From the NCBI RefSeq assembly GCF_021184025.1, contig NZ_CP036537.1, positions 1,488,001 through 1,552,000 on the forward strand: a stretch of 64,000 bases of DNA, written 5' to 3'. The notes beneath the pieces were generated by a model that was given only the letters and a program-made list of their open reading frames with translations, searched no databases and had not been told where the DNA came from. The translations under genes were made by a program, and so were the position numbers. Below are positions 1 to 64,000 of this stretch, one piece after another (position 1 is the stretch's first letter; every line of letters begins with the position of its first letter). Source of the stretch: Rhodopseudomonas boonkerdii. GTDB taxonomy: Bacteria; Pseudomonadota; Alphaproteobacteria; Rhizobiales; Xanthobacteraceae.

Positions 1-10
1 GAGAGCGCAC

Positions 11-1240
11 ATGATGAAACGCTCCCTCCTTGTTTCCGTCGTCCTCTCGCTGTCCTTCGCCGGCGCCGCGCGCGCGCAGGAAGATCCCAAGGGCTATGAC
101 CGCGTCGAGAAGGGCCGCTATCTGTCGGTGCTCGGCGATTGCGCCGGTTGTCACACCGCACCCGGCGGCAAGCCATTTGCCGGCGGCCTCGCGCTGGACA
201 CGCCGTTCGGCAGATTGCTCGCGCCGAACATCACGCCCGATCCGGAAACCGGCATCGGCAGGATGAGCGACAGCGATTTCGTCGCCGCGCTGCATGAGGG
301 CCGCGGTCATAACGGTCGCCGGCTTTACCCGGCGATGCCCTATCCGGCCTACACGAAAATGTCGCGCGACGACGTGCTGGCGCTGCGCTCCTATTTCAGG
401 ACGGTGCAGCCGGTGAGCAACGCGGTCGAGCCGAACCAGCTGCCGTTCCCGTTCAATATCCGCCTGTCGATGGCGTTCTGGAACTGGCTCAATTTCACGC
501 CGGGCCGTTTCCAGCCAAACCCGCAAAAATCCGACGAATGGAATCGCGGCGCCTATCTCGTCGAAGGGCCCGCGCATTGCGGCACCTGCCACACGCCGAA
601 GACGGCGCTCGGCGGCGACAAGACCAGCGTGGCGCTGTCCGGCGCGACGCTGCAGGGCTGGTTTGCGCCTGATATCACGGCCAACAATCACAAGGGCATC
701 GGCGCGTGGACGAAAGAAGAGCTCGTCGCCTATCTGAAAACCGGCGCCAACAAACATACACTGGCCTCGGGGCCGATGGCCGAAGCGATCACGAATTCGA
801 CCTCGCAGATGTCGGATGAGGACCTCAACGCCATCGCCGCCTATCTGAAGGACAGCAGGCCGAGCGACGGCAGCAAGCCGCAGGCGCTTGCGGCCGGCGA
901 TGCAACGATGCGCGCCGGCGCCGCGATCTACAAGGATGCCTGCGCCGCCTGCCACAAGGATAACGGCTCCGGCGAGACGCATCTGTTTCCGAAGCTCGCG
1001 GGGAGCGCCATCGTGCAGTCCGACGATCCGGCGACGCTGGCGCATGTCGTGCTGAACGGCGCGCGTGCCGTCGGCACCGCCGGCGCTCCGACCGCGCCGG
1101 CGATGCCGGGCTTCGACTGGCGCCTGAGCGATGCGCAGATCGCCGCCGTGCTCACTTACATTCGCAACAGCTGGGGCAATGCCGCGCCGGCCGTCGCTGC
1201 GAGCGCGGTGAAAAGCCAGCGGGAATCGTCGGCGCATTGA
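11..1240 (+). CDS. Three-haem c-type cytochrome (dehydrogenase electron-transfer subunit)
   Basis: The 409-residue protein has a Sec signal peptide (residues 1-22, ending ARAQ) and three CxxCH haem c motifs: CAGCH at 44-48, CGTCH at 190-194 and CAACH at 311-315. Three haems at this spacing are typical of the membrane-linked cytochrome subunit of periplasmic alcohol/aldehyde or gluconate-type dehydrogenases, which passes electrons to quinone or terminal oxidases. The start is ATG at 11 or 14 behind GAGAG. Only ten bases lie upstream, so the catalytic partner subunits (molybdopterin or flavin), if any, are outside the window. Function as a generic multihaem electron carrier is secure; the substrate of the partner is unknown. 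Confidence 0.9.
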   Translation: MMKRSLLVSVVLSLSFAGAARAQEDPKGYDRVEKGRYLSVLGDCAGCHTAPGGKPFAGGLALDTPFGRLLAPNITPDPETGIGRMSDSDFVAALHEGRGHNGRRLYPAMPYPAYTKMSRDDVLALRSYFRTVQPVSNAVEPNQLPFPFNIRLSMAFWNWLNFTPGRFQPNPQKSDEWNRGAYLVEGPAHCGTCHTPKTALGGDKTSVALSGATLQGWFAPDITANNHKGIGAWTKEELVAYLKTGANKHTLASGPMAEAITNSTSQMSDEDLNAIAAYLKDSRPSDGSKPQALAAGDATMRAGAAIYKDACAACHKDNGSGETHLFPKLAGSAIVQSDDPATLAHVVLNGARAVGTAGAPTAPAMPGFDWRLSDAQIAAVLTYIRNSWGNAAPAVAASAVKSQRESSAH

Positions 1241-1267
1241 TCGTCGTTATTGTGACTCGATAGAACC

Positions 1268-1433
1268 GTGTCCCGGGCGCGCTGCAGCGTCAGGCGATGC
1301 GCCGCATCGCCGCCAACGCTGCTGCGCAGAACCGGGACCGTGCAAAGCTCGGTGTTTGTTGCGGTCCCGGCTCTGAAGCGGCACTTGCGGCGAAGCTTCG
1401 CTTCGCCTGAGCGCCGCATCGCGTCCGGGACAC
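1268..1433. repeat. Palindromic intergenic repeat, copy A
   Basis: The element begins GTGTCCCGGGCGCGCTGCAG and ends GCGTCCGGGACAC, so its ends are inverted. Internally it has GAACCGGGACC facing GGTCCCGGCTC, giving a nested cruciform or RNA hairpin. The same blocks in the same order recur at 1787-1913. There is no coding capacity. It resembles the non-autonomous palindromic repeats of Bradyrhizobiaceae. Confidence 0.8.
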
Positions 1434-1786
1434 GATGTCATCGCTGCAAGGCGTCCGGCCTTTTGCATGATGCATGGGCTGGCTTCCTGAGGGGCAGTTA
1501 TCTGATCGCCAACTGGAAGTCTAAACTGAGCAGTTTCTATGCTCGTCTTTCCGTTGAACGCCTCACTCCCATACCCCGCGCTCGCGGTGGCAGCATTCGA
1601 GGCCGTTGAGTTTGGCGGCTGTTCAATACTGACCACCATAGCGCCATGTTTTCGGGCATTCTTCCGTCCCGACGCGCGTTCTCGCTGCATATGGGGATCA
1701 GCGAGCGCCATGGCGGAGCGGCGGGTTCAGCCCCCGCCCGCCGTGGTCGCGTGGCCGAAGCTCGTTCCAGCGGATAGAACATGGCT

Positions 1787-1913
1787 CTTGTCCCGGGCGC
1801 GCTGCAGCGTGCAAACGCTGCTGCGCAGAACCGGGACCTTCATAAGCTTCGGAGTTCGATAAGGTCCCGGCTCTGCGAAGCAGCACGTCGCGCCGCATCG
1901 CGTCCGGGACAAG
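1787..1913. repeat. Palindromic intergenic repeat, copy B
   Basis: Second copy of the element at 1268-1433, in the same orientation. It opens CTTGTCCCGGGCGCGCTGCA and closes GCGTCCGGGACAAG, and shares the internal blocks CGCTGCTGCGCAGAACCGGG and GGTCCCGGCTCTG. It is about 40 bases shorter than copy A, mainly by loss of loop sequence. It ends about 50 bases beyond the 3' end of uvrB and could act as a terminator for transcription arriving from that gene. Confidence 0.8.
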
Positions 1914-1963
1914 AATTCCGACTTTGCAGATCGATGTCTATCGTAAGCGAGCCGCCGTTCGGC

Positions 1964-4888
1964 TCACTTCTTCTTCCAGCCACCCCGCCGCCCCGGTGCG
2001 CCCGCGCTTGATCGCGGTGCGGGTCCGAATTCGGGGCCGGACTCGCGGCTGTTGGTCGGCTGGAAGATTTTGCTCTCCATGCCCGGGCCCATTTCATCCA
2101 GCGTCGGCTTGCGCGCCTTGCTGGCAAACTTGCCACGGGCCTTGCCTTGCGCGGCCTTGTCGAGACGGGCCGGCAGGTTTGCGGCATCGCCGTATTTCTT
2201 CGCGCCCTGATAGGCGCCGCCACGCGCGGCGACCCCGCGCTGCTTGATGGTGGGATCGTCCACGACGGCAAGCTCCGTGGCGCGCAGGCGTTTCACCTCG
2301 TCGCGGAGGCGGGCGGCTTCCTCGAAGTTCAGGTCGGCGGCGGCCTCGCGCATGCGGGTTTCGAGATCGGCCAGCACCGTCTCGAAATTATGGCCGATGG
2401 CGATGGCGTCGTCGGCCATGCCGCCGTCGCCGATCTCGACCAGCACGCGGTCGCCCTCATAGACGGAGTTGAGGATGTCGCCGATGGACTTCTTCACGCT
2501 CTCCGGCGTGATGCCGTTGGCGACATTGTATTCGACCTGCTTCTCGCGGCGCCGGTTGGTCTCGGCCATCGCGCGCTCCATGGAGCCGGTGACCTGATCG
2601 GCATAGAGGATGACGCGGCCGTCGACGTTGCGCGCGGCGCGGCCGATGGTCTGGATCAGCGAGGTTTCCGAACGCAGGAAGCCTTCCTTGTCGGCATCGA
2701 GAATGGCGACGAGGGCGCATTCGGGAATGTCGAGGCCTTCGCGGAGCAGGTTGATGCCGACCAGCGCGTCGAAGGCACCCAAGCGAAGATCGCGGATGAT
2801 CTCGATGCGCTCGATGGTGTCGATGTCGCTGTGCATGTAGCGCACGCGAATGCCCTGTTCGTGCAGGAATTCGGTGAGGTCTTCGGCCATGCGCTTGGTC
2901 AGCACGGTGATCAGCGAGCGATAGCCCGCCGCCGCGGTGGCGCGGACTTCGCCGAGGAGATCGTCGACCTGCGTACGCGCGGGGCGGATGTCCACGGGCG
3001 GATCGACCAGGCCGGTGGGGCGAATGACCTGTTCGGCGAACACGCCGCCGCTTTCCTGCAGCTCCCAGCCGGACGGCGTTGCCGACACCGCCACGGTCTG
3101 CGGACGCATCATGTCCCATTCCTCGAAGCGGAGCGGTCGGTTGTCCATGCAGGAGGGCAGGCGGAAGCCGTATTCCGCCAGCGTCGCCTTGCGGCGGAAG
3201 TCGCCCTTGAACATGGCGCCGATCTGCGGAATCGAGACGTGGCTCTCGTCGGCGAAGACGAGGGCGTTGTCCGGGACATATTCGAACAGGGTCGGCGGCG
3301 GCTCGCCCGGCCGGCGGCCGGTGAGATAGCGCGAATAGTTCTCGATGCCGGCGCAGGAGCCGGTGGCTTCCATCATCTCGATGTCGAAGGTGGTGCGCTG
3401 TTCGAGGCGCTGGGCCTCGAGCAGGCGGCCCTGATTGTTGAGCTGGTCGAGCCGCCATTTCAGCTCGTCCTTGATGGACTTGATGGCCTGCAGCAGCGTC
3501 GGGCGCGGCGTCACATAGTGCGAATTCGCGTAGATCTTCACGAATTCCAGCTCGTCCTGCTTGTGGCCGGTGAGCGGGTCGAACTCCTCGATGTTCTCGA
3601 CGGTGTCGCCGAACAGGTTGATGCGCCAGGCGCGGTCTTCATAGTGCGCGGGGAAGATGTCGATGACGTCGCCGCGGACGCGGAAGGTGCCGCGGGTGAA
3701 ATCGTGCTGGGTGCGCTTGTACTGCAGGGCGACGAGATCGGCGATCAGCTGGCGCTGGTCGATGCGCTCGTTCTTCTTCAGCGCGAAGGTCATCGCCGTA
3801 TAGGTCTCGACCGAGCCGATACCGTAGATGCAGGACACCGAGGCGACGATGATGACGTCGTCGCGCTCCAAGAGGGCGCGCGTGGCGGCGTGGCGCATGC
3901 GGTCGATCTGTTCGTTGATCGACGAGTCCTTCTCGATATAGGTGTCGGTGCGCGGGACGTAGGCTTCGGGCTGGTAGTAGTCGTAGTAAGAGACGAAATA
4001 TTCGACGGCGTTGTCGGGGAAGAAGTTCTTGAACTCGCCATAGAGCTGCGCGGCGAGGGTCTTGTTCGGCGCGAGGATGATCGCGGGCCTTTGCGTGGCC
4101 TCGATCACTTTCGCCATCGTGTAGGTCTTGCCGGAGCCGGTGACGCCGAGCAGCACCTGCGTGCGCTCGTTACGGTCGATGCCCTCGACCAGCTCCTTGA
4201 TCGCCGTCGGCTGGTCGCCTTTCGGCTCATAGGCCGATTTCAGCGCGAAGCGGACGCCGCCTTCGGATTTGTCCGGGCGCGGCGGGCGATGCGGCGTCCA
4301 CACATGGCCGCTGCCGTCCTTCTTGCGGAATTCCGGTCGGCCGTCGCGGATCAGCGCTTCCAGCGCGTCGGCGGTGGCGCGGACCCCGAGCGCTTCCATC
4401 TTGTTGCGCACGGGGCGGGCGAGTGTCGTGTCCTCGTCGTCCTCCGCCGTGGGCAGGCCGAGCTGCTTCGCGAGTTCCGGATCGAGCGTCGGGATCGAGG
4501 CCGAGGTGCCGTAATTGGCCTGTGGCGCTTCCTCCAGACCTTTCTGCTCGCTCAACCGCGGCGCATAGGGCGCGACCACCGGCTGCGGATAAGGCTGCAG
4601 CGGCGTCGGGCGCGGCGTGTCGTCGCCCTCGAAACTTTTCGGGGTGGATTTGCGGGCGCGATGCACTGCGGCCTCGCCGCCGGAGCGGCGGTCGCGCGAA
4701 TTGTCCGGCGGCGGCTGCAGGCCGGTGCCCGAGCCCATGCCGGCATCGCCGCGATTGATGGCGGGATTGAGCAGTTCCGCCAGCGCCGGCCCGATCGGCT
4801 TGACGTCGGGACGTCCCGCACCGGGCTTCGCCTTGGGAGTCTTGGTCGATCTTGCGGGCTTTTTCGGAGTGTCGGGTTTTTTCGCCAT
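1964..4888 (-). CDS. uvrB: UvrABC excinuclease subunit B
   Basis: UvrB is the damage-verifying helicase-like subunit of nucleotide excision repair; it is loaded by UvrA and recruits UvrC. The UvrB core starts near residue 212 ([14 protein letters not shown]), has the Walker A box GVTGSGKT, the beta-hairpin region with [12 protein letters not shown], helicase motif [11 protein letters not shown], and a C-terminal UVR domain ([15 protein letters not shown]). The chosen start ([10 protein letters not shown]) gives 974 residues, about 300 more than usual UvrB, from a Lys/Pro-rich N-terminal extension of about 210 residues and a basic tail ending GGWKKK. An in-frame ATG at 4966 would add 26 residues that look unlike protein. 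Confidence 0.96.
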
Positions 4889-5179
4889 GGCCGGAATATG
4901 GGGCGAGTCCCGGGCGGATGAAAGGTCGGCCCGCTTGTCGGCGGGGGCTCGATAGCGACTAAGCACGTGTTTTGCTTCGCTGCGCGACCGCGCGAGCTGG
5001 ACGATAGGCCTGCCGCTTGTTGCCTCCCGCGCAACGTTGCGGCGTAATCGATCGTCGCTTCCCGATTGATGTGGATAAGGTCTTAGAAAATTGCCGCCCG
5101 ATAGAAAGCAACTTCTGGATGTTTCGGGAATCTGGCGAGTTCCGCTGATTACAAATCCAGAGATTGCTTGGGGGCGATC

Positions 5180-6385
5180 ATGTTTTCAGGAATGGCAACG
5201 CGCATATTTGCGCGAATGATAGCGCTTTGTCTGGTGGCGTCGTTATTGGTCGGGTGTGCTGAGGTTGATCGGCGCGGCGGTGTCGCCGATCAAATTCAAG
5301 ACTATCTTTTCAAGGCCGACAGCAAATCGCATCGTCTGTTGCGGTCATATCTTCTGGTCGGCGTATTGTTGGCGGTAGCGCAGCGCCAAGGCGTCAACGA
5401 TGTCGACCGTACTGCCATTAAAGGTGCGCTGGAAGGCGCGCTAAGCGTGGCTAACGAGGCATTTAGTTGCCTGTATCCCGGCACCTTCGAGAGTAACTAT
5501 GAAGGGCATCCGCCGGAACTGGAGATCATCGACTGGACGGTACAACCCGCGGTGCTGACATCGACCCATCAGTTACCGAAATGGTGCCAGTTCTTCGACG
5601 AGAAGATGGCGCGGCTTGACCATGCGATCTTTCGGCTTGCAACAGTGACGCTGTTCGGCGTTCGAGATCGAGACCAGTTCGTTGAAATTCGAGATCGCAT
5701 GATCGGTCGGGTGCCGGTCCTGAGCGATACCCTGAAGGCTGCCATATCTGCCAATCGCGTCGTCAATCAGACCACCACATTGATCGACGACCTGCTTAAT
5801 CTCAGTTTTGCGAGTCTTGGCCCGGTCACGACGTTGTTGCCGCTTTACCGCGACGCGCTCGAACTGAATTCGTGGATCATTGTCGACTCCATGGCGATGG
5901 CCTGCGTCGTGACGCGCGGCGAGACATCGATGGTGCTGCCTGCTGCTCCGGCGTCAGGAGTGCTCGATTTCGATCGCAACAATCCATGCGACGCTTATCG
6001 TTACGCGGTGCTGATGGCGGCGGAAGGAAATGCCGAGCCGGCCGCGCTCAGGGCTTTCATCACCTATATGTATCAGGTGCCCGTAAGGGTGGAGGCCTAT
6101 CGGCCGCACTTCTACGTTGTCAGCCGGTTGATCGGCAGGTCGTGCCTTTCGGTTCTAGGCAAGGAACAGTGCGATACCGCGCTCACCTATGCCCTGGAGA
6201 AATCCGCGCTCTACATCAACAACGCCTACAGCCAGCCGCGCGGAAAGATCATCGCGTCGCTTTTCCCAGGTTCGATGATTGCGTCAAACCGGCCGAAACC
6301 CACGCGAACCGTGCGCCGTCCGGCGACCGACCCTGTAGCTACCGGTACCATCACGCCCGCGCCGGCCGCGCCCTCGGCGCGCTAG
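5180..6385 (+). CDS. Predicted lipoprotein of unknown function
   Basis: From the ATG at 5180 the protein begins [20 protein letters not shown] and continues into a lipobox (LVGC), so it should be an acylated envelope lipoprotein of about 401 residues. A TTG 12 bases upstream is open but lacks a better ribosome binding site. The mature part is mostly helical-looking with no motif I recognise; the tail (from about residue 370) is Pro/Thr/Ala rich. The base composition is less GC-rich than that of neighbouring genes, which may indicate a separate history. It is preceded by about 290 bases separating it from the divergent uvrB. No function is assigned. Confidence 0.75.
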
Positions 6386-6537
6386 CCGTTGTCGCTGCCG
6401 ACCATGTCGCGCGCCCGGCACATCATTCTCGGTGTGCAGGGCGGCGTTGCGTTTTGTCGTCCCGTGGCGATTGACTTGTCAGGAGCCTTCTGGCGGACTT
6501 GTGGTGAAACAGTCTATCAGCCACGCAGGGCCGCCGC

Positions 6538-7248
6538 ATGATCGACCTCTACTACTGGTCCACCCCGAACGGTCACAAGATCACGATCTTTCTCGAAGAG
6601 ACAGGGCTGCCCTACAAGATGATCCCGGTGAACATCGGCAAGGGCGATCAGTTCAAGCCGGAGTTCCTGGCGATCGCGCCGAACAACAGGATCCCGGCGT
6701 TGGTGGACCATGATCCGAAAGGTGGCGGCAAGCCGGTTTCGGTTTTCGAGTCCGGCGCCATGCTGCTCTATCTCGCCGAAAAGACCGGCCGGTTCCTGTC
6801 GGCCGATCTCCATGCGCGCTACGACACCATCCAGTGGGTGTTCTGGCAGATGGGTGGGCTCGGACCCATGGCCGGGCAGAACCACCACTTCCGCAACTAC
6901 GCGCAGGAAAAGATCACCTACGCCATCGATCGCTATGTCAACGAGACCAACCGACTCTACGGTGTGCTCAACAAGCGGCTCGCGGATCGTGATTTCATCG
7001 CTGGCGAATATTCCATCGCCGACATGGCGAGCTATCCGTGGATCGTGCCGTTCAAGAATCAGGGGCAGGATATCGACGACTTTCCGCATCTCAAGCATTG
7101 GCTGGAGCGGATCGCGCAGCGCCCGGCGGTGCAGCGCGCTTATGCGGTGGCAAAACAGGTCAATCCGAATTTCGGTCAGCCGCCGGCCAAGACCGACGAG
7201 GAGCGCAAGATCCTGTTCGGGCAGACATCGCGTGTGGTGAAGGACTGA
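6538..7248 (+). CDS. Nu-class glutathione transferase / disulfide-bond oxidoreductase (YfcG/YghU-like)
   Basis: The 236-residue protein opens MIDLYYWSTPNGHKITIFLE and shares the E. coli YfcG hallmarks: the TPNGHKI active-site loop, PNNRIPALVDHDP at about 55, the ESGAMLLYLAEKTG glutathione-binding helix, and GQNHHFRNYA in the C-terminal domain. Members reduce small disulfides using glutathione rather than conjugating it. It is cytosolic, with no signal. A second GST-like gene follows 159 bases downstream on the same strand, so the two may be co-expressed. The family call is firm; the physiological substrate is not known. Confidence 0.9.
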   Translation: MIDLYYWSTPNGHKITIFLEETGLPYKMIPVNIGKGDQFKPEFLAIAPNNRIPALVDHDPKGGGKPVSVFESGAMLLYLAEKTGRFLSADLHARYDTIQWVFWQMGGLGPMAGQNHHFRNYAQEKITYAIDRYVNETNRLYGVLNKRLADRDFIAGEYSIADMASYPWIVPFKNQGQDIDDFPHLKHWLERIAQRPAVQRAYAVAKQVNPNFGQPPAKTDEERKILFGQTSRVVKD

Positions 7249-7407
7249 TCGAACGGATCGGGCCAGCCTGTCCTCTCCCGCAAAAGCGAAAGTTTCCGTT
7301 GGCGCCGCGGCGTCGGTGCTGTCACTGCTGTCTGCGTCTGCCGGATCGCCCGACAAGCCAGGCGAGAACAACGGAGAGCGCAGCGAAGAACATCGATCGG
7401 AGAGCAT

Positions 7408-8103
7408 ATGACCCTGCAATTGTTCGAACTCGTCGGTACCGAGGAGAATCGGCCCTTTAGCCCCTATTGCTGGCGCACGCGCATGGCGCTCGCGCATAAG
7501 GAACTCGAGGCGATCTCGATTCCGTGGCGCTTTACCGAGAAGGAGGCGATCGCCCGGCACAAATCCGAGAAGGTGCCGGTGCTGCTCGATGGCGAGCGTG
7601 CGATCAACGACTCATGGAGCATCGCGACCTATCTCGAGGACGCTTATCCGGATCGCCCGTCGCTGTTTGGCGGTGACGGCGGTCGGGCTATGGGGCGAAT
7701 GATCAACTGGTGGGGCGATGCCGTGATGATTCCCGGCATGGTCTCGCTCATCATCCTGGATATCTACAACCACCTGAGCCCCATCGATCAGGCGTATTTT
7801 CGGGAGACACGCGAAGCGCGGTTCAAAAAGACTCTGGAAGAAGCTTCCGCGACCCGCGACAGGGACGTGGAGACATTTCGCAAATCGCTCGATCCGGTCA
7901 GGCTCACGCTCCGCTCGCAGCCGTTTCTCGGCGGCGAGCAGCCGAACTATGCCGATTATATCGTGTTCGGTCCGTTCCAATGGGCGCGTGCGATCTCCGG
8001 ATTTCAGCTTTTGCAGCCGAACGACGCGATCTATGTCTGGCGCGAGAAATTGCTTGATGCATTTGGTGGCATGGCGCGGAAGTCGGCAGGTTACGACGTA
8101 TAG
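7408..8103 (+). CDS. Glutathione S-transferase family protein (beta-etherase-like)
   Basis: A 231-residue protein with a thioredoxin-fold N-terminal domain (FSPYCWRTRMALAHKEL near residue 18, KVPVLLDGERAINDSWSIATYLE near 54-76) and an all-helical C-terminal domain with PNYADYIVFG. The FSPYCWR start and the INDSWSIATYLE glutathione site are typical of the LigE/LigF-like group, which includes lignin beta-aryl ether cleaving enzymes, but many relatives have no such activity. The start is the ATG after CGGAGAGCAT. It follows another GST-type gene on the same strand, suggesting a small thiol-chemistry cluster. Confidence 0.85.
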   Translation: MTLQLFELVGTEENRPFSPYCWRTRMALAHKELEAISIPWRFTEKEAIARHKSEKVPVLLDGERAINDSWSIATYLEDAYPDRPSLFGGDGGRAMGRMINWWGDAVMIPGMVSLIILDIYNHLSPIDQAYFRETREARFKKTLEEASATRDRDVETFRKSLDPVRLTLRSQPFLGGEQPNYADYIVFGPFQWARAISGFQLLQPNDAIYVWREKLLDAFGGMARKSAGYDV

Positions 8104-8196
8104 TCATTGCAATGATGCCGGCACTGTTGTTCCTTCGCAGGGGGAGTTGCATTAAAACGCACTGCTTGTTCACACGAATCCAATTGCCAGGTCGCC

Positions 8197-9675
8197 ATGT
8201 CTTTTCAACCTATCGATGACGACTCCGCCATGTTCGATCTCGCGCCGGTGTCGTTGTGGATCGAGGATTTCAGCGATGTGAAGGCGCTGTTCCAGCAATG
8301 GCAGGAGCAGGGCGTCGACGACATGGAGACCTTCCTGCTGGCAAATCCGGAGCGGGTGCGTCAATGTTCGCAATCGATCCGCATCATCAAGGTCAACCAG
8401 AAGACGCTGTCGATGTTCGGCGCGCGCGACCTCAATCATCTGATGGTCAGTCTCGGTCTGGTGATGCGCGACGACACCTTCAAGAGCCACGTCTCCGAAC
8501 TGTCGCAGCTGTGGAGCGGCAAGACCGACTTTTCCAGCCACACCGTCAATTACACGCTGAAAGGCGACCGTCTCGACGTCCAGCTGCACGGCCGGGTGCT
8601 GCCCGGCTACGAGGACAGCTGGAAGCGGGTAATGATCTCCATCGAGGACGTCACCGAGCGCGAGACTGCACGGCGACGCCTCGCCAAGAGCGAGAACTAC
8701 GCTTTCGGCCTGTTCGCGCATTCGCCCGTGTCACTCTGGGTGGAGGACTTCAGCGGTGTGAAGCGGTTGATCGATGAGGTGCGCGCGCGCGGCGTCGAAG
8801 ATTTTCGCGTTTTCACCGACGTCCACGAGGAGTTTGTCGAACGCTGCATGAGCGAGATTCGCGTGCTGGACGTCAACAGCCGCACGCTGGAGCTGTTCGG
8901 CGCACCCGACAAGCAAACGCTGCTGCTCAGCCTCGCCGAAGTGTTTCGTGACGAGATGGGGCCGCATTTTCGCGAGCAGCTGATCGATCTGTGGGAAGGG
9001 CGTCTGTTCCAGCAGCGCGAGGTCGTCAACTATGCGCTGGACGGCACGAAGCTGCATCTTCTCCTGCAATTCTCGGTGCTGCCGGGCTATGAGCGCGACT
9101 GGTCCCAGGTCCAGGTCGCGCTTACCGACATCACCGCGCGCAAGAAGGCCGAGGCGTATCTCGAATTTCTCGGCACCCATGACGTGCTCACACGGACCTA
9201 TAACCGCGCCTTTTTCACCGAAGAGCTCAATCGGCTGGAGCGCAAGCGCAAGGCGTCGCATCCCGTCACCATCATCGTCGCCGATCTGAATGGGCTGAAA
9301 GCCGCCAACGACCAGCTCGGTCATGGTGCAGGCGATGCGCTGCTGCGCCGAGCCGGCGAGGTGTTCGGTTCGCTGGTGGAGAAGCCAGCCACCGTGGCGC
9401 GCGTCGGCGGCGATGAATTCGCCGTCATCCTGCCGCTGACGGATGAGGCCGGCGGCGATGCGGTGATCGCGACGCTGGAGGAGCTGATCGAGCTCAACAA
9501 TCAATATTATCCGGACACGCAGCTCACGATGTCGGTAGGTGTTGCCACCAGCGCGACGGGCGAGCAGCTGGTGGATGTGGTGAAGCGCGCCGATATCGAG
9601 ATGCTGCAGGCCAAGCGCAGCTATTACGAGCATCCGGAGCGCGACCGCCGCAGCCGGACGGCACGCAATCTGTAG
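8197..9675 (+). CDS. Diguanylate cyclase with two tandem PAS-like sensor domains
   Basis: This predicted cyclic-di-GMP synthase has 492 residues. Residues 5 to about 155 and about 170 to 315 are two related sensor modules, both opening with PVSLW(I/V)EDFS and carrying VN(Q/S)(K/R)TL and VLPGYE, so they arose by internal duplication. A short linker leads to a GGDEF domain with an intact GGDEF at 404-408. The stretch before it (EKPATVARV) lacks the RxxD inhibitory site, so product inhibition is probably absent. There is no membrane segment and no EAL domain. It is a single-gene unit, with 93 bases upstream and a convergent neighbour downstream. Confidence 0.92.
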   Translation: MSFQPIDDDSAMFDLAPVSLWIEDFSDVKALFQQWQEQGVDDMETFLLANPERVRQCSQSIRIIKVNQKTLSMFGARDLNHLMVSLGLVMRDDTFKSHVSELSQLWSGKTDFSSHTVNYTLKGDRLDVQLHGRVLPGYEDSWKRVMISIEDVTERETARRRLAKSENYAFGLFAHSPVSLWVEDFSGVKRLIDEVRARGVEDFRVFTDVHEEFVERCMSEIRVLDVNSRTLELFGAPDKQTLLLSLAEVFRDEMGPHFREQLIDLWEGRLFQQREVVNYALDGTKLHLLLQFSVLPGYERDWSQVQVALTDITARKKAEAYLEFLGTHDVLTRTYNRAFFTEELNRLERKRKASHPVTIIVADLNGLKAANDQLGHGAGDALLRRAGEVFGSLVEKPATVARVGGDEFAVILPLTDEAGGDAVIATLEELIELNNQYYPDTQLTMSVGVATSATGEQLVDVVKRADIEMLQAKRSYYEHPERDRRSRTARNL

Positions 9676-9734
9676 CGCCGTCACACCGCGCAGCTGAGCT
9701 GTCGCCCAGCTCAGCCTCGCGATCAGTCTTGCGA

Positions 9735-11798
9735 TCAGCTTTGGCGACCGCGCATGTCGGCCTCGATGGCCAGCACCGGGCTGCCGAAGCGGGAGCGATA
9801 GACCTGCAGGTTTTCCAGCACGCGCTGCACGTAGTTGCGCGTCTCCGCATAGGGAATGCGCTCGACCCAATCCACGACATCGACATCGGCCTGACGCGGA
9901 TCGCCGTAGCGCGCGATCCACTGGCGTACGCGCCCGCGCCCGGCATTATAGCCGACAAAGGCAAGGACGTGGTTGCCGTCATAGTCGCTGAGCAGGTTCG
10001 CTATCTCGGCCGAACCGAGCTGCAGATTGTAAGCGGGGTCGTTGTGCAGACGCTCGTTGTTGAAGGTGAAGCCCATCCGCCGCGCCAGCGTCTGGCCGGC
10101 GGCGGGCGTCACCTGCATATAGCCGGTGGCAAGAGCGCCCGAGGTGATGCGCGGATTGAACGCGCTTTCGGTGCGGGTGATCGCATAGACCAGGCTCTTG
10201 TCGGTCTTCGCGCCGATCGGTGCGAAGTCGGGCAGGCCGGTGGCTGGGAAGGCATAGCTGTCGAAAGCGAGACCGCGATTGAGCGCGGCGCGTCCGACCG
10301 CCAGCATGGCGCCGGGGTCACGGTGTTTTCGCGCGGATTCGGCGACCATCGCGAGCAGGGCGGTGTCGTTGCTGCGGTGGAGGTCGCCGACGAACGGGAC
10401 AACGAGGCGACGGTTGCCGCTGGCATAGAGAACTTCGACGGCCCGCACGAGGTCGCGGTTGGCGAGCGTCGTGCGTTGCGCCGGGCTCAGCGCTGGCGGC
10501 GTGCGCAGCCGGGTGTGGCGGCAGCCGATCCGGGCGCAAGCGAGCTGGCCGTAATAGGTGGTGCCATGCTGTGAGGCGAGGGCGTAATGCTGCTGCGCCG
10601 CCGCGCGATTGCGGCCCGCGTCGGCGGCGCGGCCGAGCCAGTATTGCGCACGCGCCAGCGCCGTGGGGCCGCGGGTGAGGCCGGGAATTTCGTTGAAATG
10701 ACGTGTGGCCGTTTGCGGATCGCGCAGGAAACGGAGCGCGATCCAGCCCGCCATGAAAGAACGATCGACGCGATAGGTCTCCTTCTCCGGCGCTGCGTCA
10801 TGCGCGAGACGATAGGCAAGCTTCGCTTGACCGTCGTCGAGGAGCGATCGCACCAACGCGCGGCGTTCCACCCACCAGATGTCAGGGCTGTTGATGACAC
10901 TGGGATCGCGCGGCGCCGACAGCATCAGTTTGGCGGCTTCACTGTCGCGGCCGCTGCGGCGCAGCCACTGGATACGGGTGAACTGATAGGCGGGATCGCT
11001 GCGGACATTTGCCGGCACGGCGGCGAGCAGGGCCGCGGCTTTCGGTTTCTTGCCGATCACGGCGGCGCGTGCGGACACGATGGCGACGGCGCCCGGGCCG
11101 AGATGTTTTGCGGCGCGCATCGCGGTGTCGAAATCGTTGGCATAGAGACGGCTGTGCATACGCGCGGCGTGATCGGCTTGCGTCAATCGTGCGCCGAACA
11201 GTTTGAGCACCTCGGCCTCGGTGCTCGCCGAGAAGCCGTCGCTGCGCCAGGCGGCGCTGGCAAAGCGAATGGCCCTGCTATCGCCGAGGGAGGCGAGTGC
11301 GCGGGCCATCGCCAGCTGCCCGAGGGCCGTGCGCGGTTCACCGCCGGAGAAAAACGTGCGCACGGTCGCGGCATCGGCGCGCTCGATCCACAGCCGCGCC
11401 TCCGCGCGCCGCTGCAGCAGCGTCATGCCGGGCCAGGCGGGGTTGGCCCGGATGAATTCGGCGTAGCGCGCGAATTCGTTGTCGCCATCGGAGCGCAGGA
11501 TCACCCATTCGGTAACCTTGCGGCCAAGCGGATCGCGGATGTGATCGCGTGTCCGCGTCGCGGCGTCGAGCTTGCCCGCGCCAGCGAGACGGGTTGCTTC
11601 AGAGATGGTCTTGAGATCGGCATGCGACAGCAGATGCTCTGCGGCATGCGATGCGCGCGCATGGGCGGCCAAGGGGTGGCTGACGACGATGACTGCGACG
11701 CTGGCCGGAAGCAGCACGCGCCGGATGGAAACGGGTAGATCGATCACAGGGCTTTCCGATGCAGGCGGACGACATCCGCATGTCTTGCTCTCGCTCAA
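9735..11798 (-). CDS. Soluble lytic murein transglycosylase (Slt70-like)
   Basis: The enzyme cleaves the MurNAc-GlcNAc bond of peptidoglycan, forming 1,6-anhydro ends. The long N-terminal part (about 60-500) is a superhelical U/L-type domain of helical repeats. The C-terminal SLT domain has the catalytic Glu544 in ITRTESAFN, followed by GYMQVTPAAG, the AFVGYNAGRGRV loop and YAETRNYVQRV. An export signal is visible (IRRVLLPASVAVIVVSHPLA), but it starts about 18 residues in, so a GTG at 11747 is a good alternative start. Gene order gives no operon partner; both neighbours are on other transcripts. Confidence 0.93.
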   Translation of the reverse strand: MSESKTCGCRPPASESPVIDLPVSIRRVLLPASVAVIVVSHPLAAHARASHAAEHLLSHADLKTISEATRLAGAGKLDAATRTRDHIRDPLGRKVTEWVILRSDGDNEFARYAEFIRANPAWPGMTLLQRRAEARLWIERADAATVRTFFSGGEPRTALGQLAMARALASLGDSRAIRFASAAWRSDGFSASTEAEVLKLFGARLTQADHAARMHSRLYANDFDTAMRAAKHLGPGAVAIVSARAAVIGKKPKAAALLAAVPANVRSDPAYQFTRIQWLRRSGRDSEAAKLMLSAPRDPSVINSPDIWWVERRALVRSLLDDGQAKLAYRLAHDAAPEKETYRVDRSFMAGWIALRFLRDPQTATRHFNEIPGLTRGPTALARAQYWLGRAADAGRNRAAAQQHYALASQHGTTYYGQLACARIGCRHTRLRTPPALSPAQRTTLANRDLVRAVEVLYASGNRRLVVPFVGDLHRSNDTALLAMVAESARKHRDPGAMLAVGRAALNRGLAFDSYAFPATGLPDFAPIGAKTDKSLVYAITRTESAFNPRITSGALATGYMQVTPAAGQTLARRMGFTFNNERLHNDPAYNLQLGSAEIANLLSDYDGNHVLAFVGYNAGRGRVRQWIARYGDPRQADVDVVDWVERIPYAETRNYVQRVLENLQVYRSRFGSPVLAIEADMRGRQS

Positions 11799-11988
11799 AG
11801 TCGAGGGAAAACCTTCATGAAATGCAAAGCACCGATCGCCGCAGCGTGTGGTGAAGATGGCTGATCTGTAATGTCGCGGGTTGCGTGGAAGATATGGCCG
11901 CGTGCGGCGCCGCGGGACGCAACATTTTGCGGTGGTCCATTCGCGCGCAGCGTCGAAATGTCTCGAAGAAATGATGCGCGACGCCTGC

Positions 11989-12213
11989 TCACATCGACGT
12001 CGCGCGGGCGTGCGCCGCGGCGGCCCTGCGCAGGCAGTCGCGGCACAGGCAGTCGCCGCCGGCAGCGGGCATCGGCAGCTTCGCGGGTTCCTCGGCGCAC
12101 CAGCAATTGCCGAACAGGTCGCAACCGAATTCGGTGCCGCAGGCCTGGCAGGTCAGGCAGCGGCTCTGCGATACCTCGCCGGGCAAGCGGTCCGTTCCTG
12201 TCCGATTTGTCAT
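11989..12213 (-). CDS. Cysteine-rich CWC family small protein
   Basis: A 74-residue protein with eight cysteines: CLTCQACGTEFGC, then CWC, then CLCRDCL near the C terminus. This pattern matches the small Cys-rich CWC family, probable zinc-binding proteins of unknown role. The start ATG at 12213 has no strong ribosome binding site. It lies between the divergent transglycosylase region and the DUF1800 gene. Coding status is supported by the conserved Cys spacing; function is unknown. Confidence 0.75.
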   Translation of the reverse strand: MTNRTGTDRLPGEVSQSRCLTCQACGTEFGCDLFGNCWCAEEPAKLPMPAAGGDCLCRDCLRRAAAAHARATSM

Positions 12214-12328
12214 CCAGACGGCCTCAATTTCAGTTCGATCTTCATGCAGCGTTCATCTGCCGCAGTCGTATAGTCGCCCGATATCGCGCGGCCGCATCAT
12301 AGGCCGGCGATGAAGCGAGGGAAACCCG

Positions 12329-13795
12329 ATGGCCCGCGACCCGCAAGGCGCGCTGATCGCGCTGAATCGTTTCGGCTTTGGCGCCCGGGGCGGCGCATCG
12401 GGCGACATCGTCAACGCCGCGTCCGACCCCCGCGGCTATGTGAAGGCGGAGCTCGCGCGTCCGCAGGCGGTCATGCTGGAGCTGCCGGGCCTGCAGACGA
12501 CACCGGAACTCGCCCAGGCCATGTTCGCCTATCAACTCGAGGTGAAGACGGCACGCGAAGCAGCCGCCAAGGCGCCTGTCGAGCCCGAGAAGAAACCGGA
12601 AGCGCCGGCTATGACGGGCAATACGATGATGACGGTGCAGCCCGACGCGGCCAAACCCGCGCCCGTCGCCCAGATGCCGCCGAATGTGGTGCAGAAGACC
12701 TTTCGCACGGAGGCGCTGGCACGGATCCAGCGGGCCACCATCGCGGAATGCGGCTTTGTCGAGCGGCTCGTCGTGTTCTGGTCGAATCACTTCTGCATTT
12801 CGGCGAACAAGGGCGAGCCGGCACGGATGTGGGCGGGCTCGTTCGAGCGGGAGGCGATCAGGCCGCATGTGCTCGGCAGATTCGCCGACATGGTGAAGGC
12901 GGTGGAGCAGCACCCGGCGATGCTGTTCTTCCTCGACAACCAGCAGTCCGTCGGCCCGAACTCGCGCGCCGGACAGAACGGCAAGCGCGGGCTCAACGAA
13001 AACCTCGCGCGCGAGATCATGGAACTGCATACGCTGGGTGTCGGCGGCGGTTATACGCAAGCCGATGTGACGTCGCTGGCGCGCATCATCACGGGCTGGA
13101 CCTTTGCCGGACGCGAAGGAAAGATCGGCACGCCCGGCAGCTTCGCCTTCAATGCCAATGCGCATGAGCCCGGTCCGCAACAACTGCTCGGCAAGACCTA
13201 TGACGATACCGGCGTCGCCCAGGGCGAGGCGGCGCTCGCCGACATCGCGCGGCATCCCTCGGCGGCGAAGTTCATCGCCCTCAAGCTGGCGCAGCATTTC
13301 GTATCGGATGCGCCACCGCCGGCGCTGCTGGCGCGTCTGGAAGGCGTGTTCAGGAAGACCGACGGCGATCTGAAGGCCGTCACGCTGGCGCTGCTGGATT
13401 CGAACGAGGCCTGGCAGGCGCCGATCAGTAAGCTGCGGACGCCCTACGAATACCTCATTGCTTCCGGGCGATTGCTTGCGCGCATCCCGGAGGATCCCGG
13501 CCGTTACTTCGCGGGCCTGCAGACGCTCGGACAACCGCTCTGGACTCCGTCGGGGCCGAACGGTTTCCCCGACGGCAACGCGGCATGGGCCGTACCGGAA
13601 GGCATGAAATTGCGGCTCGATATCGCGGCTCAGGTGTCGTCGCGCATTCCCGACAGCATCGATCCACGCGAATTGCTGGAGGTCGTGGCGGGCGAGGCTG
13701 CCTCCACCGAAACGCGCCAGACGATCGCACGCGCGGAGACGCGGCAGCAGGCTTTGGCGCTGCTGCTGATGTCCCCTGAATTCCAGAGGAGATGA
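12329..13795 (+). CDS. DUF1800 family protein
   Basis: The 488-residue protein has the DUF1800 features: LIALNRFGFGARGG at the N terminus, VERLVVFWSNHFCIS near 145, a central LNENLAREIMELHTLGVGGGYTQADV segment, and a C-terminal stretch ending LLMSPEFQRR. These proteins occur almost always beside a DUF1501 partner, as here, where the stop overlaps the next start by four bases (ATGA). The start is preceded by GAGGGAAA. The biochemical role of the pair is not established; some are linked to exported or cell-surface processes. Confidence 0.93.
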   Translation: MARDPQGALIALNRFGFGARGGASGDIVNAASDPRGYVKAELARPQAVMLELPGLQTTPELAQAMFAYQLEVKTAREAAAKAPVEPEKKPEAPAMTGNTMMTVQPDAAKPAPVAQMPPNVVQKTFRTEALARIQRATIAECGFVERLVVFWSNHFCISANKGEPARMWAGSFEREAIRPHVLGRFADMVKAVEQHPAMLFFLDNQQSVGPNSRAGQNGKRGLNENLAREIMELHTLGVGGGYTQADVTSLARIITGWTFAGREGKIGTPGSFAFNANAHEPGPQQLLGKTYDDTGVAQGEAALADIARHPSAAKFIALKLAQHFVSDAPPPALLARLEGVFRKTDGDLKAVTLALLDSNEAWQAPISKLRTPYEYLIASGRLLARIPEDPGRYFAGLQTLGQPLWTPSGPNGFPDGNAAWAVPEGMKLRLDIAAQVSSRIPDSIDPRELLEVVAGEAASTETRQTIARAETRQQALALLLMSPEFQRR

Positions 13796-15015
13796 CGATG
13801 GATTGTTGTGAAAGCCGGACGCTCTCTCCGACACGCCGTTCGCTGCTGCTCTCCGGCGCAGCCTTTGCGGCATGGGCCTATCTGCCGAAATTCGCGCGTG
13901 CCGCCGACGGCCGCGATCCACGGCTGGTCGTGGTGATCCTGCGCGGCGCTCTCGACGGTCTCGCCACCGTCGCGCCGCTTGGCGATCCCGATTACGCGGG
14001 GCTGCATGGATCGATCGCGCTGCTGAAAGACGGACAGAATGCGGCGCTGCCGCTCGATGGTTTCTTCGGCCTGCATCCGGCGATGCCGGAATTCGCGCGG
14101 ATGTATCGCGACCGGCAGGCGGCGATCGTCCATGCGGTGGCGACGTCCTATCGCGAGCGTTCGCATTTCGATGGGCAGGATGTGCTGGAAAGCGGCTATC
14201 CCGGTCCGGGCCGCGTGCAGTCCGGCTGGCTCAACCGGGCCATCGAGGCGCTGCCGCGCGGCGAGCGCGTGGCTGCGGGTCTCGCGGTCGGGCCGACCAC
14301 GCCGCTGGTGCTGCGCGGTGCAGCGCCGACCGTCGGCTGGGCGCCGGTCGATCTGCCGAATGCAGCGGACGACACGGCGATGCGGCTGCTGCAGCTCTAT
14401 CGGGATCGCGATCCTGCATTGGCGACCGCGCTGTCGCAGGGGCTGAAGCTCGATAAACTCGCGGTGGGCGACGACATGAAACCGAAAGGCGGCAACCCCA
14501 TCGTGGCAATGCGCCAGGTCGCACGCGGTGCGGCCAAGCTGATGGCCGCCGATGACGGGCCGCGTGTTGCCGCGCTCGCTTTCGATGGCTGGGATACGCA
14601 TGCGCAGGAAGGCGGGCCGGTCGGCCGCCTCGCGCAGCTGCTCGGCGGCCTCGATGGCGCGCTGGCCGAATTCCAGAACGGGCTCGGCGCACACTGGCGC
14701 GACACCATTGTGGTGGTCGCGACCGAATTCGGCCGTACGGCGAAGATCAACGGCACCGCGGGCACCGATCACGGCACCGGAACGATCGCGCTGCTCGCGG
14801 GTGGCGCGGTGAAGGGGGGCCGGGTGATTGCGGACTGGCCGGGACTCGCCAACGGCAAATTGTATGAGGGACGCGATCTCGCGCCGACGACGGATTTGCG
14901 CGCGGTGCTGAAGGGCGTGTTGCACGATCATCTCGGCGTCAACGAACGCGCGCTGGCGGAGCGGGTGTTCCCGGACAGCGCGCAGGTGAAGCCGGCGAAG
15001 GGATTGGTGGCTTAG
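13792..15015 (+). CDS. DUF1501 family protein, Tat-type signal
   Basis: A 407-residue DUF1501 protein, related to the alkaline phosphatase/sulfatase-like fold. It has a twin-arginine style signal (SPTRRSLLLSGAAFAAWAYL, residues 10-30), then VVVILRGALDGLATVAPLGD, SHFDGQDVLESG near 123, and C-terminal TIVVVATEFGRTAKINGTAG with TDHGTG. The metal-site-like DHGTG and SHFDG motifs are kept. Translation is coupled to the preceding DUF1800 gene by the overlapping ATGA; an ATG at 13798 has better spacing to the AGAGGA site. Both proteins probably work together. Substrate unknown. Confidence 0.92.
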   Translation: MTMDCCESRTLSPTRRSLLLSGAAFAAWAYLPKFARAADGRDPRLVVVILRGALDGLATVAPLGDPDYAGLHGSIALLKDGQNAALPLDGFFGLHPAMPEFARMYRDRQAAIVHAVATSYRERSHFDGQDVLESGYPGPGRVQSGWLNRAIEALPRGERVAAGLAVGPTTPLVLRGAAPTVGWAPVDLPNAADDTAMRLLQLYRDRDPALATALSQGLKLDKLAVGDDMKPKGGNPIVAMRQVARGAAKLMAADDGPRVAALAFDGWDTHAQEGGPVGRLAQLLGGLDGALAEFQNGLGAHWRDTIVVVATEFGRTAKINGTAGTDHGTGTIALLAGGAVKGGRVIADWPGLANGKLYEGRDLAPTTDLRAVLKGVLHDHLGVNERALAERVFPDSAQVKPAKGLVA

Positions 15016-15047
15016 TCCCTCCCCAGTCGCTTCGCTCCGGGGAGGGA
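15016..15047. repeat. Inverted repeat between convergent genes (terminator-like)
   Basis: TCCCTCCCC (15016-15024) is perfectly complementary to GGGGAGGGA (15039-15047) with a 14-base loop. It lies directly after the DUF1501 stop and 14 bases before the 3' end of the convergent aldo/keto reductase. There is no T-run, so it is more like a dispersed rhizobial palindrome than a classic intrinsic terminator. Confidence 0.55.
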
Positions 15048-15060
15048 GAAGAACCGTCCA

Positions 15061-16002
15061 CTAGCCCAGTGTGATCCTGTCAATCTCCGCCATGTCCTCC
15101 GCGCTCAGCTTCCAGCTTGCGGCCTTCACATTCTGTTCGATCTGTTCCACGCGCGTCGCGCCGGCGATGACGCTCGCCACCTGCGGCCTCGCCGCGAGCC
15201 AGGAGAAGGCGAGTTCGAGCAGCGTGCGGCCGCGCTGCTGCGCGAACAGGTCGAGCTTCGTCGCGATCGCCTCGTTGCGCGGTGTCGCGGAGCGCTCGCG
15301 CAAGGCTGGCGCCTTGGCGAAGCGGCTGTCGGCCGGCGGTTCGGCGCCCGGCTTGTATTTGCCGGTGAGCAGGCCATTGGCGAGCGGGAAGAACGGCAGC
15401 AGGCCGAGATTGTACTGTTGCGCGGCAGGGAGCAGGTCGCATTCGATGTCGCGGACGACGAGGCTGTATTCGTCCTGAGAGGAGACGAAGGGCGTGACGC
15501 CCATCTGGCGCGCGGTGAATTCGGCCTCGGCGATGCGCCAGGCCGGAAAATTCGAATGGCCGATATAACGCACCTTGCCTTGGCGGACGAGATCGTCAAG
15601 CGCGCGCAGCGTTTCCTCGATCGGCGTGCGGTCGTCGAATTCGTGCTGCTGATAGAGGTCGATATAATCCGTCTTCAGCCGACGCAGGCTGGCTTCCACG
15701 GCGTTCATGATGTAGCGGCGCGAGGCGCCCTGTTTGGTGCCGTCGGTGCTCATCGGCTTGGCGTATTTGGTCGCCAGCACGATGTCCTTGCGGCGATCGC
15801 CCAGCACTTCGCCGAGCACCGTCTCTGAGCCGCCCATGCCGGCATAGATGTCCGCGGTGTCGAACAGCGTGATGCCGAGATCGATGGCCTTGTGGATTAC
15901 CTTTCGCGAGGTCTCGAGATCGGTGCGTTGGCCAAAATTGTTGCAGCCAAGACCGACGGCCGAGACGCGCAGGCCGGAGCGGCCGAGATTGCGGATTTCC
16001 AT
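15061..16002 (-). CDS. Aldo/keto reductase
   Basis: A 313-residue NAD(P)H-dependent oxidoreductase of the AKR superfamily with a TIM-barrel fold. It shows the N-terminal MEIRNLGRSGLRVSAVGLGC, the catalytic Asp and Tyr in LFDTADIYAGMGGSE (48-62), the Lys in VLATKYAKP, and the His region in LYQQHEFDDRTPIEETLRALD. The closest subfamily by eye is the L-glyceraldehyde-3-phosphate reductase / potassium-channel-beta-like AKRs. The substrate cannot be read from the sequence. It runs convergent with the DUF1501 gene and has a palindromic repeat just upstream. Confidence 0.93.
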   Translation of the reverse strand: MEIRNLGRSGLRVSAVGLGCNNFGQRTDLETSRKVIHKAIDLGITLFDTADIYAGMGGSETVLGEVLGDRRKDIVLATKYAKPMSTDGTKQGASRRYIMNAVEASLRRLKTDYIDLYQQHEFDDRTPIEETLRALDDLVRQGKVRYIGHSNFPAWRIAEAEFTARQMGVTPFVSSQDEYSLVVRDIECDLLPAAQQYNLGLLPFFPLANGLLTGKYKPGAEPPADSRFAKAPALRERSATPRNEAIATKLDLFAQQRGRTLLELAFSWLAARPQVASVIAGATRVEQIEQNVKAASWKLSAEDMAEIDRITLG

Positions 16003-16088
16003 GGGAGTTGCCTTGTGAACGAAGCGAGGGCGCGAACTATTGCGCGGCGCAGGCGAGGCTGCAAGCAGCGGTCGTAGGCGGATGAGAC

Positions 16089-16211
16089 GTAGGGCGGATG
16101 AGCCAACGGGGCGCGCGAAGCGCGCCCGTTGATAAACTTCGCGTCATCCGTCGGCCGAGCATGTGTGGCGAAGACCTGCGGCGGATTACGGCTTCGCCTC
16201 ATCTGCCCTAC
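16089..16211. repeat. Palindromic intergenic repeat (GTAGGGCGGATGAG family)
   Basis: The ends are inverted: GTAGGGCGGATGAG (16089-16102) against CTCATCTGCCCTAC (16198-16211), 13 of 14 matching. Inside is a strong hairpin in which GGCGCGC and GCGCGCC flank GAA. Related but decayed sequence is seen at 35734-35814 and 24886-24997. It fills most of the gap between the aldo/keto reductase and plsC. Confidence 0.8.
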
Positions 16212-16221
16212 GGGAGTTCAG

Positions 16222-17058
16222 TCAGGCAATCGCCGGTGCAGCTTCGGTGGCGGGTGCGGTCTGCACCTTCTTTGGCGGACCGGCGCGTAGCGCCGCCGTG
16301 GTCATCTGGCGCACGGCGTTCTCTGCATCGCGGGCGATTCGCTTGCGATCGGCGGATATGTCGTAGGCGACGGCTTCGCCCCAGGTGACGGTGACATCGA
16401 TGGCGCCGGAGGTCAGGATGCCGACCAGATGCGGGATGAGATCGACGTCGCCGTACCAGGCGATTCGCTGGTGCAGCGCGCGGCCGACCGGAAGGCCGCC
16501 AAAGCCGACATAAGCAAGGGACATCGGCTGCACCACGACCTCGTCGTGATGCATGGACTCGCCAAGCGCGTGATGCACGGAGCCGACCAGCGCCGAGCGG
16601 AACGGCAGCACGCGGATGCCGTCGCTCGACGTGCCTTCGGCGAACAGGACCACGGCATCACCGGAGACCATGCGGTCGCCGATCTCGCGCGCGGTGGCGC
16701 CGGTGCTCTGGCGGCGTTCGCGCTCGACGAAAATGGTACGTTGCATTCTGGCGAGCCAGCCGAACAGCGGCCACTTGGCAATCTCGCTCTTGGCGACGAA
16801 AACCACCGGCGTTTTCGCGCCGATGACAAGGATGTCGAGCCAGGAGGCGTGATTGGCGAGGATCAGCAGCGGGGCGGTCCTGCTGCGCTCGCCAACCTCG
16901 TGAATGCGGATGCCGATCACCGCGCAGAGCACGGTGTGGAAAATATGCGGGATGACCTGCTGCAGGCGCCAGCCAAAGGCAATGCTAATGAGCTGGAGCG
17001 GCGCCAGCAGCACGATCATCGTGAACATCGTGAGGGCGACGGCGACGAGACGGATCAT
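16222..17058 (-). CDS. plsC: 1-acyl-sn-glycerol-3-phosphate acyltransferase
   Basis: PlsC-type acyltransferase (278 residues) that makes phosphatidic acid from lysophosphatidic acid at the inner membrane. The acyltransferase motifs are in order: block I NHASWLD (HX4D), block II FVERERR, block III LFAEGTSSDG, and block IV with VVVQPMSLAYVG. An N-terminal hydrophobic segment (VAVALTMFTMIVLLAPLQLISIAF) anchors it. The C-terminal tail is Ala/Pro/Thr rich and likely flexible. It may be one of several PlsC paralogues in the genome and could instead belong to ornithine-lipid synthesis (OlsA-like), which the sequence alone does not exclude. Confidence 0.88.
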   Translation of the reverse strand: MIRLVAVALTMFTMIVLLAPLQLISIAFGWRLQQVIPHIFHTVLCAVIGIRIHEVGERSRTAPLLILANHASWLDILVIGAKTPVVFVAKSEIAKWPLFGWLARMQRTIFVERERRQSTGATAREIGDRMVSGDAVVLFAEGTSSDGIRVLPFRSALVGSVHHALGESMHHDEVVVQPMSLAYVGFGGLPVGRALHQRIAWYGDVDLIPHLVGILTSGAIDVTVTWGEAVAYDISADRKRIARDAENAVRQMTTAALRAGPPKKVQTAPATEAAPAIA

Positions 17059-17248
17059 GGACTGCTTATACCGGCGCTGGCTGCTTCAGGCAAAAAGAAG
17101 CGGTCCCGGTCAGCGCGGCAACTGACGGAGACCGCTGGGGAAGCAGCCCGTCGGCGACGGGGGGAAGCGACCGGCTGCGCGGAAAACCTAGCTGCAGCGG
17201 GTGACACCGCCATGACAGAGTTAACGATCCGCAGTCTGCAACTTGAGC

Positions 17249-17842
17249 TTATTCCGCCGCGTCCAGCCGGCTGTCGAACACGTCGCCGTCGCGCAGCGCG
17301 AGGTAATAGTCCCGGTCGGCCGTGTCGTCGTCATGGCGGATCAGGTCGTTCACCGGCGTGTAACTCAGCATCCGCCCGCCATCGGGCAGCACGGCGCAGC
17401 TCAGCCGCAGCACGCGGCCATTGGCGAGGCGCAACGTCTCCGGGGCCGGATTACCGGCGCGGATCTGCTCGATGCGACGGGCGATGAAGTGATCGATCTC
17501 GTCGTTGGGGATGGTGTAGGCGTTGGTGTCACGTGCATGATACATCAGCGCGATCAGCGGTGGCTTGCTGTCGGCCTTGGCGTCGGGCAGCGCGAAGTAA
17601 TCGCGGAAGGCGCGGTTGATGAATTCGGCGCGGGTGTCGGCGTTGAGCAGCACGATACCGATATCGATGCGATCGAGCGCTGCGGTAAGGCGTTCGGCCG
17701 TGGCGTGCTGCTGCGCCGCTCGTTGCCGGGCCTGATAGCGTTGGCGGCGCAGGCGAACGGCCAGCGTAATGCCGAGGGCCGCGATCACGACGATTGCGGT
17801 CTCTGTTCCCGGACTGAGAAACATGGGCCAGTCGATCTGCAT
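17249..17842 (-). CDS. Membrane-anchored PAS domain protein without an output domain
   Basis: The 197-residue protein has one N-terminal transmembrane segment (about residues 14-30), a short coiled region (RLRRQRYQARQRAAQQHATAER) and one PAS-type domain (ALDRIDIGIVLLNADTRAEFINRAFRDYFAL through GRMLSYTPVNDLI). No histidine kinase, GGDEF or other output domain follows before the stop. It may be a stand-alone sensor, or the remnant of a longer sensor kinase; the C terminus is not obviously broken, so a stand-alone role is slightly favoured. Upstream is a 200-base gap to the divergent DUF486 gene. Confidence 0.75.
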   Translation of the reverse strand: MQIDWPMFLSPGTETAIVVIAALGITLAVRLRRQRYQARQRAAQQHATAERLTAALDRIDIGIVLLNADTRAEFINRAFRDYFALPDAKADSKPPLIALMYHARDTNAYTIPNDEIDHFIARRIEQIRAGNPAPETLRLANGRVLRLSCAVLPDGGRMLSYTPVNDLIRHDDDTADRDYYLALRDGDVFDSRLDAAE

Positions 17843-18051
17843 CGGGCTGCACCATTAGCCGTACGAAGGTACTAATCCCACAGTGACGTCTGGTTGCGCC
17901 AGCGCCCACCGTTTCCCTGTGTCATCGCTAAAGTGGTGTGGACGACGGCTACGGCATTTTCCCCGTGTTCGCTTCAAATGCTATCGAAGTCGTGGGAACC
18001 GGCGGCCGCCGCCGGATGTTAGCGCCGCGCTTCGACAAGGATAATCACCGG

Positions 18052-18405
18052 ATGCCGACTTTCATTTCGCCGCTGCTGCTGCCGATCCTGATGCTGCTGG
18101 CTTCGAACATTTTCATGACCTTCGCCTGGTACGGGCATCTCAAGTTCAAGGATCACGGGCTGCCCCTGGTCATCATGGTGAGCTGGGGCATTGCCTTTTT
18201 CGAATACTGGCTGGCGGTGCCCGCCAACCGGTGGGGCAGCGAGGTCTATAACGCCGCGCAGCTGAAGACCATGCAGGAGGTGATCACGCTGGTCGTGTTC
18301 GCCGCCTTCTCGGTGCTCTATCTGAAGGAGCCGCTGGGCTGGAATCACGCGCTTGGCTTTGCGTTCATCGCGCTCGGGGCGTTTTTCATTTTTCACAAAT
18401 GGTGA
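18052..18405 (+). CDS. DUF486 small multidrug-transporter-like membrane protein
   Basis: Starting at MPTFISPLLL the protein is about 117 residues with four hydrophobic helices, ending with ALGFAFIALGAFFIFHKW. The motifs NIFMTFAWYGHLKFK and FEYWLAVPANRWGSEVYNAAQLKTMQE are characteristic of DUF486 (PF04342), a family related to the drug/metabolite transporters. Transport substrate unknown. An open frame continues 38 codons upstream, but those residues are not membrane-like and the ATG at 18052 has AAGGAT upstream. A palindromic repeat follows 10 bases after the stop. Confidence 0.88.
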   Translation: MPTFISPLLLPILMLLASNIFMTFAWYGHLKFKDHGLPLVIMVSWGIAFFEYWLAVPANRWGSEVYNAAQLKTMQEVITLVVFAAFSVLYLKEPLGWNHALGFAFIALGAFFIFHKW

Positions 18406-18415
18406 GTGCGCAGAT

Positions 18416-18519
18416 GTAGGATGGGTAGAGCAAAGGCGCAAAGCGCCGGAGCGAAACCCATCATTCTGTCGTTGCGGTAAGCTCCGCCGATGGGTTTCGC
18501 TTCGCTCTACCCATCCTAC
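18416..18519. repeat. 104-bp palindromic element with perfect 16-bp ends
   Basis: GTAGGATGGGTAGAGC (18416-18431) is exactly repeated in inverse at 18504-18519. Inside, GCGAAACCCATC (18451-18462) is the exact inverse of 18489-18500, and GGCGC-AAA-GCGCC forms a further hairpin. This nested cruciform type is widely dispersed in Bradyrhizobium-like genomes. It sits between the convergent DUF486 and sugar dehydrogenase genes and could serve as a bidirectional terminator. Confidence 0.9.
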
Positions 18520-18531
18520 GCGTCTGGAGTG

Positions 18532-19695
18532 TCACTTCCCCGCCGGCGTGATCCGCAGCACGCGCCCTGACGAACTGTCCGTCAGCAGCCATAGGGCGCC
18601 ATCCGGCCCCTGCCTCACGTCGCGAATGCGCTCGCTGAGGTTCTGCAGGATGCGCTCTTCGGACGTCACGGCATTGCCGTTCAGCTGCAGGCGCACCAGA
18701 AACTGACCGGCGAGGGCACCGGTGAACAGACTGCCACGCCAGCGCGGGAAGAGGTCTCCGGTATAGAAGGCCATGCCCGATGGGGCGATCGACGGCACCC
18801 AGTATTTGACCGGCTGCTCCATGCCGGGCTTCGACGCGCTTTCATGAATCTTCGCGCCGGAATAGTCGACGCCATAGCCGATCACCGGCCATCCGTAATT
18901 CTTGCCCTTGCCGATGATATTGACCTCGTCGCCGCCGCGCGGGCCGTGCTCGATTTCCCACAGCTCGTCATTCGCGGGATTGATCGCGAGGCTCTGCGGA
19001 TTGCGATGGCCGTAGCTCCAGATCTCGGGCCGGGCACCTTCGCGGCCGATGAAGGGGTTGTCCGGTGGAGCGGTGCCGTCAGTCGTGATGCGAACGATCT
19101 TGCCGAGATGATTGGCGAGATTCTGCGCCTCGTTGCGACCGCTATAGTGCTCGCCGAGCGTGACGAAGAGATTGCTGTCGCCGGCCTGGACGATGCGGCA
19201 GCCGTAGTGGTTGCCGGTGGAGAGCGGACCCTCCTGACGGAAGATGACCTTCAGCTCGTCGAGTCGGGGGGCGGCGTCATCGACGAGTTTGGCGCGCGCG
19301 ACGGCGGTGCGGCCGCCGCTGCCGGCGCGCTCGGAATAGCAGAAGTAAATCGTGTTGTTCTGCGCAAAGCCCTTGTCGGCGATGACGTCGAGCAGGCCGC
19401 CCTGGCCGCTGGCCATCACCTCGGGGACGCCCTTGACTGCCGGAGAGAGCGGGCCCTCCGGAGCAACGATGCGCATGCGGCCCTGCCGCTCGGTGACGAG
19501 GACACGGCCTTGAGGCAGGAAGGCGAGGGCCCAGGGATAGGACAGGCCGGATGCGACGGTGTGCACCTCCAGCCGGCCGGCGGACGAGCCGAACGAGGTC
19601 GGTTCGCCGCGGCTGGTGGTGGCGATCAGGAATGTCGTCGTGACCAGGATCGCGATCGTCAGCGAGGTCGCGACCCAAACCACCGGCCTTTTCAT
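18532..19695 (-). CDS. PQQ-dependent aldose sugar dehydrogenase (soluble GDH/YliI family)
   Basis: A 387-residue predicted periplasmic beta-propeller oxidoreductase. An N-terminal signal or anchor (VVWVATSLTIAILVTTTFLI, about residues 6-25) precedes the propeller. The family signature is strong: LSYPWALAFLPQGRVLVTER, SYGHRNPQSLAINPANDELWEIEHGPRGGDEVN and NYGWPVIGYG, with the catalytic His in the first blade. Such enzymes oxidise aldoses with PQQ and Ca2+. PQQ synthesis genes are not in the window. The actual sugar is unknown. It converges on the DUF486 gene. Confidence 0.92.
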   Translation of the reverse strand: MKRPVVWVATSLTIAILVTTTFLIATTSRGEPTSFGSSAGRLEVHTVASGLSYPWALAFLPQGRVLVTERQGRMRIVAPEGPLSPAVKGVPEVMASGQGGLLDVIADKGFAQNNTIYFCYSERAGSGGRTAVARAKLVDDAAPRLDELKVIFRQEGPLSTGNHYGCRIVQAGDSNLFVTLGEHYSGRNEAQNLANHLGKIVRITTDGTAPPDNPFIGREGARPEIWSYGHRNPQSLAINPANDELWEIEHGPRGGDEVNIIGKGKNYGWPVIGYGVDYSGAKIHESASKPGMEQPVKYWVPSIAPSGMAFYTGDLFPRWRGSLFTGALAGQFLVRLQLNGNAVTSEERILQNLSERIRDVRQGPDGALWLLTDSSSGRVLRITPAGK

Positions 19696-19789
19696 CGGGC
19701 ACTCTTCATCGCGCAGGCTCCATCACGGAGGGGTGTTGACGATGCGATGTATGACGGCATCGCGATAGGGACTATGGTTTTTGCGGCGA

Positions 19790-19963
19790 TCAGAACGGCA
19801 TCGCCGACGCACTCCGGATCGACAGCACGGCGAGCGTGAGCACGACGCAGAGCGACAGGCAGCCAACCGCCAGCGATGCCGCGACGGCGTGGGTCAACCG
19901 GTTAGATGCAACGGGCGCGGGGCGTGCCTGAAATCCAACTGCCCCGCGAAGCGACCGTATCAT
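19790..19963 (-). CDS. Possible small single-pass membrane protein
   Basis: From an internal ATG the product is 57 residues (MIRSLRGAVGFQARPAPVAS...) with one clear hydrophobic segment (AVAASLAVGCLSLCVVLTLAVL) near the C terminus. The open frame extends 22 codons further upstream. There is no recognised family. The hydrophobic stretch and the otherwise empty 400-base gap support coding, but evidence is thin. Confidence 0.35.
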   Translation of the reverse strand: MIRSLRGAVGFQARPAPVASNRLTHAVAASLAVGCLSLCVVLTLAVLSIRSASAMPF

Positions 19964-20103
19964 GGCCGTAAATCCTTCAAATCGCGGACGAATCAGCCGC
20001 GTACTAAAATTCAGGGTGCTCGCGGGCAAGATTGCGGCGCAAAACGCGGCAACTGTGGCGGGACGGTGGCTTTTCAGCCTTTTGTGCTCACGACTATGCG
20101 AGT

Positions 20104-20757
20104 TTAGGCCCCGGCGATAACGTCGATGGTATCATATTCCGACGATGTTGGATGCCAATCCATGGCGACGAAGCCGGACTGCTGCTCCACATGGCGTAAC
20201 CAGCGGCGCACCGACGGGAAGCTGGACAGGTCGAAGTCACATTGCTCGGCCACATGCGTGTAGGCGTAGAGCGCGATATCGGCGACGGTGAGCTGGTTGG
20301 CGGCGAAGAATTCATGGGTCTTGAGGTGATTTTCCATCACCTGCAAGGCCGCATAGCCGCGCTCCATCCAGTCGTCGAGCGCATGGGTCTGCAGCTCGCG
20401 GCCGCCGCGCACCAGGCACAGCCAGAAATAGGCGGCGCCGAGATTGGGCTCCAGCGCATGCTGTTCGAAGAACATCCACTGCAGCGCTTCGGCGCGGTCC
20501 ATGCGCGATTCCGGCGCCAGCGGCGTACCGACCGCGACATACCAGAGGATGGCGTTGGATTCGGCGAGATAGCGGCCCTCGGCGATTTCCAGCAGCGGCA
20601 CCTGGCCGCTCGGATTCTTGGCGAGGAATTCCGGTGTCCGGCTCTCGCCCCGCAGAATGTCCACCTCGATCGCGCGATATGGCGCATCGATGAATGCCAG
20701 CGCAAGGCGGACCTTGTAGCTGTTGCCGGAGCGCTGCATCGAATAGAGCTTGTACAT
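20104..20757 (-). CDS. Glutathione S-transferase family protein
   Basis: This 217-residue protein has a thioredoxin-like N-terminal domain (MYKLYSMQRSGNSYKVRLAL, with the likely catalytic Ser near residue 10), NPSGQVPLLEI at about 49-59, the glutathione-binding ESNAILWYVA, and a helical C-terminal domain with ANQLTVADIALYAYTHVAEQ (the N-capping box and hydrophobic staple typical of GSTs). It is cytosolic. Substrate unknown. It is the third GST-fold gene in the window and is not near the other two. Upstream is a 177-base gap to the GT87 gene on the same strand. Confidence 0.9.
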   Translation of the reverse strand: MYKLYSMQRSGNSYKVRLALAFIDAPYRAIEVDILRGESRTPEFLAKNPSGQVPLLEIAEGRYLAESNAILWYVAVGTPLAPESRMDRAEALQWMFFEQHALEPNLGAAYFWLCLVRGGRELQTHALDDWMERGYAALQVMENHLKTHEFFAANQLTVADIALYAYTHVAEQCDFDLSSFPSVRRWLRHVEQQSGFVAMDWHPTSSEYDTIDVIAGA

Positions 20758-20934
20758 TCGCCGGGGTCGATCTTTCAGGTGATGCGGGGCGGCGACCTCA
20801 GCGTCGCATTGCGCCTAGACAATGATGCCGCAAGGAGGCGCTCGCAAGAGCCGGACACTGGAAAAAGTCGAAAACCACCAAGGACTTTTGACATCCGGCA
20901 AATTGAATCTGTGCAGCCCCGCCGATGTGGAAGA

Positions 20935-22167
20935 TCACGTCGCTGCGAGATCGCCGTGATGGTGCGATGCGCTGAGATCGAGGACAGCGCGCCAGATCAC
21001 GATCAGATAGAGCGCGATCATTGTGAGGAGGCCGAGAGGCAGGTGGATGAGGCCGGCCATACTGCGCGTCAGCAGCGGGGCGATCCAGGCAATAGCGAGG
21101 ATGGTGATTTCGTAGCGCCTGAAGCCGTGCGTGAGGCCGTGCCGGGTGAACCAGGCGATAGTGATCGCCAGCACGACGAGGTCGTAGTCGAGGACATAGG
21201 GCGTCGCGAGCAGGCTTGCGATCGCCAGCGCCGCGGCTTTCAGTGCAAAGGCGGCGTTGCTGCGCCACAGCCAGATCAGGCTTACTGCGAGGCTTGCGGC
21301 GAGCAGGCCCTGCGCAGCGTAAGCGAGCGGAAGGTCCGCTCCCCACATCCGCGCCGCCGAGAAGATCGACTGGATCTTCGCCCAGCCGGTGCCGCCTTGC
21401 TCGAGCACGACGTCGCGTGTGAAAGCGGTCGATGCCATGAAAGCATGCCAAATTCCGGTGCCGAGCATCATGGTGCTGATCGCGACGAGCGCGAGCACCG
21501 TGAGCGCCGCGCCAGCAATACTGCGCCAGTGTCCACCGGCCATGAATGCGAGGGGGATCAGCACGCCGAATTGCGGTTTGTAGGCGATCAGGCCGATCAG
21601 GATGCCGGCAACCCATGGGCGTCGATGAAGTTGCAGCAAGGCGCCGCCAAGTAATGCGGTGGTGAGAAAGCCGTTATGGCCGTGGCCGACATTGATGAAG
21701 ACGGCGGGGAAGGCGGATGCGACGAGCAGCGTCTCACGGCGTGGCAGGATTGCAACCATCGCAGCGCAGTAGGCGATGAAACCCGCGACCTGCCAGAGTG
21801 CCAGACCCCAGAGATAGGGGACCGCAGCCACCAATGCGGCGATGGCGAGGAAGAAGGGCGGATAGTGCCAGCCATAGAATGGCACGTCGCGGCCGCCAAA
21901 CACGGCGATTTCGGCTGCATGCTGCAGCGGCGGATCATAGGCATCAGCGGCCTTGCTCTGCCGGACGAGTGTGCCGGCGGCATAGACATTGGAGAAGTCG
22001 GTGCCGAGCGGCTTGCCGTTGCGGTCGATTGCGCCATCTGCAAGCGCAACCCATGCCGCGATGGCCAGTACGGCCAGCGCAAGCACGATCGCGCTATAGA
22101 TGCGGATGCGTTCCGCGGTGAGCCAGGCGCCGCTCTCGATCTGTTGCCGGATACCGGACATTTTCAC
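20935..22167 (-). CDS. GT87 (DUF2029) family membrane glycosyltransferase
   Basis: A 410-residue polytopic membrane protein with about ten hydrophobic segments. The N-terminal loop GTDFSNVYAAG followed by YGWHYPPFFLAIAAL and the later GLIAYKPQFGVLIPLAF are hallmarks of the GT87/DUF2029 family, polyprenyl-phosphate-sugar dependent (mannosyl)transferases that act on the periplasmic face of the membrane. The acceptor is unknown. The frame opens at a GTG (22167) with an ATG two codons later (22161); both are plausible. It is divergent from aspartate aminotransferase. Confidence 0.88.
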   Translation of the reverse strand: MKMSGIRQQIESGAWLTAERIRIYSAIVLALAVLAIAAWVALADGAIDRNGKPLGTDFSNVYAAGTLVRQSKAADAYDPPLQHAAEIAVFGGRDVPFYGWHYPPFFLAIAALVAAVPYLWGLALWQVAGFIAYCAAMVAILPRRETLLVASAFPAVFINVGHGHNGFLTTALLGGALLQLHRRPWVAGILIGLIAYKPQFGVLIPLAFMAGGHWRSIAGAALTVLALVAISTMMLGTGIWHAFMASTAFTRDVVLEQGGTGWAKIQSIFSAARMWGADLPLAYAAQGLLAASLAVSLIWLWRSNAAFALKAAALAIASLLATPYVLDYDLVVLAITIAWFTRHGLTHGFRRYEITILAIAWIAPLLTRSMAGLIHLPLGLLTMIALYLIVIWRAVLDLSASHHHGDLAAT

Positions 22168-22319
22168 TCGAAATCGTCGTTGGCGGCTGCCAGCTGACCT
22201 ATCACGCTCACTTTAAATTTCCCTGAAATTGCATGGCTTCCAGATGCGTTTCCAGCCCAACCGCCTTGCGATGCAAGGTCGCACGCACTAGGGTGCGCCG
22301 ATCCCGAGCAGGATCGTAA

Positions 22320-23573
<1,254 letters not shown>

Positions 23574-23580
23574 CACACAG

Positions 23581-23614
23581 GCCTCGAAACTTTTGACAGT
23601 TTCGAGGCTTTATT
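23581..23614 (+). terminator. Intrinsic terminator after aatA
   Basis: GCCTCGAAAC (23581-23590) pairs perfectly with GTTTCGAGGC (23599-23608) around an 8-base loop, followed by TTTATT. It lies immediately after the aminotransferase stop. Confidence 0.88.
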
Positions 23615-23692
23615 CGGGAAGCGCCATGTTTTCGACACGGCGCTTCCTTCTTGTTCCCCGCACTATCAAAACCCCAGAGTGGAGTTAAGACT

Positions 23693-24208
23693 ATGCGACT
23701 TTCCAAGATGTTCGGCCTCTCGGCCGTGGCGCTCGCGGCGTCGGTTGCGACCGCGAACGCCCAGCAGCCTCCGCGCGTACAGGCTGGCGTGCTCGAGTGC
23801 CGTGGCGGCCAGAACGTCGGCTTCGTGCTCGGCTCGAATGCGACGCTGCAGTGCGTCTTCCAGGGCGCCGGTGGCCGTCCGGAAGGTTACGTCGCCAACA
23901 TCCGTCGTTTCGGCGTTGACCTCGGCTTCACCGACAACACCACCGTGCAGTGGGCGATCTTCGCGCCGTCCGTACGCGTGCCGCGCGGTGCGCTCGCCGG
24001 CAACTACGGCGGTGTCGGTTCGAACGCGGCGGTCGGTGTCGGCTTCGGCGGCAACTTCCTCGTTGGCGGTCCGGGCAACGCCTATGGTCTGCAGCCGGTC
24101 AGCGTTCAGGGGCAGGTCGGCCTGAACGTCGCTGCCGGTATCGTGCAGGTCGAGCTGACGCCTGCCGCGCCGCAGCGCCGCGCGCGTCGTCATCATCGTC
24201 ACCACTAA
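23693..24208 (+). CDS. DUF992 exported protein (paralogue 1)
   Basis: From the ATG at 23693 (GGAG eight bases upstream) the product is 171 residues with a Sec signal (MRLSKMFGLSAVALAASVAT, cleavage near ANA-QQ). The mature part is a DUF992 domain: GVLECRGG, a second Cys in LQCVF, IRRFGVDLGFTDN and WAIFAP, and a glycine-rich middle that looks like beta-strand repeats. The C terminus is very basic (RRARRHHRHH). A second DUF992 gene lies about 165 bases downstream. The role is unknown; it is likely periplasmic or surface-located. Terminators flank it on both sides. Confidence 0.9.
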   Translation: MRLSKMFGLSAVALAASVATANAQQPPRVQAGVLECRGGQNVGFVLGSNATLQCVFQGAGGRPEGYVANIRRFGVDLGFTDNTTVQWAIFAPSVRVPRGALAGNYGGVGSNAAVGVGFGGNFLVGGPGNAYGLQPVSVQGQVGLNVAAGIVQVELTPAAPQRRARRHHRHH

Positions 24209-24244
24209 TCGCTGTCGATCGTTCAACGATCGGCAAGGTTAACG

Positions 24245-24275
24245 AAAGGGCTCGCGCAAGCGGGCCCTTTTTGTT
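24245..24275 (+). terminator. Intrinsic terminator between the DUF992 genes
   Basis: AGGGCTCGC (24247-24255), loop GCAA, GCGGGCCCT (24260-24268), then TTTT. One G-U pair in a 9-bp stem. It separates the two DUF992 genes into different transcripts. Confidence 0.9.
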
Positions 24276-24373
24276 GTATCGGGCGCGCGTTGGTCCGCTG
24301 TCATTAGGTGGTGTCATTGGCTATGGATAGTGGATCGACATCCTCGCTTCCGTTCATGACCCGGAGACCATCG

Positions 24374-24850
24374 ATGATCCGCCTGTCCGCGCTTCTTCTC
24401 GGCATTGCCACCACTGCTGTTCTTTCCGCATCGCAGGCGCAATCGCAGCAGGGTGTGCAGCTCGGCGTGCTGAATTGCCGTGGCGGTGCCAGCACAGGTT
24501 TCGTCGTCGGCTCGGTGACCAATCTCGGTTGCGTGCTCACCGGCACCGGCCGGCCAGACCAGCCTTATGTGGCGACTATCCGCAAGGTCGGTCTCGATCT
24601 CGGCATCACCGAACAGACCGCGCTGTCCTGGGCGGTGTTCGCGCCGGTGAATTATACTGGCCCCGGCGACATCTCGGGCAACTATGCGGGCGCGCAGAGC
24701 AGCGCGTCGATCGGTGTCGGTGTTGGCGCCAATGTTCTCGTCGGCGGTTCGCAGAATGCGATCTCGCTGCAGCCGCTGAGCCTCCAGGGCTCGGTCGGGC
24801 TGAATGTTGCTGCGGGTCTGCAGAGCCTGGAGCTGCGCCCGGGGCGTTGA
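24374..24850 (+). CDS. DUF992 exported protein (paralogue 2)
   Basis: The 158-residue product starts at ATG 24374, seven bases after GGAG; ATGs at 24308 and 24356 are in frame but poorly placed. It has a signal peptide (MIRLSALLLGIATTAVLSAS) and the same DUF992 pattern as its neighbour: GVLNCRGGASTGFVVGS, a second Cys, IRKVGLDLGITEQT, WAVFAP, then the glycine-rich region and GSVGLNVAAGLQSLEL. It lacks the basic His/Arg tail of paralogue 1. The two genes are a tandem duplication. Function unknown. Confidence 0.88.
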   Translation: MIRLSALLLGIATTAVLSASQAQSQQGVQLGVLNCRGGASTGFVVGSVTNLGCVLTGTGRPDQPYVATIRKVGLDLGITEQTALSWAVFAPVNYTGPGDISGNYAGAQSSASIGVGVGANVLVGGSQNAISLQPLSLQGSVGLNVAAGLQSLELRPGR

Positions 24851-24885
24851 TCCCGGCCGTCGAGCGGATTGGCTAACGTTCGCGC

Positions 24886-24997
24886 GAGGCGACTGCTGAT
24901 AAACTCGGCGTCATCGGCCGTTCTTCGTTCCGCGCACTCCGCTGGTGGATGATGGCTTCCGCCCTCGCTCTTCGAGCGTTGGCGGACAAGTCGCCTC
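24886..24997. repeat. Degenerate palindromic repeat
   Basis: GAGGCGACT (24886-24894) and AGTCGCCTC (24989-24997) form perfect inverted ends, and the internal stretch TGATAAACTCGGCGTCATC resembles TGATAAACTTCGCGTCATCC in the element at 16089-16211. This is probably a decayed member of the same family, sitting between a DUF992 gene and the EF-G-like gene. Confidence 0.55.
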
Positions 24998-25121
24998 ATC
25001 CGTCCTTCGGCTGCGTGCGCCGCAGCGCAGCGACGTTTTCGACTTGCCAAATTTACGAACCGGGCGGAGCATCCCTGCGCCGACCCAATCACGGGCCGAG
25101 CTCCAGATCAGGAGGCGGCGT

Positions 25122-27182
25122 ATGGGACAAGACCTGAGAAGTCCCCCAATCCCTTTTAAACCTGGTGGTCCACGGTGTATTGCACTCGTGGGCCCTTTCC
25201 AGAGCGGGAAAACCACACTTCTTGAAGCGATTTTGGCGCGAACCGGGTCGATCCCGAAAGCCGGGACTGTCGAGGCTGGTACGACCGTCGGCGATGCGAG
25301 CGCCGAAGCCCGGGCACACAAGATGGGTGTCGGTCTCACCTCCGTGACGACCAGTTTCATGGGCGATCACTACACCTTTATCGATTGCCCAGGCTCCGTC
25401 GAATTCGTGCAGGACATGCGCGCGGCGCTGCCGGCGGTCGACGCCGCCGTGGTGGTCTGCGAGGCCGACGAGCGCAAGCTGCCGCAATTGCAACTTATTC
25501 TGCGCGAGCTCGAAGACCTGGGCATTCCGCGCTTCCTGTTTCTCAACAAGATCGATCGCGCCCACAAGCGCGTGCGCGAGACGCTGGCGACGTTGCAGCC
25601 GGCTTCGCGTGTGCCACTGGTGCTGCGACAGATCCCGATCTGGAACGGCGATCTCGTTGCCGGCTTCGTCGATCTCGCGCTGGAGCGCGCATTCGTCTAT
25701 CGCGAACACAAGGCTTCCGAAGTCGTTGCGCTGGATGGCGGCAATCTCGATCGCGAGAAGGAAGCACGCTTCTCGATGCTGGAGAAACTTGCCGATCACG
25801 ACGATGCCTTGATGGAGCAGTTGCTCGACGACATCGTGCCGCCGGCCGATGCTATATTCGACGATCTCGCCCGCGAGCTGCGCGAGGGGGTGATCTGTCC
25901 TGTGCTGATCGGTTCGGCGATCCGCGAGAACGGCGTGTTGCGGCTGATGAAGGCGCTGCGCCATGAAGCGCCGGATGTTCGCGCGACTGCGAAGCGCCTC
26001 GGAGTGGCGAGCGGGGATGCGCTGGCCTACATCTTCAAGACCAGTCATCTCCAGCATGGCGGCAAGCTGTCTTACGCGCGCGTGCTGCAGGGACGCATCG
26101 AGGACGGTGCGATGATCGTCGCCTCAACGGGCGAGGGCGCGCGCGTGTCCGGCATTTTCAGCCTGACGCCAACGAGCGAGAAGCGCTCCAGCGCCGAAGC
26201 TGGCGACGCCATTGCGCTGGGCAAGCTCGATCCCGTCAAAACCGGGGATATGTTTGCCGTCGGAAAGGCCGCACCCGAAATCCTGCATTTCGGCGAGCCG
26301 CTATCGCCGGTGCTGGCAGTGGCGCTGGCATCGATCGATCGAAAGGACGACGTCAAGCTCGGGCAGGCCCTGCAGCGGCTGACGGAGGAAGATCCGTCGC
26401 TGACGGCCGTCAACGATCCGCAGAGTCAGGGCGTCGTGCTATGGGGGCAGGGCGAGATGCATCTGCGCGTCGCCATGGAGCGGCTGCGCGACCGGTTCGG
26501 TATCAATGTGAAATCGCATCCTCCCGCAATCGGCTATCGGGAGACCATCCGTAAGCCGATCACGCAACGCGGCCGGCACAAGAAGCAGTCCGGCGGCCAC
26601 GGCCAGTTCGGCGATGTCGTGCTGGAGATCGGTCCGCAATCGCGGGGTGAGGGGTTTGCATTTCGGGAAAAGGTGGTCGGCGGTGCCGTGCCGCGTAACT
26701 ACATTCCCGCGGTGGAGGAAGGCGTCATCGACGGCCTCACGCGCGGGCCGCTCGGCTTCCCGGTCGTGGATGTCAGGGTGACGCTCACGGACGGCTCCTA
26801 TCACAGCGTCGATTCGTCGGATCAGGCGTTTCGAACGGCGGCACGCATTGGCGTCAGTGAGGCTCTGCCGCAATGCCAGCCGGTGCTGCTGGAGCCGATC
26901 CATGCGGTGGAGATCGTCTGCCCCAGCGAGGCAACCGCGAAGGTCAATGCCATTCTCTCCGGCCGGCGAGGGCAGATCCTCGGCTTCGACACCCGCGAGG
27001 GCTGGACGGGATGGGATGTGGTCCGCGCGCAGTTGCCCGAGGCAGAGATCGGCGATCTCATCGTCGAGCTCCGCTCCGCAACTGCAGGCGCCGGCAGTTT
27101 CACCCGCAGCTTTGACCATATGGCCGAAGTGAACGGCCGAACGGCCGATCAGATCGTTGCCGCGCATCGGGTGGCGGCTTAG
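25122..27182 (+). CDS. Divergent EF-G-like translational GTPase
   Basis: From ATG 25122 (GGAGG six bases upstream) the protein is 686 residues with the five-domain EF-G layout: G domain, domain II, domain III (GQGEMHLRVAMERLRDRFG), domain IV (RGRHKKQSGGHGQFGDV) and domain V (EPIHAVEIVCPSEATAKVNAIL). The G domain is atypical: G1 is GPFQSGKT (24-31) rather than AHIDAGKT, the RGITI switch I sequence is replaced by GVGLTSV, and G3 is DCPGS (88-92) in place of DTPGH, removing the catalytic His. NKID is kept. It is a paralogue, not the housekeeping fusA. A kinase-like gene follows 12 bases later. Confidence 0.88.
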   Translation: MGQDLRSPPIPFKPGGPRCIALVGPFQSGKTTLLEAILARTGSIPKAGTVEAGTTVGDASAEARAHKMGVGLTSVTTSFMGDHYTFIDCPGSVEFVQDMRAALPAVDAAVVVCEADERKLPQLQLILRELEDLGIPRFLFLNKIDRAHKRVRETLATLQPASRVPLVLRQIPIWNGDLVAGFVDLALERAFVYREHKASEVVALDGGNLDREKEARFSMLEKLADHDDALMEQLLDDIVPPADAIFDDLARELREGVICPVLIGSAIRENGVLRLMKALRHEAPDVRATAKRLGVASGDALAYIFKTSHLQHGGKLSYARVLQGRIEDGAMIVASTGEGARVSGIFSLTPTSEKRSSAEAGDAIALGKLDPVKTGDMFAVGKAAPEILHFGEPLSPVLAVALASIDRKDDVKLGQALQRLTEEDPSLTAVNDPQSQGVVLWGQGEMHLRVAMERLRDRFGINVKSHPPAIGYRETIRKPITQRGRHKKQSGGHGQFGDVVLEIGPQSRGEGFAFREKVVGGAVPRNYIPAVEEGVIDGLTRGPLGFPVVDVRVTLTDGSYHSVDSSDQAFRTAARIGVSEALPQCQPVLLEPIHAVEIVCPSEATAKVNAILSGRRGQILGFDTREGWTGWDVVRAQLPEAEIGDLIVELRSATAGAGSFTRSFDHMAEVNGRTADQIVAAHRVAA

Positions 27183-27194
27183 TCACGTGAGCCG

Positions 27195-27728
27195 ATGAGC
27201 GCTGAACCTGCGAGTCTTGTTACGAATCTCGGGCCGCGCATTGCCGTCATTGGCAATAGCGGCTCGGGGAAGAGCGCCTTGGCGCGGCGACTGGAACGCC
27301 GCATCGGCGGCACCTGGACCGATCTCGATGATATCCACTGGCTGGACAAAGTTGGTGTGAAACGGGACGAGAAGGAAGCCAAGGAGCTGGTTGTCGCCCT
27401 TGCGGCAAAGCCTCACTGGATCATCGAAGGCGTTTATGGCTGGTTGGCCGAAGCGGCGTTGCCGCGCGCCACGGCGTTGATCTGGCTCGATATGAGTCCG
27501 CAGGTCTGCCGTGACAGTCTCGCCGCGCGTGGTCCTTGGCGTGGCGCAACAGCAGAGCAGCATGCCGACCTTATCGGATGGGCGGAGAACTACTGGCAGC
27601 GAACGACGTCCACATCCCATGCCGGGCATCTGGCGTTGTTTACGCAATTCCCGAACATGAAGATCAGGTTCGGTGATCGAGCCGCCGTTGACGATTTCGT
27701 CGCGAAGCTAGGCAGGGTCAGTCCGTAG
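27195..27728 (+). CDS. P-loop NTPase, adenylate-kinase-like
   Basis: A 177-residue protein with a Walker A motif (VIGNSGSGKSALARRL, about 18-33), followed by TDLDDIHWLDK and WIIEGVYGWLAEAALPRATALIWLDM, which resembles the small kinase-like proteins annotated as adenylate kinase-like or FlaR-like. A lid/Arg region (CRDSLAARGPWRG) follows. It starts 12 bases after the EF-G-like stop, so the two are probably co-transcribed. The phosphate acceptor is unknown. Confidence 0.82.
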   Translation: MSAEPASLVTNLGPRIAVIGNSGSGKSALARRLERRIGGTWTDLDDIHWLDKVGVKRDEKEAKELVVALAAKPHWIIEGVYGWLAEAALPRATALIWLDMSPQVCRDSLAARGPWRGATAEQHADLIGWAENYWQRTTSTSHAGHLALFTQFPNMKIRFGDRAAVDDFVAKLGRVSP

Positions 27729-27883
27729 GCGCACGTTTTCAGGTCGCCGCAGATTGTCTGGCTATCCCGAACACGCCTTGCCCTCAGTAGAGACGGTTCA
27801 GAAAAATGCTGACGTCGCGACGTGACCCTGCGCTCGCCTGCGCGCCGGACAGGTGGGCGGACAGTATCGGTTCCAAGGGCTCG

Positions 27884-27935
27884 ATGATATTTTATACATC
27901 ATTGAAGCAGTTTCATATTTGATATAAGACTCTCT
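27884..27935 (+). promoter_or_regulatory. Candidate AT-rich promoter/operator for the XRE gene
   Basis: In an otherwise GC-rich sequence this stretch is strikingly AT-rich. It contains an imperfect palindrome, ATGAT-N9-ATCAT (27884-27902), and then TTGAAG with TATAAG 15 bases further on, resembling -35 and -10 boxes. The site lies about 50 bases before the XRE start, so autoregulation is possible. Evidence is sequence resemblance only. Confidence 0.35.
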
Positions 27936-27951
27936 AAACAGGAAGATTAGC

Positions 27952-28239
27952 TTGATCACATCGTTTCAGATGCGCGCGGCGCGGGCGTTGTTGGGGATCG
28001 ATCAGAAGCGGCTGGCGGAACTGGCCGGCGTTTCGCTGCCGACCATTCAGCGCATGGAAGCGAGTGACGGCAATGTCAGGGGCGTAGTGGACTCGCTGAT
28101 CAAGGTCGTCGATGCCCTGGATCGCTCAGGCGTCGATCTGATCGGCGAGAACGTTCGCAGCGATTCCGGCGGACGAGGGGTGAGGCTGAAACAGCCCGGT
28201 CCACCGCCAAAATTTGAAGAGCCGAAGCTGACGGATTGA
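27952..28239 (+). CDS. XRE-family helix-turn-helix regulator
   Basis: The 95-residue protein carries a Cro/CI-type HTH at the N terminus: MRAARALLGIDQKRLAELAG and VSLPTIQRMEASDG. The tail is unstructured and Pro/Lys rich. A TTG start at 27952 is preferred because AGGAAG lies at the right distance and the first residues (MITSFQMRAARALLG) are typical of this family; an ATG six codons later is the alternative. The gene is 54 bases upstream of a SulP transporter on the same strand, so it may regulate, or be co-transcribed with, that transporter. Confidence 0.88.
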   Translation: MITSFQMRAARALLGIDQKRLAELAGVSLPTIQRMEASDGNVRGVVDSLIKVVDALDRSGVDLIGENVRSDSGGRGVRLKQPGPPPKFEEPKLTD

Positions 28240-28293
28240 GAACGGGCCGCGGCCTCCATCGAGTGCCGTGGGGGTGACGGGGGCGAGTCGGGA

Positions 28294-30039
28294 ATGGACG
28301 TTTCCAGAAATCGCGGGTGGAAGGCGCATCAGCCGACCTTCGCCGAACTGTTCACGCCCAAATTGATCACGGTGCTGCGCGAAGGTTACAGTATCGCCGA
28401 TCTGCGCGCCGACATCCTGTCCGGTTTGACGGTGGCGATCGTGGCGCTTCCGCTGTCGATGGCGATTGCCATTGCCTCGGGGACGTCGCCGGATCGCGGC
28501 CTCATCACCGCAGTGATCGGCGGCTTCCTCGTGTCGGCGCTGGGTGGAAGCCGCTTTCAGATCGGTGGCCCTGCCGGCGCCTTCATCGTGCTGGTGGCTG
28601 CCACCGTGAGCCGCCACGGGATCGACGGACTGATCCTCGCCACCATGATGTCGGGCATTTTTCTGATGGCGGCCGGCTATCTCCGGCTCGGCACCTACAT
28701 CAAGTTCATTCCCTATCCGGTCACGGTCGGTTTCACAGCCGGCATCGCCGTCATTATCTTCGCCAGCCAGATCCGGGATCTGCTGGGCTTGACGCTGACT
28801 GGCAAGGAACCGGGAGATCTCATTCCGAAGCTGGCGGCCCTGGGTTCGGCATTGCCGACGGCGAACGCCGCAGCCATTGCCGTGACCATCGTCTCGCTCG
28901 TGATTATCGTCGGGCTCCGGGCGTTGCGGCCATCGTGGCCCGGCATTCTGATCGCGGTGGTCGTGAGTGCTGTCGCGGCAGCTTCGCTGGCGCTGCCCGT
29001 GGAAACTATCGGCACCCGTTTCGGCGGCATTCCGCAATCGTTTCCGCTGCCGATGCTGCCCACGATGTCCTTCGCCAAATTGCAGGCCGTCCTGCCCGAT
29101 GCCATTGCCTTCGCCCTGCTCGGCGCCATTGAATCGCTTTTGTCGGCGGTTGTTGCCGATGGCATGACCGGGCGGCGGCATCGGTCGAATTGCGAGTTGG
29201 TGGCGCAAGGCGTCGCCAATATCGGCGCAGCCCTGTTCGGAGGCATCTGCGTGACCGGCACCATCGCCCGGACCGCGACCAATGTCCGGTCCGGTGCACA
29301 TGGGCCGGTCTCGGGTATGCTGCATTCCGTGTTCCTGCTGGCGTTCATCCTGATCGCAGCGCCACTGGCGAGCTACATTCCGCTCGCGTCGCTGGCCGCC
29401 GTGCTGGCGGTGGTGGCGTGGAATATGGCGGAGAAGCATGAGTTCATCATGCTGCTGCGTTCGTCATGGGGCGATGCGCTGGTCGTGCTGGCGACGTTCC
29501 TGCTGACAATTTTTCGCGATCTCACCGAGGGCATCCTGGTCGGCTTCGCGCTTGGCGCCGTGCTGTTCATCAACCGTATGGCAGAGATCACGGGGATAGA
29601 GGCCGATGGGCCATTGGTCGCTGCCGATCGTGCGGACGATGCCAATGGCGACCGCGCACCCTATGATGCAAAACTGGCGAGCGATCCGGATGTGCTGGTC
29701 TATCGCATCACCGGGGCTTTCTTCTTCGGCGCCGCCTCGACCATTGGTTCGGTGCTCGACGGTTTTTCGGATCGCCACAAGGCTTTCGTCATCGATTTTG
29801 CCGCGGTGCCCTTCCTGGATTCCACTGCTGCGAACGCGATCAAGGGCATTGCCGAGAAGGCAAAGCGACAAGGTGTCCGTGTCATCCTCACCGGTACTTC
29901 GCAGGGCGTGCGCCGGGCACTGCTGACCCACGGCGCGCGACCGCCGCTGGTCAAATACCGTGCCGACGTTGCAGCAGCCGTCAGCGAGATCAAAACTCGA
30001 CGGGTTGCAGCGATCCAGGAGGCGTCAAGCTTGCAGTGA
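28294..30039 (+). CDS. SulP-family anion transporter with STAS domain
   Basis: A 581-residue inner-membrane transporter of the SLC26/SulP family. The transmembrane part opens with LRADILSGLTVAIVALPLSMAIAIASG and has the signature GGSRFQIGGPAGAFIVLVAATV, then 10-12 helices up to about residue 430. A C-terminal STAS domain follows (VLVYRITGAFFFGAASTI, FVIDFAAVPFLDSTAANAI). Substrates in the family include sulfate, bicarbonate and dicarboxylates; none can be chosen here. The start ATG follows a GGGGGCGAG stretch and the gene lies just after an XRE regulator. Confidence 0.93.
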   Translation: MDVSRNRGWKAHQPTFAELFTPKLITVLREGYSIADLRADILSGLTVAIVALPLSMAIAIASGTSPDRGLITAVIGGFLVSALGGSRFQIGGPAGAFIVLVAATVSRHGIDGLILATMMSGIFLMAAGYLRLGTYIKFIPYPVTVGFTAGIAVIIFASQIRDLLGLTLTGKEPGDLIPKLAALGSALPTANAAAIAVTIVSLVIIVGLRALRPSWPGILIAVVVSAVAAASLALPVETIGTRFGGIPQSFPLPMLPTMSFAKLQAVLPDAIAFALLGAIESLLSAVVADGMTGRRHRSNCELVAQGVANIGAALFGGICVTGTIARTATNVRSGAHGPVSGMLHSVFLLAFILIAAPLASYIPLASLAAVLAVVAWNMAEKHEFIMLLRSSWGDALVVLATFLLTIFRDLTEGILVGFALGAVLFINRMAEITGIEADGPLVAADRADDANGDRAPYDAKLASDPDVLVYRITGAFFFGAASTIGSVLDGFSDRHKAFVIDFAAVPFLDSTAANAIKGIAEKAKRQGVRVILTGTSQGVRRALLTHGARPPLVKYRADVAAAVSEIKTRRVAAIQEASSLQ

Positions 30040-30046
30040 TGGCATG

Positions 30047-30082
30047 GCCAATGGCTACCGGTTGCGGGAGGTGGCCATTGGC
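30047..30082. other. Hairpin after the SulP gene
   Basis: GCCAATGGC (30047-30055) and GCCATTGGC (30074-30082) are perfect inverted repeats with an 18-base loop, beginning 7 bases after the SulP stop. There is no T-run, so it may be a factor-assisted terminator or an mRNA-stabilising structure. Confidence 0.45.
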
Positions 30083-30251
30083 ACGCTGATCTATGGGCAC
30101 CTTCATCCTGAAACAGTGTGATTTACCGCAGATGCAGCATTGATGGTCTGCGATCATGCTGTTGCAGCGCAGCGCGAACGTATCTGATTATTTACAGTCC
30201 CTGCACAATTCCCGTACTACGACCGCTTCTGTCTGAAGCGAAGGACCGATG

Positions 30252-31094
30252 ATGCCGAACGAGACCCAGCCCCGCGCCGCCTGTTTGATCGGTTGGCCTG
30301 CAGCGCATTCGCGCTCGCCGCTGATTCATCATCACTGGCTGCGCAGCATGGATATCCCGGGCGGTTACAGCATCGAGTCGATTCCGCCGGAAGGCGTCGC
30401 CGAATTTGTGATGAACCTGTCGAAGCACGGCTATATCGGCGCCAATGTCACCATCCCGCACAAGGAGCGCGTGCTGAAGCTGACGGCGCCGGATCGTCGT
30501 GCGCGCGCTGTCGGCGCTGCCAACACGCTCTGGTACGATCACGGCACGCTGCGTGCGACCAATACCGACGTGGAGGGGTTCATCGATAATCTCGATCACT
30601 CTGCGCCGGAATGGGATCACGCCGACGATGCGCTGGTGCTCGGCGCCGGCGGCTCGTCGCGGGCAGTGGTGTTCGGTCTGCTCGAGCGCGGCATCAAGCA
30701 TGTCTATGTCGCCAATCGCAGCATCGAGCGCGCGCAGGATCTTGCCCGGCTGTTTGGGGAGCGTGTCATTCCGCTGGCGTGGGAAGCCGCTGCAAGCAGG
30801 CTGCCGCAAGTCTCGCTGCTCGTGAATACGACGTCGCTCGGTATGAAGGGGCAGCCTGAACTCGCCATCGATCTCGGGCTTCTGCCTTCGGAAGCGGTGG
30901 TGGCCGATCTGGTCTATGTGCCGCTCGAAACGCAGTTGCTTGCAGCGGCGCGCGCGCGGGGTCTGCGAACGGCAGATGGGCTTGGCATGCTGCTCTATCA
31001 GGCGGTGCGTGGTTTCGAATTGTGGTTCGGTCAACGGCCCGAAGTGACGCCGGAGTTGCGCGCCGAGGTCGAAGCCGATCTCACAGTGACGTGA
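30252..31094 (+). CDS. aroE: Shikimate dehydrogenase (NADP+)
   Basis: AroE reduces 3-dehydroshikimate to shikimate in aromatic amino acid synthesis. About 280 residues carry the substrate site (HSRSPLIHHHW near 16), NVTIPHKE with the catalytic Lys near 68, the catalytic Asp in ATNTDVEGF, the NADP fold GAGGSSRAVV, the NRS motif after it, and LVNTTSLGM. Two ATGs are adjacent (30249, 30252); the second is better spaced from AAGGA. It is not next to coaE or dnaQ as in some rhizobia, so it may be a secondary AroE or an AroE-like quinate/shikimate paralogue. Confidence 0.9.
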   Translation: MPNETQPRAACLIGWPAAHSRSPLIHHHWLRSMDIPGGYSIESIPPEGVAEFVMNLSKHGYIGANVTIPHKERVLKLTAPDRRARAVGAANTLWYDHGTLRATNTDVEGFIDNLDHSAPEWDHADDALVLGAGGSSRAVVFGLLERGIKHVYVANRSIERAQDLARLFGERVIPLAWEAAASRLPQVSLLVNTTSLGMKGQPELAIDLGLLPSEAVVADLVYVPLETQLLAAARARGLRTADGLGMLLYQAVRGFELWFGQRPEVTPELRAEVEADLTVT

Positions 31095-31166
31095 GGTGGG
31101 AATAGCTATTTGTCCCTGGGGTTTCCATGTCAGGCGGCGGGCGCTGTCTTCAAAGGAAATTTCCCC

Positions 31167-31796
31167 ATGGTTCAGATTATATCGACTTCAGCTCGCTTGT
31201 TCGCGGGCTCTCTTCTCGCTGGTTCGTTACTGACCTCCATTGCACTCGCGCAGCAGCCGCAACCCACGCGCATTCGCGGAGCTATCCAGGCCGTCGATGG
31301 CGCGGTGCTGACCATCAAGACGCGCGAGGGTGACGAGCGCAAAGTGAAGTTGACCGACAATGCGACCATCACGGGGATCGTCAAGACGACATTGGCCGAA
31401 GTCAAACCGGGCTCGTATATCGGCGTCACAGGGATGCCGCAGCCGGACGGCACGCAGAAGGCCATTGCGATCCATATTTTCCCCGAAGCGATGCGCGGCA
31501 CCGGCGAAGGCTCGCGTCCATGGGATCTGCGCCCCAATAGCAGCATGACCAATGCCACTGTCGATCAGAAGGTGCAGGCTACGGATGGCCAGACGCTGAC
31601 GGTGAAATACAAGGACGGCGAGAAGAAAGTGACGGTGACGCCGGATACGCCGATCGTCACCTTCGTGCCGGGTAACAAGGATGAGTTGAAAGCAGGCGCC
31701 AAGATCATCATCATGGGCGCCAGCAAGCAAAGCGACGGTAGCTACCAAACGGCCAGAATCAATGTCGGCCTCGATGGACTGACGCCGCCGATGTGA
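31167..31796 (+). CDS. Exported protein with tandem beta-domain repeats, function unknown
   Basis: From the ATG at 31167 the protein has 209 residues with a Sec signal (residues 1-29, ending IALAQQ). The mature part contains two similar segments, IQAVDGAVLTIKTREGDERKVKLTD and VQATDGQTLTVKYKDGEKKVTVTP, each followed by a phrase like (V)KPGSYIGVTGM or LKAGAKIIIMGA. This is an OB-like or DUF5666-like duplicated beta domain. The family is common in Bradyrhizobium as a conserved hypothetical. It sits between aroE and a hydrolase. Confidence 0.85.
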   Translation: MVQIISTSARLFAGSLLAGSLLTSIALAQQPQPTRIRGAIQAVDGAVLTIKTREGDERKVKLTDNATITGIVKTTLAEVKPGSYIGVTGMPQPDGTQKAIAIHIFPEAMRGTGEGSRPWDLRPNSSMTNATVDQKVQATDGQTLTVKYKDGEKKVTVTPDTPIVTFVPGNKDELKAGAKIIIMGASKQSDGSYQTARINVGLDGLTPPM

Positions 31797-31835
31797 ACTG
31801 GGAAAAACCTATCCCCCGTCGTCTCCGCTTGGTGC

Positions 31836-31863
31836 AAGCCTCCGGCATGAAGCCTCCGGCATG
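31836..31863. repeat. Perfect 14-bp tandem duplication at a start codon
   Basis: AAGCCTCCGGCATG occurs twice in direct succession (31836-31849 and 31850-31863). The second copy ends with the ATG that opens the downstream hydrolase frame; the first ATG is out of frame. Confidence 0.85.
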
Positions 31864-32724
31864 CCCGGCGGGGGCGACTCGCGGGGGCTGGAGCTTCGAT
31901 TGGGCAAATCTCAAATCAACGGCGGGTGCTTGTCGATCGTCGCAGTGCTGCTGTTCTGCGCGTCGCAATTCACCGTCGCACCCGCCTTGGCAGCAGAACG
32001 CGTCCTTGATCTGCCGCTTCATGGCGGCGATCGACAGCGCGCGCTCTATGTCAGCCCGCCGCATCCGCGTGCAACGATTGTGATGCTGCCTGGCGGCGCG
32101 GGCGATGTGGGCTTGACGGGCGATGGCGACATTGCACGCGGTAACAATTTTGTTGTTCGTTCCCGCGCGCTTTGGCTGGCTGCGGGTTTTGCGGTGCTGA
32201 TTCCCGATGCCGTTGATGGCCGCAATCTGCGTGGCCTGCGCAGCTCGCCTGACTATGCTGCGCTGGTCGGCGATCTCGTTGTTGCGGCTCACGTGCAGGC
32301 GCAGGGGCCGGTGTTCCTGCTTGGTACCAGCCAGGGGGCGATCGCGGCGATGAACGGCGCGGCGCATTTGCGCGACGGGGAGATTGCCGGGGTCGTGTTG
32401 ACGGAATCGGTGTCGCGCTTCGGCGGCAGCCATGAGACGGTATTCGATGCACATCCGGAGCGGGTCAATGTGCCCGCGCTGGTGGTCGCCAATTCGGACG
32501 ACCGTTGCAATGTCGCGCCGCCGGAGGATGCCGACAAGATTGCCGCCGCAATGAGCGGCTCGCCTAGCGTAAAGGTGTTGCGCGTCAGCGGAGGTGAACA
32601 ACGCTCATCACGCGACTGCGGATCGCTGTCGCCGCATGGTTACTACGGTATCGAACAGCAGGTCGTGGACGGGATCGCCGCGTGGCTCAACGCGGCGATT
32701 GAAAGCGCTTCCCAGAAGCTTTAG
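31861..32724 (+). CDS. Exported alpha/beta-hydrolase-like protein
   Basis: A 287-residue protein in which a hydrophobic signal (LSIVAVLLFCASQFTVAPALA) is followed by an alpha/beta-hydrolase fold: ATIVMLPGGAGDVGL (oxyanion region), the nucleophile elbow GTSQGAI, an Asp in ANSDDRCN and a likely catalytic His in LSPHGYYGIEQQ. No substrate is evident. The signal begins about 23 residues from the ATG, so a TTG at 31930 would give a normal signal peptide and may be the real start. A 14-bp tandem duplication overlaps the upstream ATG. It converges on the L-lactate dehydrogenase gene with a 7-base gap. Confidence 0.78.
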   Translation: MPGGGDSRGLELRLGKSQINGGCLSIVAVLLFCASQFTVAPALAAERVLDLPLHGGDRQRALYVSPPHPRATIVMLPGGAGDVGLTGDGDIARGNNFVVRSRALWLAAGFAVLIPDAVDGRNLRGLRSSPDYAALVGDLVVAAHVQAQGPVFLLGTSQGAIAAMNGAAHLRDGEIAGVVLTESVSRFGGSHETVFDAHPERVNVPALVVANSDDRCNVAPPEDADKIAAAMSGSPSVKVLRVSGGEQRSSRDCGSLSPHGYYGIEQQVVDGIAAWLNAAIESASQKL

Positions 32725-32731
32725 CCGGGTC

Positions 32732-33871
32732 TCAGGACACCAGCACGCGCTTGTCGATCTCGCTGATCTTGTTCACGCCGCAAAGCCCCATGGTGACGCT
32801 GAGCTCGTTGCGCAGGATATCGAGCGCCTTGGTGACGCCGGGGCCGCCATAGGCGCCGAGGCCGTAAATATAGGCGCGTCCGATCATGCACGACTTCGCG
32901 CCGAGCGCGAGCGCGCGCATCACGTCCTGCCCCGAACGGATGCCGCTGTCGAACATCACTTCGATCTCCGAGCCCACGGCATCCACGATGCCGGGCAGGA
33001 CCGAGATCGACGACGGTGCGCCGTCGAGCTGGCGACCGCCATGGTTCGACACCACCATGGCCTGCGCGCCGACCTTCACCGCCTCGCGCGCGTCGTCGAC
33101 GTCATGGATGCCCTTGATGACGATCTTGCCGGGCCAGATGCTGCGGATCCAGTCGAGATCTTTCCAGTTCAGCGTCGCGTCGAATTGCGATGCGGTCCAA
33201 GCCGCCACGGATCCGAGATCGGCCGTGCCTTTCACGAAGCCGGCGATGTTGCCGAAGTTGCGCCGCTTGGCTTTCACGGTTCGCATCAGCCAACCCGGCT
33301 TGCTGGCAAAGTCGATCACGTTCTTCAGATTGAAGAGCTGCGGCGGGACCGCCAGGCCGTTCTTGATATCGGCATGGCGCTGGCCGATCACCTGCAGATC
33401 GACGGTCAGCACCAGCGCGCTGCATTTCGCTTTGATCGCGCGCTCGATCAGCTCCTTGATGAAGCCGCGGTCCTTCATGACGTAGAGCTGAAACCAGAAC
33501 GGTTTCTCCACATTCTCGGCGAGATCCTCGATCGAATTGATCGACATGGTCGAGAGCGTGTAGGGGACGCCGAAAGCCTGCGCCGCACGGCAGGCGTGAA
33601 TTTCGCCGTCGCCATACTGCATGCCGGTGGAGCCGACCGGCGCGCAGATCAGCGGCATCGTCGCCTTTTCGCCGAGAATCGTTGTCGATGTGTCGCGATT
33701 GGCGATATCGACGAGGATACGCTGACGGAATTTCAGCTTCTGCAAGTCCTCAGTATTGGCGCGGAACGTGTCCTCGCTATAGGAGCCGTGGTCGACATAG
33801 TCGAAGAATGCCTTCGGCACGTTGCGCTTGTGTTCGAGACGAAGGTCTTCGATGCAGGTGATATGCTTCAT
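32732..33871 (-). CDS. lldD: FMN-dependent L-lactate dehydrogenase / alpha-hydroxy-acid dehydrogenase
   Basis: The enzyme oxidises L-lactate to pyruvate and feeds electrons to the respiratory chain. From ATG 33871 (GGGAG five bases upstream) it has 379 residues with a TIM-barrel FMN-binding fold: AFFDYVDHGSYSE near 22, APVGSTGMQYGDGE, LYVMKDRGF, VLTVDLQVIGQRH, and the catalytic His in VVSNHGGRQLDG, then MFDSGIRSGQDVMRALALGA. The open frame extends 14 codons further. Related glycolate or mandelate dehydrogenases are the alternatives. No LldP permease or LldR regulator is adjacent. Confidence 0.88.
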   Translation of the reverse strand: MKHITCIEDLRLEHKRNVPKAFFDYVDHGSYSEDTFRANTEDLQKLKFRQRILVDIANRDTSTTILGEKATMPLICAPVGSTGMQYGDGEIHACRAAQAFGVPYTLSTMSINSIEDLAENVEKPFWFQLYVMKDRGFIKELIERAIKAKCSALVLTVDLQVIGQRHADIKNGLAVPPQLFNLKNVIDFASKPGWLMRTVKAKRRNFGNIAGFVKGTADLGSVAAWTASQFDATLNWKDLDWIRSIWPGKIVIKGIHDVDDAREAVKVGAQAMVVSNHGGRQLDGAPSSISVLPGIVDAVGSEIEVMFDSGIRSGQDVMRALALGAKSCMIGRAYIYGLGAYGGPGVTKALDILRNELSVTMGLCGVNKISEIDKRVLVS

Positions 33872-33873
33872 GA

Positions 33874-34164
<291 letters not shown>

Positions 34165-34381
34165 GCCGGTCGGTTCCGCGCGCTGTGTGCTTTCACGAAA
34201 ATACCGCCTGCTCAACGGGTTACGGGTGCCCGAAGGGCGGGTTCGGTAATGATTCATCATATTTTTTGAAGGGAATTTAGGCGCTGCGGCCTTATAAGGC
34301 CGTCATACATGCGGCTGCCGTATCACGGCGGGCCGGACAGAATTTGAGCGCCTGCAACGGACAGGCGTGACGGGGGTATCA

Positions 34382-35728
34382 ATGAGCCGCAAATATTTTG
34401 GAACCGACGGCATTCGCGGGCGTGCCAACGGACTGATTACGCCGGAACTGGCGTTGAAGGTCGGGCAGGCCGCCGGTCTCGTTTTCCAGCGGGGTGATCA
34501 TCGCCACCGGGTGGTGATCGGCAAGGATACGCGCCTCTCGGGCTATATGATCGAGAACGCGATGGTGGCCGGCTTCACCTCGGTGGGCATGGACGTGCTG
34601 CTGGTCGGCCCGATGCCGACGCCGGCGGTGGCGATGCTCACCAAATCCATGCGCGCCGATCTTGGCGTCATGATTTCGGCGTCGCACAATCTGTTCGAGG
34701 ACAATGGTATCAAGCTGTTCGGTCCTCTCGGCTTCAAGCTCTCCGACGATGTCGAGCGGCAAATCGAGGAGCTGCTCGACGAGAATCTCGACCGCAGGCT
34801 CTCGCAGAGCGCCAGTCTTGGCCGCGCCCGCCGGATCGACGGCGTGCATGACCGCTACATCGAATTTGCCAAGCGCACGCTGCCGCGCGATCTGAGTCTC
34901 GACGGTCTGCGCGTTGTTGTCGATTGTGCCAATGGCGCTGCCTACAAGGTGGTGCCCGAAGCGCTGTGGGAGCTCGGTGCGGACGTCATCTCCATCGGCG
35001 TCGAGCCGGACGGCTTCAACATCAACAAGGAATGCGGCTCCACCGCCCCGGAAGCGCTCAGCCGCAAGGTGCGTGAGATGCGCGCGGATATCGGCATTGC
35101 GCTCGATGGCGACGCCGACCGGGTCATCATTGTCGACGAGCGCGGGCATGTGGTCGATGGCGATCAGTTGCTCGCGGTCATCGCGCAGAGCTGGAAGGAT
35201 GACGGCCGTCTCGCCAAGCCGGGCATCGTTTCCACCGTGATGTCCAATCTCGGTCTCGAGCGCTTCCTGCAAGGACACGGCATCGAGCTGATCCGCACCG
35301 CGGTCGGTGATCGCTACGTGCTCGAGCAGATGCTGCAGCACGGCTACAATGTCGGCGGTGAACCGTCGGGCCACATCATCATGTCCGATTACGCGACGAC
35401 CGGCGACGGCTTCGTGGCGGCGCTGCAGGTTCTGGCGGTGGTGCAGAAACTCGGTCGGCCGGTATCGGAAGTCTGCCACCTGTTCGATCCGCTGCCGCAA
35501 ATCCTCAAGAACGTGCGCTATCGTAGCGGCAAGCCGCTCGACGATGCGGACGTGAAGTCCACCATCGCCGCCGCAGAGCAGCGCCTCAACGGTCATGGCC
35601 GTCTTCTGATTCGGCCGTCCGGCACCGAGCCTGTGATTCGCGTGATGGGCGAGGGCGACGACCGCGTGATGGTCGAGGAAGTGGTCGACACCATCGTGCA
35701 TGCGCTCGGGCATGCTGCTGCGGCTTGA
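34382..35728 (+). CDS. glmM: Phosphoglucosamine mutase
   Basis: GlmM converts glucosamine-6-phosphate to glucosamine-1-phosphate for UDP-GlcNAc, peptidoglycan and LPS. The 448 residues follow the family pattern: [13 protein letters not shown] at 4-16, the phosphoserine loop [13 protein letters not shown] with Ser101, the metal loop LDGDADR, substrate loop [10 protein letters not shown], and C-terminal [16 protein letters not shown]. The ATG at 34382 gives the usual start. It is commonly beside ftsH in alphaproteobacteria; here a small hypothetical precedes it. A strong terminator follows after a palindromic repeat. Confidence 0.97.
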
Positions 35729-35733
35729 GTAGG

Positions 35734-35814
35734 GTAGGGCGGATTCTCGAAGCGTATCCGCCGTTCTTCGCAACGCAGGGCGGGTCGGCGGATTACGCCT
35801 CCGGCTAATCCGCG
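35734..35814. repeat. Palindromic repeat downstream of glmM
   Basis: Begins GTAGGGCGGATT and ends CTAATCCGC, with the inner hairpins GGCGGAT-N11-ATCCGCC and GGCGGATTA facing TAATCCGC. It shares the GTAGGGCGGAT end with the element at 16089-16211. Confidence 0.65.
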
Positions 35815-35836
35815 TTTTGATAGTTAACGATCAGCA

Positions 35837-35863
35837 AACGCCGCGCGGATGCGCGGCGTTTTT
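35837..35863 (+). terminator. Intrinsic terminator downstream of glmM
   Basis: AACGCCGCGC (35837-35846), loop GGAT, GCGCGGCGTT (35851-35860), then TTT. The 10-bp stem is perfect. Confidence 0.88.
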
Positions 35864-36029
35864 GCGTTGATGGAACTACACAATCGTAAAGCATCGTTAG
35901 GAGTTTGGGCGCTCGTGTGACGAATGATGAAGGTCGTTTGCTTTACCGTCATCAACTGTCAACCTTAATTGTTAGGGTTAAGTGCCCCTTAAGATATTGG
36001 TGTCATCGTCCGCCTGTGAGTTTCCGAGT

Positions 36030-36054
36030 GAGAGGCCTCGTTCGTTTGCCTCTC
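36030..36054 (+). promoter_or_regulatory. 5' leader hairpin before the outer-membrane protein gene
   Basis: GAGAGGC (36030-36036) and GCCTCTC (36048-36054) form a perfect 7-bp stem with an 11-base loop, 22 bases upstream of the start codon and just before AAGGAC. Such a structure could stabilise or regulate a highly expressed porin mRNA; this is inference from position. Confidence 0.4.
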
Positions 36055-36076
36055 TGGCCCAACAAGGACGAAGCCA

Positions 36077-36955
36077 ATGCGTAGCGTGAAATTTATACTG
36101 GCCGCCGGTGCGGCGCCCTTGATGTCGACCGCCGTTTTCGCCGCCGACATGCCCATTGCCCCCCCACCTGCCATGTATGCCCCGCCGCCGGTCGAAGACT
36201 TCGGTGGATGGTATCTGCGCGGTGATATCGGTTTCAGCAATCAGCGCGTGAAGAACATCGAGATGGGCGATGGACGAAACGCAAATCTCAATTCGCTGAA
36301 TCAGACGACTTCTTTCGACTCTGCTGGAATTTATCAGGTCGGCATCGGTTATCAGTTCAACAACTGGTTGCGCGGCGACATCACCGGCCAGTATCGCGGC
36401 AATTCAAACTTCAAGGGCACCGATAACGTCACGTTCCCGGCAAGCGGGATCGTTGGCAACGGCGTCAATAACTATAGCGCCACGAAGTCCGAATGGGTCG
36501 TGATGGCGAATGGCTATGTGGATCTCGGCACCTGGTGGTGCGTCACGCCGTTCGTCGGTGCCGGTGTCGGCATGGCGCGCGTCAACATCGCGAACTACAC
36601 CGACAACGGCGCCACCAATGTCGGCTACGACATCAACGGCAACCCTTTTATCGGCGGCCCGTTCCCGAGCTATGCCGGTGCGCCCGCTGCATCGAAATGG
36701 AATTTCGCCTGGGCGCTGCATACGGGTCTGGCCTACAAGGTCAATCCGGCGATGACCGTCGAACTCGGCTACAGCTACATGAACCTGGGTAACGGAGCGA
36801 CCGGACCCGTCGCGACCTATGACGGCTTCACCCGCGGCGTCTCGATGCAGTTCAAGGACATCACATCGCACGATCTGAAACTCGGCGTGCGCTGGAATCT
36901 TGATACCCCGCCGGCCTACGCGCCGCCGCCGCCTCCGCTGATCCGCAAGGGTTAA
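36077..36955 (+). CDS. Outer-membrane beta-barrel protein (Omp31/porin-like)
   Basis: The 292-residue protein has a signal peptide (MRSVKFILAAGAAPLMSTAV, cleavage after FAA) and a Pro-rich linker (APPPAMYAPPPVEDF), followed by GGWYLRGDIGFSNQ, the typical start of an alphaproteobacterial eight-stranded barrel. Alternating hydrophobic strands run to the end: YQVGIGYQFNNWLRGDITGQYRG, VTPFVGAGVGMARVN, WALHTGLAYKVNPAMTVELGYSYMNLG and DLKLGVRWNL. A terminator follows directly. A related but shorter-signal OMP lies downstream, so the pair is probably duplicated. Confidence 0.9.
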   Translation: MRSVKFILAAGAAPLMSTAVFAADMPIAPPPAMYAPPPVEDFGGWYLRGDIGFSNQRVKNIEMGDGRNANLNSLNQTTSFDSAGIYQVGIGYQFNNWLRGDITGQYRGNSNFKGTDNVTFPASGIVGNGVNNYSATKSEWVVMANGYVDLGTWWCVTPFVGAGVGMARVNIANYTDNGATNVGYDINGNPFIGGPFPSYAGAPAASKWNFAWALHTGLAYKVNPAMTVELGYSYMNLGNGATGPVATYDGFTRGVSMQFKDITSHDLKLGVRWNLDTPPAYAPPPPPLIRKG

Positions 36956-36981
36956 GTGCACATCTGAGATTAATACTACTT

Positions 36982-37013
36982 AACGGCGCGGGGGCATCCC
37001 GCGCCGTTTTGTT
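36982..37013 (+). terminator. Intrinsic terminator between the two OMP genes
   Basis: AACGGCGCGGG (36982-36992), loop GGCAT, CCCGCGCCGTT (36998-37008), then TTGTTTTG. An 11-bp perfect stem. Confidence 0.9.
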
Positions 37014-37096
37014 TTGAGTGGGCCGCGTGATCGCAACCAACGGTTAAGGTTAACGGCGCATGATCAGGCCAGTTGGTGAGTTGGGGAATTGTCGTG

Positions 37097-37969
37097 ATGC
37101 GTCGTCTTGTCATTGTGGCTTTGATGTCAGTTGTCGCTAGTGCTGCACATGCGGCGGATTGGCCAGAGGATTTCCCGGCATTGCGCGGTGGCTTCGCGGA
37201 AAGCTCCGGTCGCCGCAACTGGGAGGGCTGGTATGTCGGCGGTCAGTTCGGGTACTCCGCCGCCCAGCTCGATATGGGCAATGCCAACAAGAGCCTGACC
37301 GACTACATTCTCCGAAATAGCGTTTTGCAAAACCCGGTCGGTCAATGGTCGCTTCTCGAATCGAAGAATGCGACCGGCACCGGCTTTGGTGGCTTTGTCG
37401 GTCGTAATTGGCAGTGGGAAGATGCGGTTATCGGTCTTGAGATCAGCTATTCCAATCTCAGCAATGTTCGTGGGTCGTCGAGCGGCGCGATGGGACGCGA
37501 AATCAACTCCGGCGACAGCACGCCGCCACCTAATACGACTTACCTGTACAATGTCGGACTCGCTGGATCGGCGACGACCGAGATCAAGGACATCATGACA
37601 TTGCGGGCGCGGCTAGGCTGGGATGCCGGCGCGTTCATGCCCTACGCCTTCGCCGGCGTTGCACTCGGACGCATCAACGTCAATCGAGATGCGACCGTCA
37701 ACGTGTCCAGGCGCGAAATTTACACTGACCCGACCACGGGAGCCACATCCGTGGCGGGGCCGTATGCTATTTCCTACGTTCCCAATACGCGATCCGAAGG
37801 GGGCGAAGACAGCATCGCCGGAGGCTACAGCTTCGGTGTTGGTACGGAGTTCAATCTGGTTGGCGGATTGTTCGCCCGTGCCGAGTGGGAGTATGCCCGC
37901 TTCGTCAAGGTCAAGGATGTCGCCACCAGCATGAATAGTGCGCGCGTGGGCATCGGCTACAGGTTTTGA
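37097..37969 (+). CDS. Outer-membrane beta-barrel protein
   Basis: From ATG 37097 the protein has 290 residues, a signal peptide (MRRLVIVALMSVVASAAHAA) and the barrel opening NWEGWYVGGQFGYSAAQ. Later strands include GTGFGGFVGRNWQWEDAVIGLEISY, TLRARLGWDAGAFMPYAFAGVALGRIN and the C-terminal ARAEWEYARFVKVKDVATSM...RVGIGYRF, which ends in Phe as expected for BAM-dependent insertion. It is a different subgroup from the upstream OMP. A long loop (about 180-240) carries most of the non-barrel sequence. A strong terminator follows. Confidence 0.88.
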   Translation: MRRLVIVALMSVVASAAHAADWPEDFPALRGGFAESSGRRNWEGWYVGGQFGYSAAQLDMGNANKSLTDYILRNSVLQNPVGQWSLLESKNATGTGFGGFVGRNWQWEDAVIGLEISYSNLSNVRGSSSGAMGREINSGDSTPPPNTTYLYNVGLAGSATTEIKDIMTLRARLGWDAGAFMPYAFAGVALGRINVNRDATVNVSRREIYTDPTTGATSVAGPYAISYVPNTRSEGGEDSIAGGYSFGVGTEFNLVGGLFARAEWEYARFVKVKDVATSMNSARVGIGYRF

Positions 37970-38000
37970 TCAAGGTCCGGTGTCTGCCAAATAAAAGGCG

Positions 38001-38032
38001 AAAGAGCAGCAATACACTTGCTGCTCTTTTTT
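38001..38032 (+). terminator. Intrinsic terminator after the second OMP gene
   Basis: AAAGAGCAGCAA (38001-38012), loop TACAC, TTGCTGCTCTTT (38018-38029), then TTT. Twelve perfect base pairs with A-run and T-run, so it may work in both directions. Confidence 0.93.
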
Positions 38033-38194
38033 GTTTCGAGACATCGAACGAAGACGCCTGCCGATGGTCGGTATCATGGGGCGCCGCCGTTCTGCGATCT
38101 CTTTAACAGTCCGTAAACCAGCACGGCTCCGACGGCGTTCGTTTCGGAACGGTCGGGATTTGGCGACGTATCTATCCACGTCTGGGACGTTGGA

Positions 38195-38437
38195 ATGAGC
38201 ATGAAAAATTACTCCATTGAGAAAATCGGTACTGACTATGTCGTGAAGGTCGCTGACCAGAGCGTGATGAAGATGGGGAGCAGACGAAGGGCTGCGCAGC
38301 TGGTGGTCGAAGCTCAAGAGTTGTTGGAAGATGCGCCGTTGGCGTCCGCTGAACCGTCTCTCGATGACCGGGAAGTTGCCCCTGCGCATCGCGGCCAGGG
38401 CGATAGCGTCGCCGGGTCGGTGGAAGGCGCCGTCTGA
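38195..38437 (+). CDS. Small conserved hypothetical protein
   Basis: An 80-residue protein (MSMKNYSIEKIGTDYVVKVA...) whose N-terminal half is a predicted small alpha/beta unit: YSIEKIGTDYVVKVADQSVMKMGSRRRAAQLVVEAQELL. The C-terminal half is acidic and probably disordered. It resembles small Bradyrhizobium orphans of unknown function. It ends 21 bases before the hairpins of the serC leader, the first of which may also terminate this transcript. Confidence 0.65.
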   Translation: MSMKNYSIEKIGTDYVVKVADQSVMKMGSRRRAAQLVVEAQELLEDAPLASAEPSLDDREVAPAHRGQGDSVAGSVEGAV

Positions 38438-38458
38438 CCGCATCATCAATCGCCCGTG

Positions 38459-38534
38459 AAGGCTCCGAAGTTGCTTGACGCTTCGGGGCCTTTCCCATAT
38501 CTGCGGTCCCGGGACACCTCCCCCCAACGGGAGG
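38459..38534 (+). promoter_or_regulatory. Candidate serC RNA leader (two hairpins)
   Basis: Hairpin 1: AAGGCTCCGAAG (38459-38470) with CTTCGGGGCCTT (38481-38492), 12 bp with one G-U pair, followed by TCCC. Hairpin 2: CCTCCC (38517-38522) with GGGAGG (38529-38534). Between them lies the palindrome GTCCCGGGAC (38506-38515). The serC RNA motif is a known predicted structured leader upstream of serC/serA genes in alphaproteobacteria, and this leader sits 24 bases before serC with serA next in line. Hairpin 1 could alternatively just terminate the upstream small gene. Match to the covariance model was not tested. Confidence 0.6.
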
Positions 38535-38557
38535 CTTACTATCTGGAAGGATAGACG

Positions 38558-39730
<1,173 letters not shown>

Positions 39731-39743
39731 TCCTTCTCCCTTA

Positions 39744-39861
39744 ACCTCTCCTCGCTCGGGAGAGGTCGAAATTCGCAACGCGAATTTCGGGTGAGGGGCC
39801 TTTCGCTCTGACGGAGCGTGTGGCGCCCCTCACCCCGACCCTCTCCCCGGCGGGGAGAGGG
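39744..39861. repeat. Hairpin cluster between serC and serA
   Basis: Consecutive perfect inverted repeats: ACCTCTCC/GGAGAGGT (39744-39766), CGAAATTCG/CGAATTTCG (39767-39789), GTGAGGGGC/GCCCCTCAC (39791-39832) and CCCTCTCCCCGG with its inverse (39839-39861). This is the GTGAGGGG/CCCTCTCCCC dispersed palindromic repeat seen across Rhizobiales. In the transcript it would form a chain of hairpins that could weaken serA expression relative to serC or mark an mRNA processing point. Confidence 0.8.
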
Positions 39862-39915
39862 AGCCTACGGCGTTTGTCGCTTCTTCATTGGCTCCCATTC
39901 TCAGGATCACATCCC

Positions 39916-41505
39916 ATGACCGCCCCAAAAGTTCTCATTTCCGACGCTCTTTCTCCTGCCGCCGTCCAGATTTTCAAGGATCGCGGCATTGACGTCGATT
40001 TCCAGCCCAATCTCGGCAAGGACAAAGACAAGCTCGCCGAGATCATCGGCAACTATGATGGGCTCGCCATCCGTTCGGCGACCAAGGCCACCGCAAAGAT
40101 CATCGAAAAGGCGACGCGCCTGAAGGTGATCGGCCGCGCCGGAATCGGTGTCGACAATGTCGAGATCCCCGCGGCCACGGCCAAGGGCATCATCGTCATG
40201 AACACGCCGTTCGGCAATTCGATCACGACGGCCGAACATGCCATCACGCTGATGCTTTCGCTCGCGCGCGAGATCCCGCAGGCCGATGCCTCCACGCAGG
40301 CCGGCAAGTGGGAGAAGAACCGCTTCATGGGCGTCGAGATCACCGGCAAGACGCTCGGAGTGATCGGTTGCGGCAATATCGGCGCCATCGCCGCCGATCG
40401 TGCGCTTGGCCTGAAGATGAAGGTGATCGCTTTCGACCCCTTCCTGTCGCCGGAGCGTGCAAGGGACATCGGCGTCGAGAAGGTGGAACTCGACGAACTG
40501 TTCAAGCGCGCGGATTTCATCACGCTGCACACGCCGCTCACCGAGAAGACGAAGAACATCATCGACGCCGCGGCGATCGCCAAGATGAAGAAGGGCGTCC
40601 GCATCATCAACTGCGCCCGTGGCGGCCTGGTCGATGAGCAGGCGCTGGTCGATGCGCTCAACAGCGGGCAGGTCGCTGGCGCCGCTTTCGACGTATTCGT
40701 CGAGGAGCCTGCCACCAAGAATGTGCTGTTCGGCCATCCCAATGTGATCTGCACCCCGCATCTCGGTGCGTCCACCAACGAAGCGCAGGAGAATGTCGCA
40801 CTGCAGGTCGCCGAGCAGATGTCGGACTATCTGCTCTCCGGCGCGATCTCCAACGCGATCAATTTCCCTTCGATCACCGCGGAAGAAGCGCCGAAGCTGA
40901 AGCCGTTCATCGAGCTGGCCGAAAAGCTGGGCTCTTTCGCCGGCCAGCTCACCGACAGCGATATCGCCAAGGTGACCATCACCTATGAAGGCGCCGTGGC
41001 CGAGATGAAGATCAAGGCGCTGACCTCGGCTGCGCTGTCCGGCCTGCTGCGGCCGATGCTGGGTGACGTCAATGTCGTATCGGCGCCAAGCGTGGCGTCG
41101 GCCCGTGGTATGGTCGTCGATGAAGTCGTCCGTGCCGCGCAGAGCGATTATGAAAGCCTGATCAGCATTGCCGTGACCACCGAGAAGCAGGAACGCGCCG
41201 TGTCCGGCACGGTCTATGCCGACGGCAAGCCGCGCCTTGTCGACATCAAGGGCATCCGCGTCGATGCCGAATTCGGCAAGTCGATGATCTACATCACCAA
41301 TGAGGACAAGCCTGGCTTTATCGGCGCCTTCGCCTCGCTCTTGGGGGATGCGAAGATCAACATCGCTACCTTCCATCTCGGCCGGCAGGCCCTGGGCGGC
41401 GACGCCATCGCGCTGGTGGAAGTCGATGGGCAGGTGCCGGCCGAAGTGTTGGCCAAGGTCCAGGCCCTGCCGCAGGTGAAGCAGGCGAAAACGCTCGCTT
41501 TCTAA
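39916..41505 (+). CDS. serA: D-3-phosphoglycerate dehydrogenase
   Basis: SerA makes 3-phosphohydroxypyruvate, the first step of serine synthesis. From ATG 39916 it has 529 residues: a catalytic/NAD+ domain with GVIGCGNIGAIAADRA, RIINCARGGLVDEQAL (catalytic Arg), EEPATKN and the catalytic His in TPHLGASTNEAQ; an allosteric-substrate-binding domain; and a C-terminal ACT domain (ITNEDKPGFIGAFASLLGDAKINIATFHLGR), which suggests feedback control by serine. The frame is open upstream through repeat sequence, which is not part of the protein. A terminator follows. Confidence 0.96.
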   Translation: MTAPKVLISDALSPAAVQIFKDRGIDVDFQPNLGKDKDKLAEIIGNYDGLAIRSATKATAKIIEKATRLKVIGRAGIGVDNVEIPAATAKGIIVMNTPFGNSITTAEHAITLMLSLAREIPQADASTQAGKWEKNRFMGVEITGKTLGVIGCGNIGAIAADRALGLKMKVIAFDPFLSPERARDIGVEKVELDELFKRADFITLHTPLTEKTKNIIDAAAIAKMKKGVRIINCARGGLVDEQALVDALNSGQVAGAAFDVFVEEPATKNVLFGHPNVICTPHLGASTNEAQENVALQVAEQMSDYLLSGAISNAINFPSITAEEAPKLKPFIELAEKLGSFAGQLTDSDIAKVTITYEGAVAEMKIKALTSAALSGLLRPMLGDVNVVSAPSVASARGMVVDEVVRAAQSDYESLISIAVTTEKQERAVSGTVYADGKPRLVDIKGIRVDAEFGKSMIYITNEDKPGFIGAFASLLGDAKINIATFHLGRQALGGDAIALVEVDGQVPAEVLAKVQALPQVKQAKTLAF

Positions 41506-41534
41506 GCGCTTCCTGACGGAGTGACGGCTTCCGG

Positions 41535-41560
41535 AATCCCCGCCCGCAAGGCGGGGATTT
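41535..41560 (+). terminator. Intrinsic terminator after serA
   Basis: AATCCCCGCC (41535-41544), loop CGCAA, GGCGGGGATT (41550-41559), then T and CGTGTTTT. Ten perfect base pairs, 30 bases after the serA stop. Confidence 0.8.
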
Positions 41561-41701
41561 CGTGTTTTACGGGCAATTTTGCTCCGAGACCGGCACGGAG
41601 AAGCCACGCCGCCGGCAGGGGGTAAGGATTTGGGAACACTACCCGGATACGTTTGATCCAGGAATCAACGGCAGCAGCCGTGTGCCTGGGGGAATGAAGC
41701 C

Positions 41702-43381
41702 GTGAAGCTCGCCAATATCCGTATCACCTACAAGCTGGTCGTCCTGGTGGCTGTCACCGTGATCGGCCTCTGCGCCTCCGGCATTTTCGCAGCTCAGATG
41801 ATGAAGCGCGAGATGCTTGATGCACGCATGCTGCAGCTGAAATCGATCGTCGAGATCGGGATGAATGTCGCTGCAGACATCCAGAAGGATGTTGCTGCTG
41901 GCAAGCTGACCAAGGAGGCCGCTGCGGCCGAACTGGTGCGCCGTATCGAGCCGATGACCTACGATAACGGCAATTACCTCTTCATCTACACGATGGATGG
42001 CGAGGTTGTGCATTTGCCGGGCTTCAAGCCGGGCTCGAACCGGATCGATGTGAAGGTCAACGGCGTGGCCATCACGCGTGAATTTCGCGATGGTGTCGCC
42101 GCCAAGGGGTCGCATGTCCTGACCTATGAATTCCAGAAACCGAATGAGACGGTGCCGTCACGCAAGATGGGCTATGCGGCAGCGCTTCCCGGCTGGAACA
42201 TGTTCATTGCCACCGGCGCCTATCTCGACGATCTCGATGCGCATCTGAAGCCGATCATCTGGGCCATCGGCCTTGCAATGCTCGCTATCGCTGCCGTTGC
42301 CAGCGCGATCGCATGGCTGATCGGCCGCAGCATTACGGGGCCGCTCGGCCAGCTTGGCGCACGTATGGAAACGCTTGCCAAGGGCGAACTCGATTCAGAC
42401 ATTCCCGGTGTCGGCCGCCGCGACGAAGTCGGTACCATGGCCAAGGCCGTTCAGGTGTTCAAGGATAACGCCTTGCGCATTCGCTCGCTGGAACAAGTCG
42501 AGGCGGAGGCCCAGGGGCGTATTGCCGCCGAGCGCCGCGCCGCGATGGAAGCCATGGCGACCGATTTCGAACGCAGCGTCACAGGCATCGTACGCTCGGT
42601 CTCCACGGCGGCCGTCGGCATGCAGAGCACCGCGCAGTCGATGACGACGACGGCCAGCGACGCCAGCTCGCGCGCGGCCACCGTCAGCGCCGCGTCGATG
42701 CGCTCGTCCGACAATGTCAGCACAGTCGCTTCGGCGGCCGAAGAACTGTCGGCATCGGTGAGCGAAGTGCTGCGCCAGGTCTCGGCATCCAGTGAAATCG
42801 CCAACAAGGCGGTGAGCGATGCCGAGCGTACCAATGCAACCGTTCAGATCCTGTCGAGCGGCGCCGAGAAGATCGGTGAAGTGGTGCAGTTGATCCACAG
42901 CATCGCATCGCAGACCAATCTACTGGCGCTCAACGCCACCATCGAGGCTGCACGTGCCGGTGAGTCCGGTCGCGGTTTTGCGGTGGTCGCTTCCGAAGTC
43001 AAGGCGCTTGCCAGCCAGACTGCCAAGGCGACCGAGGAAATCTCCGCACAGGTTGCCGCCATGCAGGCCTCGACTAGCGAAGCTGTCGCCTCGATCGGCG
43101 CGATCACCGGCACCATCGCGCAGATGAGCCAGATCACCAACACAATCTCGGTGGCAGTGGAGCAGCAGGGTGCGGCGACACAGGAAATCGCGCGCAATAT
43201 CCAGTCCGTGTCCGCGGGCGCGAGCGAGATCAGCAATCACATCGGTGGCGTCAGCAGTGCGGCCGAAGCGACCGGTTCCGCCGCCTCGCAGGTGCTGTCG
43301 AATGCACGGGAGCTGGAGAGCCAGTCGGGCATGCTGCGCACGGCAGTGGATAACTTCCTCGCCAAGGTGCGTGCAGCGTAG
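41702..43381 (+). CDS. Methyl-accepting chemotaxis protein with sCache-type sensor
   Basis: A 559-residue chemoreceptor starting at GTG 41702. TM1 spans about 11-32, a periplasmic single-Cache (sCache_2) domain about 33-185 (includes [22 protein letters not shown] and [24 protein letters not shown]), TM2 about 190-213, HAMP about 214-265, then a cytoplasmic signalling domain with the hairpin tip [36 protein letters not shown]. It has no C-terminal NWETF-type tether. No che genes are adjacent, so it is an orphan receptor. The ligand, often a small carboxylate for this Cache type, is unknown. Confidence 0.93.
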
Positions 43382-43428
43382 CCCGCCTTCTCTCCCGCTG
43401 CGGCTGCGTCGGGGACACGTCGGAAAAG

Positions 43429-43456
43429 AAAAGCCCTTCCTTGCGGAAGGGCTTTT
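43429..43456. terminator. Bidirectional intrinsic terminator
   Basis: AAAAGCCCTTCC (43429-43440), loop TTGC, GGAAGGGCTTTT (43445-43456). Twelve perfect pairs with A and T ends, between the convergent chemoreceptor and phytase-like genes, so it can stop transcripts from both sides. Confidence 0.92.
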
Positions 43457-43484
43457 GCGTTTCAGGCGCTCGCGCGAGACCGGC

Positions 43485-44840
43485 TTACTTCGCCTTCAGG
43501 AAATCCGCGACTTCGAGCAGGACGAACTCGTTGTCGTCCGCCTTGTTCGGGTCGCGGCTGGAGGAGAACGGCAGGTTGTTGTCGTTGCCGACGATAATGT
43601 GCGTGGCATCGACCTGATCGACATTCTCGATGGTGAAGAAGGGGAAGGCCAGCACGCCGTCATTCAGCGGCTTCCTGGCCAGCTTGTTGGGGTCCTGGAT
43701 CTTCAGCAGGTCGATGAAACCAATCTTGCGGACCGGCTTGCCGACATTGGCGTCATTCATCTCGATCTTGTAGACGCGCTTCAGCTTCGGCAGATCCGGA
43801 AAGCAGTCATTGCCGCGCTTGCCGTCGGCGCAGGCCTTGTCCTTGGTACCTTCGCCGTCGTCACGCTCGATGATCAGGCCGTTGTCGGCCGTGATCATGT
43901 TGAAGTCGCCAATGGCGTTGCCGTTGGTCTCGAACACATAATACCAGAAGCGGCCGGTGAACTTCTGTGCAGCGACGTCGAATTCGAGGATGCGCGCGGC
44001 TTCCTTGCCATCGACCTTCTCCCAGTCCTTCTTATCGGCATCCCAGATCGGGCCTTCGAGCAGGCCATACAGGAACTTGCCGTCCTTTGAGGAAGCGAGG
44101 CCTTCATAGCCCTTGGAGCGGCGCAGGTTGACGTTGGTGTAGCTCGCGCCCGGCGCACCCGGCGTTGCCACCTGCCAATGATCGGGCGAGCGAACCGGCT
44201 TGCCATCGGCCACGGTCTCGAACACGTCGAGGACCTTTCCGGTCTTGTCGGCCTTGATGATGTAAGGGCCGAATTCTTCGCCGATCCAGAAATTGTCGCC
44301 AATGATCTGGAAACCCTCGGTATCCACGTCGGCGCCGGTCAGGTAGCGCTTGGCGGTATCCTCATGGACAATACGGAAGGGCACCTTCTTGTCGGGGTCA
44401 TGCAGGAAGACGGTTTCCTGTCTCTCGATCTTGCCGCTCTTCCAGTCGATCTTGTGACGGTTGAGATAGATCATGTAGTCCGGCGAATTGGCGCGGGAGC
44501 CGGCACCGTTATCGGTCAGCACCCAGAACGAGCCATCGGGCATGGTCTTGATGCCGGAATGTCCCTGCAGCGGCTGGCCCTTCATGGGTAGCGCGATGCC
44601 GGTGTCACGTTCCTTCGACTTGCCCATCACGCTGCCGAGCTTCTCGACGCGCTTGCCGGTGGTGTATTTGCCGGACGTCTTCAGATCATTCGGCGCATCG
44701 GTGGGTGCCTCGATGGTCGAATCGGCTGGCAATACGGCATGGCCGGCGAGTTTGGCGGGGAATTCGCCTTCCGACTGCGCGAAAGCCGCGGAAGTGAGCA
44801 TCATGAGGGAAGCGACGGAACAGAGCAAAGTGCTGCGCAT
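43485..44840 (-). CDS. Exported phytase-like (esterase-like) beta-propeller protein
   Basis: From ATG 44840 (AGGAGA seven bases upstream) the protein is about 451 residues with a signal peptide (MRSTLLCSVASLMMLTSAAF). The mature part matches the phytase-like family (PF13449): GHSGIKTMPDGSFWVLTDNGAGSRANSPDYMIYLNR, DTEGFQIIGDNFWIGEEFGPYII, YEGLASSKDGKFLYGLLEGP and NVDQVDATHIIVGNDNNLPFSSSR. These proteins are probably periplasmic beta-propeller hydrolases; true phytate activity is unproven. It may be linked to phosphorus scavenging, but no Pho box was seen here. Confidence 0.88.
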   Translation of the reverse strand: MRSTLLCSVASLMMLTSAAFAQSEGEFPAKLAGHAVLPADSTIEAPTDAPNDLKTSGKYTTGKRVEKLGSVMGKSKERDTGIALPMKGQPLQGHSGIKTMPDGSFWVLTDNGAGSRANSPDYMIYLNRHKIDWKSGKIERQETVFLHDPDKKVPFRIVHEDTAKRYLTGADVDTEGFQIIGDNFWIGEEFGPYIIKADKTGKVLDVFETVADGKPVRSPDHWQVATPGAPGASYTNVNLRRSKGYEGLASSKDGKFLYGLLEGPIWDADKKDWEKVDGKEAARILEFDVAAQKFTGRFWYYVFETNGNAIGDFNMITADNGLIIERDDGEGTKDKACADGKRGNDCFPDLPKLKRVYKIEMNDANVGKPVRKIGFIDLLKIQDPNKLARKPLNDGVLAFPFFTIENVDQVDATHIIVGNDNNLPFSSSRDPNKADDNEFVLLEVADFLKAK

Positions 44841-45112
44841 GGATTGTCTCCTGAGAGGGGTGGGGACCACGCGCGGTGTTCTGAAGAGGTGCGATTACGA
44901 TGCCCTGACAGTTCCATGAAGGAGAGATGACAGCGGGGGAAATCCCTGCGACATGCGGTCGCCATGGCTACGGGTTGGCGACCGTTCGCGTCGGAGGCGC
45001 GCAGCTTGCTCTCGCTTGTTCCGGAGATACGACGGCGCAGTTCATGGATGCGCCGCCGTTCAAGTTCCTGGGATTGTGAGCGCAGATAGCCCGGATCGTG
45101 CGAAAACTCGCG

Positions 45113-46102
45113 CTACTGTTTCTCGATCCCGGCTTCCTCGATGAGCTTCTTCCACACGACCAGTTGCTCCTTGAGGAAGGCATCGAACTCTTCCGGTGTG
45201 CCGGAGAACGCTTCCATGCCGCGACCGGCAAGCTCCTTCTGAATATCGGGACGTTCGACGATCTTGCGGATTTCGGTGTTGAGCTTGACGACGATGTCCT
45301 TCGGCAGATTGGCTGGCCCGAGATAACCTTGCCATGAGGTGACGTCGAAACCTTTGACGCCGGCTTCGTCCATGGTCGGCAGGTCGGGCATGATCTTGGA
45401 GCGATACTTGGTCGTCACCGCCAGTGCTTTGAGCGATTTGGCATTCACATGGGGCAGGCCGGTCGGCACGTCCGTAAACATCATGCTGACGCGGCCGGCG
45501 ATGACGTCCGTCATGGCTGGCGGCGAGCTCTTGTAGGGAACATGCAGCAGGTCGAGGCCGGCGAGCCGGGCAAAGGTCGCGCCCGAGACGATCGCGGACG
45601 AGCTGCCGCTGGCGTAGCTGTATTTGCCGGGATCTTTCTTGGCGAGCGCGATGAGCTCTTCCACCGAATTGGCCGGAATTTCCGGATTGATCACCAGCAT
45701 GAAGGGCAGGTCGCCGGTGCGTGCGATCGGCGTGAAATCCTTGATGGGATCGTAGTTCATGTTCTTGAGCAGATACGGATTGGCGGAATGCGTCGTGTTC
45801 GTGGTCACGAACAGCGTGTAGCCATCGGCCGGCGCGCGGGCGACAAAGCTGGCGGCGATCGAGCCATTGGCTCCGGCCTTGTTGTCGATCACGGTCGTCA
45901 CATTCAGCGCAGTGCCGAGTTCCTTGGCGATCAGGCGTGTCGTGGTGTCGGTGCCGCTGCCGGCGGCAAAGGGCAAGACCAACGTGATCGGCCGGTTCGG
46001 GTAGGCCGCGCTTTGCGCCACTGCGCCGGTCGGGGGCATGGTGATTGCGCCCATCAGCGTCGCGGCAATCGTTGCGCTGCAAAACACGCGAAGTCCGGTC
46101 AT
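45113..46102 (-). CDS. Tripartite tricarboxylate transporter substrate-binding protein (TctC/Bug family)
   Basis: A 329-residue periplasmic binding protein with a signal peptide (MTGLRVFCSATIAATLMGAI, cleavage near VAQS). Bug-family hallmarks: YPNRPITLVLPFAAGSGTDTTTRLIAKEL, VIDNKAGANGSIAASFVARAPADGYTL, SSAIVSGATFARLAGLDLLHVPYKSSPPAMTDVIAGRVSMMF, and PTMDEAGVKGFDVTSWQGYLGPANLP. These bind small carboxylates or similar ligands with high affinity. No TctA or TctB membrane subunits are nearby, so it is an orphan binding protein that may use a distant permease or act as a sensor. Confidence 0.93.
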   Translation of the reverse strand: MTGLRVFCSATIAATLMGAITMPPTGAVAQSAAYPNRPITLVLPFAAGSGTDTTTRLIAKELGTALNVTTVIDNKAGANGSIAASFVARAPADGYTLFVTTNTTHSANPYLLKNMNYDPIKDFTPIARTGDLPFMLVINPEIPANSVEELIALAKKDPGKYSYASGSSSAIVSGATFARLAGLDLLHVPYKSSPPAMTDVIAGRVSMMFTDVPTGLPHVNAKSLKALAVTTKYRSKIMPDLPTMDEAGVKGFDVTSWQGYLGPANLPKDIVVKLNTEIRKIVERPDIQKELAGRGMEAFSGTPEEFDAFLKEQLVVWKKLIEEAGIEKQ

Positions 46103-46390
46103 ATGCTTCCTCTCCTCACATCGGCCTTGTCGGCCATCATTGTTGCCGGCAACCTATCCGAGCTTGCGGAGGGGAGGAAGCAGAAAGCAGCGATTGCAGT
46201 TGTGGGGAATGCCCGTCTTGGGCGGCGACATCGCCGGCCACAAAGTGCGGCGCTTGGGTCACAGCCTCGTCCATTGTGACGATTTTGGAGCGGTTCTATT
46301 GGCCTATACACGCATGGCCGCCTAACCCCAATGCTCGGGATTCAGCTGATCTGCGACCGCTGCGGTTGGCAGGGACGATGGGGGATCAAC

Positions 46391-48694
46391 TTGAATATCA
46401 TTGGTTTGTTGCGGCTCGCATTGTTGTCGTCCGCCGGTGCGCTCAGCATGCTGCCTTTCGACTCGGCAATGGCGCAATCGAGCGCCGCCCGGGACGGCGC
46501 ACAGAACCTGCCGCCCGTGGTGGTGAACCCGCCAGCTCAGCGTCGCCGCACAGCGACAGTTCAGCGCGCACCGCGCGCCGCCCGCACCGCGGTCGCGCCG
46601 CGCCCGGTGGCGCAGCCGCCACGCAGCAATGTGTTCGTGGAAAGCCCGCGCGGGCCGATTCAGGGCTATGTCGCCAATCGTTCATCGACAGGCACCAAGA
46701 CGAATACGCCGATCAACGAGACGCCGCAGGCGATCTCGGTGATCGGCGCCGAGCAGATCCGCGATCAGAAGCCCAACAAGCTCGACGAAGTCCTGCGTTA
46801 CGCGCCCGGCGTCGCGGCCGGCACCTTCGGCGCGGATTTCCGTAACGACTGGTTCCTAATCCGTGGCTTTAAGTCCGACGACAACAGCGTGTTCGTGGAC
46901 GGGTTGCAGCTTTTCTACACGTCCTATGCAAGCTGGAAACTACAGCCCTTCAACATGGAGCGCGTGGAAATTCTGCGCGGACCATCCGCAATACTGTATG
47001 GCGGTTCCAGCCCGAGTGGCCTGGTCAACGTCGTCAGCAAGATGCCGCAGGCCGAGCCGATCCGCTATATCGAGACCGGCGTCGACAATTACGGCAACGC
47101 CTATTTCGGCTTCGACATCAACACGCCGATCAAGCTGGCGCCGGGCAATGGCGAGCTCTATACGCGCTTCGTCGGTCAGGTGCAGAATGGCGGTACCCAG
47201 ACCGACTTCACGCCCAACAACAATTACTTCATCGCTCCGTCGGTCACATGGAAGCCAGATGCCGACACCAAACTGACGATTCTCGGCTCTGCCTCGTATA
47301 ACGAAACGCGCCCTGCGAACTTCCTGCCCTATGTTGGCACAGTGACAAATGCGCCGTTCGGTCGTATCTCGACGAATTTCTATGGCGGTGATCCGAGCAC
47401 GGACTCTTTCAAGCGCGAGCAGGAAATGCTCGGCTACCAGTTCGAGCGTAATCTGTCTGACAACGTCACCTTCCGCCAGAATGCGCGTTACGCACATGTC
47501 GACGTAAACTATGCCGCGCTCACCATCGGCAGCCTTGCCGCGCCGTTCAGCAGCTATGCCAATATCAACACGGGGGATCTGTTCCGATACGGCTTCGCTA
47601 CCCGCGGCATTGCGGATCAGGCCAATCTCGACAGCCAGGTCGAATATCGGTTCACCACCGGCGTCCTCAGCCATACGGCTCTGTTTGGCCTCGACCTGAA
47701 GCACTACACGATCAGCGATACGCAGGGGCTGGCTGCCGGCTATCCGAATATCAATGCTGTGAATCCATCCTACGCGACACCGCTGGCACCGATCCGCACT
47801 GCGGCCGGTTTCAGCAATTACCGGGATGGTACGCAGACGCAAAACCAGATCGGGGTTTATCTCCAGGACCAGATCAAGCTCGATCGTCTCACATTGGTTC
47901 TCAGTGGTCGTAACGATTGGGTTGCTGCCAGCCGTTACGACACCGCTTTCGGTGCTGTCAGCCAGAGCCGCGATGACAGCAAGTTCAGCGGCCGTGTCGG
48001 CCTGATCTACAATTTCGACAGCGGCCTCGCGCCTTATGTGTCTTATGCGACCAGTTACAATCCTATCGTCGGTACGAACTCGGCGAACCAGCTGCTGCTG
48101 CCTGAGACGGGCGAGCAAACCGAAATTGGTGTGAAGTACCAGCCGTTCGGATTCGATGGGCATTTCGGCATCGCGTTGTTCGACCTGAAGCGCAAGAATG
48201 TCGTGACGACCGACCCGAATTTCCCATTACTGCCTCTGCAGACGGGCGAGGTGACGTCGCGCGGTATCGAATTGGAGGCTGTCGCCAATCTGGCGCCTGG
48301 CTTCAAGGTGGTCGGTTCGTTCACCAACTACAACCTCTTCACAAGCTACGACGCCAATTCAGCGCTTATAGGGTTGGTGCCGACGAACACGCCGCGGCAG
48401 CTGGCATCTGGTTGGGCCGACTATACCTTCCAGGATGGCATTCTGCGTGGCTTCGGCTTCGGAGGTGGCGTGCGCTATGTCGGTGCGTCGTTCGCCGATC
48501 AGGCCAACACGCTTGTTGTGCCGTCGCGCGTGCTCGCCGACCTCGCAGTACACTACGATTACCAGAATTGGCGTTTTGCCGTGAACGCAGCCAACGTCAC
48601 GGATGAAATCTATGTCGCAAATTGCTCGAGCGCATTCGCCTGCTTCTATGGCGATCGCCGCCGCATCACCGGCAGCATCGGCTACAAGTGGTAA
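46391..48694 (+). CDS. TonB-dependent siderophore receptor
   Basis: Outer-membrane gated channel for ferric siderophores. A TTG at 46391, five bases after GGGGA, gives about 767 residues with a normal signal peptide (MNIIGLLRLALLSSAGALSM...MAQS); the ATG at 46331 would add 20 unlikely residues. After a TonB-box-like LPPVVVNPP and an Arg/Pro-rich linker comes the plug (TPQAISVIGAEQIRDQKPNKLDEVLRYAPGV, FLIRGFKSDDNSVFVDGL, NMERVEILRGPSAILYGGSSPSGLVNVVSKMP) and a 22-strand barrel ending in GSIGYKW. It heads an iron-uptake group with two membrane genes downstream. The siderophore is unknown. Confidence 0.93.
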   Translation: MNIIGLLRLALLSSAGALSMLPFDSAMAQSSAARDGAQNLPPVVVNPPAQRRRTATVQRAPRAARTAVAPRPVAQPPRSNVFVESPRGPIQGYVANRSSTGTKTNTPINETPQAISVIGAEQIRDQKPNKLDEVLRYAPGVAAGTFGADFRNDWFLIRGFKSDDNSVFVDGLQLFYTSYASWKLQPFNMERVEILRGPSAILYGGSSPSGLVNVVSKMPQAEPIRYIETGVDNYGNAYFGFDINTPIKLAPGNGELYTRFVGQVQNGGTQTDFTPNNNYFIAPSVTWKPDADTKLTILGSASYNETRPANFLPYVGTVTNAPFGRISTNFYGGDPSTDSFKREQEMLGYQFERNLSDNVTFRQNARYAHVDVNYAALTIGSLAAPFSSYANINTGDLFRYGFATRGIADQANLDSQVEYRFTTGVLSHTALFGLDLKHYTISDTQGLAAGYPNINAVNPSYATPLAPIRTAAGFSNYRDGTQTQNQIGVYLQDQIKLDRLTLVLSGRNDWVAASRYDTAFGAVSQSRDDSKFSGRVGLIYNFDSGLAPYVSYATSYNPIVGTNSANQLLLPETGEQTEIGVKYQPFGFDGHFGIALFDLKRKNVVTTDPNFPLLPLQTGEVTSRGIELEAVANLAPGFKVVGSFTNYNLFTSYDANSALIGLVPTNTPRQLASGWADYTFQDGILRGFGFGGGVRYVGASFADQANTLVVPSRVLADLAVHYDYQNWRFAVNAANVTDEIYVANCSSAFACFYGDRRRITGSIGYKW

Positions 48695-48835
48695 TCTGAC
48701 CGACGCAGGCAGACACGGTGGGATGTCCGGTGTCGAATATCCCGCTGTTGCCGCATTGGATCGGGTTGCCTCATGTCGTTTTCGTCACCGCCGGAGACGA
48801 CCTCGCGTGGCGGCGTCGATTGAAGGAGCGATCCG

Positions 48836-49978
48836 TTGAAAGCACGTACGGCCCGCATCTGGTCGGTGATTCACACTTGGACCAGTCTGATCTCCACGGT
48901 GTTTCTGCTGCTGCTCTGCCTCACCGGGCTGCCACTGATCTTTCACCACGAAATCGATGATGCGCTTGGCTATTCGCCAAAGATGGACGCGCGGGCGCCG
49001 GGTGCTTCCAAGCTCAGCCTTGACGCCATCAGCGCTGCGGCGCTGGCCGATCATCCCGGCAATGTCATGCTCTATATGGGGTGGGACAAGGACGAGCCCT
49101 GGATGGTTTCGACATTCACCAACAAGACGGTGACCTCCGATCCGCAGACGACGGTGGTGAAAGCCTTCGACGCCTATACGGCCAGGCCCGTCGGCTTGCT
49201 CGGCACCGGACCGATGCTGGTGATGCTGCGGTTGCATACCGATATGTATCTCGGTCTGCCCGGCAAATGGTTCATGGGTCTGATGGGCTTTGTATTCATG
49301 GTGGCCATCGTGTCCGGCCTCGTGCTGTACTGGCCCTTCACCCGGCGGCTGGATTTCGCGGCGATCCGCAAGCAGAAGTCGCGCCGGATCTGGTGGCTCG
49401 ACTGGCACAATCTGCTGGGGGTCATCACCGTCGTCTGGGCGCTGGTCGTGGGCGGTACCGGCGTTCTGAATGCTTATGCCGAGCTCCTGCTCGGTGTCTG
49501 GCAGCGCAATGAACTCACGGCCATCGCCGCGCCCTATGCCGGCCAGCCCACGCCGGCGAAGCTGGCTTCGCTCGACACCGTGCTCGGCAATGCCATGAAA
49601 GCGACGCCCGGCATGGAACCCGCCTTCGTGGCGTTCCCGGGGACGCCATTCACGTCGACGCATCACTTTGCAGTCTTCCTGCGCGGTGATACGCCGCTGA
49701 CATCGCGTATGGTGAAGCCGGTGCTGCTCGACGGCGAGACCGGAGCAGTTTCCAGCACCAGCGACCTGCCGATCTATCTGAAGGCGGTGCTGGTTTCCCA
49801 GCCTCTGCATTTTGGCGATTACGGCGGCATGCCGCTCAAGATCATCTGGGCGTTGCTGACGGTGTTCACGATCATCGTGCTCGGCAGCGGTCTCTATCTC
49901 TATATCGCGCGCCGCCGCAAACAAGGGCGGCAGCCACGCGCTGTTGCTGAGGCATCGATCGTGGCGGAGGCCTCGTGA
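48836..49978 (+). CDS. PepSY-associated membrane protein, iron-regulated type
   Basis: A 380-residue protein starting at TTG 48836, with AAGGAG seven bases before it. It has four transmembrane segments: about 12-34, then GFVFMVAIVSGLVLYWPFTRR, HNLLGVITVVWALVVGGTGVLNAY, and near the C terminus IIWALLTVFTIIVLGSGLYLYIARRR. Between them are periplasmic PepSY-type regions. Such proteins often sit beside TonB receptors and are thought to reduce or process ferric siderophore complexes in the periplasm. It lies 141 bases after the receptor and overlaps the next gene by one base. Confidence 0.88.
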   Translation: MKARTARIWSVIHTWTSLISTVFLLLLCLTGLPLIFHHEIDDALGYSPKMDARAPGASKLSLDAISAAALADHPGNVMLYMGWDKDEPWMVSTFTNKTVTSDPQTTVVKAFDAYTARPVGLLGTGPMLVMLRLHTDMYLGLPGKWFMGLMGFVFMVAIVSGLVLYWPFTRRLDFAAIRKQKSRRIWWLDWHNLLGVITVVWALVVGGTGVLNAYAELLLGVWQRNELTAIAAPYAGQPTPAKLASLDTVLGNAMKATPGMEPAFVAFPGTPFTSTHHFAVFLRGDTPLTSRMVKPVLLDGETGAVSSTSDLPIYLKAVLVSQPLHFGDYGGMPLKIIWALLTVFTIIVLGSGLYLYIARRRKQGRQPRAVAEASIVAEAS

Positions 49979-50184
49979 TGAACGATCCGACGTTCTCACA
50001 AGCTCGCCGTGCCAAACGACCGCAATGGCTGCGCGTTTTCGGCGTGCCAATCGTGATCGGCGTGCTCTCGCTTGCTGGTCTTCTGTCGGCGCTGCTCGCA
50101 GGCGATCCCGGCCGCTATTTCTCCTGGTTCGGCGTCGGCTTGCCGGTCGCCATCGCCGCCTGGACCTATTGGCGAAATTCGTAG
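49978..50184 (+). CDS. Small two-helix membrane protein in the iron cluster
   Basis: A 68-residue protein whose ATG overlaps the preceding stop (TGATG), with GGAGG eight bases upstream, so it is translationally coupled to the PepSY gene. It has two hydrophobic segments (VFGVPIVIGVLSLAGLLSALLAG and FGVGLPVAIAAWTYW). Comparable small proteins accompany PepSY/TonB receptor genes in other alphaproteobacteria. Function unknown; probably acts with the PepSY protein. Confidence 0.8.
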   Translation: MNDPTFSQARRAKRPQWLRVFGVPIVIGVLSLAGLLSALLAGDPGRYFSWFGVGLPVAIAAWTYWRNS

Positions 50185-50194
50185 GCGGGAGCGT

Positions 50195-50512
50195 TCACCA
50201 GCGCGGATTCCAGCCGTTATTGTTCCAACCGCCGTTCCAGTCATTTTGCTGCTCGCGATACTGCCGCCCCTTCCGGCGCGGTTCGCGCTGCTCGCCGAAA
50301 GCCAGCACCGGATTTTGCATGCAGTCCCCGCGCTGGCCGCTGACGGTCGCCATGCATTGGGCGTAGGACGTGAACGTGCAGCTGGGATTGAAGCCCGAGG
50401 CCGAAGTGCGCGAGCACCATGGATATTCGCGGGCCTCGGCCGATGTCACGCCCATGCCGCCGAAGCCGCCAGCGACGGCGAGGAGGGTGGTAGCTACCAG
50501 GATGGCGCGCAT
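50195..50512 (-). CDS. DUF3551 family exported protein
   Basis: A 105-residue protein with a signal peptide (residues 1-27, ending AEARE) and the DUF3551 pattern of cysteines: YPWCSRTS, NPSCTFTSYAQCMATVSGQRGDCMQNP. The tail is rich in Arg, Asn and Trp (NDWNGGWNNNGWNPRW). DUF3551 is nearly restricted to Bradyrhizobium and relatives, which supports the taxonomic assignment. Role unknown. It is convergent with the small membrane gene at only a 10-base distance. Confidence 0.88.
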   Translation of the reverse strand: MRAILVATTLLAVAGGFGGMGVTSAEAREYPWCSRTSASGFNPSCTFTSYAQCMATVSGQRGDCMQNPVLAFGEQREPRRKGRQYREQQNDWNGGWNNNGWNPRW

Positions 50513-50617
50513 GTGGATGCTCCTTTGGAAGGTTCTATGGAGATAATGCGAAGTCTATATCGGTGTTCCCGATCGTGGCAGCGGCGCATTGCCGAGATGC
50601 CGGGAGTGTGATGCGCG

Positions 50618-51091
50618 TCAATCCGTCAATGCGGCGCTCGCGGCATCCAGCGCGGCACGCGCGGCGTCCGGCGCGATCTCGATCTGCAAGCCGCGCTGGC
50701 CGCCATTCAGATAGACTGTGGTCTCGGCGAGCGCGGCCTGCTCGATGGCCGTCGGCACGCGTTTCTTTTGTCCGAACGGGCTGATGCCGCCCACATGGTA
50801 TCCGGTGATGCGCTCGGCATCTGCCGGCCGCATCATCCTGGCCGATTTGCCACGGAATGCAGCGGCCAGTTTCTTCATGCTCACTTCCTTGTCGGAAGGG
50901 ACCACCACACAAACCGGCTTGCCATCCACTTCCGCCATCAGTGTCTTCAGCATGCGTTGCGGTGCGATACCGAGCGCTTCCGCCGCCTGCAGCCCGATGC
51001 TTTCGGCATCGGGGTCATAGTCGTAAGTGTGCAGCGTAAAGGTGGCTCCCAGTTTCGTCAGGGTCTGGGTGGCACGGGTGGACTTGGACAT
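50618..51091 (-). CDS. ybaK: Cys-tRNA(Pro) deacylase, YbaK/EbsC type
   Basis: From ATG 51091 the product is 157 residues of the YbaK domain: TLTKLGATFTLHTYDYDPDAESIGLQAAEALG, the catalytic-lysine region MLKTLMAEVDGKPVCVVVPSDKEVSMKKLA, and GYHVGGISPFGQKKRVPTAIE with the GXXXP loop. The enzyme removes cysteine mischarged onto tRNA(Pro). It starts 19 bases after the upstream CMD-like stop and is probably in the same transcript. A frame extension of 19 codons upstream is not protein-like. Confidence 0.92.
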   Translation of the reverse strand: MSKSTRATQTLTKLGATFTLHTYDYDPDAESIGLQAAEALGIAPQRMLKTLMAEVDGKPVCVVVPSDKEVSMKKLAAAFRGKSARMMRPADAERITGYHVGGISPFGQKKRVPTAIEQAALAETTVYLNGGQRGLQIEIAPDAARAALDAASAALTD

Positions 51092-51110
51092 CGCAAGGCT
51101 CGTTGAGAGG

Positions 51111-51635
51111 TCACACGACCTCGGTGACCGGTTGCATGTCGATAGCAAAGGTTTCGAGGAATTTCGAGGTCATGATGTAGAAGCCGACCGATAGCTGCAG
51201 TTCGACCAAAGCACCGGACGTTAGTTTTTCTGCGATAGCGTTGAAGGCTGCGTCGGTTGGACGATGCAGTTTCACGATCTCGTCTGTGAAGGCGAGGGCC
51301 GCGCGCTGCGTGTTGTCGAAACAGCTCGCGCTCTCCCAGTCGTCAAGAGCCGCATTCTGTTCTTCGCTGACGCCGACATAGCTGCCGATGCGCTTGTGCG
51401 CGGCGACCTCATAGGGAGCCTGGCAAAGGATGCCGGTGCGTGTGATCGCCAGTTCGCGGATGACCGGATCGAGCTCCCCCTTGTTGCGGATCGCCCCGCC
51501 AAGCCGGCAATACTGCTCGAGATAGCTCGGAGAATGCGCCATCATACGAAAGATGTTGGCGTTGCGGTTCTTGTCGAGCAGCTCGCGCGTGCGTTCGCTG
51601 ACAGTTGCGGGATCGCTATAGTCGATGCGGGCCAT
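51111..51635 (-). CDS. Carboxymuconolactone decarboxylase (CMD/AhpD-like) family protein
   Basis: A 174-residue all-helical protein: MARIDYSDPATVSERTRELLDKN, FRMMAHSPSYLEQYCRLGGAI, then the core ELAITRTGILCQAPYEVAAHKRIG and TDEIVKLHRPTDAAF. Only one Cys lies in the CMD core (LCQAPYEVAAH), so the two-Cys AhpD redox centre is missing and a peroxidase-reductase role is unlikely; a decarboxylase- or hydratase-like role is possible. It is downstream of a Rid-family gene and upstream of ybaK on the same strand. Confidence 0.85.
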   Translation of the reverse strand: MARIDYSDPATVSERTRELLDKNRNANIFRMMAHSPSYLEQYCRLGGAIRNKGELDPVIRELAITRTGILCQAPYEVAAHKRIGSYVGVSEEQNAALDDWESASCFDNTQRAALAFTDEIVKLHRPTDAAFNAIAEKLTSGALVELQLSVGFYIMTSKFLETFAIDMQPVTEVV

Positions 51636-51749
51636 GGCATTTCCTTATTGTGTCGTCTTGTTTTTATCCCGCGTCAACGAAGCGATGCGAGTTTTGTGTG
51701 TTGCAGTGGGCGGGCGCCGAGTTGGAGCGGCGCCTCATCCAGGCGGTAT

Positions 51750-52151
51750 TTATGCAACGGCAACTGCATCGATCTCGATCATGAAATCCGGCCCATAGAG
51801 CTGCGATACCTCCACGAGCGTCACGGCCGGTGCGGCGCGCGGCGTCGTCTGATCGAGAAAGCAGTTTCGTGCCTCGCGATAGGCGGCAAGGTTCGACATG
51901 TCGCGCACGTAGACATTGAGCTTGACCAAATTGGCGGTCGTGCATTGAACGGCGTCGAGAGCGATCGACAAATTCTTGAAAACCTGAGCGGCTTGCGCGG
52001 AAAAATCGTTCTTGCCGACCAATTCTCCGTTCGCGTCGAGCGAGGTCTGCCCGGCAATGTAGATCGTCCGTCCGCCGCGTACTTCGACAATCTGCGAATA
52101 ACCGGGAGGCTCGCCGAGCGCAGGTGGATTAATGTGTTGGATTTCAACCAC
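51750..52151 (-). CDS. Rid (YjgF/YER057c) family protein lacking the RidA catalytic Arg
   Basis: The gene starts at GTG 52151, seven bases after a strong GGAGG, giving 133 residues, the normal Rid size; the longer open frame starting at 52280 is not needed. The fold is clear: YSQIVEVRGGRTIYIAGQTSLDANGELVG, FKNLSIALDAVQCTTANLVKLNVYVRDM, AYREARNCFLDQTTPRAAPAVTLVEVSQLYGPDFMIEIDAVAVA. In RidA deaminases the PARS(T/C)VEV motif carries the catalytic Arg; here it is PAVTLVEV (residue 110 is Val), so this belongs to a non-RidA subgroup with unknown activity. Confidence 0.88.
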   Translation of the reverse strand: MVEIQHINPPALGEPPGYSQIVEVRGGRTIYIAGQTSLDANGELVGKNDFSAQAAQVFKNLSIALDAVQCTTANLVKLNVYVRDMSNLAAYREARNCFLDQTTPRAAPAVTLVEVSQLYGPDFMIEIDAVAVA

Positions 52152-52509
52152 GGGGATTCCTCCGATAATCATTTCGCCTTGCGGCTCGTTGTTCTTTCCA
52201 GTGTAGCGCATGGTCCGGGTTGGTCGCTGGGTTATCCCGCGAGACATCCTGCCCCCCGGAACCTGCCCCATTCCCGCCACACTGCGCTGGATTTTCAGGG
52301 GATATCAAAGGTTTGCGCGGGCTTGACGGGGGCGTTTTTCCCGTCCTTGCGCTTGTTTTCACCGCCTTCTTCCTTTATTCCCGGTTTGCATCGCAGACAG
52401 CGTCTTCTGGCGCGTTTGGGCGGATGCCTGGGCGTGATCCGGCAAACGGCAGACCGTTTGCCGTGGCGATCACGTTTGAACGCGTGGATTTTCAGAGGAC
52501 TAGCGCCAC
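52152..52509. other. Divergent regulatory gap before purA
   Basis: The 358 bases between the leftward Rid gene and purA hold no supported gene. They contain a GACGGG-N9-CCCGTC hairpin near 52327-52347 and the 22-bp perfect palindrome at 52441-52462; the purA promoter presumably lies here, but no certain -35/-10 pair could be chosen. Confidence 0.5.
52441..52462. promoter_or_regulatory. Perfect palindrome upstream of purA
   Basis: GGCAAACGG and CCGTTTGCC surround CAGA (9-bp arms, 4-base centre), 47 bases before the purA start. The GCAAACG half-site resembles those of LacI-family (PurR-like) operators, but the spacing is larger than in the E. coli PUR box, so a leader hairpin is equally possible. 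Confidence 0.5.
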
Positions 52510-53802
52510 ATGGCCAATGTTGTCGTCGTCGGCGCCCAATGGGGCGACGAGGGTAAGGGCAAGATCGTTGACTGGTTGTCGGATCAGGCCGATGTCGTGG
52601 CCCGCTATCAGGGCGGCCACAATGCCGGCCATACGCTGGTCATCGACGGCAAGACCTACAAGCTGGCGCTGCTGCCGTCCGGCGTGGTCCGTGAGTCCAA
52701 GCTCTCGGTCATCGGCAATGGCGTGGTGTTCGATCCGCAGGCTTTCGTCGACGAAGTCGCCAAGCTGAAAGGTCAGGGTGTCGATGTCGGTCCGCACAAT
52801 CTGCGCGTCGCCGAGAACGTCACGCTGATCCTGCCGCTACATCGTGAACTCGATGCGCTCAGGGAGAATGCCAACAAGGCCACCGCTATCGGCACCACCC
52901 AGCGCGGCATCGGCCCTGCTTATGAAGACAAGGTCGGTCGCCGTGCCATCCGCCTGATGGATCTCGCGGATGTGCAGACCCTGCCGCACAAGGTCGATCG
53001 CCTGCTGACGCATCACAATGCGCTGCGCCGCGGCCTGGGTCTCGAAGAGTTCAAGTCGGCCGACATTGTCAAGGATCTCACCGCATTCGCGCCGGTGCTG
53101 CTGCCCTATGCCGAGTCGGTGTGGCGGCTGCTCGACAGCAAGCGCCGCGAAGGCAAGCGTATCCTGTTCGAAGGTGCGCAGGGCGCGCTGCTCGATGTCG
53201 ATCACGGTACCTATCCTTACGTCACCTCGTCCAACACCGTGGCGGCGCAGGCCGCGACCGGCACCGGCATGGGCCCGGGCGCGGTCGGCTATGTGCTCGG
53301 CATCTGCAAGGCCTACACTACGCGCGTCGGTCAGGGTCCGTTCCCGACCGAACTCACCAACGAGATCGGCGAAGAGATCGGCCGTCGCGGCAAGGAGTTC
53401 GGCGTCAACACCGGGCGCAAGCGCCGCTGCGGCTGGTTCGATGCGGTGCTGGTGCGACAGACTGTCCGTACTTGCGGCATCAACGGCCTGGCGCTGACCA
53501 AGCTCGACATTCTTGACGGCTTCGACGCCATCGAGGTCTGCGTCGGCTACAAGCTCGACGGCAAGGAAATCGATTACCTGCCGGCTGGCGAGGGCGCGCA
53601 GCAGCGCATTGAGCCGATCTATGAAACCATCGAGGGCTGGAAAGAACCCACGGCCAATGCGCGGTCCTGGGCCGATCTGCCGGCGCAGGCGATCAAATAC
53701 GTGCGCCGGATCGAGGAACTGGTCGGCTGCCCGATTGCTTTGCTCTCCACGAGCCCGGAACGTGAAGACACCATTCTGGTGCAAAATCCATTTGAGGCTT
53801 AA
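52510..53802 (+). CDS. purA: Adenylosuccinate synthetase
   Basis: PurA converts IMP, aspartate and GTP to adenylosuccinate, committing IMP to AMP. The 430 residues carry [20 protein letters not shown] (phosphate-binding loop, residue 3 onwards), the catalytic QGGHNAGHT, the [13 protein letters not shown] signature with GTP/IMP contacts, [40 protein letters not shown] and the C-terminal [14 protein letters not shown]. It starts at ATG 52510, about 50 bases after a perfect palindrome. A conserved membrane protein gene follows 54 bases downstream and may be co-transcribed. Confidence 0.98.
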
Positions 53803-53856
53803 CGAACTATTACCGTATGGCTTTCAAATTGAGGGGCCCCGCGAAACTGAGTCGAG

Positions 53857-55380
53857 ATGGCTGACTACTATCCCCTGATTGCCCGTGCCATCGCCGGCCT
53901 GGACCCCAGTGCCCCCGGCGAGCAGCGACGTGCGCTCTATGAACGCGCCCGTACCGCGCTGATCGCGCAGCTGCGCAGCGTCGAGCCACCGCTCTCGGAA
54001 TCCGAGATTACCCGCGAGCGGCTGTCGCTCGAGGAAGCCGTCCGCAAGGTCGAATCCGAAGCCGCTCAGCGCGCCCGCGATGCGTCGCGCTTGGCGGACG
54101 CGAATCGCCCGCGTGCCGGCGACGCCTTCCGCAGCGCCACCCAGCGGGTTGGCACGCCGCCAACAGACGCATCGCGCGGTCGCCAACCGAGCGCGCCGGC
54201 ACCATCTTCCCGCACGCCGGAGGAACGCCCGCAGCGGACCTTGCGTGTCGATCCGCCACCGATTCCGCGCGAGCCGGGCGTCACCCGTCCGGCACAGCCG
54301 CCGCGCCGTTCGGATCAGGCTGCCTCCAATCCGCCCGGCCGCGACGATCGTGGTGAAGCGGCGATGCGCGGCTTCCGTGACGTGACAGCCGATGTCGACG
54401 ATCTCGGCCGCGCCGCTGCGCAGGCCAATCGCGCGGCGCGCAAAACCTATGCGAACGTGCCGTCGCCGACGCCGGAATTCGACCGGCTCGAGCCGAGCAT
54501 GGAAGATCGCGGCGCGGTCTTCGGCTACGATGAGCAGCAGCCTTACGCTCAAGAGGACGCCGAGGCTGCCCCTGCACCCGTCAAGGAGGGCAAGAAGAAG
54601 TCGCCGAAGCCGAAGCGCGTCAGTGGCGGATTTCCGTTCAAGACGCTGCTGGTTGTCGGTCTGCTTTTGATCGTTGTGGGCGGCGCCTTCCTTGTGTGGC
54701 CGCAGATCTCGGGCATGGTGCGTGGCCTCGGTGGTGGCAGCAGCACGCCGGCTCCGATCAGCGAGAACAAGGATGGCGCTCTCGCGCCACGACCGAAGAT
54801 CACCGATCGCGTCGGTCAGCCCTCGGATCAGGTTGCGCCGGTGGCGCAACGCGTGGTGCTCTATGATGAGGATCCGTCCGAGCCGAAGGGCAAGCAGTTC
54901 GTCGGCACGGTGGTGTGGCGCACGGAGCAGATCAAGGGCAGTGGCGGTCGTCCCGGCGACGTCGCTGTACGCGCTGACATCGATATTCCCGAACGCAAGT
55001 TCAAGATGACGATGTCGTTCCGTCGCAACAACGACTCCACGCTGCCGGCAAGTCATACCGCGGAGCTGACCTTCGTCCTGCCGCAGGATTTCAACGGAGG
55101 CGGCATCGCGAATGTCCCGGGCATCCTGATGAAGTCCAATGAGCAGGCCCGCGGTACGCCGCTGGCCGGTCTCGCGGTGAAGGTCACCGATGGCTTCTTC
55201 CTGGTCGGCCTCAGCAACGTCGAAAGCGATCGCGTCCGGAATCTTCAGCTCCTGAAGGAGCGCTCATGGTTCGATATCCCGCTGGTCTATACCAACCAGC
55301 GCCGCGCCATCATCGCGATCGAGAAGGGCTCGCCGGGCGAGCGTGCCTTCAACGACGCATTCGCCGCCTGGGGTGAGTAG
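53857..55380 (+). CDS. Conserved single-pass membrane protein of unknown function
   Basis: A 507-residue protein with three parts. The N-terminal helical region (MADYYPLIARAIAGLDPSAP, ALYERARTALIAQLRSVEPPLSESEITRERLSLEEAVRKVE) is typical of Bradyrhizobium/Rhodopseudomonas homologues. The middle (about 80-245) is Pro/Arg/Ser-rich and disordered. One transmembrane helix (FPFKTLLVVGLLLIVVGGAF, about residues 260-280) leads to a folded C-terminal domain with VLYDEDPSEPKGKQFVGTVVWRTE, KMTMSFRRNND and VKVTDGFFLVGLSNV. No known function. It follows purA by 54 bases. Confidence 0.85.
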   Translation: MADYYPLIARAIAGLDPSAPGEQRRALYERARTALIAQLRSVEPPLSESEITRERLSLEEAVRKVESEAAQRARDASRLADANRPRAGDAFRSATQRVGTPPTDASRGRQPSAPAPSSRTPEERPQRTLRVDPPPIPREPGVTRPAQPPRRSDQAASNPPGRDDRGEAAMRGFRDVTADVDDLGRAAAQANRAARKTYANVPSPTPEFDRLEPSMEDRGAVFGYDEQQPYAQEDAEAAPAPVKEGKKKSPKPKRVSGGFPFKTLLVVGLLLIVVGGAFLVWPQISGMVRGLGGGSSTPAPISENKDGALAPRPKITDRVGQPSDQVAPVAQRVVLYDEDPSEPKGKQFVGTVVWRTEQIKGSGGRPGDVAVRADIDIPERKFKMTMSFRRNNDSTLPASHTAELTFVLPQDFNGGGIANVPGILMKSNEQARGTPLAGLAVKVTDGFFLVGLSNVESDRVRNLQLLKERSWFDIPLVYTNQRRAIIAIEKGSPGERAFNDAFAAWGE

Positions 55381-55534
55381 CCTAGCTATCGCCGCGTGGC
55401 ATGCAATTGTGCACCACGCGACGATGCCTGAGGCCAACATGGTTTGACGGGACAACCACGTTCCTGCCAGCGATCATCGTTCATGCAGACGAGGCTTGCC
55501 TCTCGCCAGAAAGCGATCACCGCCATCGCTGGAT

Positions 55535-55723
55535 TTATGCGCGCGGGTTGTCGAAATAACGCGGAGGATCGCGCCAGCCTTTGGCTGCGGCATGCACCGC
55601 TTTCGCGCGATAATCCATTTCGAGGTCTGCCAGCATACTGCGCATGTCGAGGTCGCTCTCTTGCCGGGCTAACCGGCTGCAATCTTCCGCACGGTCGCGG
55701 AGATAGTTTTCAGACATGATCAT
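55535..55723 (-). CDS. Small soluble hypothetical protein
   Basis: The start at ATG 55723 lies six bases after GGAG, giving 62 residues: MIMSENYLRDRAEDCSRLARQESDLDMRSMLADLEMDYRAKAVHAAA... It is helical and highly charged. Small proteins with a YLRxRAxxC(S/R)xLA start are frequent in Bradyrhizobium. Function unknown. An inverted repeat/terminator sits just upstream of it. Confidence 0.72.
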   Translation of the reverse strand: MIMSENYLRDRAEDCSRLARQESDLDMRSMLADLEMDYRAKAVHAAAKGWRDPPRYFDNPRA

Positions 55724-55763
55724 CGCCGTCTCCATCATGTCCCCAAACACAAAGCTACCACGT

Positions 55764-55793
55764 AAAAAGACCCCAAGTCGTTGACTTCGGGTC
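55764..55793 (-). terminator. Leftward intrinsic terminator
   Basis: On the minus strand GACCCGAAGTC, loop AAC, GACTTGGGGTC (one mismatch in 11) is followed by TTTTT. It lies between the 77-residue and 62-residue leftward genes, ending transcription from the former; the A-run on the other side makes it potentially bidirectional. Confidence 0.7.
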
Positions 55794-55931
55794 AAAAAGT
55801 CACGGTGCAATTTGGCGAAGACATGGCGGCGCCGGTGCGAAATCGCAGCGATGGCTGCCTTTGCGTTGCGAAATTCGACATAGCCCACACGAAACTACCG
55901 TTCGAGACGGCTCATCTGCAGGACGGTGAGC

Positions 55932-56165
55932 TTACGGAGCGCCTGCCGCACCCGCTTGAACGGCATGGTTCACCAGCGCGCTGGTGTCGGTGATGCCATC
56001 GGCAGCGTGGCGGACGATGATCTGTGCCATCATGGCCTTGGTGGCTGGTGTGCGATGCTGTGCGGCAATCTGCTCCACGGCGATGTCCAGCGCCTGGCGC
56101 AACACGGCAACGCGCTGCGCGTCGAACGGCAGCGTATGCGATTGTGTCGTCGGGGTGGTCGTCAT
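55932..56165 (-). CDS. Small hypothetical protein
   Basis: From ATG 56165 (GGAG six bases upstream) the protein has 77 residues: MTTTPTTQSHTLPFDAQRVA..., with a helical middle (VLRQALDIAVEQIAAQHRTPATKAMMAQIIVRHAADG). It resembles small rhizobial orphans that may associate with stress or phosphate responses, but there is no diagnostic motif. A terminator-like structure lies about 140 bases downstream. Function unknown. Confidence 0.62.
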   Translation of the reverse strand: MTTTPTTQSHTLPFDAQRVAVLRQALDIAVEQIAAQHRTPATKAMMAQIIVRHAADGITDTSALVNHAVQAGAAGAP

Positions 56166-56567
56166 GATGCACTCCATAATCGTAGTGTGCAGCCTGTGTA
56201 GTGGCTGTTTAGGGCGCCTCTGAGTCAGCGTGATGAAAGGTGGATGACACGATCTGACATTGTGTTGATCGCCGCGGCTGAACGCGTCGAAATTGTGTGG
56301 CCCTGCGCTTCTCGAATGTTGGGAAACATGAAATGCGATGCATTTCTGTTTCGATGGTCGCTATGCATTCGGGAAAGATGCGCGTACAGCACGTCTATAG
56401 TCGAACGAAGGGTGGATCAGGTTCAACATTGCGCGCGGCCAGCACCGCATCTGTGCCATCGATGCGGCTTTCCGCGCAACCGCTGCACGTCTAGATGAAA
56501 GCGTGGTTTTGATTCGAAGTGGAGACGTTGTCTCCAGGCTCTCGGCCCGGTGTTGAGGCGATTTCTG
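56166..56567. other. 402-base gap with no supported gene
   Basis: Open frames in both directions lack protein-like composition and ribosome binding sites. The only notable structure is a perfect palindrome, GAAATGC-GAT-GCATTTC (56330-56346), which could be an operator. The region is more AT-rich than its surroundings and should hold the promoters of the leftward small gene and the rightward methyltransferase gene. Confidence 0.5.
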
Positions 56568-57779
56568 ATGGTGAACTTTTCCGCCAATGGCACAGCAGAT
56601 GGGCAAACATGGCTTCGTCGCGCTGTGGCGGCGGATGCCGCCGGCGATGTCGTCACTGCAGAACGTGCCTTTCTGCAGGCGCTTTCGTGCGATGGCGGTC
56701 TCGTCGATGCCCGCTTCGGGCTCGGCGTTACCTATTTCAGGTCGGCGCGATATGGCGACGCTGCCGCGGAGCTGCAAGCGGTTGTCTCTGCCGGTGCGGC
56801 AGATGGGACAACTTATGTGCTGCTTGGAAAGTCACTTTACCTGATCGGTCGCTTCTCGGCGAGTGTCGAAGCATTTGAACTGGCTTTGAGGGCGATGCCG
56901 CTTGAAGGGGACAGTCGGCGCTGTCATGCGCGCGCCCGGACTTACGCGTCGTTCATCGCCGGCAAGATCGATGAGGCGCTGACCAACTACCCGGCGCTCG
57001 CGGGCATCGAAGCCGAGCCGATCAACATTGTGATCCGCGACGGATTCGGTCTGCTCAGTGCGTACGGTCATCGCGATGCCGCCGCAAGTCTCGGCGAATT
57101 GCTGCTCGCGGCGAATCCCGATGATGCGGTGCAACGACATCTCAACGATGCGGTCGCCGGCCGCCCCATCAGTGGCGTGCCGCCCGCCTATGTCGAGGCG
57201 CATTTCGATGCCTTTGCCGACGGTTTTGACGACAAGCTGGTCAACGTCCTCGGCTACCGCGTGCCGGAGCGCCTGGCGACCTTGGTTCGGCGCCATCACG
57301 CCTCATTCGTTCACGCGCTCGATCTCGGTTGCGGTACCGGCCTCGCCGGCGAATATCTCGAGCCGGTCGTCGACAAACTCAGCGGCGTCGATCTGTCGGC
57401 ACGGATGCTCGAACAGGCCGCGCGCCGGAAAATCTACGATACGCTCACGCATGCCGAAGCGCTTGCCTATCTCGCAAAGCATCCCGCGACCTTCGACCTC
57501 ATCTTCGCTGCAGATACGCTGATCTATTTCGGCAAGCTTGATGCGTTGATGGCCGCGGTCGCTCAGGCGATGACGGCCGGCGGCTTGTTTGCGGCCAGTA
57601 TCGAGAACGCCATGAATGACTTCGAGATTCTGCCGTCGGGCCGTTTCGCGCATGCGGAGGCTTATGTCACGCGCCTGGCCGAGCCGCATTTCGAGTTGCT
57701 CAAGAGGGAAGCAACCGATATCCGACTGGAAGCCAACGTGCCCGCAAAGGGCACGTTACTTGTCTGGCGTAGGCGCTAG
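56568..57779 (+). CDS. TPR-containing SAM-dependent methyltransferase
   Basis: From ATG 56568 the product is 403 residues. The N-terminal half (to about 190) is made of TPR-like helical repeats (WLRRAVAADAAGDVVTAERAFLQAL, ARFGLGVTYFRSARYGDAAAELQAV, YVLLGKSLYLIGRFSASVEAFELAL). A class I SAM methyltransferase domain follows: FDAFADGFDDKLVNVLGYRVPE, motif I HALDLGCGTGLAGEYL, then LSGVDLSARMLEQAA and FDLIFAADTLIYFGKL. The family may methylate a protein or small molecule; the acceptor is unknown. It ends 3 bases from the convergent DUF1045 gene. Confidence 0.87.
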   Translation: MVNFSANGTADGQTWLRRAVAADAAGDVVTAERAFLQALSCDGGLVDARFGLGVTYFRSARYGDAAAELQAVVSAGAADGTTYVLLGKSLYLIGRFSASVEAFELALRAMPLEGDSRRCHARARTYASFIAGKIDEALTNYPALAGIEAEPINIVIRDGFGLLSAYGHRDAAASLGELLLAANPDDAVQRHLNDAVAGRPISGVPPAYVEAHFDAFADGFDDKLVNVLGYRVPERLATLVRRHHASFVHALDLGCGTGLAGEYLEPVVDKLSGVDLSARMLEQAARRKIYDTLTHAEALAYLAKHPATFDLIFAADTLIYFGKLDALMAAVAQAMTAGGLFAASIENAMNDFEILPSGRFAHAEAYVTRLAEPHFELLKREATDIRLEANVPAKGTLLVWRRR

Positions 57780-57782
57780 CGC

Positions 57783-58484
57783 CTAGTCCTGAGTCAGCGC
57801 CACATGTTTGATGATGCGGAAAGGTGTCGTTGCGCTGTCCTGCCGGAACAATGCAATACTATCGATTGCCAATTCGTCAATGTCGAGTTCGGCGAAGCGG
57901 TGTTGCAGCAGCGTAAGCACCGCCGCGCCGCGTTCCTCAGTCAGGCGGCTGGTCAGTGTCATGTGGAAGCGAAAATCCTCGAACACATAGGGATAGCCCC
58001 AGGCGTCTAGATGCTCGATCTGGCGTGGCGTCAGCGCGTCCGGCTTGCGGCGGGCGCGATCCTCCGCGCTCATCGGAGCACGAAACGAGTCGAAATCGCG
58101 CACGCAGGCTTCGGCCAGCAATTGCAGATCGTCATCGGTTTCGTCCGGTACAATGGCTATAAAGCCGCTGATGGTGCGTATAACAGGCGCGACGATCGGA
58201 ATCTCGCGTGGCTTCGCGGCAAACTCTTCGATGGCAGCGAGCAGGTCTCTTTCGCTCTTGTTTCCGGCAAGCGGGAAGGGAGCTTTCAGAGTGCCGTGAA
58301 ACCCGTATTTGCGCGGATCGGCGGTGATGCTGGTCCAATCGGGAAACTCGGCGACGACGTTCTTGGGGTGGTCGATCTCGTGGCCGCTATAGGCGTCGTA
58401 ACCCAAAGTTTCGGCGCCGAACCGGGTCAGTGCGCGGTCGGCGTCGGGCGCGAAATAGATCGCATATCTCGGATATTCACTCAT
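57783..58484 (-). CDS. DUF1045 phosphonate-operon protein (2H phosphoesterase-like)
   Basis: A 233-residue protein of the DUF1045 family, found with phosphonate (phn) genes. It opens MSEYPRYAIYFAPDADRALT and carries two HxT motifs, His63-Gly-Thr65 (YGFHGTLKAPF) and His173-Met-Thr175 (FRFHMTLTSRL), the catalytic pattern of 2H phosphoesterases that act on cyclic phosphodiesters. This fits hydrolysis of the ribosyl 1,2-cyclic phosphate formed by C-P lyase, as suggested for relatives. It is 20 bases downstream of phnM and last in the leftward operon. Confidence 0.88.
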   Translation of the reverse strand: MSEYPRYAIYFAPDADRALTRFGAETLGYDAYSGHEIDHPKNVVAEFPDWTSITADPRKYGFHGTLKAPFPLAGNKSERDLLAAIEEFAAKPREIPIVAPVIRTISGFIAIVPDETDDDLQLLAEACVRDFDSFRAPMSAEDRARRKPDALTPRQIEHLDAWGYPYVFEDFRFHMTLTSRLTEERGAAVLTLLQHRFAELDIDELAIDSIALFRQDSATTPFRIIKHVALTQD

Positions 58485-58504
58485 TGCCGCAGCATAGAGT
58501 CCGG

Positions 58505-59689
58505 TTACGCGGCGGCAATAGCCTTGTGCGGCATGGTTGTCGCAGGACGCAGTCGTCCGGCATCGGTGAGATGCGCGAGCTTGCCATCGGCTATGACTGC
58601 AACGATGCGCGGGCGCAGCGCCACGCTGTCGTCGATCAGCAGAATGTCCGCGCGGCGGCCGGTCGCGATTTCGCCGCGATCGGCGAGGCCGGCGGCCTGT
58701 GCCGGTGCTGCAGAAATCAGCGACCAGGCCTGCGGCAGGGCGAGAATGCCATCATGGGCAAGGCGGAAGGCTGCCAGTAATTGCGCAGGATAATAGTAAT
58801 CCGACGCCAGCACCGAGCACAGGCCCTTGGCGATCATGTCGGAAGCCTTGGTCCAGCCGGTATGGCTGCCCCCGCGCACCACATTCGGCGCACCATAGAC
58901 GATAAAGTCGCCGGCCTCTGCGGAAGCGATGGCGGTTTCCTCGTTGATCGGGAATTCCGCAATACGAACGCCGAGATCGCGGAATCCGGCGCGCATGGCG
59001 GGGCTGTTGTCATCATGCGATAGTGTCGCCACATCGTTCGCATTGGCAGCCTCGGCGAGCCGCCTGATCGAGGCTGGCACCTGATCGGCGCGGGACAGCA
59101 CGCGATCGACCAGCTGATCAAAAGCTGCAACGCTGAGGCCGGTGCGCTCGATCATCTTTGCGCGCTTCGCCGGCTTGGAAATGCCGGTGAGATCCATGTG
59201 ATCGTTGAAGGCGAGGAGGTCGATGCGGCCATCCTTCATCCAGCCGATGATCTCGTCCTCGGCGTCAAGATTGAAAGTTTCCTGCCGCAGGTGAAAGCGG
59301 GTATCTGCCGCAAGACGTGGGCGCAATGTCTCGATTGCCGACAGCAAGCCACGGGCGTTCTCGGCGCCACGCAGACCCGGCTCCCAGGACCAGGTGGTGC
59401 CGTGAAAGACGGTGGTGATGCCGTTGGCGATGGCCTGTCTGTCGCTGTCGATCAGCGCGACATCGACGGGAAAATCGACGCCGGGGCGCGGCATCAACTG
59501 GCGCTCGAACGCGTCGCCGTGGATATCGACGATACCCGGCATCACCAGCAGGTCGCGTGCGTCGATGCCGAGCGCACCATAGGCAGCGTTGCCGACATCC
59601 GCGATGCAGCCGCCCGAGATTGCGAGCGTGGTTTCGCCGATCTCCCGGCCGAGCAAGGTCCGTCCGCCTTCGATAGAAAGTTCAGTCAT
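58505..59689 (-). CDS. phnM: Alpha-D-ribose 1-methylphosphonate 5-triphosphate diphosphatase
   Basis: PhnM removes pyrophosphate from the triphosphate ester made by PhnI/G/H/L, giving the substrate of C-P lyase. It belongs to the amidohydrolase superfamily. The 394 residues have the metal-binding [18 protein letters not shown] (about 47-64), [56 protein letters not shown] and [19 protein letters not shown] near the C terminus. Its start overlaps the stop of the upstream transferase gene (ATGA), so the two are coupled. Confidence 0.93.
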
Positions 59690-60336
59690 GTCGCGTCCAT
59701 CTGCTGCGTCGCTTCGACGCCCTTATATTTGCTCAAGAACTCTTCCACCGACAAGGCACGAAAATCCGGCAGCGCCTGTCGCAAGGTTTCGTGGTCCCAG
59801 TCCCACCAGGCGAGATCCATCAATCCCTGTTCCACTCTTTCGGGGAAGCGGCGGCGGATGGGTCGCGCTGGATTGCCTGCGACGATCGTATAGGGCGGGA
59901 CATCCTTCGTGACGATGGCGCCCGCGGCGATGACCGCGCCGGTGCCCACCTGCCGACCTGGCAGCACGACAGCGCCATGGCCGATCCAGACGTCATGTCC
60001 GAGCGTGCAGTGGTGCTCGCGACGCCATGTGAAGAACGCCGCGTCGTCGGTCTCACCGGGGAAATAAGCGCTGGCGCGGTATGTAAAATGGGATTGCGAC
60101 GCGCGTTGCATCGGATGATTGCCGGGATTGATCCGGGTCAGCGATGCGATCGAGCAGAATTTGCCGATGGTCGCGTAAGCGATCTGGGACTCGTGCTCCA
60201 CATAAGAATAGTCGCTCATCGAGACTTCATGCAGCACGGTGCGCGCGCCTACTTCGTTATAGCGGCCGAACGTTACGTCCTTCAGTCTGGCGCTCGGCTC
60301 GATGACGGGATCGAGCGACAACATCTTTCCAACCAT
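59686..60336 (-). CDS. Phosphonate-cluster hexapeptide-repeat acetyltransferase
   Basis: A left-handed beta-helix transferase (about 216 residues) of the type found in phn operons. From the likely start ([10 protein letters not shown]) come hexapeptide repeats: [53 protein letters not shown], then the acyl-CoA region [50 protein letters not shown]. It probably acetylates an aminophosphonate before C-P cleavage, as PhnO-like proteins do. A longer frame to 60432 would cover the Pho-box-like site, so the short start is preferred. It overlaps phnM by four bases. Confidence 0.88.
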
Positions 60337-60383
60337 GACACATCCATGACTTGCTGCTTGCGGGCACGTCATCAGACCGTTTC

Positions 60384-60401
60384 GTGACAGCGAGGTGACG
60401 T
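60384..60401 (-). promoter_or_regulatory. Pho-box-like site for the leftward phn operon
   Basis: On the minus strand the site reads ACGTCACCTCGCTGTCAC, two GTCA half-repeats 11 bases apart, fitting the PhoB direct-repeat register (CTGTCAT repeated at 11 bp). It is 48 bases before the hexapeptide transferase start. The neighbouring + strand site differs at only two of eighteen positions. Confidence 0.7.
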
Positions 60402-60459
60402 GTGAATGAAATTTTGCATGCGTCGGCTGCAAGGCTGCGGGTTGGGCATTGTGACAGTG

Positions 60460-60477
60460 ACGTCACATCGCTGTCAT
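60460..60477 (+). promoter_or_regulatory. Pho-box-like site for phnCDE
   Basis: ACGTCACATCGCTGTCAT, with GTCA half-repeats 11 bases apart, 46 bases before phnC. It is the inverted near-copy of the site at 60384-60401. A further reverse-strand half-repeat, CTGTCAC, overlaps it (60451-60457). Binding by PhoB is inferred from consensus and gene context. Confidence 0.7.
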
Positions 60478-60522
60478 CCGCGAACGATAGGCGTGCAATG
60501 TTTGTTAACGCTGGAGTTACTC

Positions 60523-61338
60523 ATGCTTGCAGTCGAAGGCCTGACGTGCCGCTTCGGCGCCAAGGCGGCAGTCGATCATGCGAACTATACGATTGCGCCG
60601 GGTTCCTTTGTCGGCGTGATCGGGCGTTCCGGCGCCGGCAAGTCGACAATGCTGCGCATGATCAATCGTCTGGCCGAGCCGACATCCGGCCGCATCATCT
60701 TCGATGGCCTCGATGTGACGGCTCTCAAGGGCCGTGAGCTGCGCAAGTGGCGTGCACGGTCGGCGATGATCTTCCAGCAGTTCAACCTCGTCGGCCGTCT
60801 CGATGTGCTGACCAATGTTCTGATGGGCCGTCTGGCCGGCATGCCGCAATGGCGTTCGCTGATCCAGATGTGGCCCGAGCAGGATTGCGCGATGGCGATG
60901 TCTGCACTCGAACAGTTCGACATGGCACAGTATGCTTCGCAGCGCGCCGACCAGCTCTCGGGTGGTCAGCAGCAGCGCGTCGCCATTGCCCGCGCGCTGG
61001 TCCAGCAGCCCGACATCATCCTCGCCGACGAGCCGATTGCCTCGCTCGATCCGCGCAATACCCGCATCGTCATGGATGCGCTGCTGCGTATCAACAAGCA
61101 CTTCGGCATCACCGTCATGTGCAACCTGCATTCGCTCGACTTGGCTCGCGCTTATTGCGACCGCCTGATCGGCATGTCGGCCGGTCGTGTGGTGTTCGAC
61201 GGTGTGCCTGCCCAGCTTACCGAACATATCGCACGCGAACTCTACGATCTCGAAGCCGATGAGGTGATGGGATCGGCGCCGGTGCATGTACCGGCCGGTG
61301 CGCGTGTGCCGGAATACGGCGCGGCTGCCGTCGCCTGA
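60523..61338 (+). CDS. phnC: Phosphonate ABC transporter ATP-binding protein
   Basis: The ATPase of the phosphonate importer. From ATG 60523 (GGAG eight bases upstream) it has 271 residues: Walker [10 protein letters not shown] (about 34-42), Q-loop [13 protein letters not shown], the ABC signature [15 protein letters not shown], Walker [14 protein letters not shown] and the H-loop [26 protein letters not shown] is the typical start; the open frame extends further upstream into the promoter region, which is not coding. phnD and phnE follow, and a Pho-box-like site lies 46 bases upstream. Confidence 0.96.
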
Positions 61339-61347
61339 CCGAATTGG

Positions 61348-61391
61348 CGCGATGACGTCTGCCCGTATTTCGGGCGCGCGATGTCATCGCG
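61348..61391 (+). other. Nested hairpin between phnC and phnD
   Basis: Outer arms CGCGATGAC (61348-61356) and GTCATCGCG (61383-61391) are perfect; inside, GCCCG-TATTT-CGGGC forms a second stem. No T-run is present, so read-through is expected. It may be an mRNA processing or stability element that raises phnD over phnC transcript. Confidence 0.6.
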
Positions 61392-61455
61392 GCGATAGAC
61401 GTTCCGTCTACCAATAAGAAACTCCGTCACCTCTAGAGACCACGCAGGGATTGTC

Positions 61456-62394
61456 ATGATCAATCGTCGCTCCATCGTGCTCGGCGCCGCCGTGCTCGCC
61501 TTTGCTGCCGGTTCTGCCTCCGCGCAGGACTACAAGGCCAAGTATCCGGAATTGACCTTCGCCGTCGTGCCGGCCGAGAACGCCTCGGGCGTCACCGAGC
61601 GCTGGACGCCGTTCACCTCCTATCTTTCGAAGGAGCTGGGCGTGAAGGTCAATCTGCGTATCGCCAACGATTATGCCGCTGTCATCGAAGGCCAGCGGGC
61701 CGGCAACATCCATATCGCCAGCTACGGTTCGGCGTCGTTCGCCCGCGCCCGTCTCACCGGCGTGAAGACTGATGCTTTCGCCAACGACATCAATATCGAT
61801 GGTTCGACCGGCTATTACTCGGTGTTCTTCGTCAAGGCGTCGAGCCCCTACAAAACCGTGCAAGATCTGAAGGGCAAGAATCTCGGTCTCGTCGATCCGA
61901 ACTCGACCTCGGGCAATAACGTGCCGCGCTTCGAGCTCGACAAGATGGGCATCCACGACGCCGACGCTTTCTTCAGCAAAGTCGTGTTCACGGGCAGCCA
62001 CGAAAACGCGATGCTCGCGCTGTCCCAGGGCACCGTCGATATCGCCGCCAACCAGTGGACCAATGACGCGGATTCCACTCTGCAGCAGATGCTCCACAAG
62101 GGCATGCTGAAGAATGCCGACGGCTCGGCGATGAAGAAGGACGACTTCCGCATCATCCATAAGTCGGCTGCGATCATCAATGGCCCTTATGCTTACGGTT
62201 CGGACCTACCCGATGATCTGAAAGCCGCGATCCGCAAGGCGTTCGACGAAGCTCCGATCAAGGACAAGGCTGCGTTTGACAAGCTCTCGGACGGTCAGAA
62301 GAAAGGCTTCCATCCCGCCACCACCAAGGATTGGGATGCGACCATCGAGCTGATCAAGTTCGTCGACGCCCTGCGCAAGAAGAAGGCGTCGTAA
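61456..62394 (+). CDS. phnD: Phosphonate ABC transporter substrate-binding protein
   Basis: A 312-residue periplasmic protein that captures phosphonates (such as 2-aminoethylphosphonate) for PhnCE. The signal peptide is MINRRSIVLGAAVLAFAAGS, cleaved near ASA-QD. The mature part matches PhnD: LTFAVVPAENASGVTERWTPFTSYLSKELG, VIEGQRAGNIHIASYGSASFARA, YYSVFFVKASSPYKTVQDLKGKNLGLVDPNSTSGNNVPRFEL and HENAMLALSQGTVDIAANQ. It sits between phnC and phnE, with hairpins on both sides, a setup that usually lets the binding protein be made in excess. Confidence 0.96.
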   Translation: MINRRSIVLGAAVLAFAAGSASAQDYKAKYPELTFAVVPAENASGVTERWTPFTSYLSKELGVKVNLRIANDYAAVIEGQRAGNIHIASYGSASFARARLTGVKTDAFANDINIDGSTGYYSVFFVKASSPYKTVQDLKGKNLGLVDPNSTSGNNVPRFELDKMGIHDADAFFSKVVFTGSHENAMLALSQGTVDIAANQWTNDADSTLQQMLHKGMLKNADGSAMKKDDFRIIHKSAAIINGPYAYGSDLPDDLKAAIRKAFDEAPIKDKAAFDKLSDGQKKGFHPATTKDWDATIELIKFVDALRKKKAS

Positions 62395-62410
62395 GGCCAA
62401 ACTCTTGACG

Positions 62411-62445
62411 GGAGCCGGGTCGGGCATGATCCGGCTCCTTTTCTT
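62411..62445 (+). terminator. Terminator-like hairpin between phnD and phnE
   Basis: GGAGCCGG (62411-62418) and CCGGCTCC (62431-62438), 12-base loop, followed by TTTTCTTT. It lies within the phn operon, 17 bases after the phnD stop and 21 bases before phnE, so it is probably a partial terminator limiting permease expression. Confidence 0.75.
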
Positions 62446-62466
62446 TGCCGTCCGAAAGTCGCATCG

Positions 62467-63351
62467 ATGCCCGCCGCAGTCTCCATATTGCCGAGTCAGC
62501 AGCTCGCTGCGTTGAACGCCGCCTATCGCAAGGCCGTGTCGCGCCGGCGGCTCCGCACGCTGTTGTCGGTCGCGACCTGTGCCGTCGTGCTGTTCGTGGC
62601 AGCCGTCGGCGCCGAGGTGAACGTCACAACATTCCTCGCGAAGATCGGCAACTTTTTCAGCTATTTCGATCGCATCTTCACGCTCGATAGCGGCGTGCGG
62701 GTCTGGAACGATATTGCCGAATGGTTCTGGGGCTGGGACAAGTGGCTGAAGCTGCTTGGTGAAACCGTATTGATCAGCTATGTCGGCACGGTCGTTGGCG
62801 CGTTGCTGGCCTTCTGTCTGAATTTCCTCGCTGCCGAAAACACCGCGCCGTCGCGCTGGCTGCGGTTTGTCGTCAAGCGCTTCATGGAATTCTGTCGCAC
62901 GGTGCCGGACATCGTCTTCGCGCTGATCTTCGTCATCGCCTTTGGGCTCGGCCCCATGGCCGGAGTGCTCGCCATCGCCATTCATTGCGTCGGTGCGCTC
63001 GGCAAGCTGTATGGCGAGATCGTCGAGAATATCGATATGAAGCCGGTGGAGGGCATTCGCTCCACGGGCGCAAGCTGGATGAGCTGTATGCGTTTCGCGG
63101 TACTGCCGCAGGTGACCGCGGGGTTCGCCAGCTACACGCTGTTGCGTTTCGAGATCAATGTGCGTGGTGCTTCGGTTATGGGCTTTGTCGGTGCCGGCGG
63201 TATCGGACAGGAGCTCGTGGTCGCCGTCCGAAAGTTTTACTATTCCGACGTCAGCGCCATCCTGCTGATGATCATCGTCACCGTCTTCGTCATTGACATC
63301 GCCACCGGCTGGCTGCGTGGTCGACTTTTCGGCAAGGAAGCACGGTCGTGA
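62467..63351 (+). CDS. phnE: Phosphonate ABC transporter permease (first)
   Basis: A 294-residue inner-membrane permease with about six helices. It shows a PhnE N terminus (AAYRKAVSRRRLRTLLSVATCAVVLFVAAVG), KLLGETVLISYVGTVVGALLAFCLNFLAAENTAPS, MEFCRTVPDIVFALIFVIAFGLGPMAGVLAIAIH, and the EAA loop VEGIRSTGASWMSCMRFAVLPQ that docks with PhnC. It ends RGRLFGKEARS. Its TGA stop overlaps the GTG start of a second permease gene (63348), so the two PhnE proteins form a heterodimeric channel. Confidence 0.94.
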   Translation: MPAAVSILPSQQLAALNAAYRKAVSRRRLRTLLSVATCAVVLFVAAVGAEVNVTTFLAKIGNFFSYFDRIFTLDSGVRVWNDIAEWFWGWDKWLKLLGETVLISYVGTVVGALLAFCLNFLAAENTAPSRWLRFVVKRFMEFCRTVPDIVFALIFVIAFGLGPMAGVLAIAIHCVGALGKLYGEIVENIDMKPVEGIRSTGASWMSCMRFAVLPQVTAGFASYTLLRFEINVRGASVMGFVGAGGIGQELVVAVRKFYYSDVSAILLMIIVTVFVIDIATGWLRGRLFGKEARS

Positions 63352-64000
63352 ACAAGCCATCTGACATCGATACCGATGAGCTGCGCGGTCGCTATCCCGG
63401 AGTCTTCGATCGCTCGCTGAAATCCCGCGCGGCGGCGCCGACCATTCTCGTCGCGGCGTTGGCGCTGCTGATCTTGGGTCTCAATGAACTCGATTTCTCG
63501 CCCGGCCGGATGCTGCATGGTCTGCAGCAGCTCGGTTGGATCACCATGATGATGATCCCGCCAGATCCGGGCTCGTCGCTCCCGGCCTATCTACAGGCGA
63601 TGGGCGAGACGCTGTCGATCGCTGTACTCGGCACCACGCTGGCTGCACTGCTGGCACTGCCAGTGAGTTTGCTTGCTGCACGCAATGTCATTCCGTCAGC
63701 GTGGCTGCGTTTTCCGGTGCGTCGTTCGCTCGACACGATCCGTGGCATCGATACGCTGATCTGGGCGCTGGTCTGGATCAACGTGGTCGGCCTCGGCCCA
63801 TTCGCTGGCGTGCTCGCCATCGCGGTGTCGGATTTCGGCGCTTTCGGAAAATTGTTTTCCGAAGCCATCGAAGGGGCGGACAAGAAGCAGGTTGAGGGCA
63901 TTCGTGCTTCCGGCGGCAGCCCTCTGCATGAAATCCGCTTCGGCCTGATGCCACAGGTACTGCCTGTCATCGCCGGGCAGGTGCTGTATTTTATCGAATC
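63348..64000 (+). CDS. phnE: Phosphonate ABC transporter permease (second, partial)
   Basis: The frame starts at GTG 63348 with AAGGAAG eight bases upstream and runs without a stop to the window end. The translation is of PhnE type: an N-terminal segment (MNKPSDIDTDELRGRYPGVF), TILVAALALLILGLNELDFS, a second helix region with LGTTLAALLALPVSLLAARN, GIDTLIWALVWINVVGLGPF and the EAA loop VEGIRASGGSPLHEIRFGLM. The remaining C-terminal helices and any further phn genes are outside the window. It is coupled to the first phnE by a four-base overlap. Confidence 0.9.
   Translation, partial: MNKPSDIDTDELRGRYPGVFDRSLKSRAAAPTILVAALALLILGLNELDFSPGRMLHGLQQLGWITMMMIPPDPGSSLPAYLQAMGETLSIAVLGTTLAALLALPVSLLAARNVIPSAWLRFPVRRSLDTIRGIDTLIWALVWINVVGLGPFAGVLAIAVSDFGAFGKLFSEAIEGADKKQVEGIRASGGSPLHEIRFGLMPQVLPVIAGQVLYFIE

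Follow-up and report, generated by a model that had tools for sequence, protein, structure and literature searches.

The window, that is, the whole stretch of 64,000 nucleotides analysed here, contains two divergent sets of phosphonate genes (Table 1) separated by an intergenic region of 186 bp (60337-60522). This region lies between the ATG of the hexapeptide-repeat transferase gene, with its A at 60336 on the minus strand, and the start of phnC at 60523 on the plus strand. The second phnE-type gene scored below its family cut-off because the edge of the window cuts it, and the next long ORF past it that was taken as a gene runs the opposite way and is GST-like by eye. The genes phnG and phnH (both confirmed by family models) and phnJ form a separate operon, with phnJ at C1:1318964, about 230 kb from the site studied here. 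Two phnM-type genes of different NCBIfam subgroups were observed, one in the phnG-phnH-phnJ cluster and one in the window.

Table 1. Genes and predicted regulatory elements of the phosphonate locus (positions are those of the window, except for the last line)
Feature	Position	Strand	Remarks
Putative phosphonate metabolism protein	57783-58484	minus	TIGR03223
phnM-type diphosphatase	58505-59689	minus	NF011985, 672 bits; just below TIGR02318 cut-off
Hexapeptide-repeat transferase of phosphonate loci	59686-60336	minus	TIGR03308 (NCBIfam)
-10-like element GATGAC	60368-60373	minus	10 nt past left array; putative role
Left Pho array (putative)	60384-60412	minus	three half-sites at 11-bp spacing, facing transferase
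Left half-site CTGTCAC	60384-60390	minus
Left half-site ACGTCAC	60395-60401	minus
Left half-site ATTTCAT	60406-60412	minus
Possible third right half-site TTGTGAC	60449-60455	plus	weak; in 11-bp register
Right Pho box (putative)	60460-60477	plus	two half-sites, facing phnC
Right half-site ACGTCAC	60460-60466	plus
Right half-site CTGTCAT	60471-60477	plus
-10-like element TAGGCG	60488-60493	plus	10 nt past right box; putative role
phnC, phosphonate ABC transporter ATP-binding protein	60523-61338	plus	TIGR02315
phnD, substrate-binding protein	61456-62394	plus	TIGR03431
phnE, permease	62467-63351	plus	TIGR01097
Second phnE-type permease	63348-63998	plus	below TIGR01097 cut-off; complete ORF of 282 aa in L155
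phnM of phnG-phnH-phnJ cluster	G000:C1:6847-8001 of L176		NF011983, 592 bits

Two 18-mers were found in the intergenic region, namely ACGTCACCTCGCTGTCAC at 60384-60401 on the minus strand, facing the transferase, and ACGTCACATCGCTGTCAT at 60460-60477 on the plus strand, facing phnC. A preliminary description had presented them as two nearly identical PhoB boxes in inverted orientation. Direct checking of the letters bears out its coordinates, its strands and the match at 16 of 18 positions, whereas the spacers to the start codons, given as 48 and 46 bp, are both off by one, being 47 bp (60337-60383) and 45 bp (60478-60522). Apart from these two places, the 5.63-Mb genome contains no exact match to the pattern shared by the two sites, ACGTCACNTCGCTGTCAY. 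The next-best matches have 2 mismatches, and with up to 3 mismatches there are 57 matches genome-wide against 26 for the reversed control pattern. The left 18-mer makes up two thirds of a longer array overlooked in the preliminary description (ATTTCAT-TCAC-ACGTCAC-CTCG-CTGTCAC), which ranks 2 among the 127,944 three-unit arrays of the window.

Both sites fit the definition of a Pho box, long known as 11-nt direct repeats with two 7-nt repeats 4 nt apart (PMC4415409, in an excerpt). The identity of their half-sites to CTGTCAT is 5/7, 4/7 and 6/7 on the left and 4/7 and 7/7 on the right. They were scored with a matrix whose training set consisted solely of pstS promoters from the same family. 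Among 30 pstS loci, 15 had an upstream 18-mer with at least 11 of the 14 consensus letters and the other 15 had none and hence are outside the matrix; with the window's own site left out, 14 sites remained. As the training sites were chosen through the consensus, the matrix is biased towards it. Neither site scored below background: the right one reached 15.0 bits (rank 4) and the left one 11.9 bits (rank 9) among the 127,966 18-mers of the window on both strands. Against a third-order Markov background, 0.016 sites equal to or better than the left one and 0.0024 for the right one are expected by chance in 186 bp. Genome-wide the corresponding expectations are about 530 and about 80, and because of the former the left 18-mer by itself is weak evidence. 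A further minus-strand 18-mer resembling a Pho box (60335-60352, 13.2 bits) overlaps the transferase start codon and was taken as a chance match; by eye, this stretch is present elsewhere only in L039, the nearest relative, among the intergenic regions listed from the best 80 of at least 589 relatives' loci.

The conservation of the region was assessed in relatives of the transferase, of which at least 589 were confirmed and the best 80 loci fetched. A divergent adjoining phnC is present in 63 of these, giving 64 intergenic regions together with the window. Among the 17 loci left out, L089, L093 and L114 had no phnC match and ten had only matches below 50% identity. In the other four (L108, L109, L113 and L116, from Microvirga and Methylobacterium) both genes lie on one strand, phnC following the transferase; a divergent arrangement is thus not universal. 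A search within the genus found phnC in 17 of 18 genomes; L161, without a transferase match, was left out of the counts. The two sets overlap, since L039/L158, L040/L168 and L041/L170 share boxes and spacings. For the right-box table L099 was left out and rows more than 80% alike were thinned.

On the minus strand the best score was at least 12 bits in 61 of the 64 intergenic regions, with 0.5 expected per strand. Exact GTCA cores at 11 bp were found there as a series of three in 50/64 and of two in 59/64 (0.0 and 0.17 in shuffles). The core-to-core distances on this strand, taken from 39 non-redundant intergenic regions, were 11 bp in 62 cases and 22 bp in 31, with all others occurring at most twice each. 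The plus strand reached 12 bits in 22/64, against 0.5 expected, 21 of these on the side of phnC and one (L049) at another position. The lower scores of the right box in the remaining 42 can be explained by the fact that many relatives lack two full CTGTCAT units there and instead have TGTCACACAA[CG]TGT with AA, TAA or CAA after it. The simpler pattern GTCA-N6-TGT was present on the plus strand in 58 of the 64 regions (0.59 in shuffles). The predicted box pair is therefore found again in most of the 63 relatives with divergent genes, drawn from the best 80 of at least 589. To judge from these alignments, what is new here is a conserved layout of 3+2 half-sites in relatives from Bradyrhizobium, Tardiphaga and Rhodopseudomonas. 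The proposal that the transferase starts downstream of its site is also consistent with the relatives, 54 of 63 of which have ATG as the codon aligned with residue 1.

Between the boxes lies a GC-rich stretch (60413-60459), with a core like GATCGCCGCACNGCAGCG in Bradyrhizobium-type loci. Its conservation at -30 to -4 relative to the right box reaches 0.86 bits per column, compared with at most 0.34 in the preceding stretch, and may be explained by shared ancestry. No regulon for this block was seen with a 23-nt pattern in three genomes (17 matches, with 6 for the reversed control). Both exact matches fit the phn place, by coordinates in the L064 genome and by position within the contig in L065. 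The remaining matches comprise the phn place of L051 with 3 mismatches, one other with 2 and the rest with 3.

The distance from the boxes to a downstream element is also conserved. Past the right box, a T at 10 nt and an A at 11 nt, within TAGCG, are each present in 36 of 37 thinned rows, and the TA is found in all 17 same-genus rows. On the left, GA[AT]GA comes 10 nt past the array; among 44 rows its G is conserved in 37, its A in 39 and its second G in 41. Neither element resembles TATAAT, and TA is lacking from the left one; we infer that they could act as -10 boxes. In this genome a TA at 10 nt also follows the candidate boxes upstream of phnG, a methyltransferase/phosphoesterase pair and the acyltransferase gene starting at 17058. 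It is absent at this distance from the candidate Pho sites before ppk, before a phytase-like gene and at 56233, and in the pstS promoter it stands 21 nt, not 10 nt, past the last clear half-site. A strict spacing of Pho boxes to the core promoter is described in an excerpt of PMC10294691.

One PhoB above the model cut-off is encoded at C1:647634 (TIGR02154, 356.4 bits against a cut-off of 296.2), and for its DNA-binding domain an alignment over 94 residues, at about 1e-30, was obtained with E. coli PhoB (structures 3t72, 1qqi and 1gxp). The pstS gene lies near phoB, at 643084, and the pstS promoters of this genome and of the family carry tandem half-sites at 11 bp, often three. The phnG-phnH-phnJ operon has an array of its own (AAATCAT, CTGTCAC and CGGTCAT at 1316687-1316715), which ends about 56 bp before the phnG frame as scanned from an internal ATG. 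A canonical box with 1 mismatch precedes ppk. The presence of phn genes on both sides, together with PhoB, PstS and further Pho boxes in the genome, fits the assignment made in the preliminary description. Moreover, the matrix scores, the conserved 11-bp repeat and the fixed distance to the downstream element support it, and both 18-mers are very probably PhoB boxes.

Other Pho-like sites were observed in the genome. The best three-unit array of the window belongs to a run of four half-site-like units at 11 bp (CTGTCAT-CCTTCAT-CTGTCAG-TCGTAAT, 44894-44933 minus) immediately before a phytase-like gene (PF13449, 43485-44870 minus), which is likely a further member of the Pho regulon. An acyltransferase gene (PF01553, 16222-17058 minus) is preceded at about 140 bp by a strong box, CTGTCATGGCGGTGTCAC (17201-17218 minus, 18.6 bits), which has TAGGTT 10 nt past it, and a role in phosphate-starvation lipid remodelling is possible. 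Another strong box, GTGTCATCCACCTTTCAT (56233-56250 minus, 19.4 bits), precedes a possible short minus-strand frame starting near 56165. The only perfect CTGTCATN4CTGTCAT of the genome (L001:1501-1518, i.e. G000:C1:3820111-3820128) precedes, by about 140 bp, a large minus-strand ORF, PAS/GGDEF-like by eye.

We read the region 60337-60522, with a probability of about 0.88, as two back-to-back PhoB-activated promoters whose boxes match at 16 of 18 positions by chance; binding, induction, transcription starts and operon extent are here predictions from the DNA. When phosphate is exhausted, phosphorylated PhoB would bind the half-sites of each box in head-to-tail fashion. Each box would stand in for a -35 element, and PhoB would recruit RNA polymerase to the -10 element located 10 nt downstream. 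In this way the left array, with its three half-sites, would drive the transferase, phnM and TIGR03223 genes, and the right box, with two, would drive phnCDEE.

The preliminary description had proposed a symmetric and duplicated switch, that is, a pair of boxes whose likeness is maintained to give both operons an equal response. The 16/18 identity in this genome speaks for such a pair, as does the fact that the boxes are the sole two exact genome matches of their shared pattern, but the copies are not alike in relatives. Left-right identity is 9-13/18 in the 16 same-genus loci other than the window and 11/18 in L039, the nearest relative among the best 80 of at least 589. Over the 64 loci it averages 9.61/18 within genomes against 9.47/18 between genomes, and one of the 3,969 left-right pairs without the window reaches 16/18. 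The duplication is therefore not borne out, and neither is the symmetry, as three half-sites are conserved on the left and two on the right (plus the weak third one in this subclade). Because among the loci compared the near-identity occurs only in this genome, it appears to be a coincidence of two sites of the same type, best read as chance convergence and not as a maintained duplication; a pair kept alike for an equal response is highly improbable. That the asymmetry of three against two half-sites is a dose or timing programme, with the GC-rich block between the boxes as a second input, is doubtful; if it were so, the two operons would switch on at different levels of PhoB-phosphate as phosphate falls.

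The boxes might instead belong to another regulator of the OmpR/PhoB family with a similar half-site, given that DNA-binding domains are alike across this family and that the PhoB model finds 54 regions in the genome, mostly weaker response regulators. Nevertheless the half-site is the same as that upstream of pstS, in this genome and in the family, phosphonate genes flank both sides, and arrays are also found before phnG and ppk, all of which makes this explanation very unlikely. The right site could also be seen as part of the inverted repeat TGTGAC-N6-GTCACA (60450-60467), recognised by a dimeric regulator of the CRP type. CRP sites have the form TGTGA-N6-TCACA, the spacing of which differs from that of the repeat found here. 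The repeat is present in the sequence and TTGTGAC, the possible third half-site, is kept at its place in 4 of 17 same-genus rows, yet the other 13 lack the outer arm, and all 17 retain the direct repeat. As its outer arm is not kept in the genus, the CRP-type site was rejected as extremely improbable, and PhoB-activated promoters remain the preferred reading.

Control of phn genes by PhoB is already known. In E. coli, PhoB binds upstream of phnC and activates the operon (PMC10294691; PMC10574752), and the excerpt of the former states that this site is conserved in few of the species compared. The E. coli phnCDEFGHIJKLMNOP operon has, as here, a direct-repeat box before phnC, but it is one long operon, whereas here the transporter and transferase-phnM sets are divergent and phnG-phnH-phnJ is about 230 kb away. 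For the alphaproteobacterium Caulobacter crescentus, phnC is stated to be a direct PhoB target (PMC10294691), and in Sinorhizobium meliloti phoCDET, phnNM and pst are given as Pho-regulon or phosphate-stress genes (PMC3596328; PMC8829014). In the excerpts concerned, the likeness lies in phnC as a PhoB target and in phn genes as part of a rhizobial Pho regulon, respectively, the comparison covering genes. The genome's own pstS promoter shares the 11-bp tandem half-sites and differs in having one direction and its TA at 21 nt. No account of such a divergent promoter in Bradyrhizobium or Tardiphaga came up in a full-text search, judged by titles and abstract openings and mostly confined to papers outside subscription.

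For judging such sites, the conserved 11-bp register of the half-sites is the evidence, not the likeness of two sites within one genome. A link between half-site number and induction threshold is a testable prediction. As far as the sequence can indicate, these findings support the view that PhoB controls both sets of phosphonate genes in a soil bacterium, which is ordinary regulation kept in related soil bacteria.
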